Of a stretch of DNA of 64,000 nucleotides, positions 1 to 64,000 are shown piece by piece. Both the position numbers and the translations under genes were made by a program. The notes under the pieces are model-generated. The model was not told where the DNA came from, ran no database searches, and saw nothing but the letters and a program-made list of their open reading frames with translations. Each line of letters starts with the position of its first letter. The stretch's first letter is position 1. The stretch comes from Craspedostauros australis (lineage: Eukaryota; Bacillariophyta; Bacillariophyceae; Mastogloiales; Achnanthaceae): positions 49,183 to 113,182 of the forward strand of contig JAMXDE010000082.1 of assembly GCA_026770025.1 (NCBI GenBank), in the 5' to 3' direction.

Positions 1-304
1 GCATCATCAATGGAATGTGGAATCGACAGAGCCATGGAACGGTGATGAGTGACGTTGACACAGAAGACATCATCGCCACATCATGGGTCATCTCCACATC
101 AGAACAAGATCGCAGAGGTGCAATGACCGAGAGCTGACCTTGAAGACAGCAACACGAGATACAACTCAATGAAGATAACATAGAACCAGAAGTCACTCAA
201 CCCAAACAGTGTCTTCACTCAACAGCTTGTCACCCTCGTCCTGAAAGACTTGATCTCTCTTGAAGGACTCGTGTGATTTCGCTGTGTACAATACCGAGAT
301 AACA
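1..304 (+). repeat. LTR fragment, truncated by the window start
   Basis: This stretch is a close inverted copy of 53840-54143, with only scattered single-base differences. Both copies stop matching after the sequence GAGATAACA, which fits an LTR ending in CA at position 304. I infer a solo or terminal LTR in plus orientation, cut by the window edge. It belongs to the LTR family that lies 3' of the minus-strand CoDi-like pol. A short reading frame that begins inside it at 260 is a by-product of the LTR. The sequence that follows does not match the continuation of the other copy. Confidence 0.6.
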
Positions 305-2041
305 ACATACATGATGACATCAGTGACAATCGTCAATTGGTGTCACATGACATCCCTTTGGTTGCTCTCCTGCTTGCACACTGTCTCTTGTTCTATGTTA
401 TTGCTCAGCTTGATCCCAATCGTGCACCAAATCCAGATCAAGAGCCACCTACACAGTCAAGTCAGATGTCATCGCAACATTCACAAGCTTCATCAAGTGA
501 TCATTCAGAGCATCGTTCGACACAGTGATGAGGACACAAGTGTTGGAAATCTTCCAGGGTATTGCAAACATATGCTTTGGTTGCATCAAGCTTGACCAAA
601 GCGCAATTGGCAAGGTGCATGGCTTTTTCTTTGCTCGTCGGCTCACCAGCTGCCCCATGGCTGGTCCGAACAATCGGGTGAATGGTTGCGTACCGCAAGG
701 ACCCAACAATGCAATTATGATGAAAGTGTCAATAGTGACTCCGACTGAGGTTCAATGCTGTTGATATTCCAAGCTCCTCACCCACTCACAGCCACATCCA
801 TCCTGTCTCACTATCCACAACCAAACCAAATCATGAAGTGCAAGCTATCCATTGCATGATGAAGTGAATCACCTGCATCACCTTCTATACCGCATGCACA
901 CTTGCCATCGTCTTTTCTCTGCATGTGTGTGGAAGTGTTGAGACAATGAGTGACTTGGAATGTGCGACACAGCAGTGGACTGATCGCCATTTCCACTGTG
1001 AGCTGTCACCATCACTCCAATGAATCGACTTGCCCAGTACCCTTGTCTTCATCCATAACCTTGTACAACTCCATCATGGGCATTGCAATGCACTCATCAT
1101 CAAATCTGCGGTTCATTGTTCCACCATGAAAGAGGGCATGGATGTCTCCCATCAGCTGAGGCTTCCAAAACAACTTGCTGAAATCTCCATGGGTAAACAA
1201 CGAATATGTGTCTTCAGTGACCATCCTCATTGGCACTTGCCATGTGCACATGTGTAATGAAGCAGAGTGCAGCCCTGGCTGCTTGTTGCCTTGTTGATAT
1301 CACCTCTTTCATTTTGCTTCTTTCATTTCTTCATTGCTGTCAGATCACCAGTGCTGGAAGCAGCAAAGAGTTGCTTGTTTGAGACATCTGGCATGTTGAG
1401 ATGGTGGTCGATAGCTGTGGAGAGGTTGCTGGACGGGTGTTGGATGATTGGATGATTGTTTGAATGGTTGGATGGTTGGATGGTTGTATGTTGTATGGTA
1501 TCACATGGTGCCTCTTGGCATGGTATGAGCATGGACTCATGCCATTCACGGCTCATCGAGGAGGACCGTCAACATGGAATGCAAATCCTCGTCGTGTCCA
1601 GGTCTGAGTTGTGCGGAGTGTTGGGTACGAACAAAACGAGACGAGACGAAGTGGAATAGAGGAAGAGGTACTGATCTGGACATGTTGAGACAAGGGTATC
1701 CATGACTGGTGGGACCACCAAAGTCGACGCAACGTGGGTGTGATGGGTGTGGAAGAACAAGGAATGAGAACCATCCTTCGTTGACAACACACTAGTCACA
1801 GTCAAGCTAGAAGTATGCGAACAAATCGGAATCCAAACACGGAAATGGCCAACACGAAGATCTATCACAAACACGCACATCTCTGGCAGAACACAACATC
1901 GACATGGGCATCGGCATCGACACAAACACAAACAGCACCAACATTGACATCAACATCGACATCAACATCAACAGATCCGCACACCACAAACCATTTACAT
2001 TGATTCTATTTGGACCTGTCACCAAGTCCAAACCATTCCTA
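305..2041. other. Gene-poor stretch with decayed protein-like pieces
   Basis: No convincing complete gene is visible. Short minus-strand frames at about 449-698, 811-996 and 1012-1251 have protein-like composition. The last one has a run of aromatic and acidic residues and no low complexity. I recognise none of them, and they are in different frames, as expected for a decayed element. From about 1440 to 1500 there is a GGTTGGAT-type simple repeat, and from 1900 to 1975 a CATCGACATCAA-like simple repeat. Assignment is left open. Confidence 0.3.
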
Positions 2042-2180
2042 CTGGCATCGTATTGCCCCAAACACGATCAACCACGGATGACAGGCAGACGATTGAAGCG
2101 TACCAACAATTCTTGACATCACCGAAAACAACTAACTGTTGATGTTGATGTCACACAGAACAACTACTCAACGACTATGG
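2042..2180. repeat. 139-bp direct repeat, copy 1
   Basis: This segment recurs in the same orientation at 53222-53360 with a handful of substitutions. I see no coding capacity and no match to the LTR families here. The second copy abuts the inverted terminus at 53225, so the repeat may be a family member into which another element inserted, or a segment copied by rearrangement. Confidence 0.55.
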
Positions 2181-3049
2181 CAATACGTGTCCTCGTTCTG
2201 TGGAAGAGATCATTGTTGTACTTGTGTAGAATTACGTGCATTGATGGAGGCGTCAGCCAATGTGTCATAGTCGTACGCATACATGACCAGTAAAGCAATG
2301 CATGGGTGAAACAAGCAGCCACGCACAACGCCACATGCCGAAAAGGATGGATGAAGGCGACCATGGCAAGAGACGGAGATGGAGATGATGTTGATGATGA
2401 TGACGAATGGGAAGTGGTGATGAGGAGCGACTGCAAACGCATCGCATCGATCGGCGACATCAGAAAGGAAGATATCAAGGCAATTGTATGTAAACAATCA
2501 CATGAACAATCGCAGCACCAACAACGGTGCCATCAACAGTGGTGAGAAACGCCATGCTTCTGTGATAAACCCCGGATTCAAGTGATCAGCAGCAATGCCC
2601 ATTCTGGATGTGCCGTCGGCAGCTGAGATTCAATGCCTGCTGGACGAGTGCATTCATGAGACCGGATGCAGCAACTTCTTTGGGGCCTAGAGCACCAGCT
2701 GTTCGGAGATACTCCTTCTATTACGCCACCACTACGCACATCATTGCCACCAACGCCCGCTCATGCTGAAGCGATGCATCACAGCCACAACTGCAAACGA
2801 TGAGATGGAGGCACCATGTCATCAGATCCACAAGTTGGGGAAATCAGCTGCTCTGGAATCACCATCCACACAAAGATGCACACATCCAAGGAGCACAACA
2901 TGCAGGTCTTTGGAGACAGAGGGAAGAAGGGAGAGGCATTGCCACCTCCGCCAACAAGTGAATTGTGAGATGATTGACACTTTCTGGTTCACAGTCGCAT
3001 CTGCAGGAGGCTGATTCATGCGCCATCGCAGCCAACAAAGAGAGTTGCC
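2181..3049. other. Unassigned stretch, no clear gene
   Basis: The sequence has short open frames on both strands and a GATGATG-type simple repeat near 2370-2405. A plus-strand frame at 2597-2692 translates to a 31-residue peptide with normal composition ending at TAG. It might be the last exon of a degraded gene, but nothing identifies it. The minus frame that runs through the hydrophobic exon at 3050-3263 stays open down to about 2822. Confidence 0.25.
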
Positions 3050-3263
3050 GGTATGGATCACGGTTTTCAGCAGATCGATGCCCAATCCACAGGAGCCAAC
3101 AAACATGACGAATGTGCAAGCGTAGGAGAAAACATCGCAAAGGAGGAAGGTTGTGGGTTCTGAGGTTGTAGGAAGGCCCAAAGCAGCCATCCAACCAACA
3201 AGGAGGAAGGTGCCAAACCATACAAAGTAGATGGAATCGGCTGTCCGGACGGAATGTCGGCAT
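3050..3263 (-). pseudogene. Possible exon with two membrane helices, rhodopsin-like ending
   Basis: In one minus-strand frame this stretch encodes two strongly hydrophobic segments, one centred on VWFGTFLLVGWMAALG and one on FLLCDVFSYACTFVMFVG. The spacing and the Asp-Val-x-x-aromatic pattern recall helices F and G of microbial (type 1) rhodopsins. However, the position of the retinal-binding lysine would be tyrosine. Upstream is a pyrimidine-rich run ending in CTCTAG, a possible 3' splice site. A candidate first exon lies at 3490-3708, but its GTGAGT donor does not match the needed phase. Helices A to E were not found, so this may be a gene relic. The family call is tentative; a different membrane protein is quite possible. 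Confidence 0.25.
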
Positions 3264-4208
3264 GATGAGTCGACGACTAGAGTAGACCGTGCAGAGAGGG
3301 GCAGAGAAACTGTGTCTTTTCGTGATACTGATGACGTCTACAAGCTATTCGTCCATGACCATTCCTCTCAAAGTGATCCCCGGCTCCATCAATTGCCTAC
3401 TTTTGTGGATGGATGCAACTCTCTCCACATAGAGAGGAAGTTCCTTGTGAGTGGGTGCGGTCTGCTAAAGACAGATAGCGATGCGACACTCACGATGCGG
3501 ACACGGAAAACTCGGTTGTTGGTGTGGTCTCTTCGTCCGTATCGTCCGTATCCTTCTTCTCTTGGACAACAACTACTTCTGCTTCCACTGGCGCCGATGT
3601 GCTTCTCTTTTCGATTGTGGGCGTCATGGTCATGGTCATCACCATCACCATTGCCATTGCCTTCGCTGCCTCTCTCTCTGCTGTCATCGTTGAGAACGCA
3701 ATCTGCATCGTGTCGATCTTTCCTCCTTGTTGACGACGCGTCGATCTTTATGACCCCATTCAGGATACGATAGTACACAAATGCGGATTTTTAATATTTT
3801 TACTTAAATCATCCTATTATGTTGTAGATAGTGTATGGGTTAAGTTACAAGCTTCTGGGCCTTGTAGTTAAAAAGTTTATATTTTTCGCATTAGTTTACT
3901 ACTAGACACGTGAGGCATGCGAACGTAAAGGGGCAACTTGGATTCGAAATTCTCAGTCGTGCTTCGACCAATGTCCAGTCGTGTCCTTCATCGACACACT
4001 CACATTTCGCGTGGGTGAGGCGGGTTGTTGCGAAACAATGTCGAGGATTGGGCAGTGGCAGTAGGCATGCTGAAGTTGCTGCTTTATCTGGGCTATGGAT
4101 CAGTTGTCGAGATCCAGATATCAGCACAAAATCGAATAGTGCTATGTACGTTACTCCCGTAGCCCCCACTATCTATAAATTTCACTGGTGTTCGGTTCAG
4201 CAATCGCA
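3264..4208. other. Unassigned stretch with AT-rich segment
   Basis: A minus-strand frame at 3490-3708 starts with methionine, has a Met/Val/Thr-rich repeat caused by a CATGGTCATGG simple repeat, and continues with an acidic, Thr-rich tail. It may be an exon or chance. From about 3775 to 3900 the sequence is AT-rich and non-coding. No other feature is supported. Confidence 0.25.
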
Positions 4209-4279
4209 TCGCCTGTAGCTCAACGGTAGAGCACCAGTAATTCTAACTGAGGTTCCGGGTTCGAATCCCGGCATGGTAC
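4209..4279 (+). tRNA. tRNA-like gene or tRNA pseudogene (Arg-TCT or Glu-TTC)
   Basis: The sequence has a good internal A box (TAGCTCAACGG at 4216-4226) and an excellent B box (GGTTCGAATCC at 4258-4268). The D stem GCTC/GAGC and the T stem CCGGG/CCCGG are perfect. A TTTT run at about 4284-4287 could end RNA polymerase III transcription. The acceptor stem pairs at only four of seven positions. The anticodon stem is clean at four pairs, and the loop AATTCTA does not place a T before the anticodon, so identity is ambiguous (TTC by position, TCT by resemblance to TTCTAA loops). It could be a decayed tRNA gene or the head of a tRNA-derived SINE. Confidence 0.5.
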
Positions 4280-4287
4280 TTTGCTTT

Positions 4288-5269
4288 TGCTCACCCCTTT
4301 GTGATTTTTCGATAGTGCTCTAATACCAGAGTTGTGGGTTGGTGTGTAATCCAAAGCCTGACCTCCACCAAGACTGTCACACTGCTTTGTTCTCGGTTCT
4401 GCCACCGTTCATGGCCCAACAGGTTGAGCTTCGTCCATGTCCCATTCAGCACACATTGCCTTCCCTCCATGTACCCACTCAATTGTACAGCCTCGTCCTT
4501 GCTTCAGGTCTATTCCCTGCCTGTGTGCTTGGACCTCCTCTCTGCTGGTTGTCGCAAACAGTCATTGTTGGCTTCTGGCTGTTGTTCATCTGCTCTCCTC
4601 TCAATTTCTTGTTTCAGTGCCAGTGAACCTGCAAGCACTCACATCACAACACCAGAAACAACAATTAAAACCACTGCTGCCACCAGTCTCTTTCCACACC
4701 ATGCCAACGGCTCAGTAGATGGCCATGGCGTCCCATCTGCATGAGAGCAAAGCAGGTTCAGCAGGACTTTGTATTTACAAACAAACCTAAGTGTTCAATA
4801 ACATATATTTTACATACCAAAGGATTAGTCACTGTGCTCCATTGCACTATACATATAGCTCATGGATTAAGCTGATTAGTGTGTGCCCAGCCTGCGCCGT
4901 AAACTTTTTTATGCCACCCGCTTTTATCTCGTGTAGGGCACGAGGCAGAACGGCTATCAAGTCAATATGTATGCACGCTCAGAGGATCACGACGGCCTCC
5001 ACCTATCCTGCTCTCCACTCTTCGTGGCTCTCTGGTAATATGTAAGGTGTATGTATTTGTGTACTCACACAGGGAAATCCAGGGACAGCCTCATTCACGA
5101 TGGCCAGCTACTGCCATCGGCGGAGCCAAGTTCGGACTTCAACAGGAACTTTATTGCCTGGTATCTGCAGCACTCGGTGCACTTGTCCAAACCATATTGC
5201 GACCGTTCCCATATCTGTGGCTCCTTTGCCTGACAGCTGTAGTCGGGCCCACATAGCCATACTTGCCCC
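4288..5269. other. Unassigned stretch, possibly 3' region of the non-LTR element
   Basis: No gene is supported here. Because the decayed non-LTR element runs on the minus strand and its last coding piece ends near 5270, its 3' untranslated region would fall here. I see no poly(A)-derived T run that fixes the boundary. Confidence 0.3.
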
Positions 5270-5996
5270 TCATAGTTGCGCTGCGTCTTGCAGGGTTGAG
5301 CTGTAGTCTCGCAACACCTGCCTCATGTGAGCCTCTGGCCCCTCATCAGTGCGATGCATTGCCTGATTGCATTGGTGCCAATGCTTCCATGCCACCTTCC
5401 AGAGCTTGCGCACGATCCGTGCCGCCCACCTTGCTGTGGACAGCCTGCAACCGATTTGCACGTAGTACTGCTCCTGTAACTCGGTCCATGACCCCACGAT
5501 CACGCCCATGACCAGCCAATCCCATCCTGCCTCCTGTTGATTGTCCATCAGCTTTGCCTCAGCCCAGTTTGCGCATATGCGTCCAACAGGTCCCAGCTCT
5601 CTCAACACTTGCTTGACATTGCTCAACCGTATTTTTGCAATGGCAGGATGAGTCGGCATCTTCCACATCGTGATCCTCAGCCGTTTCCGCTGCACTTTCC
5701 AAAATGCCATCGATTCCAGTGAGCAGCAGACCCAGAGGCGGCCATGAGTTTCCATCTTGCCGCACCTGGGGCAGCTGTCACTCGTCCTTGCCTTCTACCA
5801 AACCATCTGCATTCCCACAGCCACCACATCTCCAATGACACTGGCATACATGATGCTCGACCTGCGAACGCCTTGTCTTGCAATGTGCCATGATCACGTC
5901 CCTGTGTTCTGGTGAGAGCTTCACGCATCGTTCTCTTCGAGCATTCGTCATCGCTGTACTACGATCCGGTCCGTAATGACATTCATATGCTCCCAC
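5270..5996 (-). pseudogene. Non-LTR retrotransposon, C-terminal region after RNase H (broken)
   Basis: A minus frame of about 160 codons encodes a conserved-looking tail with the order glycine-tryptophan, WTELQEQYY, WAARIVRKLWKVAWKHW and a terminal H. This resembles the region that follows RNase H in diatom-type non-LTR elements (recalled family knowledge, not searched). Just upstream, around 5735-5770, a C-x2-C ... C zinc-binding pattern (CPRCG ... LWVC) is readable. Upstream frames are shifted relative to each other, so the unit is broken. It is the 3' end of the same element as the RNase H piece at 6179-6688. Confidence 0.55.
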
Positions 5997-6178
5997 ACAT
6001 CAAGTTCGTCAGGCTTCTTGTGCTCGTCCTGATGCCCACGCACGTGTCATCCCACAAACGTTGTACTCAGCTGGCTTCGGACCCTCGTGGCAGCCACCAT
6101 CATGTCGTGACCAGGACTCGCCAGATCCGGTTCATGTACCCACTCCAGCACCTTCAGGGCTTACAGGTTGTCACAGCT

Positions 6179-6688
6179 TCAGCGCCCCCGTCCGTCTTGT
6201 ATTCCAAACCTCTCCTTCATTTCCCAAACCTTCATTGGCGCACCGTAGATTCCCGCCAACTCCGCTCGCTGGGACGATGTCAGGCCCTCCCTCCGCGGAG
6301 CCTCAAAGGTTCCAAACACCATCACCTCCAGAGTCTCATCAGTGGCCATCGCCCATGCCGCCATTCCCTTGCCATTTCTGGCAGACCCGTCACTTCTGCC
6401 AACCGCCGTCTCTTCTCGTACACTCTGGGCCATATCTCTCCAGTCGACTTCACATCTGATGTGTTTCCCAGCCCATGACTTGGCCTTGCCAAGATCTCCC
6501 CAGACATTCTCCATCCCCTGGGTATCTGCCACCATGGTATCATCCCATTCACCAACTGTCAGCATCAGTATGCCATCTCCTTGCTTGTAGCCATCCACGG
6601 GGACCCTTCTCCATTTCCCACCACTCCTGGCACTTGCCAAAACAGCTTCCTTCTTGACTTCATTGGAACCTCCCTCCATTCCATCCAT
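6179..6688 (-). pseudogene. Non-LTR retrotransposon RNase H domain remnant
   Basis: This minus-strand frame contains an RNase H-like core: GRSDGSARNGKGMAAWA (first catalytic aspartate), then a hydrophobic stretch, then SSQRAELAGIYGAP with the catalytic glutamate in a helix. This layout is the usual RNase H domain at the C-terminus of reverse transcriptase in LINE-like elements. There is no intact reverse transcriptase upstream. Only a short linker-like piece is left at 6727-6963 (a WATWRSKLKEML ... L..RLRLGKW pattern), and the rest of the polymerase seems deleted. Confidence 0.6.
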
Positions 6689-6726
6689 CCATCGCCGTGG
6701 ACCTGAAGCCTCCCAGTTTGCTCATT

Positions 6727-7351
6727 CTACCTCATGGAGGTCGCACTGCCTGCACTGCTCCACTTGCCCAGCCGTAAACGATCCTGAAGCACGCTATTCC
6801 AACCCAGCATCTCCTTGAGCTTGGACCTCCATGTTGCCCAATACGCTTGCTTGAGCCGCCCAACTCTAGGCACGTTCACTTCACTGGCTTCCACCATCGC
6901 TCCATCATCTTCAAGGACTGCCTTCAGAATGCCTGTTCCGTCCGCCATAACAATCTCAGACATCCAGAACTACTTCATTGACCTTCCACACAGATTCAAT
7001 TTTTACCTTTCCTCCCTGTTGCACAGCTCCGCAATGGCTTCCATTCTCAGGAAATCACCCTGCCTCCTCGGTTGTATCAGATCCTCCACCATTCGCACTT
7101 CCAGCTGTGCTGCAGATGCTTATTTGGCCACACTTGCCCACCACGACTGTGGAACCACCATTGACCACTTGCTTCCTACCACCTGGAAGATTCGCATCAT
7201 ACCTGCACTTGTCGCCATGGCCTGGTAGGATGCTCACAGGAGCCTCCACCATGCATCGCTTCATGAGCAACTTGATAGGCTTGCCGAGCGCCGTCCCTTT
7301 TTGACTGGTGTGCGTTGTGAACGAGTATGCATTTTTGTCGTCAAGCGTCAG
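6727..7351 (-). pseudogene. Remnant between ORF1 and RNase H of the non-LTR element
   Basis: The 6727-6963 frame matches, by memory of the family, the segment between the polymerase and RNase H of diatom-type LINE elements (VSEIVMADGTG, then RVGRLKQAYWATWRSKLKEM). From 6964 to 7351 only broken frames with a few Cys-rich pieces are seen. A complete endonuclease/reverse transcriptase would need more than 2 kb, so most of it is missing here. Confidence 0.45.
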
Positions 7352-7798
7352 CAGTCAAAATGACGATCCTTCCACCACTTCGAGTCCTTTGATCTCGACA
7401 TCCGGAAATTCGTCTGCCACCATCAACATCGATTCGATCTGGAGCACCACGTACTCCCCAGTCTCCTTGTCATACTGCACCTGATGCACCTTGGCTTGCT
7501 CAGTCAGAGTGAACCAGTTCGCGCTGGTGGCTCCCACTTCCCATGTGCACCTCGCTGCCAGGGTGTTTACGATCGCCTCTGCCCTCACCAGATGCTCTGG
7601 GAGCATGTATGCGTAGGCGATGTCGGTCTTGCCATTCCAGGGCACCTCCTGCTTGTCAACGTGGATAAATACCGGCCTCTTTGTGATCAGATGCACCTGA
7701 TTGGCAAGGTTCGATCTCAGTGGTTCCTTGGATCCGTCGTGTCCAGCTCATCAAGGTCTTCGACCCCTCTGATTCGCACTTCCACCATCCTTCCCATT
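7352..7798 (-). pseudogene. ORF1 C-terminal part of the non-LTR element, split by Copia-1
   Basis: This is the minus-strand continuation of the ORF1-like coding region at 15754-17572. The reading frame at the right edge of Copia-1 (VVMG) continues on this side as RMVEVRIRGVEDLDELD once one copy of the 6-bp target duplication is removed. A frameshift near 7730 then leads into a frame with NLANQVHLITKRPVFIHVDK and ends near 7355 (VEGSSF). Function of ORF1 is inferred only from position, upstream of the RNase H-bearing part. Confidence 0.55.
7793..7798. repeat. Target-site duplication CCCATT, left of Copia-1a
   Basis: CCCATT directly precedes the TGTCGAG start of the left LTR and recurs at 15748-15753 directly after the right LTR. 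Confidence 0.85.
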
Positions 7799-8596
7799 TG
7801 TCGAGATGTACATGTGAGTATATGTCGAGATGTACGAGTATATGTGCATCGTTCACCCGCTATTCTCTCATACGGACTTGGACGGTATAACTACATTCGT
7901 GTCGATAGTATACTGTGATTCGTCAGAATTACAGGGGAAACGGAACACACGAAAAGGGGCAAGATTTCTGGAGGAAATTTGCAAATGACGATTTCTAAGA
8001 GAATTGGAAGATCGTCCGTCCATCCATCAATGGTACCAAGAGAATCTCGAGGTACTTCCCAACTAAACCTCAGATGACGATATCATCTGACAGACCACTG
8101 CATCACCAATGGAACGTGACATCTGGAGAGCAGAAGGACACCTACTGACGTCGACAGGATGTCATCATGTCACCACGTCGACATCTGTCTCCAAGTCAGA
8201 GCAGGAGGCAAAGATCCGATGACCGAAGGGCATCAGCATCATGGATACAGAAGGTGAACTTCAAATGGCGAGTACTCACGAAGTAGGAGCCAGTACTGAA
8301 TGAACGGAGTGTCGAATACGGAGTACGTATCGAACACGGAGTATCGTGTACGACGAGCACGCGATATTGAGAGAGAGAGAGAGAGAATACAGAGAAGAGC
8401 GAGAGAGCATCTCGCGTACCGACTCATAGTCGGAGACCGAATCTACGAAACAGATTGAAGCACCGAGAGCATCGGGCGAGAGAACGGCGTACACCGAGAG
8501 CATCGGAGTAGCCAAGTAATGAAATAGCAAACAGACGACTATCAACCAATACCATCTTCCACGATCGTAGGTTACCGTGAGCGGAACTTGCCAACA
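7799..8596 (+). repeat. 5' LTR of Copia-1a
   Basis: It starts TGTCGAGATGTAC and ends TTGCCAACA. The first 13 bases recur about 24 bp inside. The LTR contains a GA microsatellite at about 8367-8386 and the 18-mer TACTTCCCAACTAAACCT (8053-8070), which is also in a different LTR family. Confidence 0.92.
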
Positions 8597-8608
8597 CGTT
8601 TATAAACG
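8597..8608. promoter_or_regulatory. Perfect palindrome at the primer-binding position
   Basis: CGTTTATAAACG directly follows the 5' LTR, where a tRNA-complementary primer-binding site is expected. It does not begin with TGG, as a complement to a tRNA CCA end would. The same place in Copia-2 holds CGTTTCGAAACG. Confidence 0.45.
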
Positions 8609-8678
8609 ATAGATCAGGGCGAGCCCGCGGATCGGATCGTGCGAGGAAGACGAACATCATTCAAGAGCAGCAGGCTGA

Positions 8679-11600
8679 ATGAGCGAGGAAGAGGAATTGA
8701 AAGACATCCCTCTGTCCCAACTGGCTATCAAGCAAGAAGAAGGTGCGAGTGAGACTCCACCACGAGAAGAGAAGGAAGTAGCCGCGGCTACTGTCCTATC
8801 AGGCGCAGACGCAAGCGCGATCGACGAGACCGAAGAGGAACGGTCTGCAAGGCTACACCGCGAGAAGGAGAGCATCCTCAAGGCGTACAAGCAAGAGGAG
8901 ACTGGTGTGACGAAGAGCATTCGCACAGCCAAACAGAGTGGTAAAAGTGAGACACCACCAGGAGGAGAATTTGTGACGAAAACAATCTCCGCGCAACAAC
9001 AGGCGAAAATCAAAAAAGTGACAACACAGAAACAGACGGAAATCCAGGGCGCGAGCGCACCAACAACGAAACAACGAATCAACATGGCGACACCAGCCAA
9101 CATGAACAAGCGACGCATCAAGGCGCCGATGTTCAGCGGTGAACAAGAAGACTACAGCGCATGGGAGTCCCAAGCGAAGGCATACGCTCGTGCACAGAAG
9201 ACGAGAGACGTGATGTTGGGCAAGACCAAGGTGCCAACAGTGAGCGAGATCGCGGCAGCCGCCGGTGAAGCCAAGGAAGCGATGGAAGAGATCTACGAGC
9301 TGGGATGCGACTGCTTCAGCGATCTGATCCTCATGATGGATGCAGAGAAAGGAAAAGGCAAGCAAGCCATCCAGTATATCAACCAGTGCATCTCCGACGA
9401 CTACCCCGAAGGAGACGCACACGCAGCGTGGAACGTTCTCGCGGAGAAGTTCCGACCATCCGACGCGGTGACGAAGATGAAGCTCAAACGCCAATTCAAC
9501 AACGAAAAGATGAAGAGAGACACGGACCCCGATATCTACATCACGCAACTCGAGAGTCTACGATCGCGTCTCCACGATGTCAAGTACGAGATCACGGACG
9601 AGGAAATGATCATGCAAATCCTCAGCACGGTGAGCAACGAGTACAGAACCCACATCGTGAACTTCCAACATCAACTCACGTTCAATCCGGAACTGGTCAC
9701 CATCAACACGATCAGAGGAGTACTCCGTACTGCATACGCCACCCACAGAGGAGGCAAGGCATACGTCGACGACTTCCAAGACAGTAACACGAAGAGCAAC
9801 GACACCGGCTTCACAAGCACCGGTAACTTCAAGGGTACTTGTCACAACTGTGGCGTGTATGGCCATAGATCCGCCGATTGTCCAGAACGCAAGAAATCGA
9901 ACAACAAGAGAAACAACAACAAAATGAACGGAAAGCGCAACAACAATCGCAACAAAGGAAGCGGCTTCAACGGGAAGTGCAACTACTGTGGCATCTTCGG
10001 ACACCGCGAGGCGGAGTGCCGAAAGAAGAAGTTCAACGAGAACAAGAAGGCCAACGAACAAGCCAACACGGCTACGGAAGGACACGACAAGAGCGGGCAC
10101 GAGATGGTACTCTCTGCGAAGGACATGCCGCTCTGCATGTTGGTGTCCGACGACTACATCGAAGACTCCTTCTTCGATAACTTCGAGTACGTTGGAAGTG
10201 ACGACGAAGTACAGGACGATGAGATCGTCCCGGAGTGGCTCAACGAGGAGCCAATCATCCACGAGGTGGATCCAAGACGCGAGGTGAGCTACGAGTGCTG
10301 CTTCAACGCGCACGACCTGATCGGTTCATACGGCGACGAAGCTGAGATGGACGACGAGGCCAACGATAGCGACATCGAAGAGGCCATGAGTGACGACGAC
10401 GACGACGCCGACGAGGACGGCGCAGATGAAGACGATGAGGCAAGCCGCGATGAAATGCCTCCTCCTCAAGTTGGGAGATACGAGAGAACGGGAACCTTCA
10501 TCAATCAAGGCCAAGGCGGAACGAACCGCGCAGCGGCGCCACCTCCTCCAGCGGCAGGGAACAACAGATCGGGCATCTTCGATGAGGATGACAGCGACGA
10601 ATCCGAGGACGGCAATCATCCAGACGACAACTTCAATCCAAACGAGCGTGTCGTCTATCCAGCGAATATCGACTTCCCGGATATTGAGGATCCCAACAGT
10701 GTCGACTATCTACTCCGTCACACTGTCACACCAGACGCAACAGCAACGGCATTAACAATCCAAAAGCAGCTCATCTTTGACGCTGTAATGGAAGCGGGGA
10801 TGCGACTGTTCCCAGAAATCACACGAGGGGTACTCATGCCGATATGGGTGAACATGATGGGGTCCATCCTATCCGAGCACTTCGAATCAATCGAAGAGAT
10901 CCTTGCCAATGCGATCGTCATCAACCACATACTGGAAGCCAACAACTCGGAAACGATCCCAGAAACAGATCTGCACTACATCCTTGCAGGATGTATGCGT
11001 GTACTCTTGCGAGAGCGACCACGCGTCCACCCATACGATCCAGTCACAAGATCACACCGAAGCAACACGACTCCATCGGACTACGCGCAGCTATCCGATG
11101 AGACCGACGACGAACATCACGAGAATCCATGGAACGAATATGGAGTCCACATCGACGAAGAGGACGAAGACAACGTCATGACCGATACAGCTGCAGCAGC
11201 CGTGGAGCAGCTCCACAAGCTGAGCACCAAGTACAAAGACAAGGTCAACAAGGACACTTGGCTCGCCGACAGCGGAGCTTCGTGTCACATCGTCAATTCA
11301 GACGCCGCTCTCTTCAACGTGCGGCACATCAAGTCATTCGTCCAAGTGGGAGACAGCACGAAGCTGGACTCTCCCAAAATGGGATCCATTCGCTTGAAGG
11401 TCAAGCAACGAGACAACACTGGCCACGTCATCCGGCTTGATGATGTGAAGTACACACCGAAAATGGCGGTGAACCTTTTCTCCACGAACAAGGCTCTGTA
11501 CAACGGTTACCAGCTTGGTAGCAACGGCATTCTGATGGACATCATCAACGGATCCGGAACGAAGATCGTATTCGACCGAGTCTTCCCCACGGCCAACGGA

Positions 11601-14600
11601 TTCATCACGGGAGTGCAGATGCATCCCATCATGCCAACGAACGACGACAAGGCTTGCACAGCCCTCGTCAAGAACCCATCCAAGGAGATCAGCGCGGTGA
11701 GCTTGCATCGAATGCTCGGCCACGCGCCACTCGAGGCCATGAAGCGAACGGCAGCTCAATACGGATGGAAGATTATCGGCGAGATGCCGGTATGTCGCGA
11801 CTGCGCGGTCGCGAACGCAAGAGTGAAGAACATTCCGAAGGCAACCATTCCGAGAGCAATTCGCCGCGGCGAACGGCTCTTCATTGACATTAGTTACACT
11901 AAACACATAAGCTTCGGAGATAAACGCTACTGGACCCTGATCGTGGACGACTGCACGGATCACTGCTGGAGTTTCTTTCTCAAGAACAAGAGTGATCAAC
12001 CAGGATACATCAAACGATTCATCCAGACGATCAAGTCACAGACTGGTGACCAACAGATCATCTTCCGAGGTGACAACAGTGGAGAGAACAAATCCACGCA
12101 GGACATTCTCATCGATGCAGGACTCAACGTGAAATTCGAATTCACGGCATCGAACACACCGCAACAGAACGGTAGAGTAGAACGCAAGTTCGCGTACCTC
12201 TACACCAAGATCCGCTCCATGCTCAACGGAGCACAGCTCGACGAAGAGTATAGGCATGGCCTGTGGGCAGCAGCTGCTAGCACTGCCACCGCCATCGCCA
12301 ACATCACCGTAGCGAAGAATAAGAAAGAGTCACCACATCGACAATTCTTCGGCAATGATCCACCATACGCGGATGCACTCCGCACTTTCGGAGAGGTGGG
12401 TGTTGTGAAGACTACCTACGGCGGGATCACCGCTAAACTCAAGAACAGAGGAGAAGAGATGGTGTTCATCGGATATGCACACCAACATGCATCAGGGGTC
12501 TACAACATGTACAGACCATCGACCAAGTCACTCGTCTGCTCACGCGATATCAAGTGGCTCAATCAATCATACGGACAGTTCCGTGGCTGGGCACCAGCAC
12601 CGAACGTATCCAATGAAACAGGAACGACGGACGCAGACGGCTTCACAACCATCGGACGGAAGGGAGCAACGCCAAGGACGGCAACGCGTCAAATATCGGA
12701 AGCGAAGAGAGTATCTTTCGCTGACAGCAACAGATACTATATCCTATCGGACAGTGACGATGAGGACAATGAGGACGATAGAGTAGTAACTCAACTAATC
12801 CATAACGACGAGGAAGATCGGAGCGAATCCAATCATGAGGATGACGAGATCACACCATCCGGCGACGAAGCCGACAATGACACAGGCGTCACTCCTCCGA
12901 ACACACCAGCGAGGTCTACACATGGTACACCATCCAGACCTCCGCCGAGCAAACCAAGCAAACGTGACATAGACAGAAAGGAGAGGATCCGACGTCACGA
13001 AGCACGAGGCAGGAAGGGAGAAGCTAATCCCAAGCCGACTACAGGGAAGAGCATTCCCAGAGCTCTGCGTGAGCTCGCAGACTACAACGAACGAGGTCGA
13101 AAGGAAGAAGGATATGAAAGCGATTCATCATCCAACCAAGACAGCGATGAACTCAGCGACGAGGAGAACGACGACTCCAACAACGAAACCACAGATGACG
13201 AAGAAATTGCAGATGAAGGAGAGATTGAGATCACTCATTATAGCACAACAGGACTGTACGGAATGAATGCAATCATTACCGAATCACCAGCGATCGACAT
13301 CGGACTGTCGATGCAGGACGAGAACAAAGAACCAGAGAAGCACATCGAACCTACAACATTCGATGGAGCCTTCAATCACCCAGACCCTATCCATCGAAAG
13401 GGATATCGAGCAGCCATCAAGAAGGAGTTCGACTCCATGAACACACGTAAAGTGTACAGCAAGATCAAACGAGACACCATTCCACGCGGCCGCAGATGCT
13501 GCAAATGCAAATGGGTCTTCAAGCTGAAGCGTGACGGCACACATCGAGCGCGGCTCGTTGCATGTGGCTATTCACAAGTCGCAGGAGTGGACTTCCAAGA
13601 GCACTACTCACCCGTCATTCACGACGTGACCTATCGAGTCATGATGGTGATCATGCTGATCAAGAAGATGGACTGCGCACTCGTCGATGTCGTAACGGCA
13701 TTCCTACACGGAGACCTCGACGAGGAGATCTACATGAACTGTCCCAACGGGATGGATCATCAACCAGACGAAGCCCTGACCCTACACAAGCCAATCTACG
13801 GACTTGTGCAGAGCGCCAGGCAATGGTTCAAGATGTTGGTATCGACCCTCAAGAATATCAACTTCGAACAGAGCGCAGCAGACCCGTGCCTGTTCTACAG
13901 GAAGACGAACGAAGGAAGCATGATCGTGGCCATCTACGTGGACGATTGCTTCTGCTGCGGAGACTCCAAGGCACTGGAGACATTCCTGAAGGACATCCAA
14001 GGCAGCAAATTCAAGGTGACAATCGAGCGTGGACTCGGAGACTACCTTAGCTGCAACATCGAACTGAACCATGACAAGACTAGAGCGACATTGCGTCAAC
14101 CACACCTCATCCGACATCTCATCGAAGAATTCGGAACCAAAGTTGAGAAGATGCAGCGCTATGGGACACCGGGAACCCCGGGTCAAATCATCGTACGACC
14201 ATCCGAAGATAACGGACTGCAAAAGGTCGGAGCGGAAGAACATGCCGAGTACCGCCGAGGCGTCGGCATGCTGCTCTTCCTCATCAAGCACTCGCGACCA
14301 GATATCGCGAACCCTGTGAGGGAACTCTCCAAGGTATTGATCGGGCCCACCAAGGCCGCAATGAAGGAGATGTATCGGATCATCAAGTATGTAATCGATA
14401 CAAAGGACTATGGATTGAAGATCCATCCAGCGCGTCCAGACGACGACGGCTGGGACATGGAGCTCTTCTGCGATAGCGAATATGCAGGAGACAAGAACAC
14501 GAGAATCAGCGTAGGGGGATTCATCCTATACCTGTGCAAGGTGCCAATCCTTTGGCGATCCAAGGCACAGAAGGCCGTCACACTCAGCTCATCCGAAGCA

Positions 14601-14933
14601 GAATACGTTGCCCTTTCCGAAGCGGCAAAGGAGATCTTCTTCGTCGTGCAGCTACTCGAAAGTGTGGGCGTCCCAGTGAAGACGCCGATCAAGGTCCGTG
14701 TGGACAACATCGGAGCGATCTTCATCGCCAAGAACCCATCAACATCCCAACGATCGCGGCACATCGACGTGCGCCATCACTACGTGAGGAACATGGTAAT
14801 CAACAAAACCATCGAAATCATTTTCGTCAAATCCGAGCAAAACACAAGCGACGGATTCACCAAGAACATCAAGGCCGACTTACAACGTGAACATGAGAAG
14901 TCATACCTTGACACATCGAGAACATTCGAATGA
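8679..14933 (+). CDS. Copia-1 gag-pol polyprotein, intact
   Basis: One 2084-residue frame starts at ATG 8679. Residues about 1-145 are Glu/Lys-rich. About 145-370 form a UBN2-type copia gag. Two CCHC zinc knuckles follow at about 388 and 434. Then comes a very acidic linker and an unassigned helical block at about 695-800. The aspartic protease motif LADSGASCH is at about 862. Integrase has the H-H-C-C finger near 1009 and catalytic D, D and E near 1070, 1130 and 1165 (QQNGRVERKF). Reverse transcriptase runs from about 1611, with YVDD near 1753. RNase H starts near 1930 (FCDSEYAGD, then SSSEAEYVALSEA). All key residues I can check are present. No frameshift separates gag from pol, so gag/pol ratio must be set in another way, if at all. 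Confidence 0.95.
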   Translation: MSEEEELKDIPLSQLAIKQEEGASETPPREEKEVAAATVLSGADASAIDETEEERSARLHREKESILKAYKQEETGVTKSIRTAKQSGKSETPPGGEFVTKTISAQQQAKIKKVTTQKQTEIQGASAPTTKQRINMATPANMNKRRIKAPMFSGEQEDYSAWESQAKAYARAQKTRDVMLGKTKVPTVSEIAAAAGEAKEAMEEIYELGCDCFSDLILMMDAEKGKGKQAIQYINQCISDDYPEGDAHAAWNVLAEKFRPSDAVTKMKLKRQFNNEKMKRDTDPDIYITQLESLRSRLHDVKYEITDEEMIMQILSTVSNEYRTHIVNFQHQLTFNPELVTINTIRGVLRTAYATHRGGKAYVDDFQDSNTKSNDTGFTSTGNFKGTCHNCGVYGHRSADCPERKKSNNKRNNNKMNGKRNNNRNKGSGFNGKCNYCGIFGHREAECRKKKFNENKKANEQANTATEGHDKSGHEMVLSAKDMPLCMLVSDDYIEDSFFDNFEYVGSDDEVQDDEIVPEWLNEEPIIHEVDPRREVSYECCFNAHDLIGSYGDEAEMDDEANDSDIEEAMSDDDDDADEDGADEDDEASRDEMPPPQVGRYERTGTFINQGQGGTNRAAAPPPPAAGNNRSGIFDEDDSDESEDGNHPDDNFNPNERVVYPANIDFPDIEDPNSVDYLLRHTVTPDATATALTIQKQLIFDAVMEAGMRLFPEITRGVLMPIWVNMMGSILSEHFESIEEILANAIVINHILEANNSETIPETDLHYILAGCMRVLLRERPRVHPYDPVTRSHRSNTTPSDYAQLSDETDDEHHENPWNEYGVHIDEEDEDNVMTDTAAAAVEQLHKLSTKYKDKVNKDTWLADSGASCHIVNSDAALFNVRHIKSFVQVGDSTKLDSPKMGSIRLKVKQRDNTGHVIRLDDVKYTPKMAVNLFSTNKALYNGYQLGSNGILMDIINGSGTKIVFDRVFPTANGFITGVQMHPIMPTNDDKACTALVKNPSKEISAVSLHRMLGHAPLEAMKRTAAQYGWKIIGEMPVCRDCAVANARVKNIPKATIPRAIRRGERLFIDISYTKHISFGDKRYWTLIVDDCTDHCWSFFLKNKSDQPGYIKRFIQTIKSQTGDQQIIFRGDNSGENKSTQDILIDAGLNVKFEFTASNTPQQNGRVERKFAYLYTKIRSMLNGAQLDEEYRHGLWAAAASTATAIANITVAKNKKESPHRQFFGNDPPYADALRTFGEVGVVKTTYGGITAKLKNRGEEMVFIGYAHQHASGVYNMYRPSTKSLVCSRDIKWLNQSYGQFRGWAPAPNVSNETGTTDADGFTTIGRKGATPRTATRQISEAKRVSFADSNRYYILSDSDDEDNEDDRVVTQLIHNDEEDRSESNHEDDEITPSGDEADNDTGVTPPNTPARSTHGTPSRPPPSKPSKRDIDRKERIRRHEARGRKGEANPKPTTGKSIPRALRELADYNERGRKEEGYESDSSSNQDSDELSDEENDDSNNETTDDEEIADEGEIEITHYSTTGLYGMNAIITESPAIDIGLSMQDENKEPEKHIEPTTFDGAFNHPDPIHRKGYRAAIKKEFDSMNTRKVYSKIKRDTIPRGRRCCKCKWVFKLKRDGTHRARLVACGYSQVAGVDFQEHYSPVIHDVTYRVMMVIMLIKKMDCALVDVVTAFLHGDLDEEIYMNCPNGMDHQPDEALTLHKPIYGLVQSARQWFKMLVSTLKNINFEQSAADPCLFYRKTNEGSMIVAIYVDDCFCCGDSKALETFLKDIQGSKFKVTIERGLGDYLSCNIELNHDKTRATLRQPHLIRHLIEEFGTKVEKMQRYGTPGTPGQIIVRPSEDNGLQKVGAEEHAEYRRGVGMLLFLIKHSRPDIANPVRELSKVLIGPTKAAMKEMYRIIKYVIDTKDYGLKIHPARPDDDGWDMELFCDSEYAGDKNTRISVGGFILYLCKVPILWRSKAQKAVTLSSSEAEYVALSEAAKEIFFVVQLLESVGVPVKTPIKVRVDNIGAIFIAKNPSTSQRSRHIDVRHHYVRNMVINKTIEIIFVKSEQNTSDGFTKNIKADLQREHEKSYLDTSRTFE

Positions 14934-14953
14934 CCGAATGCACATAGGAAGGG

Positions 14954-15747
14954 TGTCGAGATGTACATGTGAGTATATGTCGAGATGTACGAGTATATGT
15001 GCATCGTTCACCCGCTATTCTCTCATACGGACTTGGACGGTATAACTACATTCGTGTCGATAGTATACTGTGATTCGTCAGAATTACAGGGGAAACGGAA
15101 CACACGAAAAGGGGCAAGATTTCTGGAGGAAATTTGCAAATGACGATTTCTAAGAGAATTGGAAGATCGTCCGTCCATCCATCAATGGTACCAAGAGAAT
15201 CTCGAGGTACTTCCCAACTAAACCTCAGATGACGATATCATCTGACAGACCACTGCATCACCAATGGAACGTGACATCTGGAGAGCAGAAGGACACCTAC
15301 TGACGTCGACAGGATGTCATCATGTCACCACGTCGACATCTGTCTCCAAGTCAGAGCAGGAGGCAAAGATCCGATGACCGAAGGGCATCAGCATCATGGA
15401 TACAGAAGGTGAACTTCAAATGGCGAGTACTCATGGAGTAGGAGCCAGTACTGAATGAACGGAGTGTCGAATACGGAGTACGTATCGAACACGGAGTATC
15501 GTGTACGACGAGCACGCGATATTGAGAGAGAGAGAGAATACAGAGAAGAGCGAGAGAGCATCTCGCGTACCGACTCATAGTCGGAGACCGAATCTACGAA
15601 ACAGATTGAAGCACCGAGAGCATCGGGCGAGAGAACGGCGTACACCGAGAGCATCGGAGTAGCCAAGTAATGAAATAGCAAACAGACGACTATCAACCAA
15701 TACCATCTTCCACGATCGTAGGTTACCGTGAGCGGAACTTGCCAACA
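14954..15747 (+). repeat. 3' LTR of Copia-1a
   Basis: It begins TGTCGAG right after the purine tract CATAGGAAGGG and ends CCAACA at 15747, followed by the duplicated CCCATT. It is 4 bp shorter than the 5' LTR because of a shorter GA repeat. Confidence 0.92.
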
Positions 15748-17572
15748 CCCATTACCACTTTGTGTTTCCATAGCATCTTCATGGCTGCCACTCCATCTGG
15801 GCCCAATGTCATTGCCATTGGATGTGGGATGAATCTGTTGCAGAGTTCTCCTGGCCCAATCTTGTAGATGTCATTGAACATCTCACAGAGGATTTCAACG
15901 ATTCTCACATGGAAGTGGATGTCAGCTACAAGCCTGAGAGCTTGCCAAGGTTGCACCTTGAAACTCCTCCCCATAGCTTTATGAGCATCTTGCCATTCCT
16001 GGCTGATCATTCCGTCCGCCCTGACTCTTCCCCCAACTTCGCCTTCGACTCCTGCAGCCTTCAGATGCTTGTTGATGATGGCGCATATAGCAGGTCCATT
16101 GGAAAAGTTCCCCATGTAGGTGAGCATTCCAATTTGCTTTGTGTACTCCGCTTCATCCAGCAGTCTCTTGTACAGAGTCTGTCCAGTCGACTGGTAGAAG
16201 AAACCTAGCTGCGATCCTGACTTTGACACGATGTCCTTTGGATCACATGTCATAGCAATACGCACTTGTGCCACCAGTGTTCGACCATTCAATGTTGCCT
16301 TCATCCTGCTCACGTACACCATCAGCTCCTTCTCAGTTGTTGGAAATTGGTTGGCTTTGCTGATCACCTCGGTGGTGTCTTGCACCTTCCACACCATGAG
16401 AAAGATTGTGCCGTCGTGATCCTTGAGCGCCCCTAGCCATTTTTAAGTGGCTTCAGATACCTCTTCACTGGATTGCCGCCTGATTTGACCAGTACTGTCA
16501 TGTCAAATCTCTTCACTACCATGCCTTTCTTCAGCGTATGCGTGGTCTTGCTCTCCACGGATGCATTGCTATCACTGTCTTCATCCGTTTTCGCACTGCT
16601 TGTGCTCCCTTCACTCTTGCATGACTCCTCATCTTCGTCGGACTCCTCACTCTCACTACTTGTGTTGTGCTCCATCGCCTTTGCCAAACGCTGTCCCTCC
16701 ACCTCTATCGCGGTTGGTGTGCTGATCATGAATTTGATTTTCTTCTGCTTGAGGTTTCTTGGTTGGACGATGTCGCTATCTCTCGTCTTTCGCTTCTTTC
16801 CGCTCCCTTTTGCTGTTGTGCTCATCATGCTGCTTTCGGTTTCCCCCATTACCGCATCTTTGCCTTGGGGAACGAACGTGATGTCTGGGTACCGTGACAC
16901 CAACACATTCACAGCCGCTCTCCGCGCAATGGTGATCTCAGTCTTCCTCAGGAGCCCTCCTGAATTGGGAATCATCATGTCTTTCAGCATCATGTTTGGA
17001 TCTGTCATGCTCAAGTCAGCAGCAAGTTGTTGGATCTGCTGTCGTCATTCGTCTGTTTTGGGCACTTGCGCTACACCGAATTTTTTTCTTCCATCGATGA
17101 CCATGCTGATGAACACCTGCACTTCCTGCACCGGGATGGTGTGTCCTGTTTTCACAGTCGCCTTCCCGGTCCACCTTTATCGTTGATTCATCATCCCTTT
17201 CACCAGGATATGGATCGACCTGCCTTCCTCTGCCATCACTTCATGGTAGGAGAACAAAGCAGCTACCTTGTGGATTTCTCCTGGCAGATATTTCCACATG
17301 CTTGTCGTTGTCTTACGTGCAATGGAGACTCCTGCCTCGTTTTCTCCTTCCACAAGTGTCAGCATCTTATCCTGTTTCTTGCTCCCAGCCTTCATTGGCA
17401 TGGTCTTGACAGCCCTTGTTTGTGACTGTCCTCCTCCGCGTATGCCGTTGGCAGTCTCCTTATGATTTACCATTGCTTTGCCTGCCATTGTCGCTGCTGT
17501 TGGCCTCACTTCTGTATCTTTTCTACGGTTGACACCCGTTGACGTCGGTGCTGTTTCGGTGTTTGCATTCAT
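15748..17572 (-). pseudogene. ORF1-like region of the minus-strand non-LTR element (broken)
   Basis: A single long coding region can be followed on the minus strand from a methionine at 17572. The first frame (17177-17572) ends in TAA and the same frame continues past it. A TGA follows near 17035, then 582 open bases (16433-17014). A one-base frameshift in an A5 run near 16440 then leads into the frame 15748-16397. The protein has a basic N-terminus, an acidic Ser/Glu-rich middle (about 16560-16680) and a globular C-terminal half. I infer ORF1 of the element whose RNase H lies at 6179-6688. A host gene is a weaker alternative. Copia-1a interrupts it. Confidence 0.55.
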
Positions 17573-17833
17573 TTTGTAGAATACTATCTTTACATGTTTC
17601 TACTGTATTTGTTTTCCTGGTCCCTGGTGTTATGCTCCATAACACAATACTGTTTTATTATATGATACTATATGATATAATATTATGTTGTGTCATATTC
17701 GCATGTGTTGCTATTGCCGTGAACGTGGAAGTGGACGTGTAGGGATGCCACCACCAACACCGTGCTGTTTGACATCCCAGGTAACGCACACCAGAGCCAA
17801 ACCATCGACAACACAAGGAATGAACGTAACACT
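17573..17833. other. Stretch between the non-LTR element and Copia-3
   Basis: It is AT-rich around 17640-17700 with repeated TATGATA. From about 17735 to 17838 one plus-strand frame reads as normal protein (DATTNTVLFDIPG) up to the insertion. This may be a host or element coding piece interrupted by Copia-3. I do not recognise it. Confidence 0.3.
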
Positions 17834-17838
17834 GAACC
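17834..17838. repeat. Target-site duplication GAACC, left of Copia-3
   Basis: GAACC precedes the TGTTGG start of the left LTR and recurs at 23970-23974 after the right LTR. It is 5 bp, the usual length for copia elements. Confidence 0.85.
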
Positions 17839-17975
17839 TGTTGGCATACGTACGCAGGACAGACGTCCGCAGCCTCCGCCTCTGAAGAGTGACAACGGAG
17901 ACAGTCTCCTCCCATAAATCCATCATTAGCACACACACACACACACACACACATCCTCCCGTACAGATACTGACA
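17839..17975 (+). repeat. 5' LTR of Copia-3
   Basis: It starts TGTTGGCATACG and ends GATACTGACA, with a CA microsatellite at about 17928-17952. At 137 bp it is unusually short for a copia element. Confidence 0.9.
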
Positions 17976-17990
17976 GGTTATGGCTTGTTT
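17976..17990 (+). promoter_or_regulatory. Probable primer-binding site, initiator tRNA-Met half-molecule type
   Basis: GGTTATG directly after the LTR is complementary to the anticodon loop region of initiator tRNA-Met (CAUAACC). Drosophila copia is known to prime from that internal part of the tRNA. The match beyond seven bases cannot be tested without the host tRNA. Confidence 0.4.
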
Positions 17991-18067
17991 CACGCTATTG
18001 TGATCACATCCTCTCCTTTCTTCGTGCTCTTCGTTTCAGGACGTTTCATTCCCTGGCCTCGAGCTGT

Positions 18068-19636
18068 ATGCCCTCTCGTCACCCTCTCTTCGCTCCGCAC
18101 TTCGTTCCACTCTCTACCATGGCCCCCGCTGATGACACCGCTCCACCCGCTGCGACGGTGACAACCGCTCAAACCATTTCGCTTCGTCTTGGATGGAAGT
18201 GGTTTCCGGCCGCCATGGAGGAGCTGCAGGTGCGCTCTGACGACGAGCTCTACGACCTCTTCTACGCGCCCGACGATAGCTTTCACGAGTGCCTCTGCGC
18301 GTGGTCTGCAACGAGCCCGCTTCATGTGCGGCACTTGTGGCGCCTTCGCGCGTGGTATTTGAAGACCGGCGAAGCTGACGACCAATGGGCATCCAACCTC
18401 TCGGCGTGCGAGTTCCGCCCTTTCATGCGCCTCGAGAATCCGATCCCTCCCGACTTCCGCTCCGTCCCCATGTCGGTGGCCTCTGTCGCTTCGCGCGCTG
18501 GTAACACAGGTCTACGCGCGGGCGACGAGGTCGTGGACATCTCCAAGGTGGCCGATCCTGCTGCGGCCGTGCCACCTGAAGATGGTCCTACTCCTCGCGA
18601 CGGCGACACGCCCGGCGATGGTGCGGCTTCTACTGCTCCTGCTGTGGACTCGCATACTCTCCCGCCTGCTGGCTTCGAGAGTCCTCGTCGTGAGACCACG
18701 GATTTCGACTACGTCACCGACTCTGGCGTGGACTACTCTGTGGCTAACGCCAGCCCTGCGTTCCGTCGGCATCGTACCTACGAGGTTCCACCCGCTCTCG
18801 AGCGTCTGGACTACGGTGTCGGCCCGGCGTGGGACAAGTGGCGTCTTCCCCTGAAGGACGACTCGCCAACCGCCGTGTTCAACTGGTACGGCCAGTTCCA
18901 GGCTGCTGCCGCGCGCGCAGACTTGCACTTTTGCCCGCTGAACTCCTTCCAGCCGTCCACCTCTGTCATTCCGCGCAATGTTCACGGTCCCCGTGTCTTT
19001 GCCATGAATGATCAGCTGGTGGTTAAGCTACAGGCCGACGGCATCATCAACCTGGAGCATGCGGCGCTTTGCCTGAAGTACACCAGCAGCATCGGCATCA
19101 TGCCACATCGGCTGTCGGTGTACGTGTTCCTGCACACTCTGCTCTCTGGCGCGTACGATGCGGTGCAGACACAGGTCCACAAGGCGCCGGCGTTCCATGG
19201 CTCGGTGGCCACGTATGCTGAGCAGCTTCTCAGCTATCAGCTTGTGGAGAGCCTTGTGTTTCGCCGCCACATCTCTCAGCTGGAACTCACCCGCCACTTC
19301 CTTGAGGAGCTCCGTGGCCATGGGTACGAGCTGGGGCACTTTCATACCGCGGTTCGTGGTGTCGCCTCGGCCCGGGAGCTTCCGCTCAACCTACGCGTGG
19401 AGCAACTTGGGCAGGAGGTTGCCGATCTTCCCCAGACTCCTACACGGGGTGTCGCGCATCGCGTCAACACGCGCAGCCAAGGGCGCAATGATGGTGGTGG
19501 CCGCGGGCAGCGTCCAGAACGGCGCCAGCATGCATTCTACAAACCCATGCCTGGTGCCTTCTGTGACGCCTGCTGCAACATGGGCCACACCAAGGACACA
19601 TGCAAGACTTTTGGGCGCCATGCGCACATGACCTAG
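18068..19636 (+). CDS. Copia-3 gag
   Basis: The frame encodes 522 residues from ATG 18068. The ATG at 18119 has a better context (ACCATGG) and may be the true start. The N-terminal third is acidic and Pro-rich. A helical gag core spans roughly residues 240-420. A zinc knuckle C-x2-C-x4-H-x4-C lies near residues 499-512. The frame stops at TAG 19634-19636, but the same frame stays open for another 66 codons to a TAA at 19835. That extension has protein-like composition, so the TAG is either a point mutation or a read-through stop. Confidence 0.85.
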   Translation: MPSRHPLFAPHFVPLSTMAPADDTAPPAATVTTAQTISLRLGWKWFPAAMEELQVRSDDELYDLFYAPDDSFHECLCAWSATSPLHVRHLWRLRAWYLKTGEADDQWASNLSACEFRPFMRLENPIPPDFRSVPMSVASVASRAGNTGLRAGDEVVDISKVADPAAAVPPEDGPTPRDGDTPGDGAASTAPAVDSHTLPPAGFESPRRETTDFDYVTDSGVDYSVANASPAFRRHRTYEVPPALERLDYGVGPAWDKWRLPLKDDSPTAVFNWYGQFQAAAARADLHFCPLNSFQPSTSVIPRNVHGPRVFAMNDQLVVKLQADGIINLEHAALCLKYTSSIGIMPHRLSVYVFLHTLLSGAYDAVQTQVHKAPAFHGSVATYAEQLLSYQLVESLVFRRHISQLELTRHFLEELRGHGYELGHFHTAVRGVASARELPLNLRVEQLGQEVADLPQTPTRGVAHRVNTRSQGRNDGGGRGQRPERRQHAFYKPMPGAFCDACCNMGHTKDTCKTFGRHAHMT

Positions 19637-19837
19637 TTCGCCACATCTCACCCTGATTATGCGGCCAGCATGCGCGACAAGTTCCACGGGCACTTCACCA
19701 AGCAGACTTTCAAGGCGAATGCTTGGGCCATCCAGCGTTTTGGCAATGAGGATCACGAGTCCCTCGCTGGCCTCATGGTGTCTGATGAGGTGCTCGAGTC
19801 CGTCGATCAGGATTTTTGGACTGCCAGCCAGGAGTAA
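19637..19837 (+). CDS. Gag extension after the TAG, frame 0 to the pol shift
   Basis: The frame of gag continues past TAG for 66 sense codons (starting FATSHPDYAASM) and ends at TAA 19835-19837. It overlaps the pol frame, which is -1 relative to it. In the overlap, GATTTTTGG at 19811-19819 contains a T5 run on which a TTT codon could slip one base back and re-pair perfectly. Whether this is functional recoding or decay is open. Confidence 0.45.
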   Translation, partial: FATSHPDYAASMRDKFHGHFTKQTFKANAWAIQRFGNEDHESLAGLMVSDEVLESVDQDFWTASQE

Positions 19838-22800
19838 GCGAACTCTCTGGTGAGCGGCCATTATCCAACGATCGCTACAGCGGGAAACCAGCAGGTCATC
19901 GCAATGATGAGGTTTCCGCGCTTTCATTACCTGCTGCTTCGGCAATCCAACCACTCAAGCTTGTGGGATATGCCGTGGTCAGGGCTTGCCACATCCATGC
20001 CGCTCGCACTGATGGACCTGGAGTCCGGGCTTGGAATCCCTTCAATGGAATGGGCCAGTGTGACATCGGCGCCAATGTGAGTGCTACCCCATACAAGGAG
20101 GTTTTGCGGGGTTACCGACCATTCCCGTCGCCACTCATGCTTGCGGCTGCCGATGCCCATGCCAAGTCCATGGTGTGCCCTGGTGAAGGCTTCCTGGACG
20201 TGCCCACATGTGAAGGGTCTTCCATCTCCGTCCGCACTGCGCTATGCCCTCATCTGGCTGAGACGCTTATCTCGCCACAGTCCATTGTGCGGCAGAGCGA
20301 CAACGACTTCCAACGGTTCACCTTTGCGTCCGACTCAAGTGGTGCCACCCTCACGTTCCATGGTGCGCGTGGCGATTGCTTTGCATCCATGACCCAGTCA
20401 AATGGGCTGTACTTCTTCACTGGTGACGCCACTCGGTCGCCCATGGCATTCTCCATCCAGACTTCGTCGCCCGCCCTGCAGGCCGAGCTTTGGCACATGC
20501 GCCTGGGGCACCCTGGCATGTCACAGCTGGAGAAGCTCCCGGCACATGCTACTGGCATGCCTGGCAAGCTGCGGTCGAGTGCACATCCTATGCGGCACTG
20601 CGAGACGTGCAGCCAGGCTCATCGGCAGAAGGCAGCTCGTGGACCCAACGTGGATTTTGTCGAGCCACATCCAGGCGCTCGCTTCCATGCCGACTTTGGT
20701 TTCATGCGTGCTACCAATGAGGCTTATGGCGCTGCCAAACTTCGTGGCAAAGGTACTCATCGCCGCGTTGTGCTATCCCTTGAGGGGTTCACGTTGTACC
20801 TGCTCGTCACTGATGCATACACGCGGTACACCTGGGTGTTCCTGACCAAGGACAGATCACCTCCAGTTGAGATCTTCACTGAGCTCCTGGGTGATTTTGG
20901 TCGGCGCACAGGTCATCGCGCGGTACAAGTGGACACTGGCGGCGAGCTCGCTCAATCTGGGGCTTTCCAAGTGGCCGTCCGTGATGCCGGGTACAACCTT
21001 GAACCCACTGGCGCTGGCTGCTCCTGGATGAATGGGAAAGTGGAGCGACTGAACCGCACCTTTGGCGTCATGACGAGGGCTCTGCTATACTCGGCTGGTC
21101 TCAAGCCACAGTTTTGGGCCCTTGCACTTGTGCATTCGGTCTACTTGAAGAACCGGCTGTGGCATGCGTCCATCTCCAAAACGCCGTACGAGCTACAGCA
21201 TGGGGTCAAGCCTGATCTTCAGCACCTGCATGTCTTTGGATCCCGCGTCACTGTTCGAAAGCCTGGGCATCCGCCTGCGAAGCTCAACATACATACCTAC
21301 AATGGCGTCTTCGTGGGGCACACTGCAACACCAACCCTTCATCGATACTACAACCTTGACTCTGGCCGCATCAAGACTGCTGGCAACATTGTGTTCGACG
21401 AAGCTCACTTCACATCCAGCAGTCGGCCTCCAGGACCGCAGCTTTTGTTCGAGCTGGGATTTCACGCACCTCATGGCGTTGACGCATCGGTCCCAGTGAA
21501 GGGTGATCGTGTCCCAGTCGGCGGTTCCGGTGGACACAGCGTCCTGGTCGAGTCATGCGTGGCATGCGGTGATTCAGAGTTGCACGCCGCCGCTGCAGCA
21601 TGCTCTTCCACCATTCGTCGCTTTGCGCGATCGCTGGAGATGGCGAGCGAACCTTTCGGTTTTCCCTTCGCACAAGACATTGAGGTGTCTGGCTCGGACC
21701 CGTGCGCTGGACTGGTACTTGTGCACGACGATGCGCGAGGGCGGCTGCAACTGCAGACATGTACACCTGGCACTCCGGCTGCTCGCATTCCCCGATGGCG
21801 GTCACGTCTACGGTCTGCACATTTGCTCACGCTGGATGGCAACGACATTTCCAGTGGTGATGAAGTCGTTCACGTCATCTCGAGTGCGCGGCAACGCAAG
21901 GCGGGTCCGATCGTCGCGATCTTCGCTTTTGATGAAGCACGCAACGCGCTGTCACAGCAGGGTGTCCCGCAGCTCTACTTCGACCAACTTCGACATGTCC
22001 AGGACATCCTTCAACGGATATCGCCGCAGGCTCGCGCTGTCACTGATGCTCCCAAGCTCACTCGGCGCAAGTTGTTGCTGCGGGATGACTGGGATGAGTG
22101 GCAAGCTGCGGAGTTCAAGCAGATGGAGCAGTACCACCATCAAGGGATGTTCGGTGATCCAGTGGATGCTCCTTCCGGTGCAGCAGTGTTCAATTGGGTG
22201 TGGGTGTATGTTGTGAAGACCCATGAGAACAACCGCAAGAAGGCCCGCGCAGTCTGCGATGGTTCCACCCGAGGAGGCAACGTCCGTGTCTTTGGTCATA
22301 CCTACGCTGCCACGCCGGATCTCACTGAATTTCGCATCCTTGTTGCTATTGCTGCCGTCCAACGCATGCTCATCTTTGGAGCTGACGTCGCCAATGCTTT
22401 TGCTGAAGCTCCGGCCAGCACGCAACAATACTACATGAAGGAGGACGATCAATTCCGTTCGTGGTGGGAGCAGAAGCATGGTGCTACCATTCCTCGTGGC
22501 CATGTTGTGCCCGTTCTCAAGAACCTACAGGGTCATCCTGAGGCGCCTCAACAATGGAGCATCCATGTCAATGGGATCATGAAGCGCATGGGCCTGACAT
22601 CCACCACGCACGCCCCGTGCCTTTACACTGGACTCATCCGTGGTGAGCGTGTCTACATACTCCGGCAAGTCGACGACTTCGCAGTTGCCACATCACGACA
22701 GAACACCTACGTCGCGTTCTGTGATTTGCTTGACGAGCAACTCAATCAACCAATCACTCGGCATGGACTCTTCTCCCACTACAATGGGCTTGACCTCACT

Positions 22801-23883
22801 CAGGGCCGATCACATGTGACAGTACACTGCACCACCTATCTGAACAAGGTGCTCCAGAAGCATGGATGGCAAGATCTGCGGTCGTCGCAACGACTCCCCA
22901 TGCGCGCGGACAACGGGTACATTCGACAACTGGACAGTGCGGACGTCCCAGCTACTGAAGGCGAGCGGCAACAACTACAGACATCGTTCTTCAGTTATCG
23001 GCAGGCCATTGGTGAACTAATTTGGGCCATGGTTTCATGCCGTCCGGACATATCATTCCCCGTGGTGAAGCTCAGCCAGTTTTCCATCAACCCAGCCAAG
23101 ATCCATTATGAGGCGGTCAAGTACCTCTTCCGATACATTGCTGCCACAAGGGAACTTGGAATCACGTACTGGCGGCCATCGCCCCTGCCCGAACTTCCAG
23201 TCATCCCCGTGCCGCTGCCCCTTTCACCACCTGAGGACGTTTCGCACAACGTGGACAATCATGAGACAGTCCGATTCTCCACGGTCTATGGATACGTGGA
23301 CGCCAACTGGGGCTCCAATATTTGCCATCGGCGCTCGGTCACCGGCATCATGTTCATGTTCGGCGGCGCTGCCGTCGCGTGGAAGACTCGTGTTCAGCCG
23401 ACCGTGTCCCTCAGCAGCTCCGAAGCCGAGTTTGTCGCTGCCAGCGATGCTGGTCGCATGGCTCTGTGGCTTCGTTCCATCCTCGATGAGATCGGGGTGT
23501 CGCAGCAACACGCCACTCTCATTTTCGAGGACAATCGAGGAGCACGCATGATGGCCAACGCAAGTCAGCCTACACGGAATTCGAGACATATTGATATCCG
23601 AACCTTCGCGGTCAGTGACTGGGTGGATCGGGATCTTATTCTTATCGAGGACGTCGCATCCGATCTCAACGCAGCGGATGCATGCACCAAACAGACGCCG
23701 TCGGTTCTCTTTTTCCGCCATACTGACTTGATAATGGGTCGCTTCCGCCCGTCTTTCGCTCAAGACCATGATGGGCGTCGCTCGGTCAGAGCAATTTTTC
23801 CCGCTGGAAATCTTCCAGCGTGGGGGGGGGGGGGGGTGTTGGCATACGTGCGCAGGACAGACGTCCGCAGCCTCCGCCTCTGA
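19816..23883 (+). CDS. Copia-3 pol (protease, integrase, RT, RNase H)
   Basis: About 1355 codons are open, with no ATG at the start, so expression depends on shifting from gag. The protease motif is CDIGANVSAT near residue 83, with isoleucine and asparagine in place of the usual Ser and Ser. Integrase has an H-H-C-C finger near 225, then HADFG, VDTGGE and MNGKVERLNRTFG (D, D, E). Reverse transcriptase has the less common QVDD near 952. RNase H has GYVDANWG near 1159 and SSSEAEFVAASDA near 1201. The frame runs through the G15 tract and ends inside the 3' LTR, so any change in tract length would alter the C-terminus. Confidence 0.88.
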   Translation: MDCQPGVSELSGERPLSNDRYSGKPAGHRNDEVSALSLPAASAIQPLKLVGYAVVRACHIHAARTDGPGVRAWNPFNGMGQCDIGANVSATPYKEVLRGYRPFPSPLMLAAADAHAKSMVCPGEGFLDVPTCEGSSISVRTALCPHLAETLISPQSIVRQSDNDFQRFTFASDSSGATLTFHGARGDCFASMTQSNGLYFFTGDATRSPMAFSIQTSSPALQAELWHMRLGHPGMSQLEKLPAHATGMPGKLRSSAHPMRHCETCSQAHRQKAARGPNVDFVEPHPGARFHADFGFMRATNEAYGAAKLRGKGTHRRVVLSLEGFTLYLLVTDAYTRYTWVFLTKDRSPPVEIFTELLGDFGRRTGHRAVQVDTGGELAQSGAFQVAVRDAGYNLEPTGAGCSWMNGKVERLNRTFGVMTRALLYSAGLKPQFWALALVHSVYLKNRLWHASISKTPYELQHGVKPDLQHLHVFGSRVTVRKPGHPPAKLNIHTYNGVFVGHTATPTLHRYYNLDSGRIKTAGNIVFDEAHFTSSSRPPGPQLLFELGFHAPHGVDASVPVKGDRVPVGGSGGHSVLVESCVACGDSELHAAAAACSSTIRRFARSLEMASEPFGFPFAQDIEVSGSDPCAGLVLVHDDARGRLQLQTCTPGTPAARIPRWRSRLRSAHLLTLDGNDISSGDEVVHVISSARQRKAGPIVAIFAFDEARNALSQQGVPQLYFDQLRHVQDILQRISPQARAVTDAPKLTRRKLLLRDDWDEWQAAEFKQMEQYHHQGMFGDPVDAPSGAAVFNWVWVYVVKTHENNRKKARAVCDGSTRGGNVRVFGHTYAATPDLTEFRILVAIAAVQRMLIFGADVANAFAEAPASTQQYYMKEDDQFRSWWEQKHGATIPRGHVVPVLKNLQGHPEAPQQWSIHVNGIMKRMGLTSTTHAPCLYTGLIRGERVYILRQVDDFAVATSRQNTYVAFCDLLDEQLNQPITRHGLFSHYNGLDLTQGRSHVTVHCTTYLNKVLQKHGWQDLRSSQRLPMRADNGYIRQLDSADVPATEGERQQLQTSFFSYRQAIGELIWAMVSCRPDISFPVVKLSQFSINPAKIHYEAVKYLFRYIAATRELGITYWRPSPLPELPVIPVPLPLSPPEDVSHNVDNHETVRFSTVYGYVDANWGSNICHRRSVTGIMFMFGGAAVAWKTRVQPTVSLSSSEAEFVAASDAGRMALWLRSILDEIGVSQQHATLIFEDNRGARMMANASQPTRNSRHIDIRTFAVSDWVDRDLILIEDVASDLNAADACTKQTPSVLFFRHTDLIMGRFRPSFAQDHDGRRSVRAIFPAGNLPAWGGGGVLAYVRRTDVRSLRL
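23822..23836 (+). promoter_or_regulatory. Polypurine tract of 15 G
   Basis: Fifteen consecutive G directly abut the TGTTGG start of the 3' LTR, the position of the plus-strand primer in LTR elements. Copia-1 and Copia-2 have the mixed tract GGAAGGG at the same place. Confidence 0.65.
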
Positions 23884-23969
23884 AGAGTGACAACGGAGAC
23901 AGTCTCCTCCCATAAATCCATCATTAGCACACACACACACACACACATCCTCCCGTACAGATACTGACA
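23837..23969 (+). repeat. 3' LTR of Copia-3
   Basis: It matches the 5' LTR with one A-to-G change and a CA repeat shorter by 4 bp. The duplicated GAACC follows at 23970-23974. Confidence 0.9.
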
Positions 23970-23974
23970 GAACC

Positions 23975-24156
23975 TTTCACAACATCACCATCGAGGCTGC
24001 TGGATACCATCTCAGTCTGGCATCGACCGTCAATGACGTCACCATTTTCGTCCACGGTGAGGACAAGCCAGCCATGTATTTGTGTCGTAGAAGCTAGCGA
24101 AATATATCTAAACCTAATGGACAAGACGAAAAATTGATATCTAAAAATATCACGTT
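23975..24156. other. Right flank of Copia-3
   Basis: One plus frame reads FHNITIEAAGYHLSLA and stays protein-like to a stop near 24095. It may be the other half of whatever Copia-3 interrupted, although the frame does not join simply to the left flank. The rest is AT-rich and ends in ATCACGTTTCAG, which resembles a 3' splice site on the plus strand. Confidence 0.25.
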
Positions 24157-24417
24157 TCAGTATCTCAAATCCGCAGAATAATACTCGACTTCGCTGAATG
24201 GGGCCTTATGCTGTGGCGTGCGTGTCTGATCCTGGGTTGTCTCGAAGGATTTATTGACCTCTTGAAGTCTGTTGTGTTCCTCGTGCTTCTCTTTTTCCCA
24301 ACGCTTCTGATTGTCTTCGTAGCGTTGACTCGTTCGACTAATGATGTCAACAATTCGAACATTCGTTCTTGATCTCCGTGAGCCATCACGAAACACAGCG
24401 ACCCTTGGCGCACTCAA
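24157..24417 (-). CDS. Small hypothetical protein, 86 residues
   Basis: The frame starts at ATG 24417, 52 bp after the stop of the adenylation-ankyrin gene on the same strand. The predicted peptide is hydrophilic, with a charged and probably helical middle (residues about 28-58, rich in Glu, Lys, Arg and Gln). No family is recognised. It may be a separate small gene, a 3' exon, or chance; composition is protein-like, but length alone is not decisive. Confidence 0.3.
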   Translation of the reverse strand: MSAPRVAVFRDGSRRSRTNVRIVDIISRTSQRYEDNQKRWEKEKHEEHNRLQEVNKSFETTQDQTRTPQHKAPFSEVEYYSADLRY

Positions 24418-24469
24418 TCTGTAGGAGCAAGCGTGCGTAATACCTTTGCTCTGTCCACATCAATCCACA

Positions 24470-27400
24470 TCAATCCATTCCGCGCTGGTTTTTCATCAAC
24501 AGATCCATCATGCGACGTCCGACTTCGGAATCATCGCCATGGATACGTTCGCACATCTCCATCGGACTTTCGACGGCGGCGCTGGATTTCCTGTTCACCT
24601 TGGGTTTCGGCGGATCGGGGTGACAGCCGTGCTGCAGCAGGACGGCCAAGGACTCCACATGGCGATTCAGCACGGCCCAATGCGCAGGCGTTCTGTACCA
24701 GCGATCGAAGCAATTGAAGTCATGATCGCTTGGATTCGCGTCCTCGTCGTGCATGCGTTCCTGCATCACGTACTCCACGATCGCGGTGTGCCCGGCTCGG
24801 GCGGCGCAGTGCAACACGCTCTGCTTGTTGCCGTCCCTCATCTTGATGGGGGATCCGCTCTGCAGAAGCATCTTCACGCAATCCAGACGTTCCTGATCGT
24901 CTTCGTTGGTATCGACAAGCCCCGTCCGCAACAATCGAGAATTGGAGGCGGCCGCCAAATGCAGCGGATACAATCCCGATGCATCCGGCGTGTTCCATTT
25001 GGCGTCGCAGGCGAGGAGCTTGTGCACGAGACGCGCATCGCCCTTCGCCGCGGCCAGGTGCAGGGGGCTGGATCGGAAGGTTTGCTTCTGCGCGATGCGG
25101 CCGGAGGTCTTGCCCAACCGTCCACCGTGCGCGCCCCAGTTGGGGTCGGCGCCGAACTGCAGCAGTCCAATGGCGACGTCCGTCTGTTGCAAGGTGCACG
25201 CCTGCAGCAGCGCGTCGTACAGTCGCTGTTGTTCGGCGTCATGCGGCGATGCAACGTCTGTGGTTGCCATTGGCGACGGCGATGATGTTTGGGTCGCGGA
25301 ATCAGCTGTCCCACTTTGCTTTTCATGATCCCAAGCGTGGCTGCAAACGTTATGATCATCAAGCATGTCGATGTAATGCTTCAGCTTCGTCGCGCGAAGG
25401 ATATGAACAACATTGAAGGGTCCCTCCAATGTTCCGTATTCTCCACCGAGATGCCGAGTGTTGTTGATGTTGTGATGCATTGCGTACAGGGCACGCGTGA
25501 TCCGCGTCGCGGCCAGGGAGTCTCCCCCGAGCATGCCAAAGCTGGCATTGATGGTGAGCATGGATTGTTGGCACTGTTGCAGATTCAGACACTCGATGAT
25601 TTGTTCGGCGATGAGCCTTCCCGTGTTGCCGTATTCTGCCAGTGGCGTACTCCCTTCATCGTCACCGCTGTTCTCGTCGTCATCGCAAGTATCGTTTCCG
25701 ATGCTGCTGTTGGCTTGCTTGGCAAAGTTAAACTTGAGACAGTCCTGCAACCGAGGTAACTGCCCGTTGTCTCTCTTGCCCGTTGGTGATAGTGGTATTT
25801 GGGAGATCAGCACGAAGCTCGACGGCACACATGCCGATTTGATCCTGGACAGGCATGCTGCGCGAAGTAGTGCCCAGAGGGGGCTGGGACTGATGAGATA
25901 GGCCGGCGGCTGCTTCCTTGATGAATCGAATCGAACCCCCATGCTACGGAGACAGGAATCCGTGAGCACGACGTAGGCATGAAGTTCTGTCTTCGTATCG
26001 TCGTCACTGCCAATGGCGCCATCTCCATCGTCATGGAAAGCGCCGCTCTGTTCGGACCCTTGATGCAATGGAACCGTACGCGCCACGACGACGCAGCCTT
26101 GCACGATGCTTGATGACGTGCCTGGCCACTCCTCCATGGCCGCAGCGATTTCGTTTAGCTCGATCCGAACACCATTATGCTTGATCATGCCTTCCTCGCC
26201 TTGGATTCGCCCCATCACATGGATGCTACCATCGTGGTCGACGTATCCCCTGTCGCCTGTTCGATAGAAGCACCGCGTTGCAGCAGATTGAGTCTCGCAA
26301 ATGAATTTGTGATGCAAGTCATCGCGATTCCAGTATCCGGAGAATTCATCCAGTTGGTTGCCAGAAAGCACAATCTCTCCGAATCTATCAGGACTGTTGG
26401 CAACGGCAACGATTCTGTCTTGAATTGCTTCCACATAGATCTGCACTTGCATGCCTGAGAACGGTAGTCCAACGAACCCTTTTCCGGTGGCCCGCGTCGC
26501 AGCCTTCGCTTGATTGCTCGTGACGGCTTGAGCGTGAGACGATGGCGATGGCGACGCTGGCAATGATGGCGAATGGCACACTTCTCCCATGGTTTGATAT
26601 ACGCATGCTTCCGTCACACCGTACGTGGCGAACAGCTTACATTCCGTCTTGCTCGTTGCCGTTGCGCCCGCTCCCCAAACACGCCGGATAGATGCCGGAA
26701 TGGGTTCGCCACCCAACGCCAACGTCCGCAATTGCGGAAACGCAGAGGGCGGCTCCTGGACCAAACGAAACAACGTCGGCGTGCACAGCAAGTGCGTGAC
26801 GTGCAGCTGCCAAAGGATCTGTGAGAGATGACTGACGAGCCTCGATCGTGGCGCGATGGCCAGCGTCGCTTGGCATAGGAAGGTGGCCAACACATCGGAC
26901 ATGCATGGATCGAAGGACAGCGCACTTGCCAACAGAACCGTAGATTCGGATGTGACAGAATGCGCTTCGTTCTTGGCACGCAGGTAGTTGTCCAACGACT
27001 GGATGGAGGACATGCAACCCTTCGGCCATCCCGTTGTGCCGGACGTGTAGACCATATGCGAAAGCCGATTGTGAGACGCGATGTCGTTCGGTATCGTATG
27101 CGTTTCTGCCGAGATAGTGGACGCACTGCTGCCGTCCATTCGATCTGGACCATCCCATGTATCCGCAAGGAAGTTGATCGCCAGCTTCAGAGAAATCTGA
27201 TCGCCGTGTGCCTTGCCTTTCTTGTTGGAGTCCAATTCAACTCGAAAGACTTCGTAGATCTGATGCTCAATGTCTGAATTGATCGACGGTATGCTCTGGC
27301 ATAGCTGGTGCAAGTCAACGAGGTGTGATTTTTCGGCGGGCATGTAACGTGCCGATGAAGTTGATTTGATCCGCCCTTCGACAGCTGCGTTGCCATTGCT

Positions 27401-28168
27401 GTTTCCAGCGTCACGATGAACAATAGATCGGAGAATCTGATAGTCGGCACCGCCTTGCGACGTGGACAGCACCAGCAACGGCCTCGAATCCTCCATCATA
27501 TGCGCGATCCTCTGTTTCGCGTCTTGGCTGGGCTCGATCGGAATCATGACCGCGTGCCCGTGGTACGCTGCGCCATCGCGTTGCCCAAGTCGGAAGGGAT
27601 GATTGAGACAATGCACCGCGAGGATGACGAGGGGCAGGAGCGGACCTTCCGGTATGGCAACGGCGATGGGCAAACCGATGGATGGAATGTTCTCGTCGAA
27701 TGAAGGAAGCGGCGCGCATTGGCGGATCTTCTGTCTCAATTGAATGACGAGATGCGCCGTTGCATAGATCAACGTCTGGTACGTGATCGCAACACTCGTA
27801 CGTTGATGGCTTTGCATCGGCGTTGACATCGCCATCCCATCCACCGATTCTGCTGCATCTGTCCCATTGTGAAGCGGGGTCGTCAGAAAGGCCAGGTCTC
27901 TCCAGTAGCAAGGCAATGCTTCGTCTTCTGAACTGGACAAGTCTCCTGTGGATCTTTTCTGCCACACAATCGCTGGCTTGCGAAGCCAACCGATGGATTC
28001 GTCACATGCCATCGTACGAGCAGATGATGATGATGTCTGGCAATTCATGGTCAATGCGGCAATGGAATCCATCCACAGCAGCGCAAACGCAATGATGAAC
28101 GCAGGATGTCTGAAGCAGGCTGATGCGGATCGATTCCAAAGAAGATATCGCGTGCAACCATCAGCCAT
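24470..28168 (-). CDS. Adenylation-carrier-ankyrin protein (NRPS-like, AASDH-related)
   Basis: This intronless frame of 1232 residues encodes an ANL-superfamily adenylation domain: YTSGTTGWPKG near residue 375, YGVTE near 515, YRTGDRG near 640, and the catalytic lysine motif PTGKRD near 797. A carrier domain follows, with GGDSLAATR near 880; the serine would carry phosphopantetheine. An acidic linker then leads into about four ankyrin repeats (residues about 975-1200, with PLHLAAAKGD, PLHLAAAS, VLHCAARAGHT and PAHWAVLNRH). The FDP motif after the A4 region keeps the aspartate typical of amino-acid activation and resembles AASDH, the beta-alanine-activating enzyme, whose C-terminus is a beta-propeller instead. 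There is no condensation, thioesterase or reductase domain. Role inferred: activate an amino or carboxylic acid, load it on the carrier and hand it to a partner bound by the repeats. Likely cytosolic. Confidence 0.85.
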   Translation of the reverse strand: MADGCTRYLLWNRSASACFRHPAFIIAFALLWMDSIAALTMNCQTSSSSARTMACDESIGWLRKPAIVWQKRSTGDLSSSEDEALPCYWRDLAFLTTPLHNGTDAAESVDGMAMSTPMQSHQRTSVAITYQTLIYATAHLVIQLRQKIRQCAPLPSFDENIPSIGLPIAVAIPEGPLLPLVILAVHCLNHPFRLGQRDGAAYHGHAVMIPIEPSQDAKQRIAHMMEDSRPLLVLSTSQGGADYQILRSIVHRDAGNSNGNAAVEGRIKSTSSARYMPAEKSHLVDLHQLCQSIPSINSDIEHQIYEVFRVELDSNKKGKAHGDQISLKLAINFLADTWDGPDRMDGSSASTISAETHTIPNDIASHNRLSHMVYTSGTTGWPKGCMSSIQSLDNYLRAKNEAHSVTSESTVLLASALSFDPCMSDVLATFLCQATLAIAPRSRLVSHLSQILWQLHVTHLLCTPTLFRLVQEPPSAFPQLRTLALGGEPIPASIRRVWGAGATATSKTECKLFATYGVTEACVYQTMGEVCHSPSLPASPSPSSHAQAVTSNQAKAATRATGKGFVGLPFSGMQVQIYVEAIQDRIVAVANSPDRFGEIVLSGNQLDEFSGYWNRDDLHHKFICETQSAATRCFYRTGDRGYVDHDGSIHVMGRIQGEEGMIKHNGVRIELNEIAAAMEEWPGTSSSIVQGCVVVARTVPLHQGSEQSGAFHDDGDGAIGSDDDTKTELHAYVVLTDSCLRSMGVRFDSSRKQPPAYLISPSPLWALLRAACLSRIKSACVPSSFVLISQIPLSPTGKRDNGQLPRLQDCLKFNFAKQANSSIGNDTCDDDENSGDDEGSTPLAEYGNTGRLIAEQIIECLNLQQCQQSMLTINASFGMLGGDSLAATRITRALYAMHHNINNTRHLGGEYGTLEGPFNVVHILRATKLKHYIDMLDDHNVCSHAWDHEKQSGTADSATQTSSPSPMATTDVASPHDAEQQRLYDALLQACTLQQTDVAIGLLQFGADPNWGAHGGRLGKTSGRIAQKQTFRSSPLHLAAAKGDARLVHKLLACDAKWNTPDASGLYPLHLAAASNSRLLRTGLVDTNEDDQERLDCVKMLLQSGSPIKMRDGNKQSVLHCAARAGHTAIVEYVMQERMHDEDANPSDHDFNCFDRWYRTPAHWAVLNRHVESLAVLLQHGCHPDPPKPKVNRKSSAAVESPMEMCERIHGDDSEVGRRMMDLLMKNQRGMD

Positions 28169-28447
28169 AGCCTGTGGTACGAGCTATGCAATGGTGTGCT
28201 CTTGCTCATCGATTGATTCTCTGTGTGGATTGTGATGGGTTTGTGATGGGATTGTGATGTGCGAGAGTGGAGACAGATCTGATTTCTTGGCGCCAAAATC
28301 GCGTCTGTCCGCAATCCGGAGATGTGGGCATGCAGAGCTACCAGTACAATCTTCGGTGCTGCCGCATCCCTCTATCGTATAATAGCTAGTCTTCTCTTAC
28401 GACTATGTACACGATAGATAGCCCGCAGATCACTAAACGAGAGAGAG
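28169..28447. other. Upstream region of the adenylation-ankyrin gene
   Basis: No gene is seen. This 279-bp segment separates the start codon at 28168 from the solo LTR and should hold the promoter. A TATAATA at about 28378-28384 lies too far upstream, on the sense of either strand, to be assigned with confidence. Confidence 0.3.
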
Positions 28448-29239
28448 TGTTGGCAAGTTCCGCGCACGGTAACCTACGATCGTGGAAGATGGTGTTGGTT
28501 GATAGTCGTCTGTTTGCTATTTCATTACTTGGCTACTCCGATGCTCTCGGTGTACGCCGTTCTCTTGCCCGATGCTCTCGGTGCTTCAATCTGTTTCGTA
28601 GATTCAGTCTCCGACTATGAGTCGGTACGCGAGATGCTCTCTCGCTCCTCTCTGTATTCTCTCTCTCTCAACATCGTGTGCTCGTCGCACACGATACTCC
28701 GTGTTCGATACGTACTCCGTATTCGACACTCCGTTCATTCAGTACTGGCTCCTACTCCATGAGTACTCGCCATTTGAAGTTCACCTTCTGTATCCATGAT
28801 GCTGATGTCCTTCGGTCATCGGATCTTCGCCTCCTGCTCTGACTTGGAGACAGATGTCGACGTGGTGACACGATGACATCCTGTCGACGTCAGTAGGCGT
28901 CCTTCTGCTCTCCAGATGTCACGTTCCATTGGTGATGCAGTGGTCTGTCAGATGATATCGTCATCTGAGGTTTAGTTGGGAAGTACCTCGAGATTCTCTT
29001 GGTACCATTGATGGATGGACGGACGATCTTCCAATTCTCTCAGAAATCGTCATTTGCAAATTTCCTCCAGAAATCTTGCCCCTTTTCGTGTGTTCCGTTT
29101 CCCCTGTAATTCTGACGAATCACAGTATACTATCGACACGAATGTAGTTATACCGTCCAAGTGCGTATGAGAGAATAGCGGGTGAACGATGCACATATAC
29201 TCGTACATCTCGACATATACTCACATGTACATCTCGACA
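28448..29239 (-). repeat. Solo LTR of Copia-1
   Basis: This 792-bp segment is a full Copia-1 LTR in minus orientation, starting TGTTGGCAAG and ending ATCTCGACA on the plus strand. AGAGAG precedes it (28442-28447) and follows it (29240-29245). The repeat fits a 6-bp target duplication, although the site is a GA repeat and the match is less telling. There is no internal region, so it is the product of LTR-LTR recombination. It lies between the adenylation gene and the transporter gene and could affect either. Confidence 0.9.
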
Positions 29240-29288
29240 AGAGAGAGCAGCACCAATTGACTATTGGATCAGTTTCTACGAACGACGG

Positions 29289-30578
29289 CTACGATATGCC
29301 GCCATTTTCAGTCTCTTGTATCGTCGATGGCGCTGCTTCATTCTCGCCTTGACGCCTCGTTTCATCAGCGCCCACACCATCAATGTCAGAACTGCCATCA
29401 GTGAGTAACCTGTATCCTTCATGAACCACCGCCACCTCCCGATTCTCCCGATCATCCCGCCATTTCTGAAACGCGATGATCGCCAAGGAGACAAAGATCA
29501 ACAACACACCCGCCCACGTCGTCGATTGCGGAACTTGTTGAAAGACGACGACTTCAAAGACGTAGGCCCAGACGATGTTGGAGCTGCGCACGATGCTGCT
29601 CATTCCCGCCGGTGCCAGTCGCGCGGCAAAGTTCAACAAGACATGGGCCGCGGTGCCGACCAATCCCATGGCAGCGAGGTAGATCCAGATCTTGGGATCC
29701 CGGTGCATGGACCAGACTCCGTCGATGCGTTGCACCCATGCCATGTGCCCGAAGATGACCGCGTTGAAGAGGCTGAAGACGAGGAAGGACCACACCAACT
29801 GCAATGTGTGCACGCCCATCGTTCCGGCGCCGCGCATCAACGCCATGGCTCCAGCGCCGCTTATGCTGCCCAAGATGGCGGTGATGTAACCAACCCAGTA
29901 GTAGGGCGAGTCGGCAATCCATGAGTCGCCTTCGTCGGCGCCGAAGATGATGGACGGACGAGCGATGCAGATCGCGCCTGCGAGACTGAAGCACGTTGCC
30001 ACACAATGAGAAGGAAGGATCGGTTCTCCAAGAAACATGGCTGCCAGGAAGATCGTGAAGGTGGGGCTGAGACTGAGCAGCGTCATGGCGTCTCCCAGCG
30101 GTAGCAGCTTCAGCGTGGCGAAGTACATGATGAAGGTGATGCCCCCGACGATGCCGCGGATGACGACGATCTTCTGGACCTTGCGTGTGCCTCCGAACGG
30201 CGTGAAGAGGAGTGGACGCTGCGGAAGTAGAGCTGTGGTCGTGGAAGATTCCATGCTCTCAGGCATTCCAGTTTCGCCGTCGCCTTCCGCCTGCCTCCTC
30301 AACTGAGCATTGTGGTTGGAGACGTACTCATAGTGAGCGCCGCCATGCGCAACCGACTTTGGCATCGTGGCGCAGAGAAGTATCACGATGAAGACTGCCT
30401 CGACCAGCGACCGTATCAGGACCAGCTCCGTGGACGGAATCCCGCTGCTGGAACAGAGCTTGAGGAAGACACCCATCACTGCGTGCAACAGCTCGCTGAT
30501 GACAAGGAGAAGGAGGCCGCAGGACTCCACGGACAGCCACGACGGCCGGAAGAACATCGTTTCGTTTGCGGCGTTCAT
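29289..30578 (-). CDS. EamA/DMT-superfamily membrane transporter (SLC35-like)
   Basis: From ATG 30578 the protein has 429 residues and about ten hydrophobic segments in two EamA-type halves. In between are a hydrophilic loop (residues about 75-125) and a soluble C-terminal tail rich in Glu and Asp. Typical drug/metabolite transporter features are an IRGIVGG start to the second-half-like bundle, the GDAMTLLSLSPTFTIFLAAMFLGEP motif region around residues 170-190, and the repeat PAGMSSIVRSSNIVWAYVFEVVVF near the end. Substrate cannot be read from sequence; the closest picture is the SLC35G/YdcZ-like group. The frame is open a few codons upstream with a GTG, but the ATG is the natural start. A 14.8-kb Copia-2 insertion begins about 130 bp upstream, so the native promoter is probably cut off. 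Confidence 0.85.
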   Translation of the reverse strand: MNAANETMFFRPSWLSVESCGLLLLVISELLHAVMGVFLKLCSSSGIPSTELVLIRSLVEAVFIVILLCATMPKSVAHGGAHYEYVSNHNAQLRRQAEGDGETGMPESMESSTTTALLPQRPLLFTPFGGTRKVQKIVVIRGIVGGITFIMYFATLKLLPLGDAMTLLSLSPTFTIFLAAMFLGEPILPSHCVATCFSLAGAICIARPSIIFGADEGDSWIADSPYYWVGYITAILGSISGAGAMALMRGAGTMGVHTLQLVWSFLVFSLFNAVIFGHMAWVQRIDGVWSMHRDPKIWIYLAAMGLVGTAAHVLLNFAARLAPAGMSSIVRSSNIVWAYVFEVVVFQQVPQSTTWAGVLLIFVSLAIIAFQKWRDDRENREVAVVHEGYRLLTDGSSDIDGVGADETRRQGENEAAPSTIQETENGGIS

Positions 30579-30702
30579 TTTCAAGAATGTTCTCACGGCA
30601 TTCCGGTCTGCGCGCGTCGAAAATGGTTGCGGATGTGATCGTTGCCGTCGTCGTTGCGGATACTGCTGCTATCGCTGTGGAGGCTCTACTATGGAATGGG
30701 AA

Positions 30703-30708
30703 GGTTGT
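30703..30708. repeat. Target-site duplication GGTTGT, left of Copia-2A
   Basis: GGTTGT precedes TGTTGGAAATCC at 30709 and recurs at 45485-45490 after the distal LTR, proving that 30709-45484 is one insertion. Confidence 0.88.
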
Positions 30709-31486
30709 TGTTGGAAATCCGGGGTTATAGTAGTAGACTAATCTGTTATCAGTCTGTACCGTTTTAGAACTGTGAGCACAACATGCTCATCTCCTTTCGA
30801 TTCCAAATTCACAACAAGCATGATCTGCAGTAGCCACCCGAGATTACACCCTTCAGCTTGGCTCCTTTCGTCTGCATCTTCATCTTGCTTTCATCGTGGT
30901 TCATCGCTTGCTTGGCTGAGGATTGGAGAGCACCTACATTCGTCAAGTTCATACTCATAGACCTGTAGGTACCTCTCCTTCGGTCTCTTGTCACCTCACT
31001 GGTCCCACTTCATTTCGGTTCCTCCCTCCGGTCATCTCGATGGTTGCCTTTGGATGCTTGGAACTTATTGTCATTTGGATCGTGGTCTTGGGTGAATAGG
31101 GATCGCCTCTGTTTCGCTTTCTCACATTAGGTTCTCAGGGACGCGTCGACTTGTTCAGATATATTGGTTGTCGCGCTCATTCGATTCACTCAGGGCTGGT
31201 GTGTTGCCATCGTCATAGATCTCTCCGTTCCCGACCGTTATCGGGACATGGCCGAGTAGGCCACTGGATGAGGGTGCTTGGATGTCGCATAAGACAGGTA
31301 AGGCCATTGGGCTGTCCGAGTGCAATTGGTCGATTGCTAGGTTGCGGTTTGTCTGGGAGATGCTATTGGGGGTTGCGGCAATCGTGGGTATCTTCGCACT
31401 TAATACCATTCCGGTTCCGGTCAGTTCTCATGGGAGCTGCGGTAGAATACGGTATCTTTGCAAAGTCGTACCCCCGATTCCTGACA
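30709..31486 (-). repeat. 3' LTR of Copia-2A
   Basis: It is 778 bp. On the coding strand it starts TGTCAGGAATCGGG and ends ATTTCCAACA. Open frames inside it (for example 31151-31684 and 30809-30994) recur in every Copia-2 LTR and are not genes. Confidence 0.92.
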
Positions 31487-31582
31487 CCCTTCCATTGTCG
31501 CACCACCATACTCACTCACACACACAAATCGTCTCTCGTCTCACTCCCTTGTCTCGCTCTTGCACTCATCTCTTCTGTCCCA

Positions 31583-34500
31583 TTAATCCATGGTCGATCT
31601 CAATTGAATGATGCTCCCTTTGTGTCTATCGTAGATCTCCTTCTTTGTGTTCTTGGTGAAGCCGTCTGCGATGTTGTCCTCTGAGCGCACAAATTGAATT
31701 CGTGCCTCTCCGTTGTCTATCAGCTCCCGAGTGAAATGATGTCGTATATCGATGTGTCTCGTTCGCGCTGATGTCGACGGATTGGAGGCAATGAAGATAG
31801 CCCCCACATTGTCCACGTACACATCCACTGGTTTGGTGATCGTCAACCCGATGTCCTCCATTAGCTGCGTGAGGAAGCGAATCTCTTTTCCTGCTTCTGA
31901 CAGCGCGACGTATTCCGCCTCTGTCGAGCTGAGAGTTACACTTCGTTGTGCCTTCGATCTCCATACGATGGGCACCCCTTGCAGTAGGACGAGATGTCCT
32001 CCGACACTGATCCGGTTATCCTTGTCTCCCGCAAACTCGCTGTCTGCGTAGATCTCGATCTTCCATGCGTCATTCTCCAGCGGGGTTGGTTGCATTCGTA
32101 GTCCGTAGTCCCTCGTGTCCGATACGAACTTCATTACTCGCAGCATCTCCTTGTATGCTGCAGCTGATGGTCCGTCCAATACTTTGGTGAGCTCACGCAC
32201 CGCATTCGCAATGTCGGGTCGCGAGTGCTTCACCAAGTATAGCAGCATACCTACTCCGCTTCGGTATCTGCTGTGTCGGTCACTGTCCACTTTGGGTAGG
32301 TCGCTGTTTCTCTGGATACCCTGTCCTGGTGTTCCTGGAGTTCCGTATCGTTGTAGAGTCAGCACGTCATCCTTGAATGTATCGATGATGTTCTTGATGA
32401 TGTGTGGCTGGTTCACCCAACAGTTCGACTGATCGTTGTTGAAGATGATCTTGCAGCTGAGGTAGTCTTCGAGGTCGTTCTCCACCTTGATTCCGAATTG
32501 CTCAGCTTTGATGTCGATGGTCAGTTGCTTCAACTCCTCCTTTTCTCCGATGCATAGGCAGTCGTCGACGTAGGTGCCTATCAGCAGTAGTCTCCCTTCC
32601 TGATTCCGAATCAGAAGGCATGGATCCACTTTGCTCTGTCGAAATCCCAGCTTGAGTAGAATGTCGACCAGCTTTTTGTTCCATTGTCTGGCGCTCTGCA
32701 CTAGTCCGTAGATGGTCTTCTTGAGCAGCAAGCATTCGTCGGCCTCATGCCTCATCCCCTTTGGGCATTGCATGTAGATCTCTTCGTCAAGTTCTCCATG
32801 CAAGAATGCTGTCTCGAAGTCGATGATCATACTATCCATGTGCAGTAGCATCTTCATAGTGAGCATGATGCGGTAGGTTGCATCATGAATCACTGGTGCG
32901 TGGTGTGCTGAGAAGTCCACTCCTGCGATCTGTGAGTAGCCGCAGGCGACGAGTCTGGCCCGGAAGACTCCGTTCCTCTTCTCCTTGAATACCCACTTGG
33001 TCTTCACGCATCGCCGATCCCTCGGCATTCGGTTCCTCTTGATCTTCTCCCATACTCCTCTTCTGGTCATATCGTTGAACTCCTTATTGATGGCCTCTCT
33101 CCACTTCTTTCTCTTCTCGGGATCTGCATGGTCCCAGCATTCTTCGAAGGTGGTAGGGTCTAGCATCATAGCTACGCTTGCTTGCTCGGGTCTGACTCGA
33201 TCGTTCGTCACTTGGCTCGCAGCGATGAAGTCATCCAATCTCATCTTTCCGTGAGTGGTGTCTATCATCATCCCTGCGACGTCTCTGTTGAACATCGACC
33301 CGTCTGTATGGAAGCTCGGCCCCTCTGTCGCCGCTGTTTCGGCTTCTGTCTCTTGGGCAGTCTCTTGCTTCTCCTCGTCAGATTCCGATGCTTCGCTGGA
33401 TCCGTAGTCTCTGTCCTCCTTAGGAACGGGCGAATTGTTATACCCTGCGAGATCTCTGACCATTCTTGGTACGTACGCAACAGGTGTTGCGACTGGAGTC
33501 GAGGGCGGTTCTTGCTCTACCGTTCTTTCCTCGCTCCTTCCATCCTCGTCCCTTCCGGATTCATCGCCGACGTCTTCGTCTGGTTCCTGATCCTCCTGGA
33601 CGGGTAGCAGGTCGTCCTGCTCTACCGCAGCATCTTCTGAATCTCCTTGTTCTCTGGTTCTGCTGCGCTGGTCATCGTCATCGGTCTCTATATTACTCAT
33701 ACTGTCCGATTCACGAAGCCAAGTCACTCCTCTCTCTGGAGGCGAGTCTCTTGATGAGGAGTCGTCGTCGTCTGCGTTCATCACTCTGGATCTGCTGGCA
33801 TCCTTAATACCTTTGAACTCTCCATACGACTTATTCAACCATGTTACGTCTCGAGTCATCAGGATTCTCGAGGTAGCAAGGTTCATCATGCGGTACACTC
33901 CTTTCGCGTGCGACTCTCCGTATCCCACGAACATGGCAGGTTTGGAGCGGTCGTCTAGCTTGGCCTTGATAGTCTGTCCACCGATGTGTACCATCCCCAT
34001 CTCGCCGAACACACGCAGGTCATTTGCATACTTCGGGACTTTTCCGTTTAACAGTATACACGCTGGCTCCCTTGACTTCGTGCCAATGATGTTCTCCAGC
34101 TGCGTTGCCGTGTGAGCAGCCTCTGCCCACAGCTTCCCTCGCGTTGTTTTTGGTAGATGGGTTTGGTTCAGCATGGCGCGTACTTTGCCGTAGAGTGTCG
34201 CGAATTTCCTTTCGACGCGACCGTTCTGTTGGGGAGTCGATGCCGCAGTGTACTCGAAGGTTGGGGCGAATCCCTTGTTAAGTAAGAGTTTCTCTGTAGA
34301 ACGATTCTCTCCTGCGTTGTCACATCTGACATTTTGAACCGTTACTCGCTGATTCGCCTGGAGCCATTGGAACAACAAAAGCATCTTCGACCCCACGTCG
34401 CTTTTCTCTGTGATGAAGTAACTCCAGCAGTAGTCACTGTAATCGTCGATCACAAGAAGCCAGTATTTGCCCCTTCCCAGGCTGTGTGTCTGAACGCTTG

Positions 34501-36493
34501 ATGTGTCCATGAACAATCGATCCCCGACTCCTTTCGCTCGTTGTTGAGTCGATTTCGACATCGGTTTCTGTCGCGATTTCCCAATCGCGCAGTCAACACA
34601 CACGTTCAGTTTTCCTGTCACGTTCCAGCCGTACCTCCCTGCTGTTCGAGAGATGGTGTACGCGTCAACGTGGCCTAACTTTTTATGGATTGTGTTGATG
34701 TCGACTGGTGCGTCGGTTGACACGCCAACATGAGCTTGGTCGTCCGTCTTGGCGTTGTTCACCATGGTCACTCCGCAAACGAACCCGCTGTGAGTCGCCA
34801 TGATGCGGTCAAAGGTGATGCGGGCCTTGCCTTTCTTCAGGGTCATGATGACGCCGAGGTTGCTGATGTTGAATCCGCTTTCGAGAGCCTTGTTGATGCT
34901 CAGTAGATTGACCCATAACTTGGGCACGTACTTCACCGACTTGAGTACCACGTTGTATCTCCTCCCGTTTCTTTGCATGACGGTCATGCGCTTGTCGCCC
35001 ACCTTGGTTACCTTGAGGAAGCGCCCGCTCCCGATCTTCACATTCTGATCGGAGACGCGAACGTTGGTCATCCCTTCGTCGTTGTTGGTGAGATGGCACG
35101 ATGCGCCAGAATCTCCCAACCAGGTGTTGGTCTCGTAGTTGTCCGGTGCGACGGAGGAGCGCCTTGCGCTGACGTTGTCGGTGTTGCCGACCACCATTGC
35201 CACTTCGTGTTGCTCTTCGCGTTCAGAGTAGATTGGCAGCACCCAGTGCTCTGGCTTTGGGAGTCTGACTCCGCAGTCACTTTGGTGATGGGTCCAGCTG
35301 ATGGAGTTTGCGGCATGGTGGGTCATGCGCGTAATCAGATCGCTGGGGAAGGGGTCGAAGCGACGAGATTCCAAACTGTTGTTGATGTTGCACGGGTTGC
35401 GACACACACTCAATGTGGTAAGCATCCCGATCTCGTGCAGTTTGAAATACACCGTGCGTGGCTCGATGAGAGGGACGCGGTCCCAGCTGTGAGTGGCCAC
35501 AGCGTCATAGCACAGTAAGGCGAGCTCACAACGCACATCATTGGCTTTGAGCACGTTGCTCAGCGATGCTCGAACCGCATTGCGGAGGGAGCCAGCTCTT
35601 TCGAGTCTGGTACGTCGTTCCGCGCGCTCTTCGTCGTTGGTTGGCACATTGCCACGCGGCTCGTTGTGGAGCTGGATGAAGAAAGGGACTTGGGGGCACT
35701 CCACGCACCATGCGTAGAGTGGTCCTCGCTTGAGGCACAGAGGGCACCAGGCCGTATTGGTGGTAAGCCCTGTCGAGTTCCCGATCATGCGGTCCACACG
35801 AGAGAGCTCTGGGGCGAAGTTGAAGATAGGGCGACGTGCCTCTTCTTCTCGGTTGGCATCGCCCATGTCGTTGTCCACGTCTTCAGTGTCGGTGGTCCCT
35901 TCGTTGGTCAGGCTTGCGTCGTAGTAGGACTCTTGTCCTTGGTTGGAGTTGCTCATCTTGTTGTTGGCGTTGTGTGGTCTCAAGGAAACAATGGGAGAAG
36001 TGTCAGTCTGTTCGACGATGGATGCAAAGGCGACGTCTTCCATTACGTTGGAGTCGGATTGATTGTTGCTTCCGATGTCGCGTGTTTTTCCCTCGTCTGT
36101 GTTCACGGATAAGTTGGTCACATTTTCCAATTCGTTCGTGTTTCCCGAGGTGGGGACACAAATTAGCTCGTCTGTCATCATGAGAGCCACGTCGTTGTTT
36201 CCTTCCATTCCATCAGTCGCCACGTTGGCCGAGTCTGCCTCCTTCATGGCTGCCTTCAGCTTGAAGCACTGTAGGATCTTATGTCCCTTCTTACCGCAGT
36301 ACTTACACTCCCCATTGAACTTGGGCTTGCTGTTGTTGTCTCCTTGGCCACTCTTCTTGTTCTTGCCGTTGCCTTTCTTGGGGGCGGAGCGGCAGTCTGC
36401 CTTCTTGTGGCCGTAGGCGCCACAGTTGCGGCAGTGACCTTTGAAGCCTCCTACTGCAGCGAATGCAGTCTCTTCCCTGTTACTGTTGCTCTC
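31583..36493 (-). pseudogene. Copia-2A gag C-terminal part and pol, separated from its gag start
   Basis: The minus frame is open from the insertion point of 2B through two CCHC knuckles (CRNCGAYGHKKADC, CKYCGKKGHKILQC), an unassigned linker with a C-x2-C ... C-x2-C ribbon (WCPLC ... WCVECP), the protease motif LGDSGASCH, and an integrase with intact D, D and E. It continues through reverse transcriptase with YVDD and RNase H with YADSEFAGD and SSTEAEYVALSEA, ending at TAA 31583. It is almost identical to 2B except in the linker between knuckles and protease. It has no start of its own; translation from the abutting LTR would add unrelated residues. Confidence 0.85.
36488..36493. repeat. Target-site duplication GCTCTC, left of Copia-2B
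   Basis: GCTCTC precedes TGTCAGG at 36494 and recurs at 43877-43882. It lies in the gag of Copia-2A at the Arg-Glu-Ser codons before the first zinc knuckle. Confidence 0.88.
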
Positions 36494-37270
36494 TGTCAGG
36501 AATCGGGAGTACGACTTTGCAAAGATACCGTATTCTGCCGCAGCTCCCATGAGGACTGACTGGAACCGGAATGGTATTAAGTGCAAAGATACCCACGATT
36601 GCCGCAACCCCCAATAGCATCTCCCAGACAAACCGCAACCTAGCAATCGACCAGTTGCACTCGGACAGCCCAATGGCCTTACCTGTCTTATGCGACATCC
36701 AAGCACCCTCATCCAGTGGCCTACTCGGCCATGTCCCGATAACGGTCGGGAACCGAGAGATCTATGACGATGGCAACACACCAGCCCTGAGTGAATCGAA
36801 TGAGCGCGACAACCAATATATCTGAACAAGTCGACGCGTCCCTGAGAACCTAATGTGAGAAAGCGAAACAGAGGCGATCCCTATTCACCCAAGACCACGA
36901 TCCAGATGACAATAAGTTCCAAGCATCCAAAGGCAACCATCGAGATGACCGGAGGGAGGAACTGAAATGAAGTGGGACCAGTGAGGTGACAAGAGACCGA
37001 AGGAGAGGTACCTACAGGTCTACGAGTATGAACTTGACGAATGTAGGTGCTCTCCAATCCTCAGCCAAGCAAGCGATGAACCACGATGAAAGCAAGATGA
37101 AGATGCAGACGAAAGGAGCCAAGCTGAAGGGTGTAATCTCGGGTGGCTACTGCAGATCATGCTTGTTGTGAATTGGAATCGAAAGGAGATGAGCATGTTG
37201 TGCTCACAGTTCTAAAACGGTACAGACTGATAACAGATTAGTCTACTACTATAACCCCGGATTTCCAACA
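36494..37270 (+). repeat. 5' LTR of Copia-2B
   Basis: It starts TGTCAGGAATCGGG and ends GGATTTCCAACA. It is 777 bp and appears identical to the 3' LTR. Confidence 0.92.
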
Positions 37271-37282
37271 CGTTTCGAAACG
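37271..37282. promoter_or_regulatory. Perfect palindrome at the primer-binding position of Copia-2B
   Basis: CGTTTCGAAACG immediately follows the 5' LTR and is its own reverse complement. It parallels CGTTTATAAACG in Copia-1. The mirrored copy for 2A is at 44696-44707. Confidence 0.45.
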
Positions 37283-37351
37283 TTACGATTGAAATCCAAC
37301 GTTTCCATCACCCACCAACACAGCAACAAATACCACCACCACCACACCACC

Positions 37352-40300
37352 ATGAGCTCCTATCTCCGCAAGAACGACCGCGTCGTTATCTTCGACGGCA
37401 AGCGTTCCAGCTGGACAGGTTGGAGCATCAAGTTCCTAGCTCGCGCCGCGGGCAGGGGTCTTGAGGACTTGTATCTCATGGATCTAGACAAGGTGGAGGT
37501 GAAGCCAGCTCCCTTCGGCCCCAGCGCCCTCATCTCGGATGTGAAGATCGAAGAGGGTGAGTCTATCGCGAAGAAGATAGCCTCGATGACTGCTGAGGAG
37601 AAGGAGTTATACAAGAATGGGCTGGCTAAGTGCGCGTTTGAAGAACTGGCCATGGCGATCAACCATGAAACTACGGAAGGCAATGTCGCCTTCATGGCTG
37701 TGGTGGGAACCAAGGGCGGGCCCACTGAAAGTGGAGACCCACGCAAGGCGTGGAAGGCCCTTGAACGCATCTATGAGCAACGTACTGCGCCTATGAAGGC
37801 AAAGTTGTTGGCTCAACTCAACGGGATGCGATTGAAGAAAGGTGAGCACCCAGACACGTTCCTAACTGAGATGGAAGTGCTGCGTAATCGCCTCGGTAGT
37901 ACTGGCATCAAGATGGATATGCAACAGTACCACATGCTCGTACTCAACGCCCTCGGAAGGGAATACGAGACGGACGTCAAGCTCTTGGAGCTCAAGTTCG
38001 ATGGTATGGAAGACACCATGACCCTCGAAGACATCCGCGAGGCTGTCAGTGCCACCTACGACGGCCGACACCTCAAGCTCGGCGGCAACAGACGTGAGAG
38101 CAACAGCAACAGGGAAGAGACTGCATTCGCTGCAGTAGGAGGCTTCAAAGGTCACTGCCGCAACTGTGGCGCCTACGGCCACAAGAAGGCAGACTGCCGC
38201 TCCGCCCCCAAGAAAGACAACGGCAAGAACAAGAAGAGTGGCCAAGGAGTCAACAACAGCAAGCCCAAGTTCAATGGGGAGTGTAAGTACTGCGGTAAGA
38301 AGGGACACAAGATCCTACAGTGCTTCAAGCTGAAGGCAGCCATGAAGGAGGCAGACTCGGCCAACGTGGCGACTGATGGAATGGAAGGAAATAACGATGT
38401 AGCTCTTGTGGTGACAGACGAATTAATTTGTGTGCCCACCTCGGGAAACACGAACGAATTGGAAAATGTGACCAACTTGTCTGTGAACACAGGCGAGGCG
38501 AAAACACGCGACAACGACAGCAACTACCAAGCTGACTCCAAGGTAATGGAGGACGTCGCCTTTGCAGCCATCGTCGAACAGACTGACACATCTCCCATTC
38601 TTTCTTTGAGACCACACAACGTCAACAACAAGATGAGCAACTCCAACCTAGGACAAGAATCCTACTACGACGCAAGCCTCACCAACGAAGGGGCCACCGA
38701 CACCGAAGACGTGGACGACGACATGGGCGGTGCCAATCAAGAAGGAACGGCTCGCCGTCCAGTGTTCAACTTCGCTCCAGAACTCTCTCGCGTGGACCGC
38801 ATGATCGGGAACTCGACAGGGCTCACCACCAACACGGCCTGGTGCCCTCTGTGCCTCAAGCGAGGACCACTCTACGCATGGTGCGTGGAATGCCCCCAAG
38901 TTCCTTTCTTCATCCAGCTCCACAACGAGCCAAGTGGCAATGTGCCGACCAACGATGAAGAGCGCGCGGAGCGACGCACCAGACTCGAAAGAGCTGGTTC
39001 CCTCCGCAATGCTGTGCGAGCATCGTTGAGCAACGTGCTCCGAGCCAATGAGGTGCGAAACGAACTCGCCCTATTGTGCTACGATGCTGTAGCCACCCAC
39101 ACTCAAGACCGCGAGCTACAGATCGAGCCGCGCACGGTGTACTTCAAGCTACACGAGATCGGGATGATCACCACATTGGGTGTGTGTCGCAACCCGTGCA
39201 ACATCAACAACAGCTTGGAGTCTCGTCACTTCCAACCCTTCCCCAGCGATCTGATTTCGTGCATGACCCTCCATGCCGCGAACTCCATCCGTTGGACCCA
39301 TCACCAAAGTGACAGCGGAGTCAGAGACCCAAAGCCGGAGCACTGGGTGCTACCAATCTACTCTGAACGCACAGACCAACACGAGGTAGCCATGGTGGTC
39401 GGCAACACGGACCATGTGAGCGCAAGGCGCTCTTCCATCGCACCGGACAGCTATGAGACCAACACCTGGTTGGGGGATTCGGGCGCATCATGCCACCTCA
39501 CCAACAGCGACGAAGGAATGACCAACGTTCGCGTCTCCGATCAGGACGTGAAGATCGGAAGCGGACGCTTCCTCAAGGCAACCAAGGTTGGGGACAAGCG
39601 CATGACCGTCATGCAGAAGAACGGAAAGACATCCATCGTTGTGCTCAAGTCAGTGAAGTACGTGCCGAAGCTGTGGGTGAACCTACTGAGCATTAACAAA
39701 GCTCTCGAGAATGGTTTCGACATCAGCAACCGCGGCATTGTGATCAGCCTGAAGAAAGGCAGCGTGCGCATCAGCTTCGACCGCATCATGGCAACCCAGA
39801 GCGGTTTCGTATGTGGAGTGAACATGGTGAGCAACGCCAAGGCCAACGACCAAGCTCATGTTGGCGTGTCGACCGACGCACCAGTCGACATCAACACAAT
39901 TCATAAAATGTTAGGCCACGTTGACGCGTACACCATCTCTCGAACAGCAGGGAGGTACGGTTGGAACGTGACAGGAAAACTGAAAGTGTGTGTTGACTGC
40001 GCGATTGGGAAATCGCGACAGAGACCGATGTCGAAAGCGACTCAACAACGAGCGAAAGGAGTCGGGGATCGATTGTTCATGGACACATCAAGCGTTCAGA
40101 CACACAGCCTGGGAAGGGGCAAATACTGGCTTCTTGTGATCGACGATTACAGTGACTACTGCTGGAGTTACTTCATCACAGAGAAGAGCGACGTGGGGTC
40201 GAAGATGCTTTTGTTGTTCCAATGGCTCCAGGCGAATCAGCGAGTAACGGTTCAAAATGTCAGATGTGACAACGCAGGAGAGAATCGTTCTACAGAGAAA

Positions 40301-43003
40301 CTCTTACTTAACAAGGGATTCGCCCCAACCTTCGAGTACACTGCGGCATCGACTCCCCAACAGAACGGTCGCGTCGAAAGGAAATTCGCGACACTCTACG
40401 GCAAAGTACGCGCCATGCTGAACCAAACCCATCTACCAAAAACAACGCGAGGGAAGCTGTGGGCAGAGGCTGCTCACACGGCAACGCAGCTGGAGAACAT
40501 CATTGGCACGAAGTCAAGGGAGCCAGCGTGTATACTGTTAAACGGAAAAGTCCCGAAGTATGCAAATGACCTGCGTGTGTTCGGCGAGATGGGGATGGTA
40601 CACATCGGTGGACAGACTATCAAGGCCAAGCTAGACGACCGCTCCAAACCTGCCATGTTCGTGGGATACGGAGAGTCGCACGCGAAAGGAGTGTACCGCA
40701 TGATGAACCTTGCTACCTCAAGAATCCTGATGACTCGAGACATAACATGGTTGAATAAGTCGTATGGAGAGTTCAAAGGTATTAAGGATGCCAGCAGATC
40801 CAGAGTAATGAACGCAGACGACGACTCCTCATCAAGAGACTCGTCTCCAGAGAGAGGAGTGACTTGGCTTCGTCAATCGGACAGTATGAGTGACATAGAG
40901 ACCGATGATGATGACCAGCGCAGCAGAACTAGAGAACAAGGAGATTCAGAAGATGCTGCGGTAGAGCAGGACGATCTGCTACCCGTCCAGGAGGATCAGG
41001 AACCAGACGAAGACGTCGGCGATGAATCCGGAAGGGACGAGGATGGAAGGAGCGAGGAAAGAACGGTAGAGCAAGAACCGCCCTCGACTCCAGTCGCAAC
41101 ACCTGTTGCGTACGTACCAAGAATGGTCAGAGATCTCGCAGGGTATAACAATTCGCCCGTCCCTAAGGAGGACAGAGACTACGGATCCAGCGAAGCATCG
41201 GAATCTGACGAGGAGAAGCAAGAGACTGCCCAAGAGACAGAAGCCGAAACAGCGGCGACAGAGGGGCCGAGCTTCCATACAGACGGGTCGATGTTCAACA
41301 GAGACGTCGCAGGGATGATGATAGACACCACTCACGGAAAGATGAGATTGGATGACTTCATCGCTGCGAGCCAAGTGACAAATGATCGAGTCAGACCCGA
41401 GCAAGCAAGCGTAGCTATGATGCTGGACCCTACCACCTTCGAAGAATGCTGGGACCATGCAGATCCCGAGAAGAGAACGAAGTGGAGAGAGGCCATCAAT
41501 AAGGAGTTCAACGATATGACCAGAAGAGGAGTATGGGAGAAGATCAAGAGGAACCGAATGCCGAGGGATCGGCGATGCGTGAAGACCAAGTGGGTATTCA
41601 AGGAGAAGAGGAACGGAGTCTTCCGGGCCAGACTCGTCGCCTGCGGCTACTCACAGATCGCAGGAGTGGACTTCTCAGCACACCACGCACCAGTGATTCA
41701 TGATGCAACCTACCGCATCATGCTCACTATGAAGATGCTGCTGCACATGGATAGTATGATCATCGACTTCGAGACAGCATTCTTACATGGAGAACTTGAC
41801 GAAGAGATCTACATGCAATGCCCAAAGGGGATGAGGCATGAGGCCGACGAATGCTTGCTGCTCAAGAAGACCATCTACGGACTAGTGCAGAGCGCGCGAC
41901 AATGGAACAAAAAGCTGGTCGATATTCTACTCAAGCTGGGATTTCGACAGAGCAAAGTGGATCCATGCCTTCTGATTCGGAATCAGGAAGGGAGACTACT
42001 GCTGATAGGCACCTACGTCGACGACTGCCTATGCATCGGAGAAAAGGAGGAGTTGAAGCAACTAACCATCGACATCAAAGCTGAGCAATTCGGAATCAAG
42101 GTGGAGAACGACCTCGAAGACTACCTCAGCTGCAAGATCATCTTCAACAACGATCAGTCGAACTGTTGGGTGAACCAGCCACACATCATCAAGAACATCA
42201 TCGATACATTCAAGGATGACGTGCTGACTCTACAACGATACGGAACTCCAGGAACACCAGGACAGGGTATCCAGAGAAACAACGACCTACCCAAAGTGGA
42301 CAGTGACCGACACAGCAGATACCGAAGCGGAGTAGGTATGCTGCTATACTTGGTGAAGCACTCGCGACCAGACATTGCGAATGCGGTGCGCGAACTTACC
42401 AAGGTGCTGGACGGACCATCAGCTGCAGCATACAAGGAGATGCTACGAGTAATGAAGTTCGTATCGGACACAAGGGACTACGGACTACGAATGCAACCAA
42501 CCCCGCTGGAGAACGACGCATGGAAGATCGAGATCTACGCAGACAGCGAGTTTGCGGGAGACAAGGATAACCGGATCAGTGTCGGGGGACATCTCGTCCT
42601 ACTGCAAGGGGTGCCCATCGTATGGAGATCGAAGGCACAACGAAGTGTAACTCTCAGCTCGACAGAGGCGGAATACGTCGCGCTGTCAGAAGCAGGAAAA
42701 GAGATTCGCTTCCTCACGCAGCTAATGGAGGACATCGGGTTGACGATGACCAAACCAGCGGATGTGTACGTGGACAATGTGGGGGCTATCTTCATTGCCT
42801 CCAATCCGTCGACATCAGCGCGAACGAGACACATCGATATACGACATCATTTCATTCGGGAGCTGATAGACAACGGAGAGGCACGAATTCAATTTGTGCG
42901 CTCAGAGGACAACATCGCAGACGGCTTCACCAAGAACACAAAGAAGGAGATCTACGACAGACACAAAGGGAGCATCATTCAATTGAGATCGACCATGGAT
43001 TAA
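37352..43003 (+). CDS. Copia-2 gag-pol polyprotein, intact
   Basis: From ATG 37352 (ACCACCATGAGC) the frame gives 1883 residues. Residues about 1-250 are a UBN2-type gag. Zinc knuckles are at about 268 and 311. A variable acidic linker precedes a Cys-rich unassigned domain at about 480-690, with a C-x2-C ... C-x2-C ribbon near 497. Protease LGDSGASCH is near 707. The integrase finger is near 850, the first Asp near 908 (LFMDTSS) and Glu near 1010 (QQNGRVERKFA). Reverse transcriptase starts near 1413 with YVDD near 1555. RNase H is near 1729 (YADSEFAGDKDNR) and SSTEAEYVALSEA follows. All catalytic residues that I can check are present, so the element may be autonomous. A late acidic linker between integrase and reverse transcriptase (about 1150-1320) is typical. 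Confidence 0.95.
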   Translation: MSSYLRKNDRVVIFDGKRSSWTGWSIKFLARAAGRGLEDLYLMDLDKVEVKPAPFGPSALISDVKIEEGESIAKKIASMTAEEKELYKNGLAKCAFEELAMAINHETTEGNVAFMAVVGTKGGPTESGDPRKAWKALERIYEQRTAPMKAKLLAQLNGMRLKKGEHPDTFLTEMEVLRNRLGSTGIKMDMQQYHMLVLNALGREYETDVKLLELKFDGMEDTMTLEDIREAVSATYDGRHLKLGGNRRESNSNREETAFAAVGGFKGHCRNCGAYGHKKADCRSAPKKDNGKNKKSGQGVNNSKPKFNGECKYCGKKGHKILQCFKLKAAMKEADSANVATDGMEGNNDVALVVTDELICVPTSGNTNELENVTNLSVNTGEAKTRDNDSNYQADSKVMEDVAFAAIVEQTDTSPILSLRPHNVNNKMSNSNLGQESYYDASLTNEGATDTEDVDDDMGGANQEGTARRPVFNFAPELSRVDRMIGNSTGLTTNTAWCPLCLKRGPLYAWCVECPQVPFFIQLHNEPSGNVPTNDEERAERRTRLERAGSLRNAVRASLSNVLRANEVRNELALLCYDAVATHTQDRELQIEPRTVYFKLHEIGMITTLGVCRNPCNINNSLESRHFQPFPSDLISCMTLHAANSIRWTHHQSDSGVRDPKPEHWVLPIYSERTDQHEVAMVVGNTDHVSARRSSIAPDSYETNTWLGDSGASCHLTNSDEGMTNVRVSDQDVKIGSGRFLKATKVGDKRMTVMQKNGKTSIVVLKSVKYVPKLWVNLLSINKALENGFDISNRGIVISLKKGSVRISFDRIMATQSGFVCGVNMVSNAKANDQAHVGVSTDAPVDINTIHKMLGHVDAYTISRTAGRYGWNVTGKLKVCVDCAIGKSRQRPMSKATQQRAKGVGDRLFMDTSSVQTHSLGRGKYWLLVIDDYSDYCWSYFITEKSDVGSKMLLLFQWLQANQRVTVQNVRCDNAGENRSTEKLLLNKGFAPTFEYTAASTPQQNGRVERKFATLYGKVRAMLNQTHLPKTTRGKLWAEAAHTATQLENIIGTKSREPACILLNGKVPKYANDLRVFGEMGMVHIGGQTIKAKLDDRSKPAMFVGYGESHAKGVYRMMNLATSRILMTRDITWLNKSYGEFKGIKDASRSRVMNADDDSSSRDSSPERGVTWLRQSDSMSDIETDDDDQRSRTREQGDSEDAAVEQDDLLPVQEDQEPDEDVGDESGRDEDGRSEERTVEQEPPSTPVATPVAYVPRMVRDLAGYNNSPVPKEDRDYGSSEASESDEEKQETAQETEAETAATEGPSFHTDGSMFNRDVAGMMIDTTHGKMRLDDFIAASQVTNDRVRPEQASVAMMLDPTTFEECWDHADPEKRTKWREAINKEFNDMTRRGVWEKIKRNRMPRDRRCVKTKWVFKEKRNGVFRARLVACGYSQIAGVDFSAHHAPVIHDATYRIMLTMKMLLHMDSMIIDFETAFLHGELDEEIYMQCPKGMRHEADECLLLKKTIYGLVQSARQWNKKLVDILLKLGFRQSKVDPCLLIRNQEGRLLLIGTYVDDCLCIGEKEELKQLTIDIKAEQFGIKVENDLEDYLSCKIIFNNDQSNCWVNQPHIIKNIIDTFKDDVLTLQRYGTPGTPGQGIQRNNDLPKVDSDRHSRYRSGVGMLLYLVKHSRPDIANAVRELTKVLDGPSAAAYKEMLRVMKFVSDTRDYGLRMQPTPLENDAWKIEIYADSEFAGDKDNRISVGGHLVLLQGVPIVWRSKAQRSVTLSSTEAEYVALSEAGKEIRFLTQLMEDIGLTMTKPADVYVDNVGAIFIASNPSTSARTRHIDIRHHFIRELIDNGEARIQFVRSEDNIADGFTKNTKKEIYDRHKGSIIQLRSTMD

Positions 43004-43099
43004 TGGGACAGAAGAGATGAGTGCAAGAGCGAGACAAGGGAGTAAGACGAGAGACGATTTGTGTGTGTGAGTGAGTATGGTGGTGCGACAATGGAAGGG

Positions 43100-43876
43100 T
43101 GTCAGGAATCGGGAGTACGACTTTGCAAAGATACCGTATTCTGCCGCAGCTCCCATGAGGACTGACTGGAACCGGAATGGTATTAAGTGCAAAGATACCC
43201 ACGATTGCCGCAACCCCCAATAGCATCTCCCAGACAAACCGCAACCTAGCAATCGACCAGTTGCACTCGGACAGCCCAATGGCCTTACCTGTCTTATGCG
43301 ACATCCAAGCACCCTCATCCAGTGGCCTACTCGGCCATGTCCCGATAACGGTCGGGAACCGAGAGATCTATGACGATGGCAACACACCAGCCCTGAGTGA
43401 ATCGAATGAGCGCGACAACCAATATATCTGAACAAGTCGACGCGTCCCTGAGAACCTAATGTGAGAAAGCGAAACAGAGGCGATCCCTATTCACCCAAGA
43501 CCACGATCCAGATGACAATAAGTTCCAAGCATCCAAAGGCAACCATCGAGATGACCGGAGGGAGGAACTGAAATGAAGTGGGACCAGTGAGGTGACAAGA
43601 GACCGAAGGAGAGGTACCTACAGGTCTACGAGTATGAACTTGACGAATGTAGGTGCTCTCCAATCCTCAGCCAAGCAAGCGATGAACCACGATGAAAGCA
43701 AGATGAAGATGCAGACGAAAGGAGCCAAGCTGAAGGGTGTAATCTCGGGTGGCTACTGCAGATCATGCTTGTTGTGAATTGGAATCGAAAGGAGATGAGC
43801 ATGTTGTGCTCACAGTTCTAAAACGGTACAGACTGATAACAGATTAGTCTACTACTATAACCCCGGATTTCCAACA
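43100..43876 (+). repeat. 3' LTR of Copia-2B
   Basis: It begins TGTCAGG after the purine tract and ends CCAACA, followed by GCTCTC. The base after the end is G here but C after the 5' LTR, which fixes the LTR end at CCAACA. Confidence 0.92.
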
Positions 43877-44626
43877 GCTCTCACGCCTGTTGCCGCCGAG
43901 CTTGAGGTGTCGGCCGTCGTAGGTGGCGCTGACAGCCTCGCGGATGTCTTCGAGGGTCATGGTGTCCTCCATACCGTCGAACTTGAGCTCCAAGAGCTTG
44001 ACGTCCGTCTCGTATTCCCTTCCGAGGGCGTTGAGTACGAGCATGTGGTACTGTTGCATATCCATCTTGATGCCAGTACTACCAAGGCGATTACGCAGCA
44101 CTTCCATCTCGGTCAGGAACGTGTCTGGGTGCTCACCTTTCTTCAACCGCATCCCGTTGAGTTGAGCCAACAACTTTGCCTTGACAGGCGCAGTACGCTG
44201 CTCGTAGATGCGTTCAAGGGCCTTCCACGCCTTGCGTGGGTCTCCACTCTCAGTGGGTCCACCCTTGGTTCCCACCACAGCCATGAAGGCGACATCGCCT
44301 TCCGTAGTTTCATGGTTGATCGCCATGGTCAGTTCTTCAAACGCGCACTTGGCCAGCCCATTCTTGTATACCTCCTTCTCCTCAGCAGTCATCGAGGCTA
44401 TCTTCTTCGCGATAGACTCACCCTCTTCGATCTTCACATCGGAGATGAGGGCGCTGGGGCCGAAGGGAGCTGGCTTCACCTCCACCTTGTCTAGATCCAT
44501 GAGATACAAGTCCTCGAGACCCTTGCTTGCGGCGCGAGCTAGGAACTTGATGCTCCAACCCGTCCAGCTGGATCGCTTGCCGTCGAAGATGACAACGCGG
44601 TCGCTCTTGCGAAGATAGGAACTCAT
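43877..44626 (-). pseudogene. Copia-2A gag, N-terminal part
   Basis: This starts at ATG 44626 (minus) and encodes the first 250 or so residues of the UBN2-type gag, nearly identical to Copia-2B. It ends at the 2B insertion site, where the frame runs into the LTR and stops soon after. Translation from the 5' LTR of 2A would therefore give a truncated gag lacking zinc knuckles. Confidence 0.85.
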
Positions 44627-44707
44627 GGTGACTTGGTGGTGGTGGTGTTTGTTGCTGTGTTGGTGGGTGATGGAAACGTTGGATTTCAATCGTAACGTTT
44701 CGAAACG

Positions 44708-45484
44708 TGTTGGAAATCCGGGGTTATAGTAGTAGACTAATCTGTTATCAGTCTGTACCGTTTTAGAACTGTGAGCACAACATGCTCATCTCCTTTCGAT
44801 TCCAATTCACAACAAGCATGATCTGCAGTAGCCACCCGAGATTACACCCTTCAGCTTGGCTCCTTTCGTCTGCATCTTCATCTTGCTTTCATCGTGGTTC
44901 ATCGCTTGCTTGGCTGAGGATTGGAGAGCACCTACATTCGTCAAGTTCATACTCATAGACCTGTAGGTACCTCTCCTTCGGTCTCTTGTCACCTCACTGG
45001 TCCCACTTCATTTCGGTTCCTCCCTCCGGTCATCTCGATGGTTGCCTTTGGATGCTTGGAACTTATTGTCATTTGGATCGTGGTCTTGGGTGAATAGGGA
45101 TCGCCTCTGTTTCGCTTTCTCACATTAGGTTCTCAGGGACGCGTCGACTTGTTCAGATATATTGGTTGTCGCGCTCATTCGATTCACTCAGGGCTGGTGT
45201 GTTGCCATCGTCATAGATCTCTCCGTTCCCGACCGTTATCGGGACATGGCCGAGTAGGCCACTGGATGAGGGTGCTTGGATGTCGCATAAGACAGGTAAG
45301 GCCATTGGGCTGTCCGAGTGCAATTGGTCGATTGCTAGGTTGCGGTTTGTCTGGGAGATGCTATTGGGGGTTGCGGCAATCGTGGGTATCTTCGCACTTA
45401 ATACCATTCCGGTTCCGGTCAGTTCTCATGGGAGCTGCGGTAGAATACGGTATCTTTGCAAAGTCGTACCCCCGATTCCTGACA
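44708..45484 (-). repeat. 5' LTR of Copia-2A
   Basis: It is 777 bp in minus orientation, followed on the plus strand by the duplicated GGTTGT. On the other side, 44696-44707 is the palindrome CGTTTCGAAACG. Confidence 0.92.
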
Positions 45485-45490
45485 GGTTGT

Positions 45491-45693
45491 GATGCATGTC
45501 CGGAGGCCAAATGAGAGGCAGGTGCGTTTGTGGTGCTTGGCATCTGCGAGTCATCATGATTGTTCCTTGGATTCCGTGAACGCGAGGTGAGAATTATCGC
45601 CCGGACCGACGAACGAGATCGAAGGTTCGTCATCGTTTGGATCGGCGTGATTGGTTCAATTACGAGTATTCGCACCCAAACTCGTTTTCGGCC
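45491..45693. other. Unique flank between Copia-2A and the inverted terminus
   Basis: Before Copia-2A inserted, this sequence was directly upstream of the transporter gene and may contain its original promoter. No gene is seen. Confidence 0.35.
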
Positions 45694-45917
45694 CCAGGGA
45701 CACCCGGCAAAATGGGTCGAATTAGTCTATCTTGGAGGCTACTGACCCAGCCAATCAAAACTCGTTGTTTTTGCGATGACAAAAGATCCCGCAAGAGGAA
45801 TGTTCTCGAACCAAATTGTCGTTCTCAGGAACTCTTTGAAGGTCATAGCTTCCAGTTTTATTTATGGGTATATCATGGAGAAACTCCGAAAATGACTCTG
45901 CAATACTGTGTCTTGAT

Positions 45918-45921
45918 TTAA
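45918..45921. repeat. TTAA target duplication, left
   Basis: TTAA directly precedes the left inverted repeat (GAGCCAGATT) and is matched by TTAA at 45918-equivalent position 51945-51948 on the right. Confidence 0.75.
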
Positions 45922-46078
45922 GAGCCAGATTAGTGAGTCGACCTGCACTTTGTTATGGGACTCAAGAACATTTTTCTTGTAGATCTAAACCAAGTACATA
46001 TTCGTAATCCTCGTAGTCTCCATATAAATAATTAACCGTTACATTTTTTGTTAGACCTTTATTTTAAGTTTTATGGAC
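45922..46078 (+). repeat. Left terminal inverted repeat
   Basis: 157 bp, starting GAGCCAGATTAGTGAGTCG and ending in TTTTAAGTTTTATGGAC. It pairs with 51788-51944. Confidence 0.8.
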
Positions 46079-46469
46079 AGTCAAACAACTGCTGAAGTCA
46101 CATGGGTCGAACCCCATGAAACTCCTACTTGTTTCCCAGAAAGTTCTATTGTGTTCTTGTTTATTTATCGGCGGGTGGTCAGTCACGAGGGCGCTCCCGA
46201 ACGTGTCGTTCGTTGGGTACGCGTTAAATACACGTTAGCATGTGCCGCATGATCTCACATTTTGCTCGTCACAACACACATGACACAAAACACATCACAC
46301 AAAACACATCATCGGCATCTGTTCACAAAATCAAACATCATCGCCACACTTTCGCTCCATTTCACAACTTGCCTCGCCAATGCCACGCGTACTCGCTCTT
46401 GTGTGCCATGCTAGTGCTCATCCTTGTAGTAGTAGTAGTCTTAGTAGTTGTTGTTGTTGTTGTCAATGA

Positions 46470-47465
46470 ATGGTGGCCTTTCATTGTATGCTCTCCTTCC
46501 TCACTTCATCTCAACCTGTGCAGTTCATCATCTCCGACCAGCTAACAACTATACTCTCCAGCAACAACTACACCATGTCTACCTCTACCACTGCCAAGGC
46601 CCACTCCAAGGATTCTAACCCCTCTCCCAGTAAGAAACCGTGTTGGACTCACCCTGCATCTACTCCTCCCTTCGATTCGAAGGGGTTCCTGCTGCCTACT
46701 GCAGAGCAACTGTTGCCTGACAAGCCATCCGCTGCGTTGAGGAAGCCGACCACCATCACGCAAGTGATCGATGTGAAGCCAATGCTTGCAGCGGATGGCA
46801 GCCTCGTCCCGAACAGTACGCATGCGCACGCTCGCGTGCTGCATGTGTTCGTTCACATCCTCGATGACAACGGAGGCGTCTTCGACGACTCCAATGTCAG
46901 GGTGCGATCCGAGGGACGAGGTGTCGGCGATAGAGCAGTGGTGAGCGTTATCGTGAACGCGCCACCCCCTGCTGCGCCTGATGTTGCACCGCCTGTCGAG
47001 CCTGCCCCACCAGCCAGGCTCCCTCGTCGCTGCAATGCTGTTGTTGCTGGTGGCTACGCAGACACCTCCAATGACAGCGACACCACCTACGACGAAAACG
47101 ACAGGGGGGAACGAACGCGCGCCAGCAGGAACAAGAGAGGAGGTCAGTTCGGGTACAATCCGGAGGAGGGGGAGAACTGGAGGCGCCCTGCTGTGATTCG
47201 CGTCATGGAGGAGCTCACCAATCACTTCGACATGAACGTGTTTATTCCCATGCCTCCCACGGGATTCGTGCTTGGCAGCAAGGATGATAGGCCAACATGG
47301 TGGAACTTGACACGCGTGTGGGTAACTGTAGCGACTGCGCTCTGGGGTGTCTTGCTCCCTCAGGAGGAGTTGCCAACTCGTCAGATGAAACAGGTGGTGG
47401 GGTTTGTCCGCGCTCGCGTGGACCTGCCGCCGCCTGCGCTCGGTTCAAATCTGTACACCCTGTGT
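46470..47465 (+). pseudogene. Transposase-like gene, N-terminal part before a frameshift
   Basis: The frame is open from ATG 46470; ATG 46575 (ACACCATGTCT) is the likelier start. The N-terminus is Ser/Pro/Lys-rich and then Ala/Pro-rich, with an Asp-rich basic stretch near 47080-47140. After about 47460 the frame loses protein-like character, while another frame (2 bp shifted) takes over. The switch falls in CTGTGTGTGAG at about 47459-47469. One extra GT there explains the shift. Function of this part is unknown; it may bind DNA ends. Confidence 0.6.
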
Positions 47466-50095
47466 GTGAGGGGGAGAAGACACTTGCTAACGTGGCGAGA
47501 GCCGTTCTCGCTGCATCAACGTCACGTAACAATGTCACTGCAATCCTGTCTCGTCACGTGGAGACTCTTCCGGAGGAACAACGTATTCATGTCGAGCCTG
47601 CACGCGCCGCTAACACAAGGAGTCAACTCACAACGCTGCGACGCGCCTTTGGCATTTTCAGCTGCGGCGGAATTATTCCGCCAAAGGTTCTCCAGTACCG
47701 TGTGCGTGCTTGCGACCTGTCTGGTGTGACGTCGTTTCTCATGACCACTGCAACATACAAGGCAGGTTTGAGTCACACGGTGCAGTATGGTGGTGTCAAA
47801 TTCGAAAATGTTCCAGTGTTCGATCGCGGAAGCACCACCATCCGAGACTTATTCAACATGTACTCATCTACGACTAACAACCCAGTGGGAATGCCTGCGT
47901 TCACCCTCATGACTAACCTGCTCACACGCAAAAGCAAGATCAAGACAGGGCTTTCTTCCTTTGAGAGTTACTTCTGGATGGCGATGGAGAAACTCAAACA
48001 GGCAATTTCGCGCCTAGTAGATCTGCTGAAGGCTAAGTATGAAGCGGACAGGGAGGAGAACAACGATGACGCTGTGGATGCCAATGACAACAGCGACCAC
48101 AAGAATGATGATCCCAATGACGTCATCGCACAGCATGTGCGCACAGCCGATTCCCTCTTGCATGCACTCGAGCTGCTTGTCGTGTTCCTCAAATGGGAAT
48201 TCACCGCGTCCCACATGCAGCTTGAGTGTGACGATCCCATGCATTCGGCCGCGTTCGCTCTCACCAAAAAGGAGAAGAAGAAGGCAACATCCACATCAAG
48301 CAATCAACGCAAACCACGCACCAACAAGCACAAGTGCAAGAACAACACCGCTGTCACAAACGTCACTCCAGCCATCACAAATGACATTCCTGTGACCACC
48401 GCAAGTGAACAATCACGTAAAGTATGCAACCGTTGTGGCGCTGCAATGCAATTTGTGGATGATCGTTTTGTCCCTTTTGTCACAATGCTTAAGGACAATG
48501 AACTCACAGAACACAAAGACGAATTGCAATCAATGCTTGCGGCAGCGCCGGGATTCGCTGATGAAATCATTAACTACATGGCTCACAAAGTGCGTGCAAA
48601 AGTTCAATTCAGACAAATCGCCCGTTATCAATCCGAACTCAACAACAACGACAAAAGAGCCTATGTGGTACTCGACCATAAGCAAAAAATTCTACCGACA
48701 GGCCAAGGCGAAGCCCAACAAGAATATTGGGGGAAGAAGGGAATGTCACTGCTTGGGGCAATGGTCATCACGTGTCGCAATGACATTTTTACTTATCGGT
48801 TCATGGACATTGTGGTCGATGGAAGACCAATGCAAGACACACTTCAAGTTGGTGGACTGCTGGAGATCGTGCAAAAAAAGGTCAAAGTCATGCTTCCATC
48901 CGTGACTGAAATCATCCTACAGAGCGATAACGCGTGTTGCTTTGCCAGTCACGAGCACATCGCGCTCATTACGTCCAAGCTCAACAAGAACCTTGTGGGA
49001 CGAAACGCGGCCAAAATCATCGTGTGGATCTACACAGAGGCCCAAACCGGTAAGAGCATGCTGGACACCCACTTCGCGTACATCACCCGTGTACTGCGAA
49101 AATACGTGCAAAGTGGACACGACATCAAGACCCCGTTCCAAGTCTTCCTCGCGCTCCAAGCCGGTGACATCGCGGGTACCACCACGGTACTGGTCGACGC
49201 AGAGACCCTTGAAGGCAACATCACGACGTTACCGGGCGCACCAAAAAGACGATTCCGCGCAAGTGGGCAACAAGTACGTCAGACTCACGAGGTGAAGTAT
49301 GATGATGACCAGGCGCGGTTGGTGGCTGCATCTGGCATCACGGAAGACGTCGTTGTGAAGAGCGCTGAATGGGAAGGGTGGACGATCAACGAGTTGGGTG
49401 CGGTTGCTGTCCACACGCACATGTCCGACAAGCTGCCGATCACGTCCGAATCGTCCAGGAAGACGGACAAGACGCGCAAAATGGGTCGCACAGCGACAGA
49501 GAGCAAGGCGTTCGTGATTGGCAAAGCCCTTCAAGACGGACAACAACATCTACCATCCGATCACACCACAGCACTACAAGACCAGACCGCGGAAACAGAA
49601 CATCCACCACTCGCAGTGCCCGGCTGGGCAAGCAAAACAACACGGACCAACGCCAAACTACCAGACTACATCGCGGACAAGTTGAAGGACATCTGTGAAG
49701 CTTCCGCGAAGGACCCGAAAAACAGGCCATCGGAGCACGAAGCACACGAGAAACTGATGAACAACGCAAGAACCAAAACTGACTGGTACGTACAACTGCA
49801 CGCAAATCCCATGCGCGTGAAAGCGTCGCTGTTTGCAGCATACAACGCCAAACAACGCAAACAAAAGAAGGAGGCTGCCCTCATCAAGATAGAAACCAAG
49901 ACAACAAGCAAAGCAACAGCATCTGCAGTCGTGGTGACCCACAATGCGCCAGCTGCAACAGAGGAGGAACAAGTCGAACAAGATTTGCAGAGAGAGGAAG
50001 AGGAATTCGACCATCAGATGTGGTGTGATGCGCACACCATGAAGGCGAACAGGGAAAGTGAGGCCATGTTGGATGACGAGAAGCAAATTTTGTGA
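47466..50095 (+). pseudogene. Transposase-like protein, C-terminal part with candidate DDE/D core
   Basis: This frame, open from 47297, is convincing from about 47466 onwards. It has a lone C-x2-C (VCNRCGAAM, near 48424), then a conserved-looking core: VVLDHKQK with Asp at codon 48674, IILQSDNACCF with Asp at 48926, and TEAQTGKSMLDTHFAY with Asp near 49064. The spacing is about 83 and 45 residues. The SDNA-C and GK-x-x-L-D pattern recalls an uncharacterised group of RNase H-fold transposase-like proteins known from animals and protists (memory only). A Glu-rich coiled tail ends the protein. It is separated from its N-terminus by the GT duplication. Confidence 0.55.
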
Positions 50096-51787
50096 TGGGT
50101 GTGCTTCGCCGCGACAACACGAGTTGTGGAGTTTTGTGGGTGATGGGTCGTGATACGTAGACTAATGTAGAGCCCACCCAAAAACCATCCAAACATCTGC
50201 TTATCATGCTATATCTCAACAACACATCATTTGTATTCAAATCTAAACAGTGCATTCATACTCCTGACTATAGGTTATACAGAATATCAAGGTTAAATTG
50301 ACATAGAAATTATTTTTGTTGTCATGTTGGTCCACCACACAGTTGTGTGGTGGATTCACAAAAAAAAATGATCAAACCATGTTGCCCTCCACTCAGCACC
50401 CATGATCATCATCATCCTCCTGTTATTTTGGCAAACTGTGCCCCACAATAGCTCTTTATACCCCCCATCTATCCGCCCCACGAAGGACAGAACGTTTCTG
50501 CCACATTGCATACCCAAATGTGTCCATACACTGAAAAGAGCGCTTTTGAAAAAACGATTGCAATCCGGATGCGGTATGGATACAGATCCATACCTCATTC
50601 ACATGATCCTTTCAGCCCCTCCACGTGCCCCTCGTGCATTCCCACACTCCCTGGCGACATGCCGATGTATTCAGAATGGGCTGGGTGTGGAGGGTACCGA
50701 TGGTACACCTCCATTTGGTGATGCCCTTGTGTTTTGGGTGCCCCACCAAAAAAATGGGCTGTCTGCACTCATTCGATGCCGCAGCCTCTTCCAGACAGTA
50801 TCTGCAGCGCAGACTTCGTCACGAGCATCTTCAGGTGATGTCGCACGCATCTTGTATGGGTTACTTGGCGATTGGGCAGCTTGATGATGCTGCCCCCTCA
50901 CTGCCAAAGCCACATGATGGGTACGCCACGACCCACCCAACAAAACTCTTGCCCTCCACCTTTTGTTCTGCGCGGATGCATTCCCAGTCCTCCCCGAGCT
51001 TGAAACTTCGTGGGCGCCTTGATGGCGACCTCCTGGATGCGTCTTGACCCTCCAAATGTGTTGGTGTGGGCTGTGCATGGAGTACACAGGCCACATCCAA
51101 CGAGCCAATCTGCGGCCAAATTGCGACGTTTGCACGGAGGCCTGCCGCGGCCCCAAATCAACCGCTCTCGCAGCCTCCGCTCGTCCACCCACCAAGGGTT
51201 GCATCGCGGTGACGGCGATGTGCTTGGATGTTGCTTTGGACCGTTGGTTGGTGCGGCGCTGAGGATGCCGTTGGGCGACCATTGTGGAGTTTTTTTTGTG
51301 TTCCGCCAGCGTCATCTTGTTGTGTCGAGTTCGGCACTCTCGGCCGGTCGGACATCCTAGGGGTTGAGGTAATTATCAACATTGCAACGAATGTACGAAA
51401 AAAGGATGACACAAACCACTTCGGGAGTACCAATGCAACTCGACCATTCCATCACGACAAAACGTAGCTGATGCTGCTTCACATCGTGCTGTGATTGGTG
51501 GTTTATGACGCAGCAGCCAGTTTGGTGACGTAGATGACGGATTAGAGCAACAAAGGATAGAATGTATGTAAACGTGCACTCACCGCTTCTCCCAAAACTC
51601 TACAACCGGTGCTATCGTGGATGGACTGTTGGATGGTCTCATTGGAACACCTCAAAAAGAGACTGAACAATTCAAAATGGGAACAAACTCGCAGAAACAA
51701 AGAACAGCAACGCGTTAACTTGGATCGATGTAGTCGGAAGAAAAAGGCTGAGTCCCTAAAGCAGTCTAAAAATGCGCACATTGATGA
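50096..51787. other. 3' region of the TTAA transposon
   Basis: A perfect hairpin with a 10-bp stem (TCCACCACAC/GTGTGGTGGA, loop AGTT) lies at 50331-50354 and is followed by a run of nine A at 50360-50368. A minus-strand frame at 50861-51100 encodes about 79 residues with a protein-like middle (KLGEDWECIRAEQKVEGKS). Overlapping frames are open as well, so I do not call a gene. The rest shows nothing recognisable. Confidence 0.35.
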
Positions 51788-51944
51788 GTCCATAAAACTT
51801 AAAATAGGATCTAACTTAAAAATGTAATGGTTAATTATTTATATGAAGATTACGAGGATTACGCATATGTACGTTGTTTTGATATCTGAGACGAAAGCTC
51901 TTGAGTCCCATAACAAAGTGCAGGTCGACTCACTAATCTGGCTC
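51788..51944 (-). repeat. Right terminal inverted repeat
   Basis: 157 bp, the inverted partner of 45922-46078. It ends AATCTGGCTC and is followed by TTAA at 51945-51948. Confidence 0.8.
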
Positions 51945-51990
51945 TTAATCCCGTCCAGTCGTGCGAAAACCGAACCCTTGATTTTAATAG

Positions 51991-52063
51991 CCGTCATTCG
52001 ATTTTTTATCCGTCATTCGATTTTTTTATCCGTCACTCGATTTAATTATCCGTTGTTCGATTT
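51991..52063. repeat. Short tandem cluster, ATCCGTCATTCGATTT type, copy 1
   Basis: About four units of a 17-18 bp motif with core CCGTCATTCGATTT, separated by short T/A spacers. A second cluster of the same motif, in the same orientation, is at 52891-52970. Confidence 0.75.
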
Positions 52064-52890
52064 ATCTAGTTATCAATCCATTGTCTTCACGGGACACCAT
52101 TGACACTACCGGACTAGTTCGACTAAACGAGGTTCTCGTCACATCGCGATTGATGAAACGGAAACAGACCAACAGACCACGAATACAAAGACGGGGCTTG
52201 GTGAGAGCAACACTTGATGCTCCCGCGCTCGTTTCGGATGGCCAAGCCAGGCAAGACCACTCCACAACATCAAGTATCAACGTAGTGTAGCGAACGCGAT
52301 ACAAATGCAATACACACCGATGCACGCATGTGTTGCATCCTACATCGCTTTAGACCAGTGTGATGTCATGCTCATTTCGTCTGTTCTGCACTTGGTTTTG
52401 CGGTATCAGTGAAGGTGTCTCTTTGTTCGAAGGGTAGTCACATTGTATTTCTCTGTGCATTGCTCACAAATCCTGCCGTTCGCCACAAACAATCGCCATG
52501 AGATTCCCCCCGCCCCACGCTTCCTCCTTCCAACAAAGCAAAGCCGCTGGCACGAGCGGCAGCCATACCATTCCAATGGCTCTCTCCCGCTCCTCTTCTT
52601 CCAATACAGCACCAAATGGACAACAGATCAGAACTCTTCAAGGTTGACCACGAAGTCTTTGCACAGTCTGCTTCACATTTATATAATTGTAACCAAAATA
52701 AAACGTATAATAGACAATAACACTCCAACTCCACACTCGTCTCTGTTGTGATCCGTCCAGAGCAGGGCAGAGTCGAGGAGAGCCACCATTTCGTGGTTTG
52801 CTTGTGTGACCCATTGCACTTGATTAGTTCGATCACTTGCCGGCCTTGTTTTCTTGGGTCACGAGTGACAAACTTGTGCGACTTATTTAT
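52064..52890. other. Unassigned stretch between the two tandem clusters
   Basis: No gene is supported. Short open frames occur on both strands; none has recognisable motifs. Confidence 0.3.
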
Positions 52891-52970
52891 CCGTCATTCG
52901 ATTTTAATATCCGTCATTCGATTTATTTATCCGTCACTCGATTTATTTATCCGTCATTCGATTTATTTAG
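52891..52970. repeat. Short tandem cluster, copy 2
   Basis: Four units of the same CCGTCATTCGATTT core as at 51991-52063, about 0.8 kb away and in the same direction. Confidence 0.75.
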
Positions 52971-53152
52971 AATTCGAAACTGTTTGTCATCGATATAGAC
53001 GGGACTCGATCAATTAGGCCAGCGGCATCAATGCCTCGTTTTGTTTCTCCGAAGTAGGACCAACATGATGTCTCACTAAGTTCTTCGAAAGGAGATTCGT
53101 TCTTCGCCAATCGTGGAATGTCAATTGCGGCCTTCTTGTGTCTGAGTGACAA
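52967..53152 (-). CDS. Small hypothetical frame inside the outer element
   Basis: A 61-residue minus-strand frame from ATG 53152 has mixed, protein-like composition (KKAAIDIPRLAKNESPFEEL). It ends in the tandem cluster at 52970. No family is recognised. It may be the remains of a coding region of the outer element. Confidence 0.2.
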   Translation of the reverse strand: MSLRHKKAAIDIPRLAKNESPFEELSETSCWSYFGETKRGIDAAGLIDRVPSISMTNSFEF

Positions 53153-53221
53153 AATTGTTTTTGGATGTCAAAGTAGTCGTACTAGTCGAACTACGTTTCC
53201 GTTGTTTTTTGCCGGGTGTCC

Positions 53222-53360
53222 CTGGCATCGTATTGCCCCAAACACGATCAACCACGGATGACAGGCAGACGATTGAAGCGTGCCAACAATTCTTGACATC
53301 ACCGAAAACAACGAACTGTTGACGTTGATGTCACACAGAACAACTACTCAACAACTATGA
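53222..53360. repeat. 139-bp direct repeat, copy 2
   Basis: It matches 2042-2180 in the same orientation with few differences. Its left edge overlaps the CTGG of the inverted terminus that ends at 53225. Confidence 0.55.
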
Positions 53361-53632
53361 CCCGGTTGTTTGACGGGACCTGCAGTCGGTCCTGGAGGGG
53401 TGGCAACTTACGGGGGTTTCAACCAAACCACCCACATATTCAAAAACTAGAGAAAAATATAAGAATCTCAGTGGACGCCGATTTTGCTTTAATGTCTTAT
53501 TTTAATTTTTATGGACCCATCGATTTCGCGCTCATCTAGACACGACTAGCGCACAACGGCCAGATTCAGTGTCTTTGTGCCTTGATTCGTATCGCCAAAA
53601 GAAAAATTATCGATGTCAATTGCAGTGCTGAT
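53361..53632. other. Unassigned stretch
   Basis: It is AT-rich in the middle (about 53440-53520). No gene or repeat is recognised. Confidence 0.3.
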
Positions 53633-53884
53633 TTATTTTTTTAGTCCCTCCATTGCAGCTCTGACTCGCCGCAACAATTGTGTCCTCACATTTTCTTCCA
53701 CCAACTCCGGAGATTCCGTATTCTCCTTCATTGTTTGTGTCTCGCACGCAATTTGCTCCGATGCTTCGTTTTCTTCTTGTTGCAGCGCGATTTCCTCCTC
53801 ATCTGCTGTTGTGTGTTGTGCAGGCACGATCTCTGTGTGTGTTATCTCGTAATTGTACACAGCGAAATCACACGAGTCCTTCAA
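53633..53884 (-). CDS. Acidic, Gln/Glu-rich 83-residue frame running out of an LTR
   Basis: The frame starts at ATG 53884, inside the LTR, and continues 207 bp beyond it. Beyond the LTR it is Glu-, Gln- and Thr-rich and ends LLRRVRAAMEGLKK. It recalls the Glu-rich N-terminus of the Copia-1 gag, so it may be the start of an internal region of another copy, or a host piece fused to the LTR by insertion. It is probably not an independent gene. Confidence 0.3.
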   Translation of the reverse strand: MKDSCDFAVYNYEITHTEIVPAQHTTADEEEIALQQEENEASEQIACETQTMKENTESPELVEENVRTQLLRRVRAAMEGLKK

Positions 53885-54392
53885 GAGAGATCAAGTCTTT
53901 CAGGACGCGGGTGACGAGCTGTTGAGTGAAGACACTGTTTGGGTTGAGTGACTTCTGGATCTATGTTATCTTCATTGAGTTGTATCTCGTGTTGCTGTCT
54001 TCAAGGTCAGCTCTCGGTCATTGCACCTCTGCGATCTTGTTCTGATGTGGAGATGACCCATGATGTGGCGATGATGTCTTCTGTGTCAACGTCACTCATC
54101 ACCGTTCCATGGCTCTGTCGATTCCACATTCCATTGATGATGCTTGAGGTCGTCGGGTGTGTTGTCATTTCAGGTTTAGTTGGGAAGTATATCAGGTCGA
54201 ATTGGACATCACATGTTTGCCGGGTGGTGGCCAGACCGAATCTCTGATGTTCTCTCTAGTGTGTCCCTTATGCCGAAAATCATGTGTCTGAGGAAAGCAT
54301 CGTTTCAGCACATACCAGGACAGACTAATCAGAAAACGAATCAGGTGAATAAAGCGTTGTGCTAATACTCCCCGAAACGTATCTTTTCGCAG
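53840..54392 (-). repeat. LTR and 3' end region next to the CoDi-like pol
   Basis: The part 53840-54143 is repeated, inverted, at window positions 1-304. The block 54172-54189 is the reverse complement of TACTTCCCAACTAAACCT, which is also in every Copia-1 LTR, and neighbouring words (GCATCA-CAATGGAA) match too. It lies directly downstream of the minus-strand pol that stops at 54393, so I infer its 3' LTR. The LTR start is not fixed; it lies between 54190 and 54392. Confidence 0.5.
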
Positions 54393-57300
54393 TCACTTGT
54401 TGTGGTTGGGATCGGTGTTACCCTTCCAGAACAAAAGTGGTTGGATGAGGTCCCAGAAAACCGAACGTGGAAGGAATTTCGTGAGGATGTCGGCGATGTT
54501 CTGGTTTCCCTTGATCTTGATGAAGTACATCGTCCCAGCGGCGATGGCCGATCGGACTCGGTGGTAGGCCAGTGCGTTGTGTCTCTTGGATAGTACACTG
54601 GTTGGAATGGTGGAGGATGTGACTACGCTCTGGTTGTCACCAAAGAGCCAGCTTGGGCCGTCCACAGGTATTCCCATTTCGCACAGCATCAGGCGGATGG
54701 ACAGGATCTGTTCTGTTGCCAATCGTGCTGCCACGAATTCTGACCCGTAGGTGGCCGTCTCCACGGTGGACTGTCGCTTCGAGAACCATTCGATGGGTGT
54801 TTGGTTTATGAGATGCACGATACCGGTTGCTGATTTCCCAGTCACCTTGCAGTGCATGAGATTTGCATCAACGAAAGTCGTGGTACGTACAGGTTTGCCT
54901 TTGGCTGTTGGAGCATCCGCTGGAAGCTCCTCTCGGTTGGGTCCGTACACAGAGTACATCCATTCGTGCTGCGGGATGTCGTAGTGTTCTTCATGGTTGG
55001 GGATTCCGGTTCGGAAGCGGATGGAGGCGTCTGGGTATTTTCGAAGGTACCCGTAGATGCGTTTTACCCTGTCCATATGTCCTGCTCTTGGTGATGCACG
55101 GAAACGGGAGAGAGTCATGACTGCCACATGTATGTCAATCCTTCCCAGAGACACACACCATTGGAGTGCTCCGATCAACGACATGTACTTGGTTCGATCG
55201 ATCTCCCCGAGCTCGGGTGTCGTATCGAGCTCAGGACTGTCGTCCTTGTCCATGGGGCAGCTGGTCTTGTTGGGTGGTCCGTCAAACATCTGTTCGTAGT
55301 TCGTGAGCATGCGTTTGATGTAGGAACGCGCGCTGATTTTCATTGTGCCGTCGCTGTCTCTTCCGAAGTCTGCTCCTAGATGGTAGGAGATGGGGCCGAC
55401 ACCCTTGGGCTTGTAGCCATACTGTGAAGTGAGAGTGTCGAAGAAGGAGCGTGGGTCAGACATGACCGCCATGAGATCGTCCACGTATACACATACGTAT
55501 TCCCAGTGCGGACCTGCATCACGCATCCATACATCAGGGTCAGACCTGCACTGCTGGAAGCCCATGTCTCGGAGGGTATCTGCCAGCGCTTCGTGGAAGC
55601 GAGCTCCGGATGTCCGGAGGCCGTAGAGCGCCTTGACAATCGTGAGCATATGGCCTGCGTGCTCCCCGAACTCGTCGCCGGCTACGAAGCAGATCTTCTC
55701 CTTCGTGTATGCCTCCAGGTAGGCGTTTCCAATGTCGCCGACCATGGTCTTGAGTCCGTTCAGTTCGCCAGCGAGTAGGGCGATTCGGAGTGACTGCAAG
55801 CTGACAACTCCGGCGTAGGAGGAGTCCTTGCATGGATCCGTCAGGTGGCCACCTGCCACACATCGTGCTCGGTGTCGGAGGTCGTGCTTTACCGCGTAGA
55901 CCCATTGCAGCCGGATCTGTTGGTATCCGTCTGGAACGGTCTTGGTCTTGCCGAGCGATCGGAATGTCTCATATCCGAAGAGCTGTTCCATCTTGGTACG
56001 TTCAGCATCCGCCCAGAGCGTGTTGCCGTTGCGTTTGTCGAGGCGCACAGCTTCTTGGTGATTGCGTGGTACCTGAACACCGAACTGGTAGATGGGTGCG
56101 TTGGTGTGTTTCTTGGCCTTGTTGATGGAGGTCTTGCGCTCCATTCGAGCCTGTCGGTCAGAGAGCTTCTTCAGCCGTTTCCATCCAGGCTGATCGAGCA
56201 ATCCGTTCTTCCGGCCGTATGCCGCACATGATACAGGATCATCTTGCAACATGGTGGAGAGTGGTTCGGATGTTGTTGATCCGTCATCCCATTGTACAAT
56301 AACATTGTATCGGGACCCCTTGTAGGTCTTGGCGTTCGGAGCGAGAGGTCCTTCGTGGCCGATGATGCCTTGGAATCCCCATACTCCGTCTTCGTTGTCT
56401 TCGTTGCGTTCGAGCTGCTGTTCGATGATGTCGGACAGCTGGACGTAGGAGATGAGTTCGTTGGTGGCTCCATCGTCGAAGGCGAGCAACATCTTGATTC
56501 GTTGGTGGTTCGCAGCATCTGCATCGTTGACGCGTTGGATGACTTCGGCCTTGACTCTCTGTCCGTCGCGGTCGTAGAGGAAGGTCTTGCCGATGAGATC
56601 CTCTGGTGTGAATCGAGGGATGGAGACTCTTGCCATGTCCGCCGTTCCAGGATTGGACTCCGCAGAAGCGAAAAGAACGGCGTCTCCGAGGGAATGGACA
56701 ACTGGTTGCATTCCATCAGGCACTGGGACGTCGTCGTCAAGCTCCCCATCATCAGGTGGGTTCGTGTCCGAGCCGTCTTCCTCCCCAACGTCGGCCAGGG
56801 GAAAGTCGACACGCAGGTTGCGGGAGCCATGCTCGTCGGCTGCACGGATCGAGGATCGAGGGAGGAGTTGTTGGGTGTCATCATCCAACACCCAGAAGGT
56901 CAGTTCGTCACCCTTGTGGAGACAGGGTCCGGCCCATCTCCCCTTTCGCTCCTTGGACTGGCTGGGAAATCCAGGCTTCTCCACGCGGTAGTACACCGGT
57001 TGCCACCATCGGTAGGCAAGGAACTTGCTCACATCGGGACGGTGTCCGTAGGCTGCCTGCATTGGCGTGACGTTACCTGCCGTGCGCTGAGCCAAATGGT
57101 TGAATAGCACAATGACATACATGGTGCATATGAGCCAGAAGCGAGCAGGTGTGCCCGTCCTATCCATGATACCGTTCGTCATGCGCTTGATGTCTTGGAT
57201 ACGCCTCTCTGCGGCGTTCTGGTGCTGGTGCTCCGGCTCGCTCTGATGGTCAGCGATGGAGTACTGTTGGAGGATGTCTTGCACCTTAAATCCGATCTCG

Positions 57301-57933
57301 GATTTCGCGTTGTCGGACATCAGGAGGTCAGGAGCTCCGTGACGCCGGATGAAGTCTTGGAGAGTGGAAGCGACTTGCTTCTCCGATGTCATGGGGAATC
57401 CTGCGGTGAAGCGAGAATCCACGGCCAAGTATACTTGCATCATCGTGCTGCCACCATGGCCTGGCACACCATCGTCGTGTGCAGGTGTGTCAGAGAACAA
57501 CGTGTCCATGGCAACAGTCTCGTGGAGTCTGTCCACGTTCGCGGCAGGGAATCTGGTCTTGAAGTGCTTCCTCATGGTGAACAGCTCGGAGGTGCGGTAC
57601 CATTGGGACGTGCACTTGAGAGTGTCTTGGACTCTTCTGGCCGGGATCCATCCGAAGTACGGACGGAGGGCCTCATAGTCGATCGTCGGCTTCGCGCGAG
57701 TGATAGCGCCTTGGCTTGGGGCACCGGTCTCACTGGTGAACACTTCGATGGAGTTCGGTGAGTGGACACCATCGTCTGGGGCACCATCGGAGATCCTGTC
57801 CAGCAAAGTGAACTCGTGATCAAGAGTGGATGGATCCCAGTCTTCGTCGGCAGTGAAGTCCACGTGAGGGTACGTGTCAATCTCCTTGCGTGTGGGAGGC
57901 CTCATGTCCATGTAGGACAGGCCCTGTCGGATG
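54393..57933 (-). pseudogene. CoDi-like copia pol, 5' end cut off by Copia-1 insertion
   Basis: The minus frame is open for about 1180 codons, from the Copia-1 LTR at 57934 down to a stop at 54393. The part upstream of the first ATG (57911) is also open (IRQGLSYMDMRPPT), which shows that a longer frame was interrupted. Gag and protease are absent from this side. Integrase has AMDTLFSDTPAHDDG, MSDNAKSEIG and HQHQNAAERRIQ as D, D, E. This variant is typical of a diatom CoDi clade (memory). A chromodomain-free acidic spacer follows. Reverse transcriptase has YVDDLMAVM near residue 810. RNase H has FVDANLMH near 1013 and GSEFVAARLATEQI near 1055. The part seen is free of stops, so the insertion was recent. 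Confidence 0.88.
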
Positions 57934-58733
57934 TGTCGAGATGTACATGTGAGTATATGTCAAGATGTACGAGTATATGTGCATTGTTCACCCGCTATTC
58001 TCTCATACGCACTTGGACGGTATAACTACATTCGTGTCGATAGTATACTGTGATTCGTCAGAATTACAGGGGAAACGGAACACACGAAAAGGGGCAAGAT
58101 TTCTGGAGGAAATTTGCAAATGACGATTTCTAAGAGAATTGGAAGATCGTCCGTCCATCCATCAATGGTACCAAGAGAATCTCGAGGTACTTCCCAACTA
58201 AACCTCAGATGACGATATCATCTGACAGACCACTGCATCACCAATGGAACATGACATCTGGAGAGCAGAAGGACGCCTACTGACGTCGACAGGATGTCAT
58301 CGTGTCACCACGTCGACATCTGTTTCCAAGTCAGAGCAGGAGGCGAAGATCCGATGACCGAAGGGCATCAGCATCATGGATACAGAAGGTGAACTTCAAA
58401 TGGCGAGTACTCATGGAGTAGGAGCCAGTACTGAATGAACGGAGTGTCGAATACGGAGTACGTATCGAACACGGAGTATCGTGTGCGACGAGTACACGAT
58501 GTTGAGAGAGAGAGAGAGAGAGAATACAGAGAGGAGCGAGAGAGCATCTCGCGTACCGACTCATAGTCGGAGACCAAATCTACGAAACAGATTGAAGCAC
58601 CGAGAGCATCGGGCAAGAGAACGGCGTACACCGAGAGCATCGGAGTAGCCAAGTAATGAAATAGCAAACGAACGACTATCAACCAACACCATCTTCCACG
58701 ATCGTAGGTTACCGTGCGCGGAACTTGCCAACA
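57934..58733 (+). repeat. 5' LTR of Copia-1b
   Basis: It starts TGTCGAGATGTACATG and ends GAACTTGCCAACA, with a GA microsatellite near 58505. It is slightly diverged from the copy-a LTRs. Confidence 0.92.
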
Positions 58734-58815
58734 CGTTTATAAACGATAGATCAGGGCGAGCCCGCGAATCGTATCGTGCGAGGAAGACGAACATCATTCA
58801 AGAGCAGCAGGCTGA

Positions 58816-61800
58816 ATGAGCAAGGAAGAGGAATTGAGAGACATCCCTCTGTCCAACCCGACTATCAAGCAAGAAGAAGGTGCGAGTGAGACTCCACCAC
58901 GAGAAGAGAAGGAAGCAGCCGCGGCTACTGTCCTATCAGGCGCAGACGCAAGCGCGATCGACGAGACCGAAGAAGAACGGTCTGCAAGGCTACATCGCGA
59001 GAAGGAGAGAATCCTCAAGGCGTACAAGCAAGAGGAGACTGGTGTGACGGAGAGCATTCGCACAGCCAAACGAAGTGGTAAAAGTGAGACACCACCAGGA
59101 GGAGAATTTGTGAGCAAATCAACCCTCGCGAAACAACAAGCGAAAATCGAAGAATCGACAACACAGAAACAGACGGAAATCAAGGGCGCGAGCGCACCAA
59201 CAACGAAACAACGAATCAACATGGCGACATCAGCCAACATGAACAAGCGACGCATCAAGGCGCCGATGTTCAGCGGTGAACAAGAAGACTACAGCGCATG
59301 GGAGTCCCAAGCGAAGGCATACGCTCGTGCACAGAAGACAAGAGACGTGATGTTGGGCAAGACCAAGGTGCCAACAGTGAGCGAGATCGCGGCAGCCGCT
59401 GGTGAAGCCAAGGAAGCGATGGAAGAGATCTACGAGCTGGGATGTGACTGCTTCAGCGATCTGATCCTCATGATGGATGCAGAGAAAGGAAAAGGCAAGC
59501 AGGCCATCCAGTACATCAACCAGTGCATCTCCGACGACTACCCCGAAGGAGACGCACACGCAGTGTGGAACGTTCTCGCGGAGAAGTACCGACCATCCGA
59601 TGTGGTGACGAAGATCAAACTCAAGCGCCAATTCAACAACGAAAAGATGAAGAGAGACTCGGACCCCGACATCTACATCACGCAACTCGAGAGTCTACGA
59701 TCACGTCTCCACGATGTCAAATACGAAATCACGGACGAGGAAATGATCATGCAAATCCTCAGCACGGTGAGCAACGAGTACAGAACCCACATCGTGAACT
59801 TCCAACATCAACTCACGTTCAATCCGGAACTGGTCACCATCAACACGATCAGAGGAGTACTCCGTACTGCATACGCCACTCACAGAGGAGGCAAGGCATA
59901 CGTCGACGACTTCCAAGACAGTAACACGAAGAGCAACGACACCGGCTTCACAAGCACCGGTAACTTCAAGGGTACTTGTCACAACTGTGGCGTGTATGGT
60001 CATAGATCCGCCGATTGTCCAGAACGCAAGAAATCGAACAACAACAACAACAACAAAATGAACGGAAAGTGTAACAAGGGAAGCGGCTTCAAGGGCAAAT
60101 GCAACTACTGCGGCATCTTCGGACATCGCGAGGCGGAGTGCCGAAAGAAGAAGTTCAACGAGAACAAAAAGAACAACGAACAAGCCAACGCGGCTACGGA
60201 AGGACACGACAAGAGCGGGCACGAGATGGTACTCTCGGCAAAGGACATGCCGCTCTGCATGTTGGTGTCCGACGACTACATCGAAGACTCCTTCTTCGAT
60301 AACTTCGAGTGCGTCGGAAGTGACGACGAAGTACAGGACGATGAGATCGTCCCGGAGTGGCTCAGCGAGGAGCCAATCATCCACGAGGTGGATCCAAGAC
60401 GCGAAGCGAGCTACAAATGCTGCTTCAACGCGCACGACCTGATCGGTTCATACGGCGACGCAGCCGAGATGGACGACGAGGCCATCGATAGCGACATCGA
60501 AGAGGCAATGAGCGAAGACAACGAAGACGCCGACGAGAACGGCTCGGACGAAGACGCCGACGAGGACGGCGCACACGGAGATGACGACGACACCATCAGA
60601 GACGGGATGAACCGCGACGAGGCGCCGCCTCCCGCAGCAATGCGAAACGAGAGAACGGGCATCTTCGATGAAGAGGACAGCGACGAAGCTGAGGACCGTC
60701 CGAACGACGCATTCAATCCCTACGAAGCTGTCGTCTACCCAATTCGAATCCAATTCCCACCGGAGCCGAATCCCAGAAGAGTCGAAGACATCTACCGACT
60801 CCAAACCTTCCCGGAACCAACGATCACTGCAAAACGAATGCAGAAGCAGCTCATCTACGACGCGGTCCTAACAGCTGCATTACCGATGTTCCCAGGGTTC
60901 GTGAACGAACCATTGCGATACATTTGGGTGAACATGGTAAGCACTATCCTATCCAATAACTTCAAATCGATTGAAGAGATCCTCGCAAACGCAGCCATCC
61001 TCAACCGACTACTGCAAGCAAACCAAGAGGAGGAACTCTCCGAACTGGACTTGCACTACGTGTTCGGAGGATGCATGCAGGTGCTCCTGCGCGAGCGACC
61101 ACGCGTCACACCGTATGACACGGTCACCGGAGTTCATCGCAACAGCACCGTCCCAGCGCACTTCGCTGAACTACCAAGCGACGACGAAGCTGATGAGAAT
61201 CACAATCCATACAACGAAGATGGAGTTCACGAAGACGACGATGAAGGCAGCTTCGACGACGAGATAGCTGCGGCAGCCGTGGAGCAACTCCACGAGCTGA
61301 GCACCAAGCACAAGGACAAGGTCAACAAGGACACCTGGCTCGCCGACAGTGGAGCTTCGTGTCACATCGTCAATTCAGACGCCGCTCTCTTCAACGTGCG
61401 GCACATCAAGTCATTCGTCCAAGTGGGAGACAGCACGAAGCTGGACTCTCCCAAAATGGGATCCATTCGCTTGAAGGTCAAGCAACAAGACAACACTGGC
61501 CACATCATCCGGCTTGATGATGTGAAGTACACACCGAAAATGGCGGTGAACCTTTTCTCCACGAACAAGGCTCTGTACAACGGTTACCAGCTTGGTAGCA
61601 ACGGCATTCTGATGGACATCATCAACGGATCCGGAACGAAGATCGTATTCGACCGAGTCTTCCCGACATCCAACGGATTCATCACGGGAGTGCAGATGTA
61701 TCCCATCATGCCAACGAACGACGAGAAGGCTTGCACAGCCATCATCAAGAACCCATCCAAGGAGATCAGCGCGATGAACTTGCATCGAATGCTCGGCCAC

Positions 61801-64000
61801 GCGCCACTCGAAACCATGAAGCGAACAGCCGCCCAATACGGATGGAAGATTATCGGCGAGATGCCGGTATGTCGCGACTGCGCGGTCGCGAACGCAAGAG
61901 TGAAGAACATTCCGAAGGCAACCATTCCGAGAGCAACTCGCCGCGGCGAACGTCTCTTCATTGACATTAGTTACACTAAACACATAAGCTTCGGAGATAA
62001 ACGCTACTGGACCCTGATTGTGGACGACTGCACGGATCACTGCTGGAGTTTCTTTCTCAAGAACAAAAGTGATCAACCAGGGTACATCAAACAATTCATC
62101 CAAACGATCAAGTCACAGACTGGTGACCAACAGATCATCTTCCGAGGTGACAACAGCGGAGAGAACAAATCCACGCAGGATATTCTCATCGATGCAGGAC
62201 TCAACGTGAAATTCGAATTCACGGCATCGAACACACCGCAACAGAATGGTAGAGTAGAACGCAAGTTCGCGTACCTCTACACCAAGATCCGCTCCATGCT
62301 CAACGGAGCACAGCTCGACGAAGAGTATAGGCATGGCCTGTGGGCAGCAGCTGCTAGCACTGCCACCGCCATCGCCAACATCACCGTAGCGAAGAATAAG
62401 AAAGAGTCACCACATCGACAATTCTTCGGCAATGATCCACCATACGCGGATGCACTCCGCACTTTCGGAGAGGTGGGTGTTGTGAAGACTACCTACGGCG
62501 GGATCACCGCCAAACTCAAGAATAGAGGAGAAGAGATGGTGTTCATCGGATATGCACACCAACATGCATCAGGGGTCTACAACATGTACAGACCATCGAC
62601 CAAGTCACTCATCTGCTCACGCGACATCAAGTGGCTCAACCAATCATACGGACAGTTCCGTGGCTGGGCACCAGCACCGAACATATCCAACGAAACAGGA
62701 ACGACGGACGCAGACGGCTTCACAACCATCGGACGGAAGGGAGCAACGCCAAGGACGGCAACGCGTCAAGCATCAGAAGCGAAGAGAGTATCTTTCGCTA
62801 ACAGCAACAGATACTATATCCTATCGGACAGCGACGATGAGGATAATGAGGACGATGGAGTAGTGACTCAACTAATCCATAACGACGAGGAAGATCGGAG
62901 CGAATCCAATCATGAGGATGACGAGATCCTACCATCCGGCGACGAAGCCGATGATGACACAGGCGTCACCCCTCCGAACACACCAGCGAGGTCGACACAT
63001 GGCACACCATCCAGATCTCCACCGAGCAAGCCAAACAAACGTGACATAGACAGAAAGGAGAGGATCCTACGTCACGAAGAACGAGGCAGGAAGGGAGGAA
63101 CTAATCCCACGTCAACTACAGGAAAGAGTATTCCTAGAGCTCTGCGTGAGCTCGCAGACTACAACGAACAAGGTCGAAAGGAAGAAGGATATGAAAGCGA
63201 TCCATCATCCAACGAAGACAGTGATGAACTCAGCGACGAGGAAATCGACGACTCCAACAACGAAACTACAGATGACGAAGAAACTGCAGATGAAGAAGAG
63301 ATTGAGATCACTCATTATAGCACAACAGGACTGTACGGAATGAATGCAATCATTACCGAATCACCAGCGATCGACATCGGACTGTCGATGCAGGACGAGA
63401 AGAAAGAACCAGAGAAGCACATCGAACCTACAACATTCGATGGAGCCTTCAATCATCCAGACCCTATCCATCGAAAGGGATATCGAGCAGCCATCAAGAA
63501 GGAGTTCGACTCCATGGACACACGCAAAGTGTACAGCAAGATCAAACGAGACGCCATCCCACGCGGCCGCAGATGCTGCAAATGCAAATGGGTCTTCAAG
63601 CTGAAGCGTGACGGCACACATCGAGCGCGGCTCGTTGCATGTGGCTATTCACAAGTCGCAGGAGTGGACTTCCAAGAGCACTACTCACCCGTCATTCACG
63701 ACGTGACCTATCGAGTCATGATGGTGATCATGCTGATCAAGAAGATGGACTGCGCACTCGTCGATGTCGTAACGGCATTCCTACACGGAGACCTCGACGA
63801 GGAGATCTACATGAACTGTCCCAACGGGATGGATCATCAACCAGACGAAGCCCTGACCCTACACAAGCCAATCTACGGACTTGTGCAGAGCGCCAGGCAA
63901 TGGTTCAAGATGTTGGTATCGACCCTCAAGAATATCAACTTCGAACAGAGCGCGGCAGACCCGTGCCTGTTCTACAGGAAGACGAACGAAGGAAGCATGA
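58816..64000 (+). CDS. Copia-1b gag-pol, partial (3' end outside the window)
   Basis: The frame from ATG 58816 is open through the window end (about 1728 codons); I read the divergent stretch 60481-61140 codon by codon and found no stop. Gag, both zinc knuckles, protease (LADSGASCH near 61340), integrase (D, D, E intact) and the start of reverse transcriptase are present. It ends a few codons before YVDD. It closely matches copy a, except in the acidic linker and helical block between knuckles and protease (about 60480-61290), where many residues differ and lengths change. Confidence 0.9.
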   Translation, partial: MSKEEELRDIPLSNPTIKQEEGASETPPREEKEAAAATVLSGADASAIDETEEERSARLHREKERILKAYKQEETGVTESIRTAKRSGKSETPPGGEFVSKSTLAKQQAKIEESTTQKQTEIKGASAPTTKQRINMATSANMNKRRIKAPMFSGEQEDYSAWESQAKAYARAQKTRDVMLGKTKVPTVSEIAAAAGEAKEAMEEIYELGCDCFSDLILMMDAEKGKGKQAIQYINQCISDDYPEGDAHAVWNVLAEKYRPSDVVTKIKLKRQFNNEKMKRDSDPDIYITQLESLRSRLHDVKYEITDEEMIMQILSTVSNEYRTHIVNFQHQLTFNPELVTINTIRGVLRTAYATHRGGKAYVDDFQDSNTKSNDTGFTSTGNFKGTCHNCGVYGHRSADCPERKKSNNNNNNKMNGKCNKGSGFKGKCNYCGIFGHREAECRKKKFNENKKNNEQANAATEGHDKSGHEMVLSAKDMPLCMLVSDDYIEDSFFDNFECVGSDDEVQDDEIVPEWLSEEPIIHEVDPRREASYKCCFNAHDLIGSYGDAAEMDDEAIDSDIEEAMSEDNEDADENGSDEDADEDGAHGDDDDTIRDGMNRDEAPPPAAMRNERTGIFDEEDSDEAEDRPNDAFNPYEAVVYPIRIQFPPEPNPRRVEDIYRLQTFPEPTITAKRMQKQLIYDAVLTAALPMFPGFVNEPLRYIWVNMVSTILSNNFKSIEEILANAAILNRLLQANQEEELSELDLHYVFGGCMQVLLRERPRVTPYDTVTGVHRNSTVPAHFAELPSDDEADENHNPYNEDGVHEDDDEGSFDDEIAAAAVEQLHELSTKHKDKVNKDTWLADSGASCHIVNSDAALFNVRHIKSFVQVGDSTKLDSPKMGSIRLKVKQQDNTGHIIRLDDVKYTPKMAVNLFSTNKALYNGYQLGSNGILMDIINGSGTKIVFDRVFPTSNGFITGVQMYPIMPTNDEKACTAIIKNPSKEISAMNLHRMLGHAPLETMKRTAAQYGWKIIGEMPVCRDCAVANARVKNIPKATIPRATRRGERLFIDISYTKHISFGDKRYWTLIVDDCTDHCWSFFLKNKSDQPGYIKQFIQTIKSQTGDQQIIFRGDNSGENKSTQDILIDAGLNVKFEFTASNTPQQNGRVERKFAYLYTKIRSMLNGAQLDEEYRHGLWAAAASTATAIANITVAKNKKESPHRQFFGNDPPYADALRTFGEVGVVKTTYGGITAKLKNRGEEMVFIGYAHQHASGVYNMYRPSTKSLICSRDIKWLNQSYGQFRGWAPAPNISNETGTTDADGFTTIGRKGATPRTATRQASEAKRVSFANSNRYYILSDSDDEDNEDDGVVTQLIHNDEEDRSESNHEDDEILPSGDEADDDTGVTPPNTPARSTHGTPSRSPPSKPNKRDIDRKERILRHEERGRKGGTNPTSTTGKSIPRALRELADYNEQGRKEEGYESDPSSNEDSDELSDEEIDDSNNETTDDEETADEEEIEITHYSTTGLYGMNAIITESPAIDIGLSMQDEKKEPEKHIEPTTFDGAFNHPDPIHRKGYRAAIKKEFDSMDTRKVYSKIKRDAIPRGRRCCKCKWVFKLKRDGTHRARLVACGYSQVAGVDFQEHYSPVIHDVTYRVMMVIMLIKKMDCALVDVVTAFLHGDLDEEIYMNCPNGMDHQPDEALTLHKPIYGLVQSARQWFKMLVSTLKNINFEQSAADPCLFYRKTNEGSM

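Follow-up and report, generated by a model that had tools for sequence, protein, structure and literature searches.

What kind of transposon occupies positions 45918–51948 of the window (the whole stretch of 64,000 nucleotides analysed here), and what does it recognize as its target? A preliminary description, made from the sequence alone, had noted equal inverted repeats bordered by TTAA and enclosing one large gene, and had left the choice between a divergent Kolobok relative and a separate lineage. We searched the 74.8-Mb assembly that holds the window (90 contigs; the window lies within contig C80) for further copies and compared their ends, flanks and proteins. The segment is very probably a copy, broken by a frameshift, of a large family of autonomous DNA transposons that move by cut-and-paste, were active recently and most likely inhabit a diatom.

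Terminal repeats and tips

The two terminal inverted repeats, each of 157 bp, lie at 45922–46078 on the forward strand and at 51788–51944 on the reverse strand. They align over 131 nt ungapped with 89% complementarity, and an ungapped count from the ends finds 132 of the 157 positions identical between the two arms. Outside each arm stands a TTAA (45918–45921 on the left, 51945–51948 on the right), and this comparison bears out the repeats as they had been described. A 5' leader (46079–46574, forward strand) connects the left repeat to the reading frame.

The left repeat has at least 40 scored matches in the assembly (from 291 candidates at first look), and ten full-length copies besides the window copy, L009–L018, were fetched; full-length elements measure 6,008–6,081 bp. 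The ends at 45922 and 51944 recur in the related copies, and the termini are 5'-GA...TC-3' across the family, the exception in both respects being L018, in which the right end is changed. All of the 40 left ends examined start with GAGCC, continue with five differing bases and then enter the box AGTGAGTCGACCTGCA, the window copy itself beginning GAGCC-AGATT-AGTGAGTCGACCTGCA. The five-base segment occurs as AGATT, CGATC, CCCCG, GCCTT, AACTT or CCCTT, and the box is followed by CT save in two loci (L079 and L086). These tip types are not clade-specific, since in a tree of the family proteins CGATC and CCCCG are each found with two transposase clades and a single clade carries both GCCTT and AACTT. 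The inner AGTGAGTCGACCTGCA box is likely the site bound by the transposase.

Target site and duplication

An exact 4-bp duplication, with the match extending no further, brackets 10 of the 11 full-length copies, the window copy included; L018 is again the exception. The duplicated tetramers of these ten copies are TTAA, TTAT, CTAT, TTAG, GTAT and CTAG. Left flanks read NTAN in 28 out of 28 cases, four of them TTAA, in a sample that joins the ten clean copies with L018 and 17 additional left flanks, L066 being omitted as it is the opposite side of L016. A further 12 left flanks from other loci, partly of further subfamilies, are likewise all NTAN and none is TTAA, which brings all insertion flanks together to 40/40 for NTAN and 4/40 for TTAA. 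Given that TA accounts for 2.8% of the dinucleotides in the window, 28 such flanks out of 28 would be expected by chance with a probability of about 3e-44. What the flanks read played no part in the choice of loci, which were picked by their repeats or by a protein match. The TTAA beside the window copy is therefore to be read as one case of NTAN, and TTAA has to be given up as the target of the family.

The window insertion sits inside another repeat, and for this reason its joined flanks find 12 or more further places that align across the junction with 82–95% identity. In five of the six places that were fetched the sequence is GATTTAATCCCG, where TTAA stands once and the element is missing, and the sixth has TAAA where the others have TTAA. 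These empty sites directly show the target, the duplication and the ends of the element. As NTAN constrains the site less than TTAA does, the family could show how a DDD enzyme manages with a TA core.

As for the surrounding multi-copy repeat itself, both in the window (51980–52063 and 52879–52969) and in its paralogues it includes a 20-bp tandem unit whose sequence is close to CGATTTATTTATCCGTCATT.

Copies in the genome and recent movement

Open frames of 1,177 aa or more occur in at least 56 copies besides that of the window, counted as 47 and 9 in two non-overlapping sets. The former belong to the 49 scored protein matches (573 candidates), among which 47 can be read through for 1,180 aa or more; the two others are the window copy and a copy with a TAG. 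The latter belong to the ten fetched full-length copies, which are absent from that list and of which nine are open over 1177–1217 aa and one (L009) is broken. Protein identity is 81–92% between subfamilies and 95–100% between copies within one subfamily. At the upper extreme, L016 shares 99.98% identity with L017 along 6 kb, yet the two bear different duplications (TTAT and CTAG), and L013 and L015 are 99.93% identical, again with differing duplications. Since near-identical copies sit at different duplications, transposition of the family is recent. With dozens of intact and partly near-identical copies in one genome, the transposon may still be moving, and it could possibly be put to use as a gene-delivery tool for diatoms.

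Two copies have additional family ends close by: a second end lies 233 bp past the right end of L016 (position 6366), and a partial one about 130 bp to the left of L078 (near position 1). Either clustering or nested insertion would account for these.

Silicon transporters point to a silica-forming alga as the host, most likely a diatom. Their model, PF03842, finds 88 matches in the genome (for instance on contig C2 at 977655–1028778, and on C9, C61 and C24); 32 of them cover almost the full length of the model, 28 of these 32 being free of inner stops; among 14 control genomes, one gave a match, below the cut-off. The diatom host that had been proposed earlier is thereby supported. The transporter set, counted in this one genome, gives the impression of being unusually large for a diatom. 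A full-length frame for such a transporter lies about 450 bp from the end of one transposon copy (contig C2, 1026561–1028778).

The transposase gene

When aligned by tblastn to the protein of the intact copy L014, the transposase frame of the window falls into two forward-strand parts: 46575–47486, corresponding to residues 1–305, and 47450–50095, which includes the stop and of which 47450–50092 corresponds to residues 293–1166. Accordingly, a single frame change lies between 47450 and 47486, either a mutation or an assembly error, and the two open frames of the window copy encode 419 and 932 aa. Intact copies encode one protein of about 1,170 aa. The single large gene seen in the preliminary description is real in the intact copies, where it is intronless, but it is not the frame 47466–50095 alone, as it begins at 46575 and in the window contains one frame change. 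As read, the window copy would make no whole transposase and could be moved only in trans by intact copies.

When six proteins, each representing a subfamily, are compared pairwise, dN/dS lies between 0.20 and 0.27 in 15 of 15 pairs. In blocks of 100 columns it is 0.12–0.17 in the three that contain the presumed catalytic core, 0.14 in one block upstream of the core and 0.19–0.38 in the others; because the upstream block, at about residue 339, reaches 0.14, low values are not specific to the core. Judging by these codon comparisons, the intact transposase is under purifying selection. Downstream of the stop there follows a stretch of 1.7 kb (50096–51787) with no supported gene: identity between subfamilies is about 92 and 85% in its first two 150-column blocks and then drops to about 65–73%. 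The longest reverse-strand frame in it varies from 181 to 383 aa across 12 loci (181 in L039 and 186 in L011), and a second gene finds no support here, the DNA being mostly 65–73% alike between subfamilies.

Presumed catalytic core

Conserved acidic residues were sought among 37 full ORFs, namely the 40 loci L009–L048 minus the broken L009, L019 and L036. In L014 numbering, the presumed catalytic triad consists of D690 (codon 48674–48676 on the forward strand, as are all the following; Asp in 37/37), D774 (48926–48928; Asp in 34 and Asn in 3) and D820 (49064–49066; 37/37), with the invariant Glu811 (49037–49039; 37/37) as an alternative third acidic residue. The three Asn residues at position 774 occur in the intact ORFs of L011, L043 and L044, which belong to three subfamilies; each time GAT has become AAT after a C, i.e., at a CpG, and the recurrence of this change fits repeated CpG decay.

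A single-sequence AlphaFold model of 212 residues, encoded by the window's own positions 48641–49276, reached a mean pLDDT of 51 and a pTM of 0.47; that of a longer stretch of 326 residues (pLDDT 38) was not good enough to be used. In the shorter model the main elements follow one another as strand, short helix, strand, strand, helix, strand, helices, strand, helix. In this low-confidence model the Asp of the VLDHKQK motif (D690) closes strand 1, the Asp of QSDNACC (D774) lies just past strand 4, the Glu of YTEAQ (Glu811) is found where strand 5 ends, and D820, the Asp of SMLD, is inside the helix that follows. Such an order of strands and helices, with acidic residues so placed, fits the way in which the RNase H-like core of DDE/D transposases is built. 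Foldseek, run with the model against PDB and BFVD, gave no match at E<=0.001. Its top PDB rows, an acetyl-CoA carboxylase and a metallo-beta-lactamase, are not nucleases of the RNase H-like fold, and we draw no claim from some lower rows with proteins that have RNase H-like domains (polymerases, Argonautes and an arenavirus nucleoprotein), as their scores are no better. From the conserved residues and their placement in the model, we infer an RNase H-like catalytic domain with the DDD triad D690, D774 and D820.

Proposed mechanism

In the mechanism that we propose, this DDD domain would catalyse the reaction, with E811 in place of D820 as the alternative third residue. The transposase would bind the inner box at both ends, excise the element and join it to the target by a 4-nt staggered cut centred on TA; repair of the resulting gaps would then create the 4-bp duplication. 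On this scheme, the family probably consists of DDD transposons that move by cut-and-paste, the usual route for eukaryotic elements with terminal inverted repeats. The same DDD transposon might instead move by copy-out/paste-in, without excision, which would sit well with the many copies in the genome. However, nothing specific points either way, and with cut-and-paste being the usual route among such eukaryotic elements, we consider copy-out unlikely and retain cut-and-paste as the preferred mode of movement.

Sequence searches with the transposase

The impression of an unfamiliar transposase was upheld by the searches. Pfam yielded no match above chance for the frames of the window or for two intact proteins, and among 15 family members none had a significant match, six families appearing at E 0.06–0.4 and none of these being a transposase. 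Likewise, NCBIfam gave no match for the protein, PHROGs nothing better than a tail fibre at E 0.07, and PDB searched by sequence no significant match (best profile E 0.17). The domain DUF7869 (PF25273), a possible comparator, had no match in the genome and none in the controls either. The spacing D-x3-K-x-L-P-x4-E-x6-G-K-K/R-G-I/M-S resembles transposase-like proteins of cnidarians and oomycetes, a likeness that may serve as a lead.

In the collection of viral contigs, a single-protein query found no pattern match for relatives, a family-alignment query found 143, none of which was confirmed by tblastn, and degenerate motif patterns found none. No relatives emerged from the phage collection by tblastn, and three places in the genome contig collection were judged to be chance, with tblastn alignments of at most 24 residues and a best E of 0.08. 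As these collections are viral and prokaryotic, the lack of relatives in them says little about eukaryotes. In the titles and abstract beginnings of the open-licence literature, we found no description of an NTAN-targeting diatom transposon.

The family might form an unnamed superfamily of its own among the DDD/E transposons, with NTAN as its target, which we regard as rather unlikely. For it speak the lack of significant matches in Pfam (0/15), NCBIfam, PHROGs and PDB by sequence, and the way in which NTAN sites, GAGCC tips and so large a protein (about 1,170 aa) occur together. On the other hand, a HMMER search is less sensitive than a profile-profile search, it is doubtful that Pfam covers every Repbase superfamily, and the comparison covered these four databases and viral and prokaryotic collections. 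The fuller version of this proposal, a separate eukaryotic DDD superfamily that recognizes NTAN, encodes a protein of this size, has modular tips (GAGCC, five variable nucleotides, AGTGAGTCGACCTGCA) and is now spreading in a diatom, appears a shade more doubtful still.

Comparison with known superfamilies

We leave the family unassigned among the superfamilies, and the leading guess, Sola, is best seen against the others with similar targets. The piggyBac superfamily has in common with the family the 4-bp duplication and the TTAA that flanks the window copy, and its transposases have a DDD triad, as is presumed here. Nevertheless, TTAA is found at only 4 of 40 sites, and DDE_Tnp_1_7 (PF13843) matches none of the 15 members while matching 160 times in the same genome as a positive control, in agreement with the earlier judgement that the protein is not a piggyBac transposase. 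An hhalign comparison of the family with three piggyBac proteins of the genome, a weak and insensitive test with shallow profiles (Neff 1.2), gave a probability of 0.2%. A relationship to piggyBac is thus extremely improbable. Several of the 160 piggyBac-model matches lie in long open frames, and because such matches are many, two kinds of transposons with 4-bp targets may coexist in this genome.

Kolobok elements, in the available part of PMC9587614, have TTAA duplications and termini that obey a 5'-RR...YY-3' rule, are recorded in the diatom Fragilariopsis cylindrus and share a C/DxxH signature with hAT, P, MuDR and Dada. The 4-bp duplications and GA...TC termini of our family agree with this; in contrast, its target is NTAN, with TTAA at only 4 of 40 sites, and C/DxxH is absent between Asp774 and Asp820 in the L014 protein. 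The tie to Kolobok that TTAA had suggested is not supported, and a divergent Kolobok is very unlikely.

Two further superfamilies differ in the length of the duplication, which is 4 bp in the family. PIF/Harbinger elements create a 3-bp TNA duplication (PMC12477816, available part) and were rejected. Tc1/mariner elements share the TA at the centre of the target but duplicate 2 bp, and were likewise rejected.

The Sola superfamily comprises three groups (Sola1, Sola2 and Sola3), which are unlike in termini and target preference. According to the available part of PMC10741241, Sola elements have a DDD transposase, 4-bp duplications, lengths of mostly 2–9 kb and terminal inverted repeats of 11–1124 bp. 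The family resembles them in its 4-bp duplications (10/11 full-length copies), its element length of about 6 kb and its 157-bp repeats fall within these ranges, and its presumed DDD triad (D690, D774 and D820 in 37, 34 and 37 of 37, suitably placed in the low-confidence model) would agree as well; Sola-1 is recorded in the brown alga Ectocarpus (the available part of PMC12477816). The likeness covers duplication, lengths and the presumed triad, whereas what defines the superfamily is similarity of the transposases. A diatom branch of Sola is the best fit and our leading guess, with a chance that we would put at somewhat less than even. Should the transposase prove not to be of the Sola type, the family would add one more lineage to the eukaryotic transposase superfamilies.
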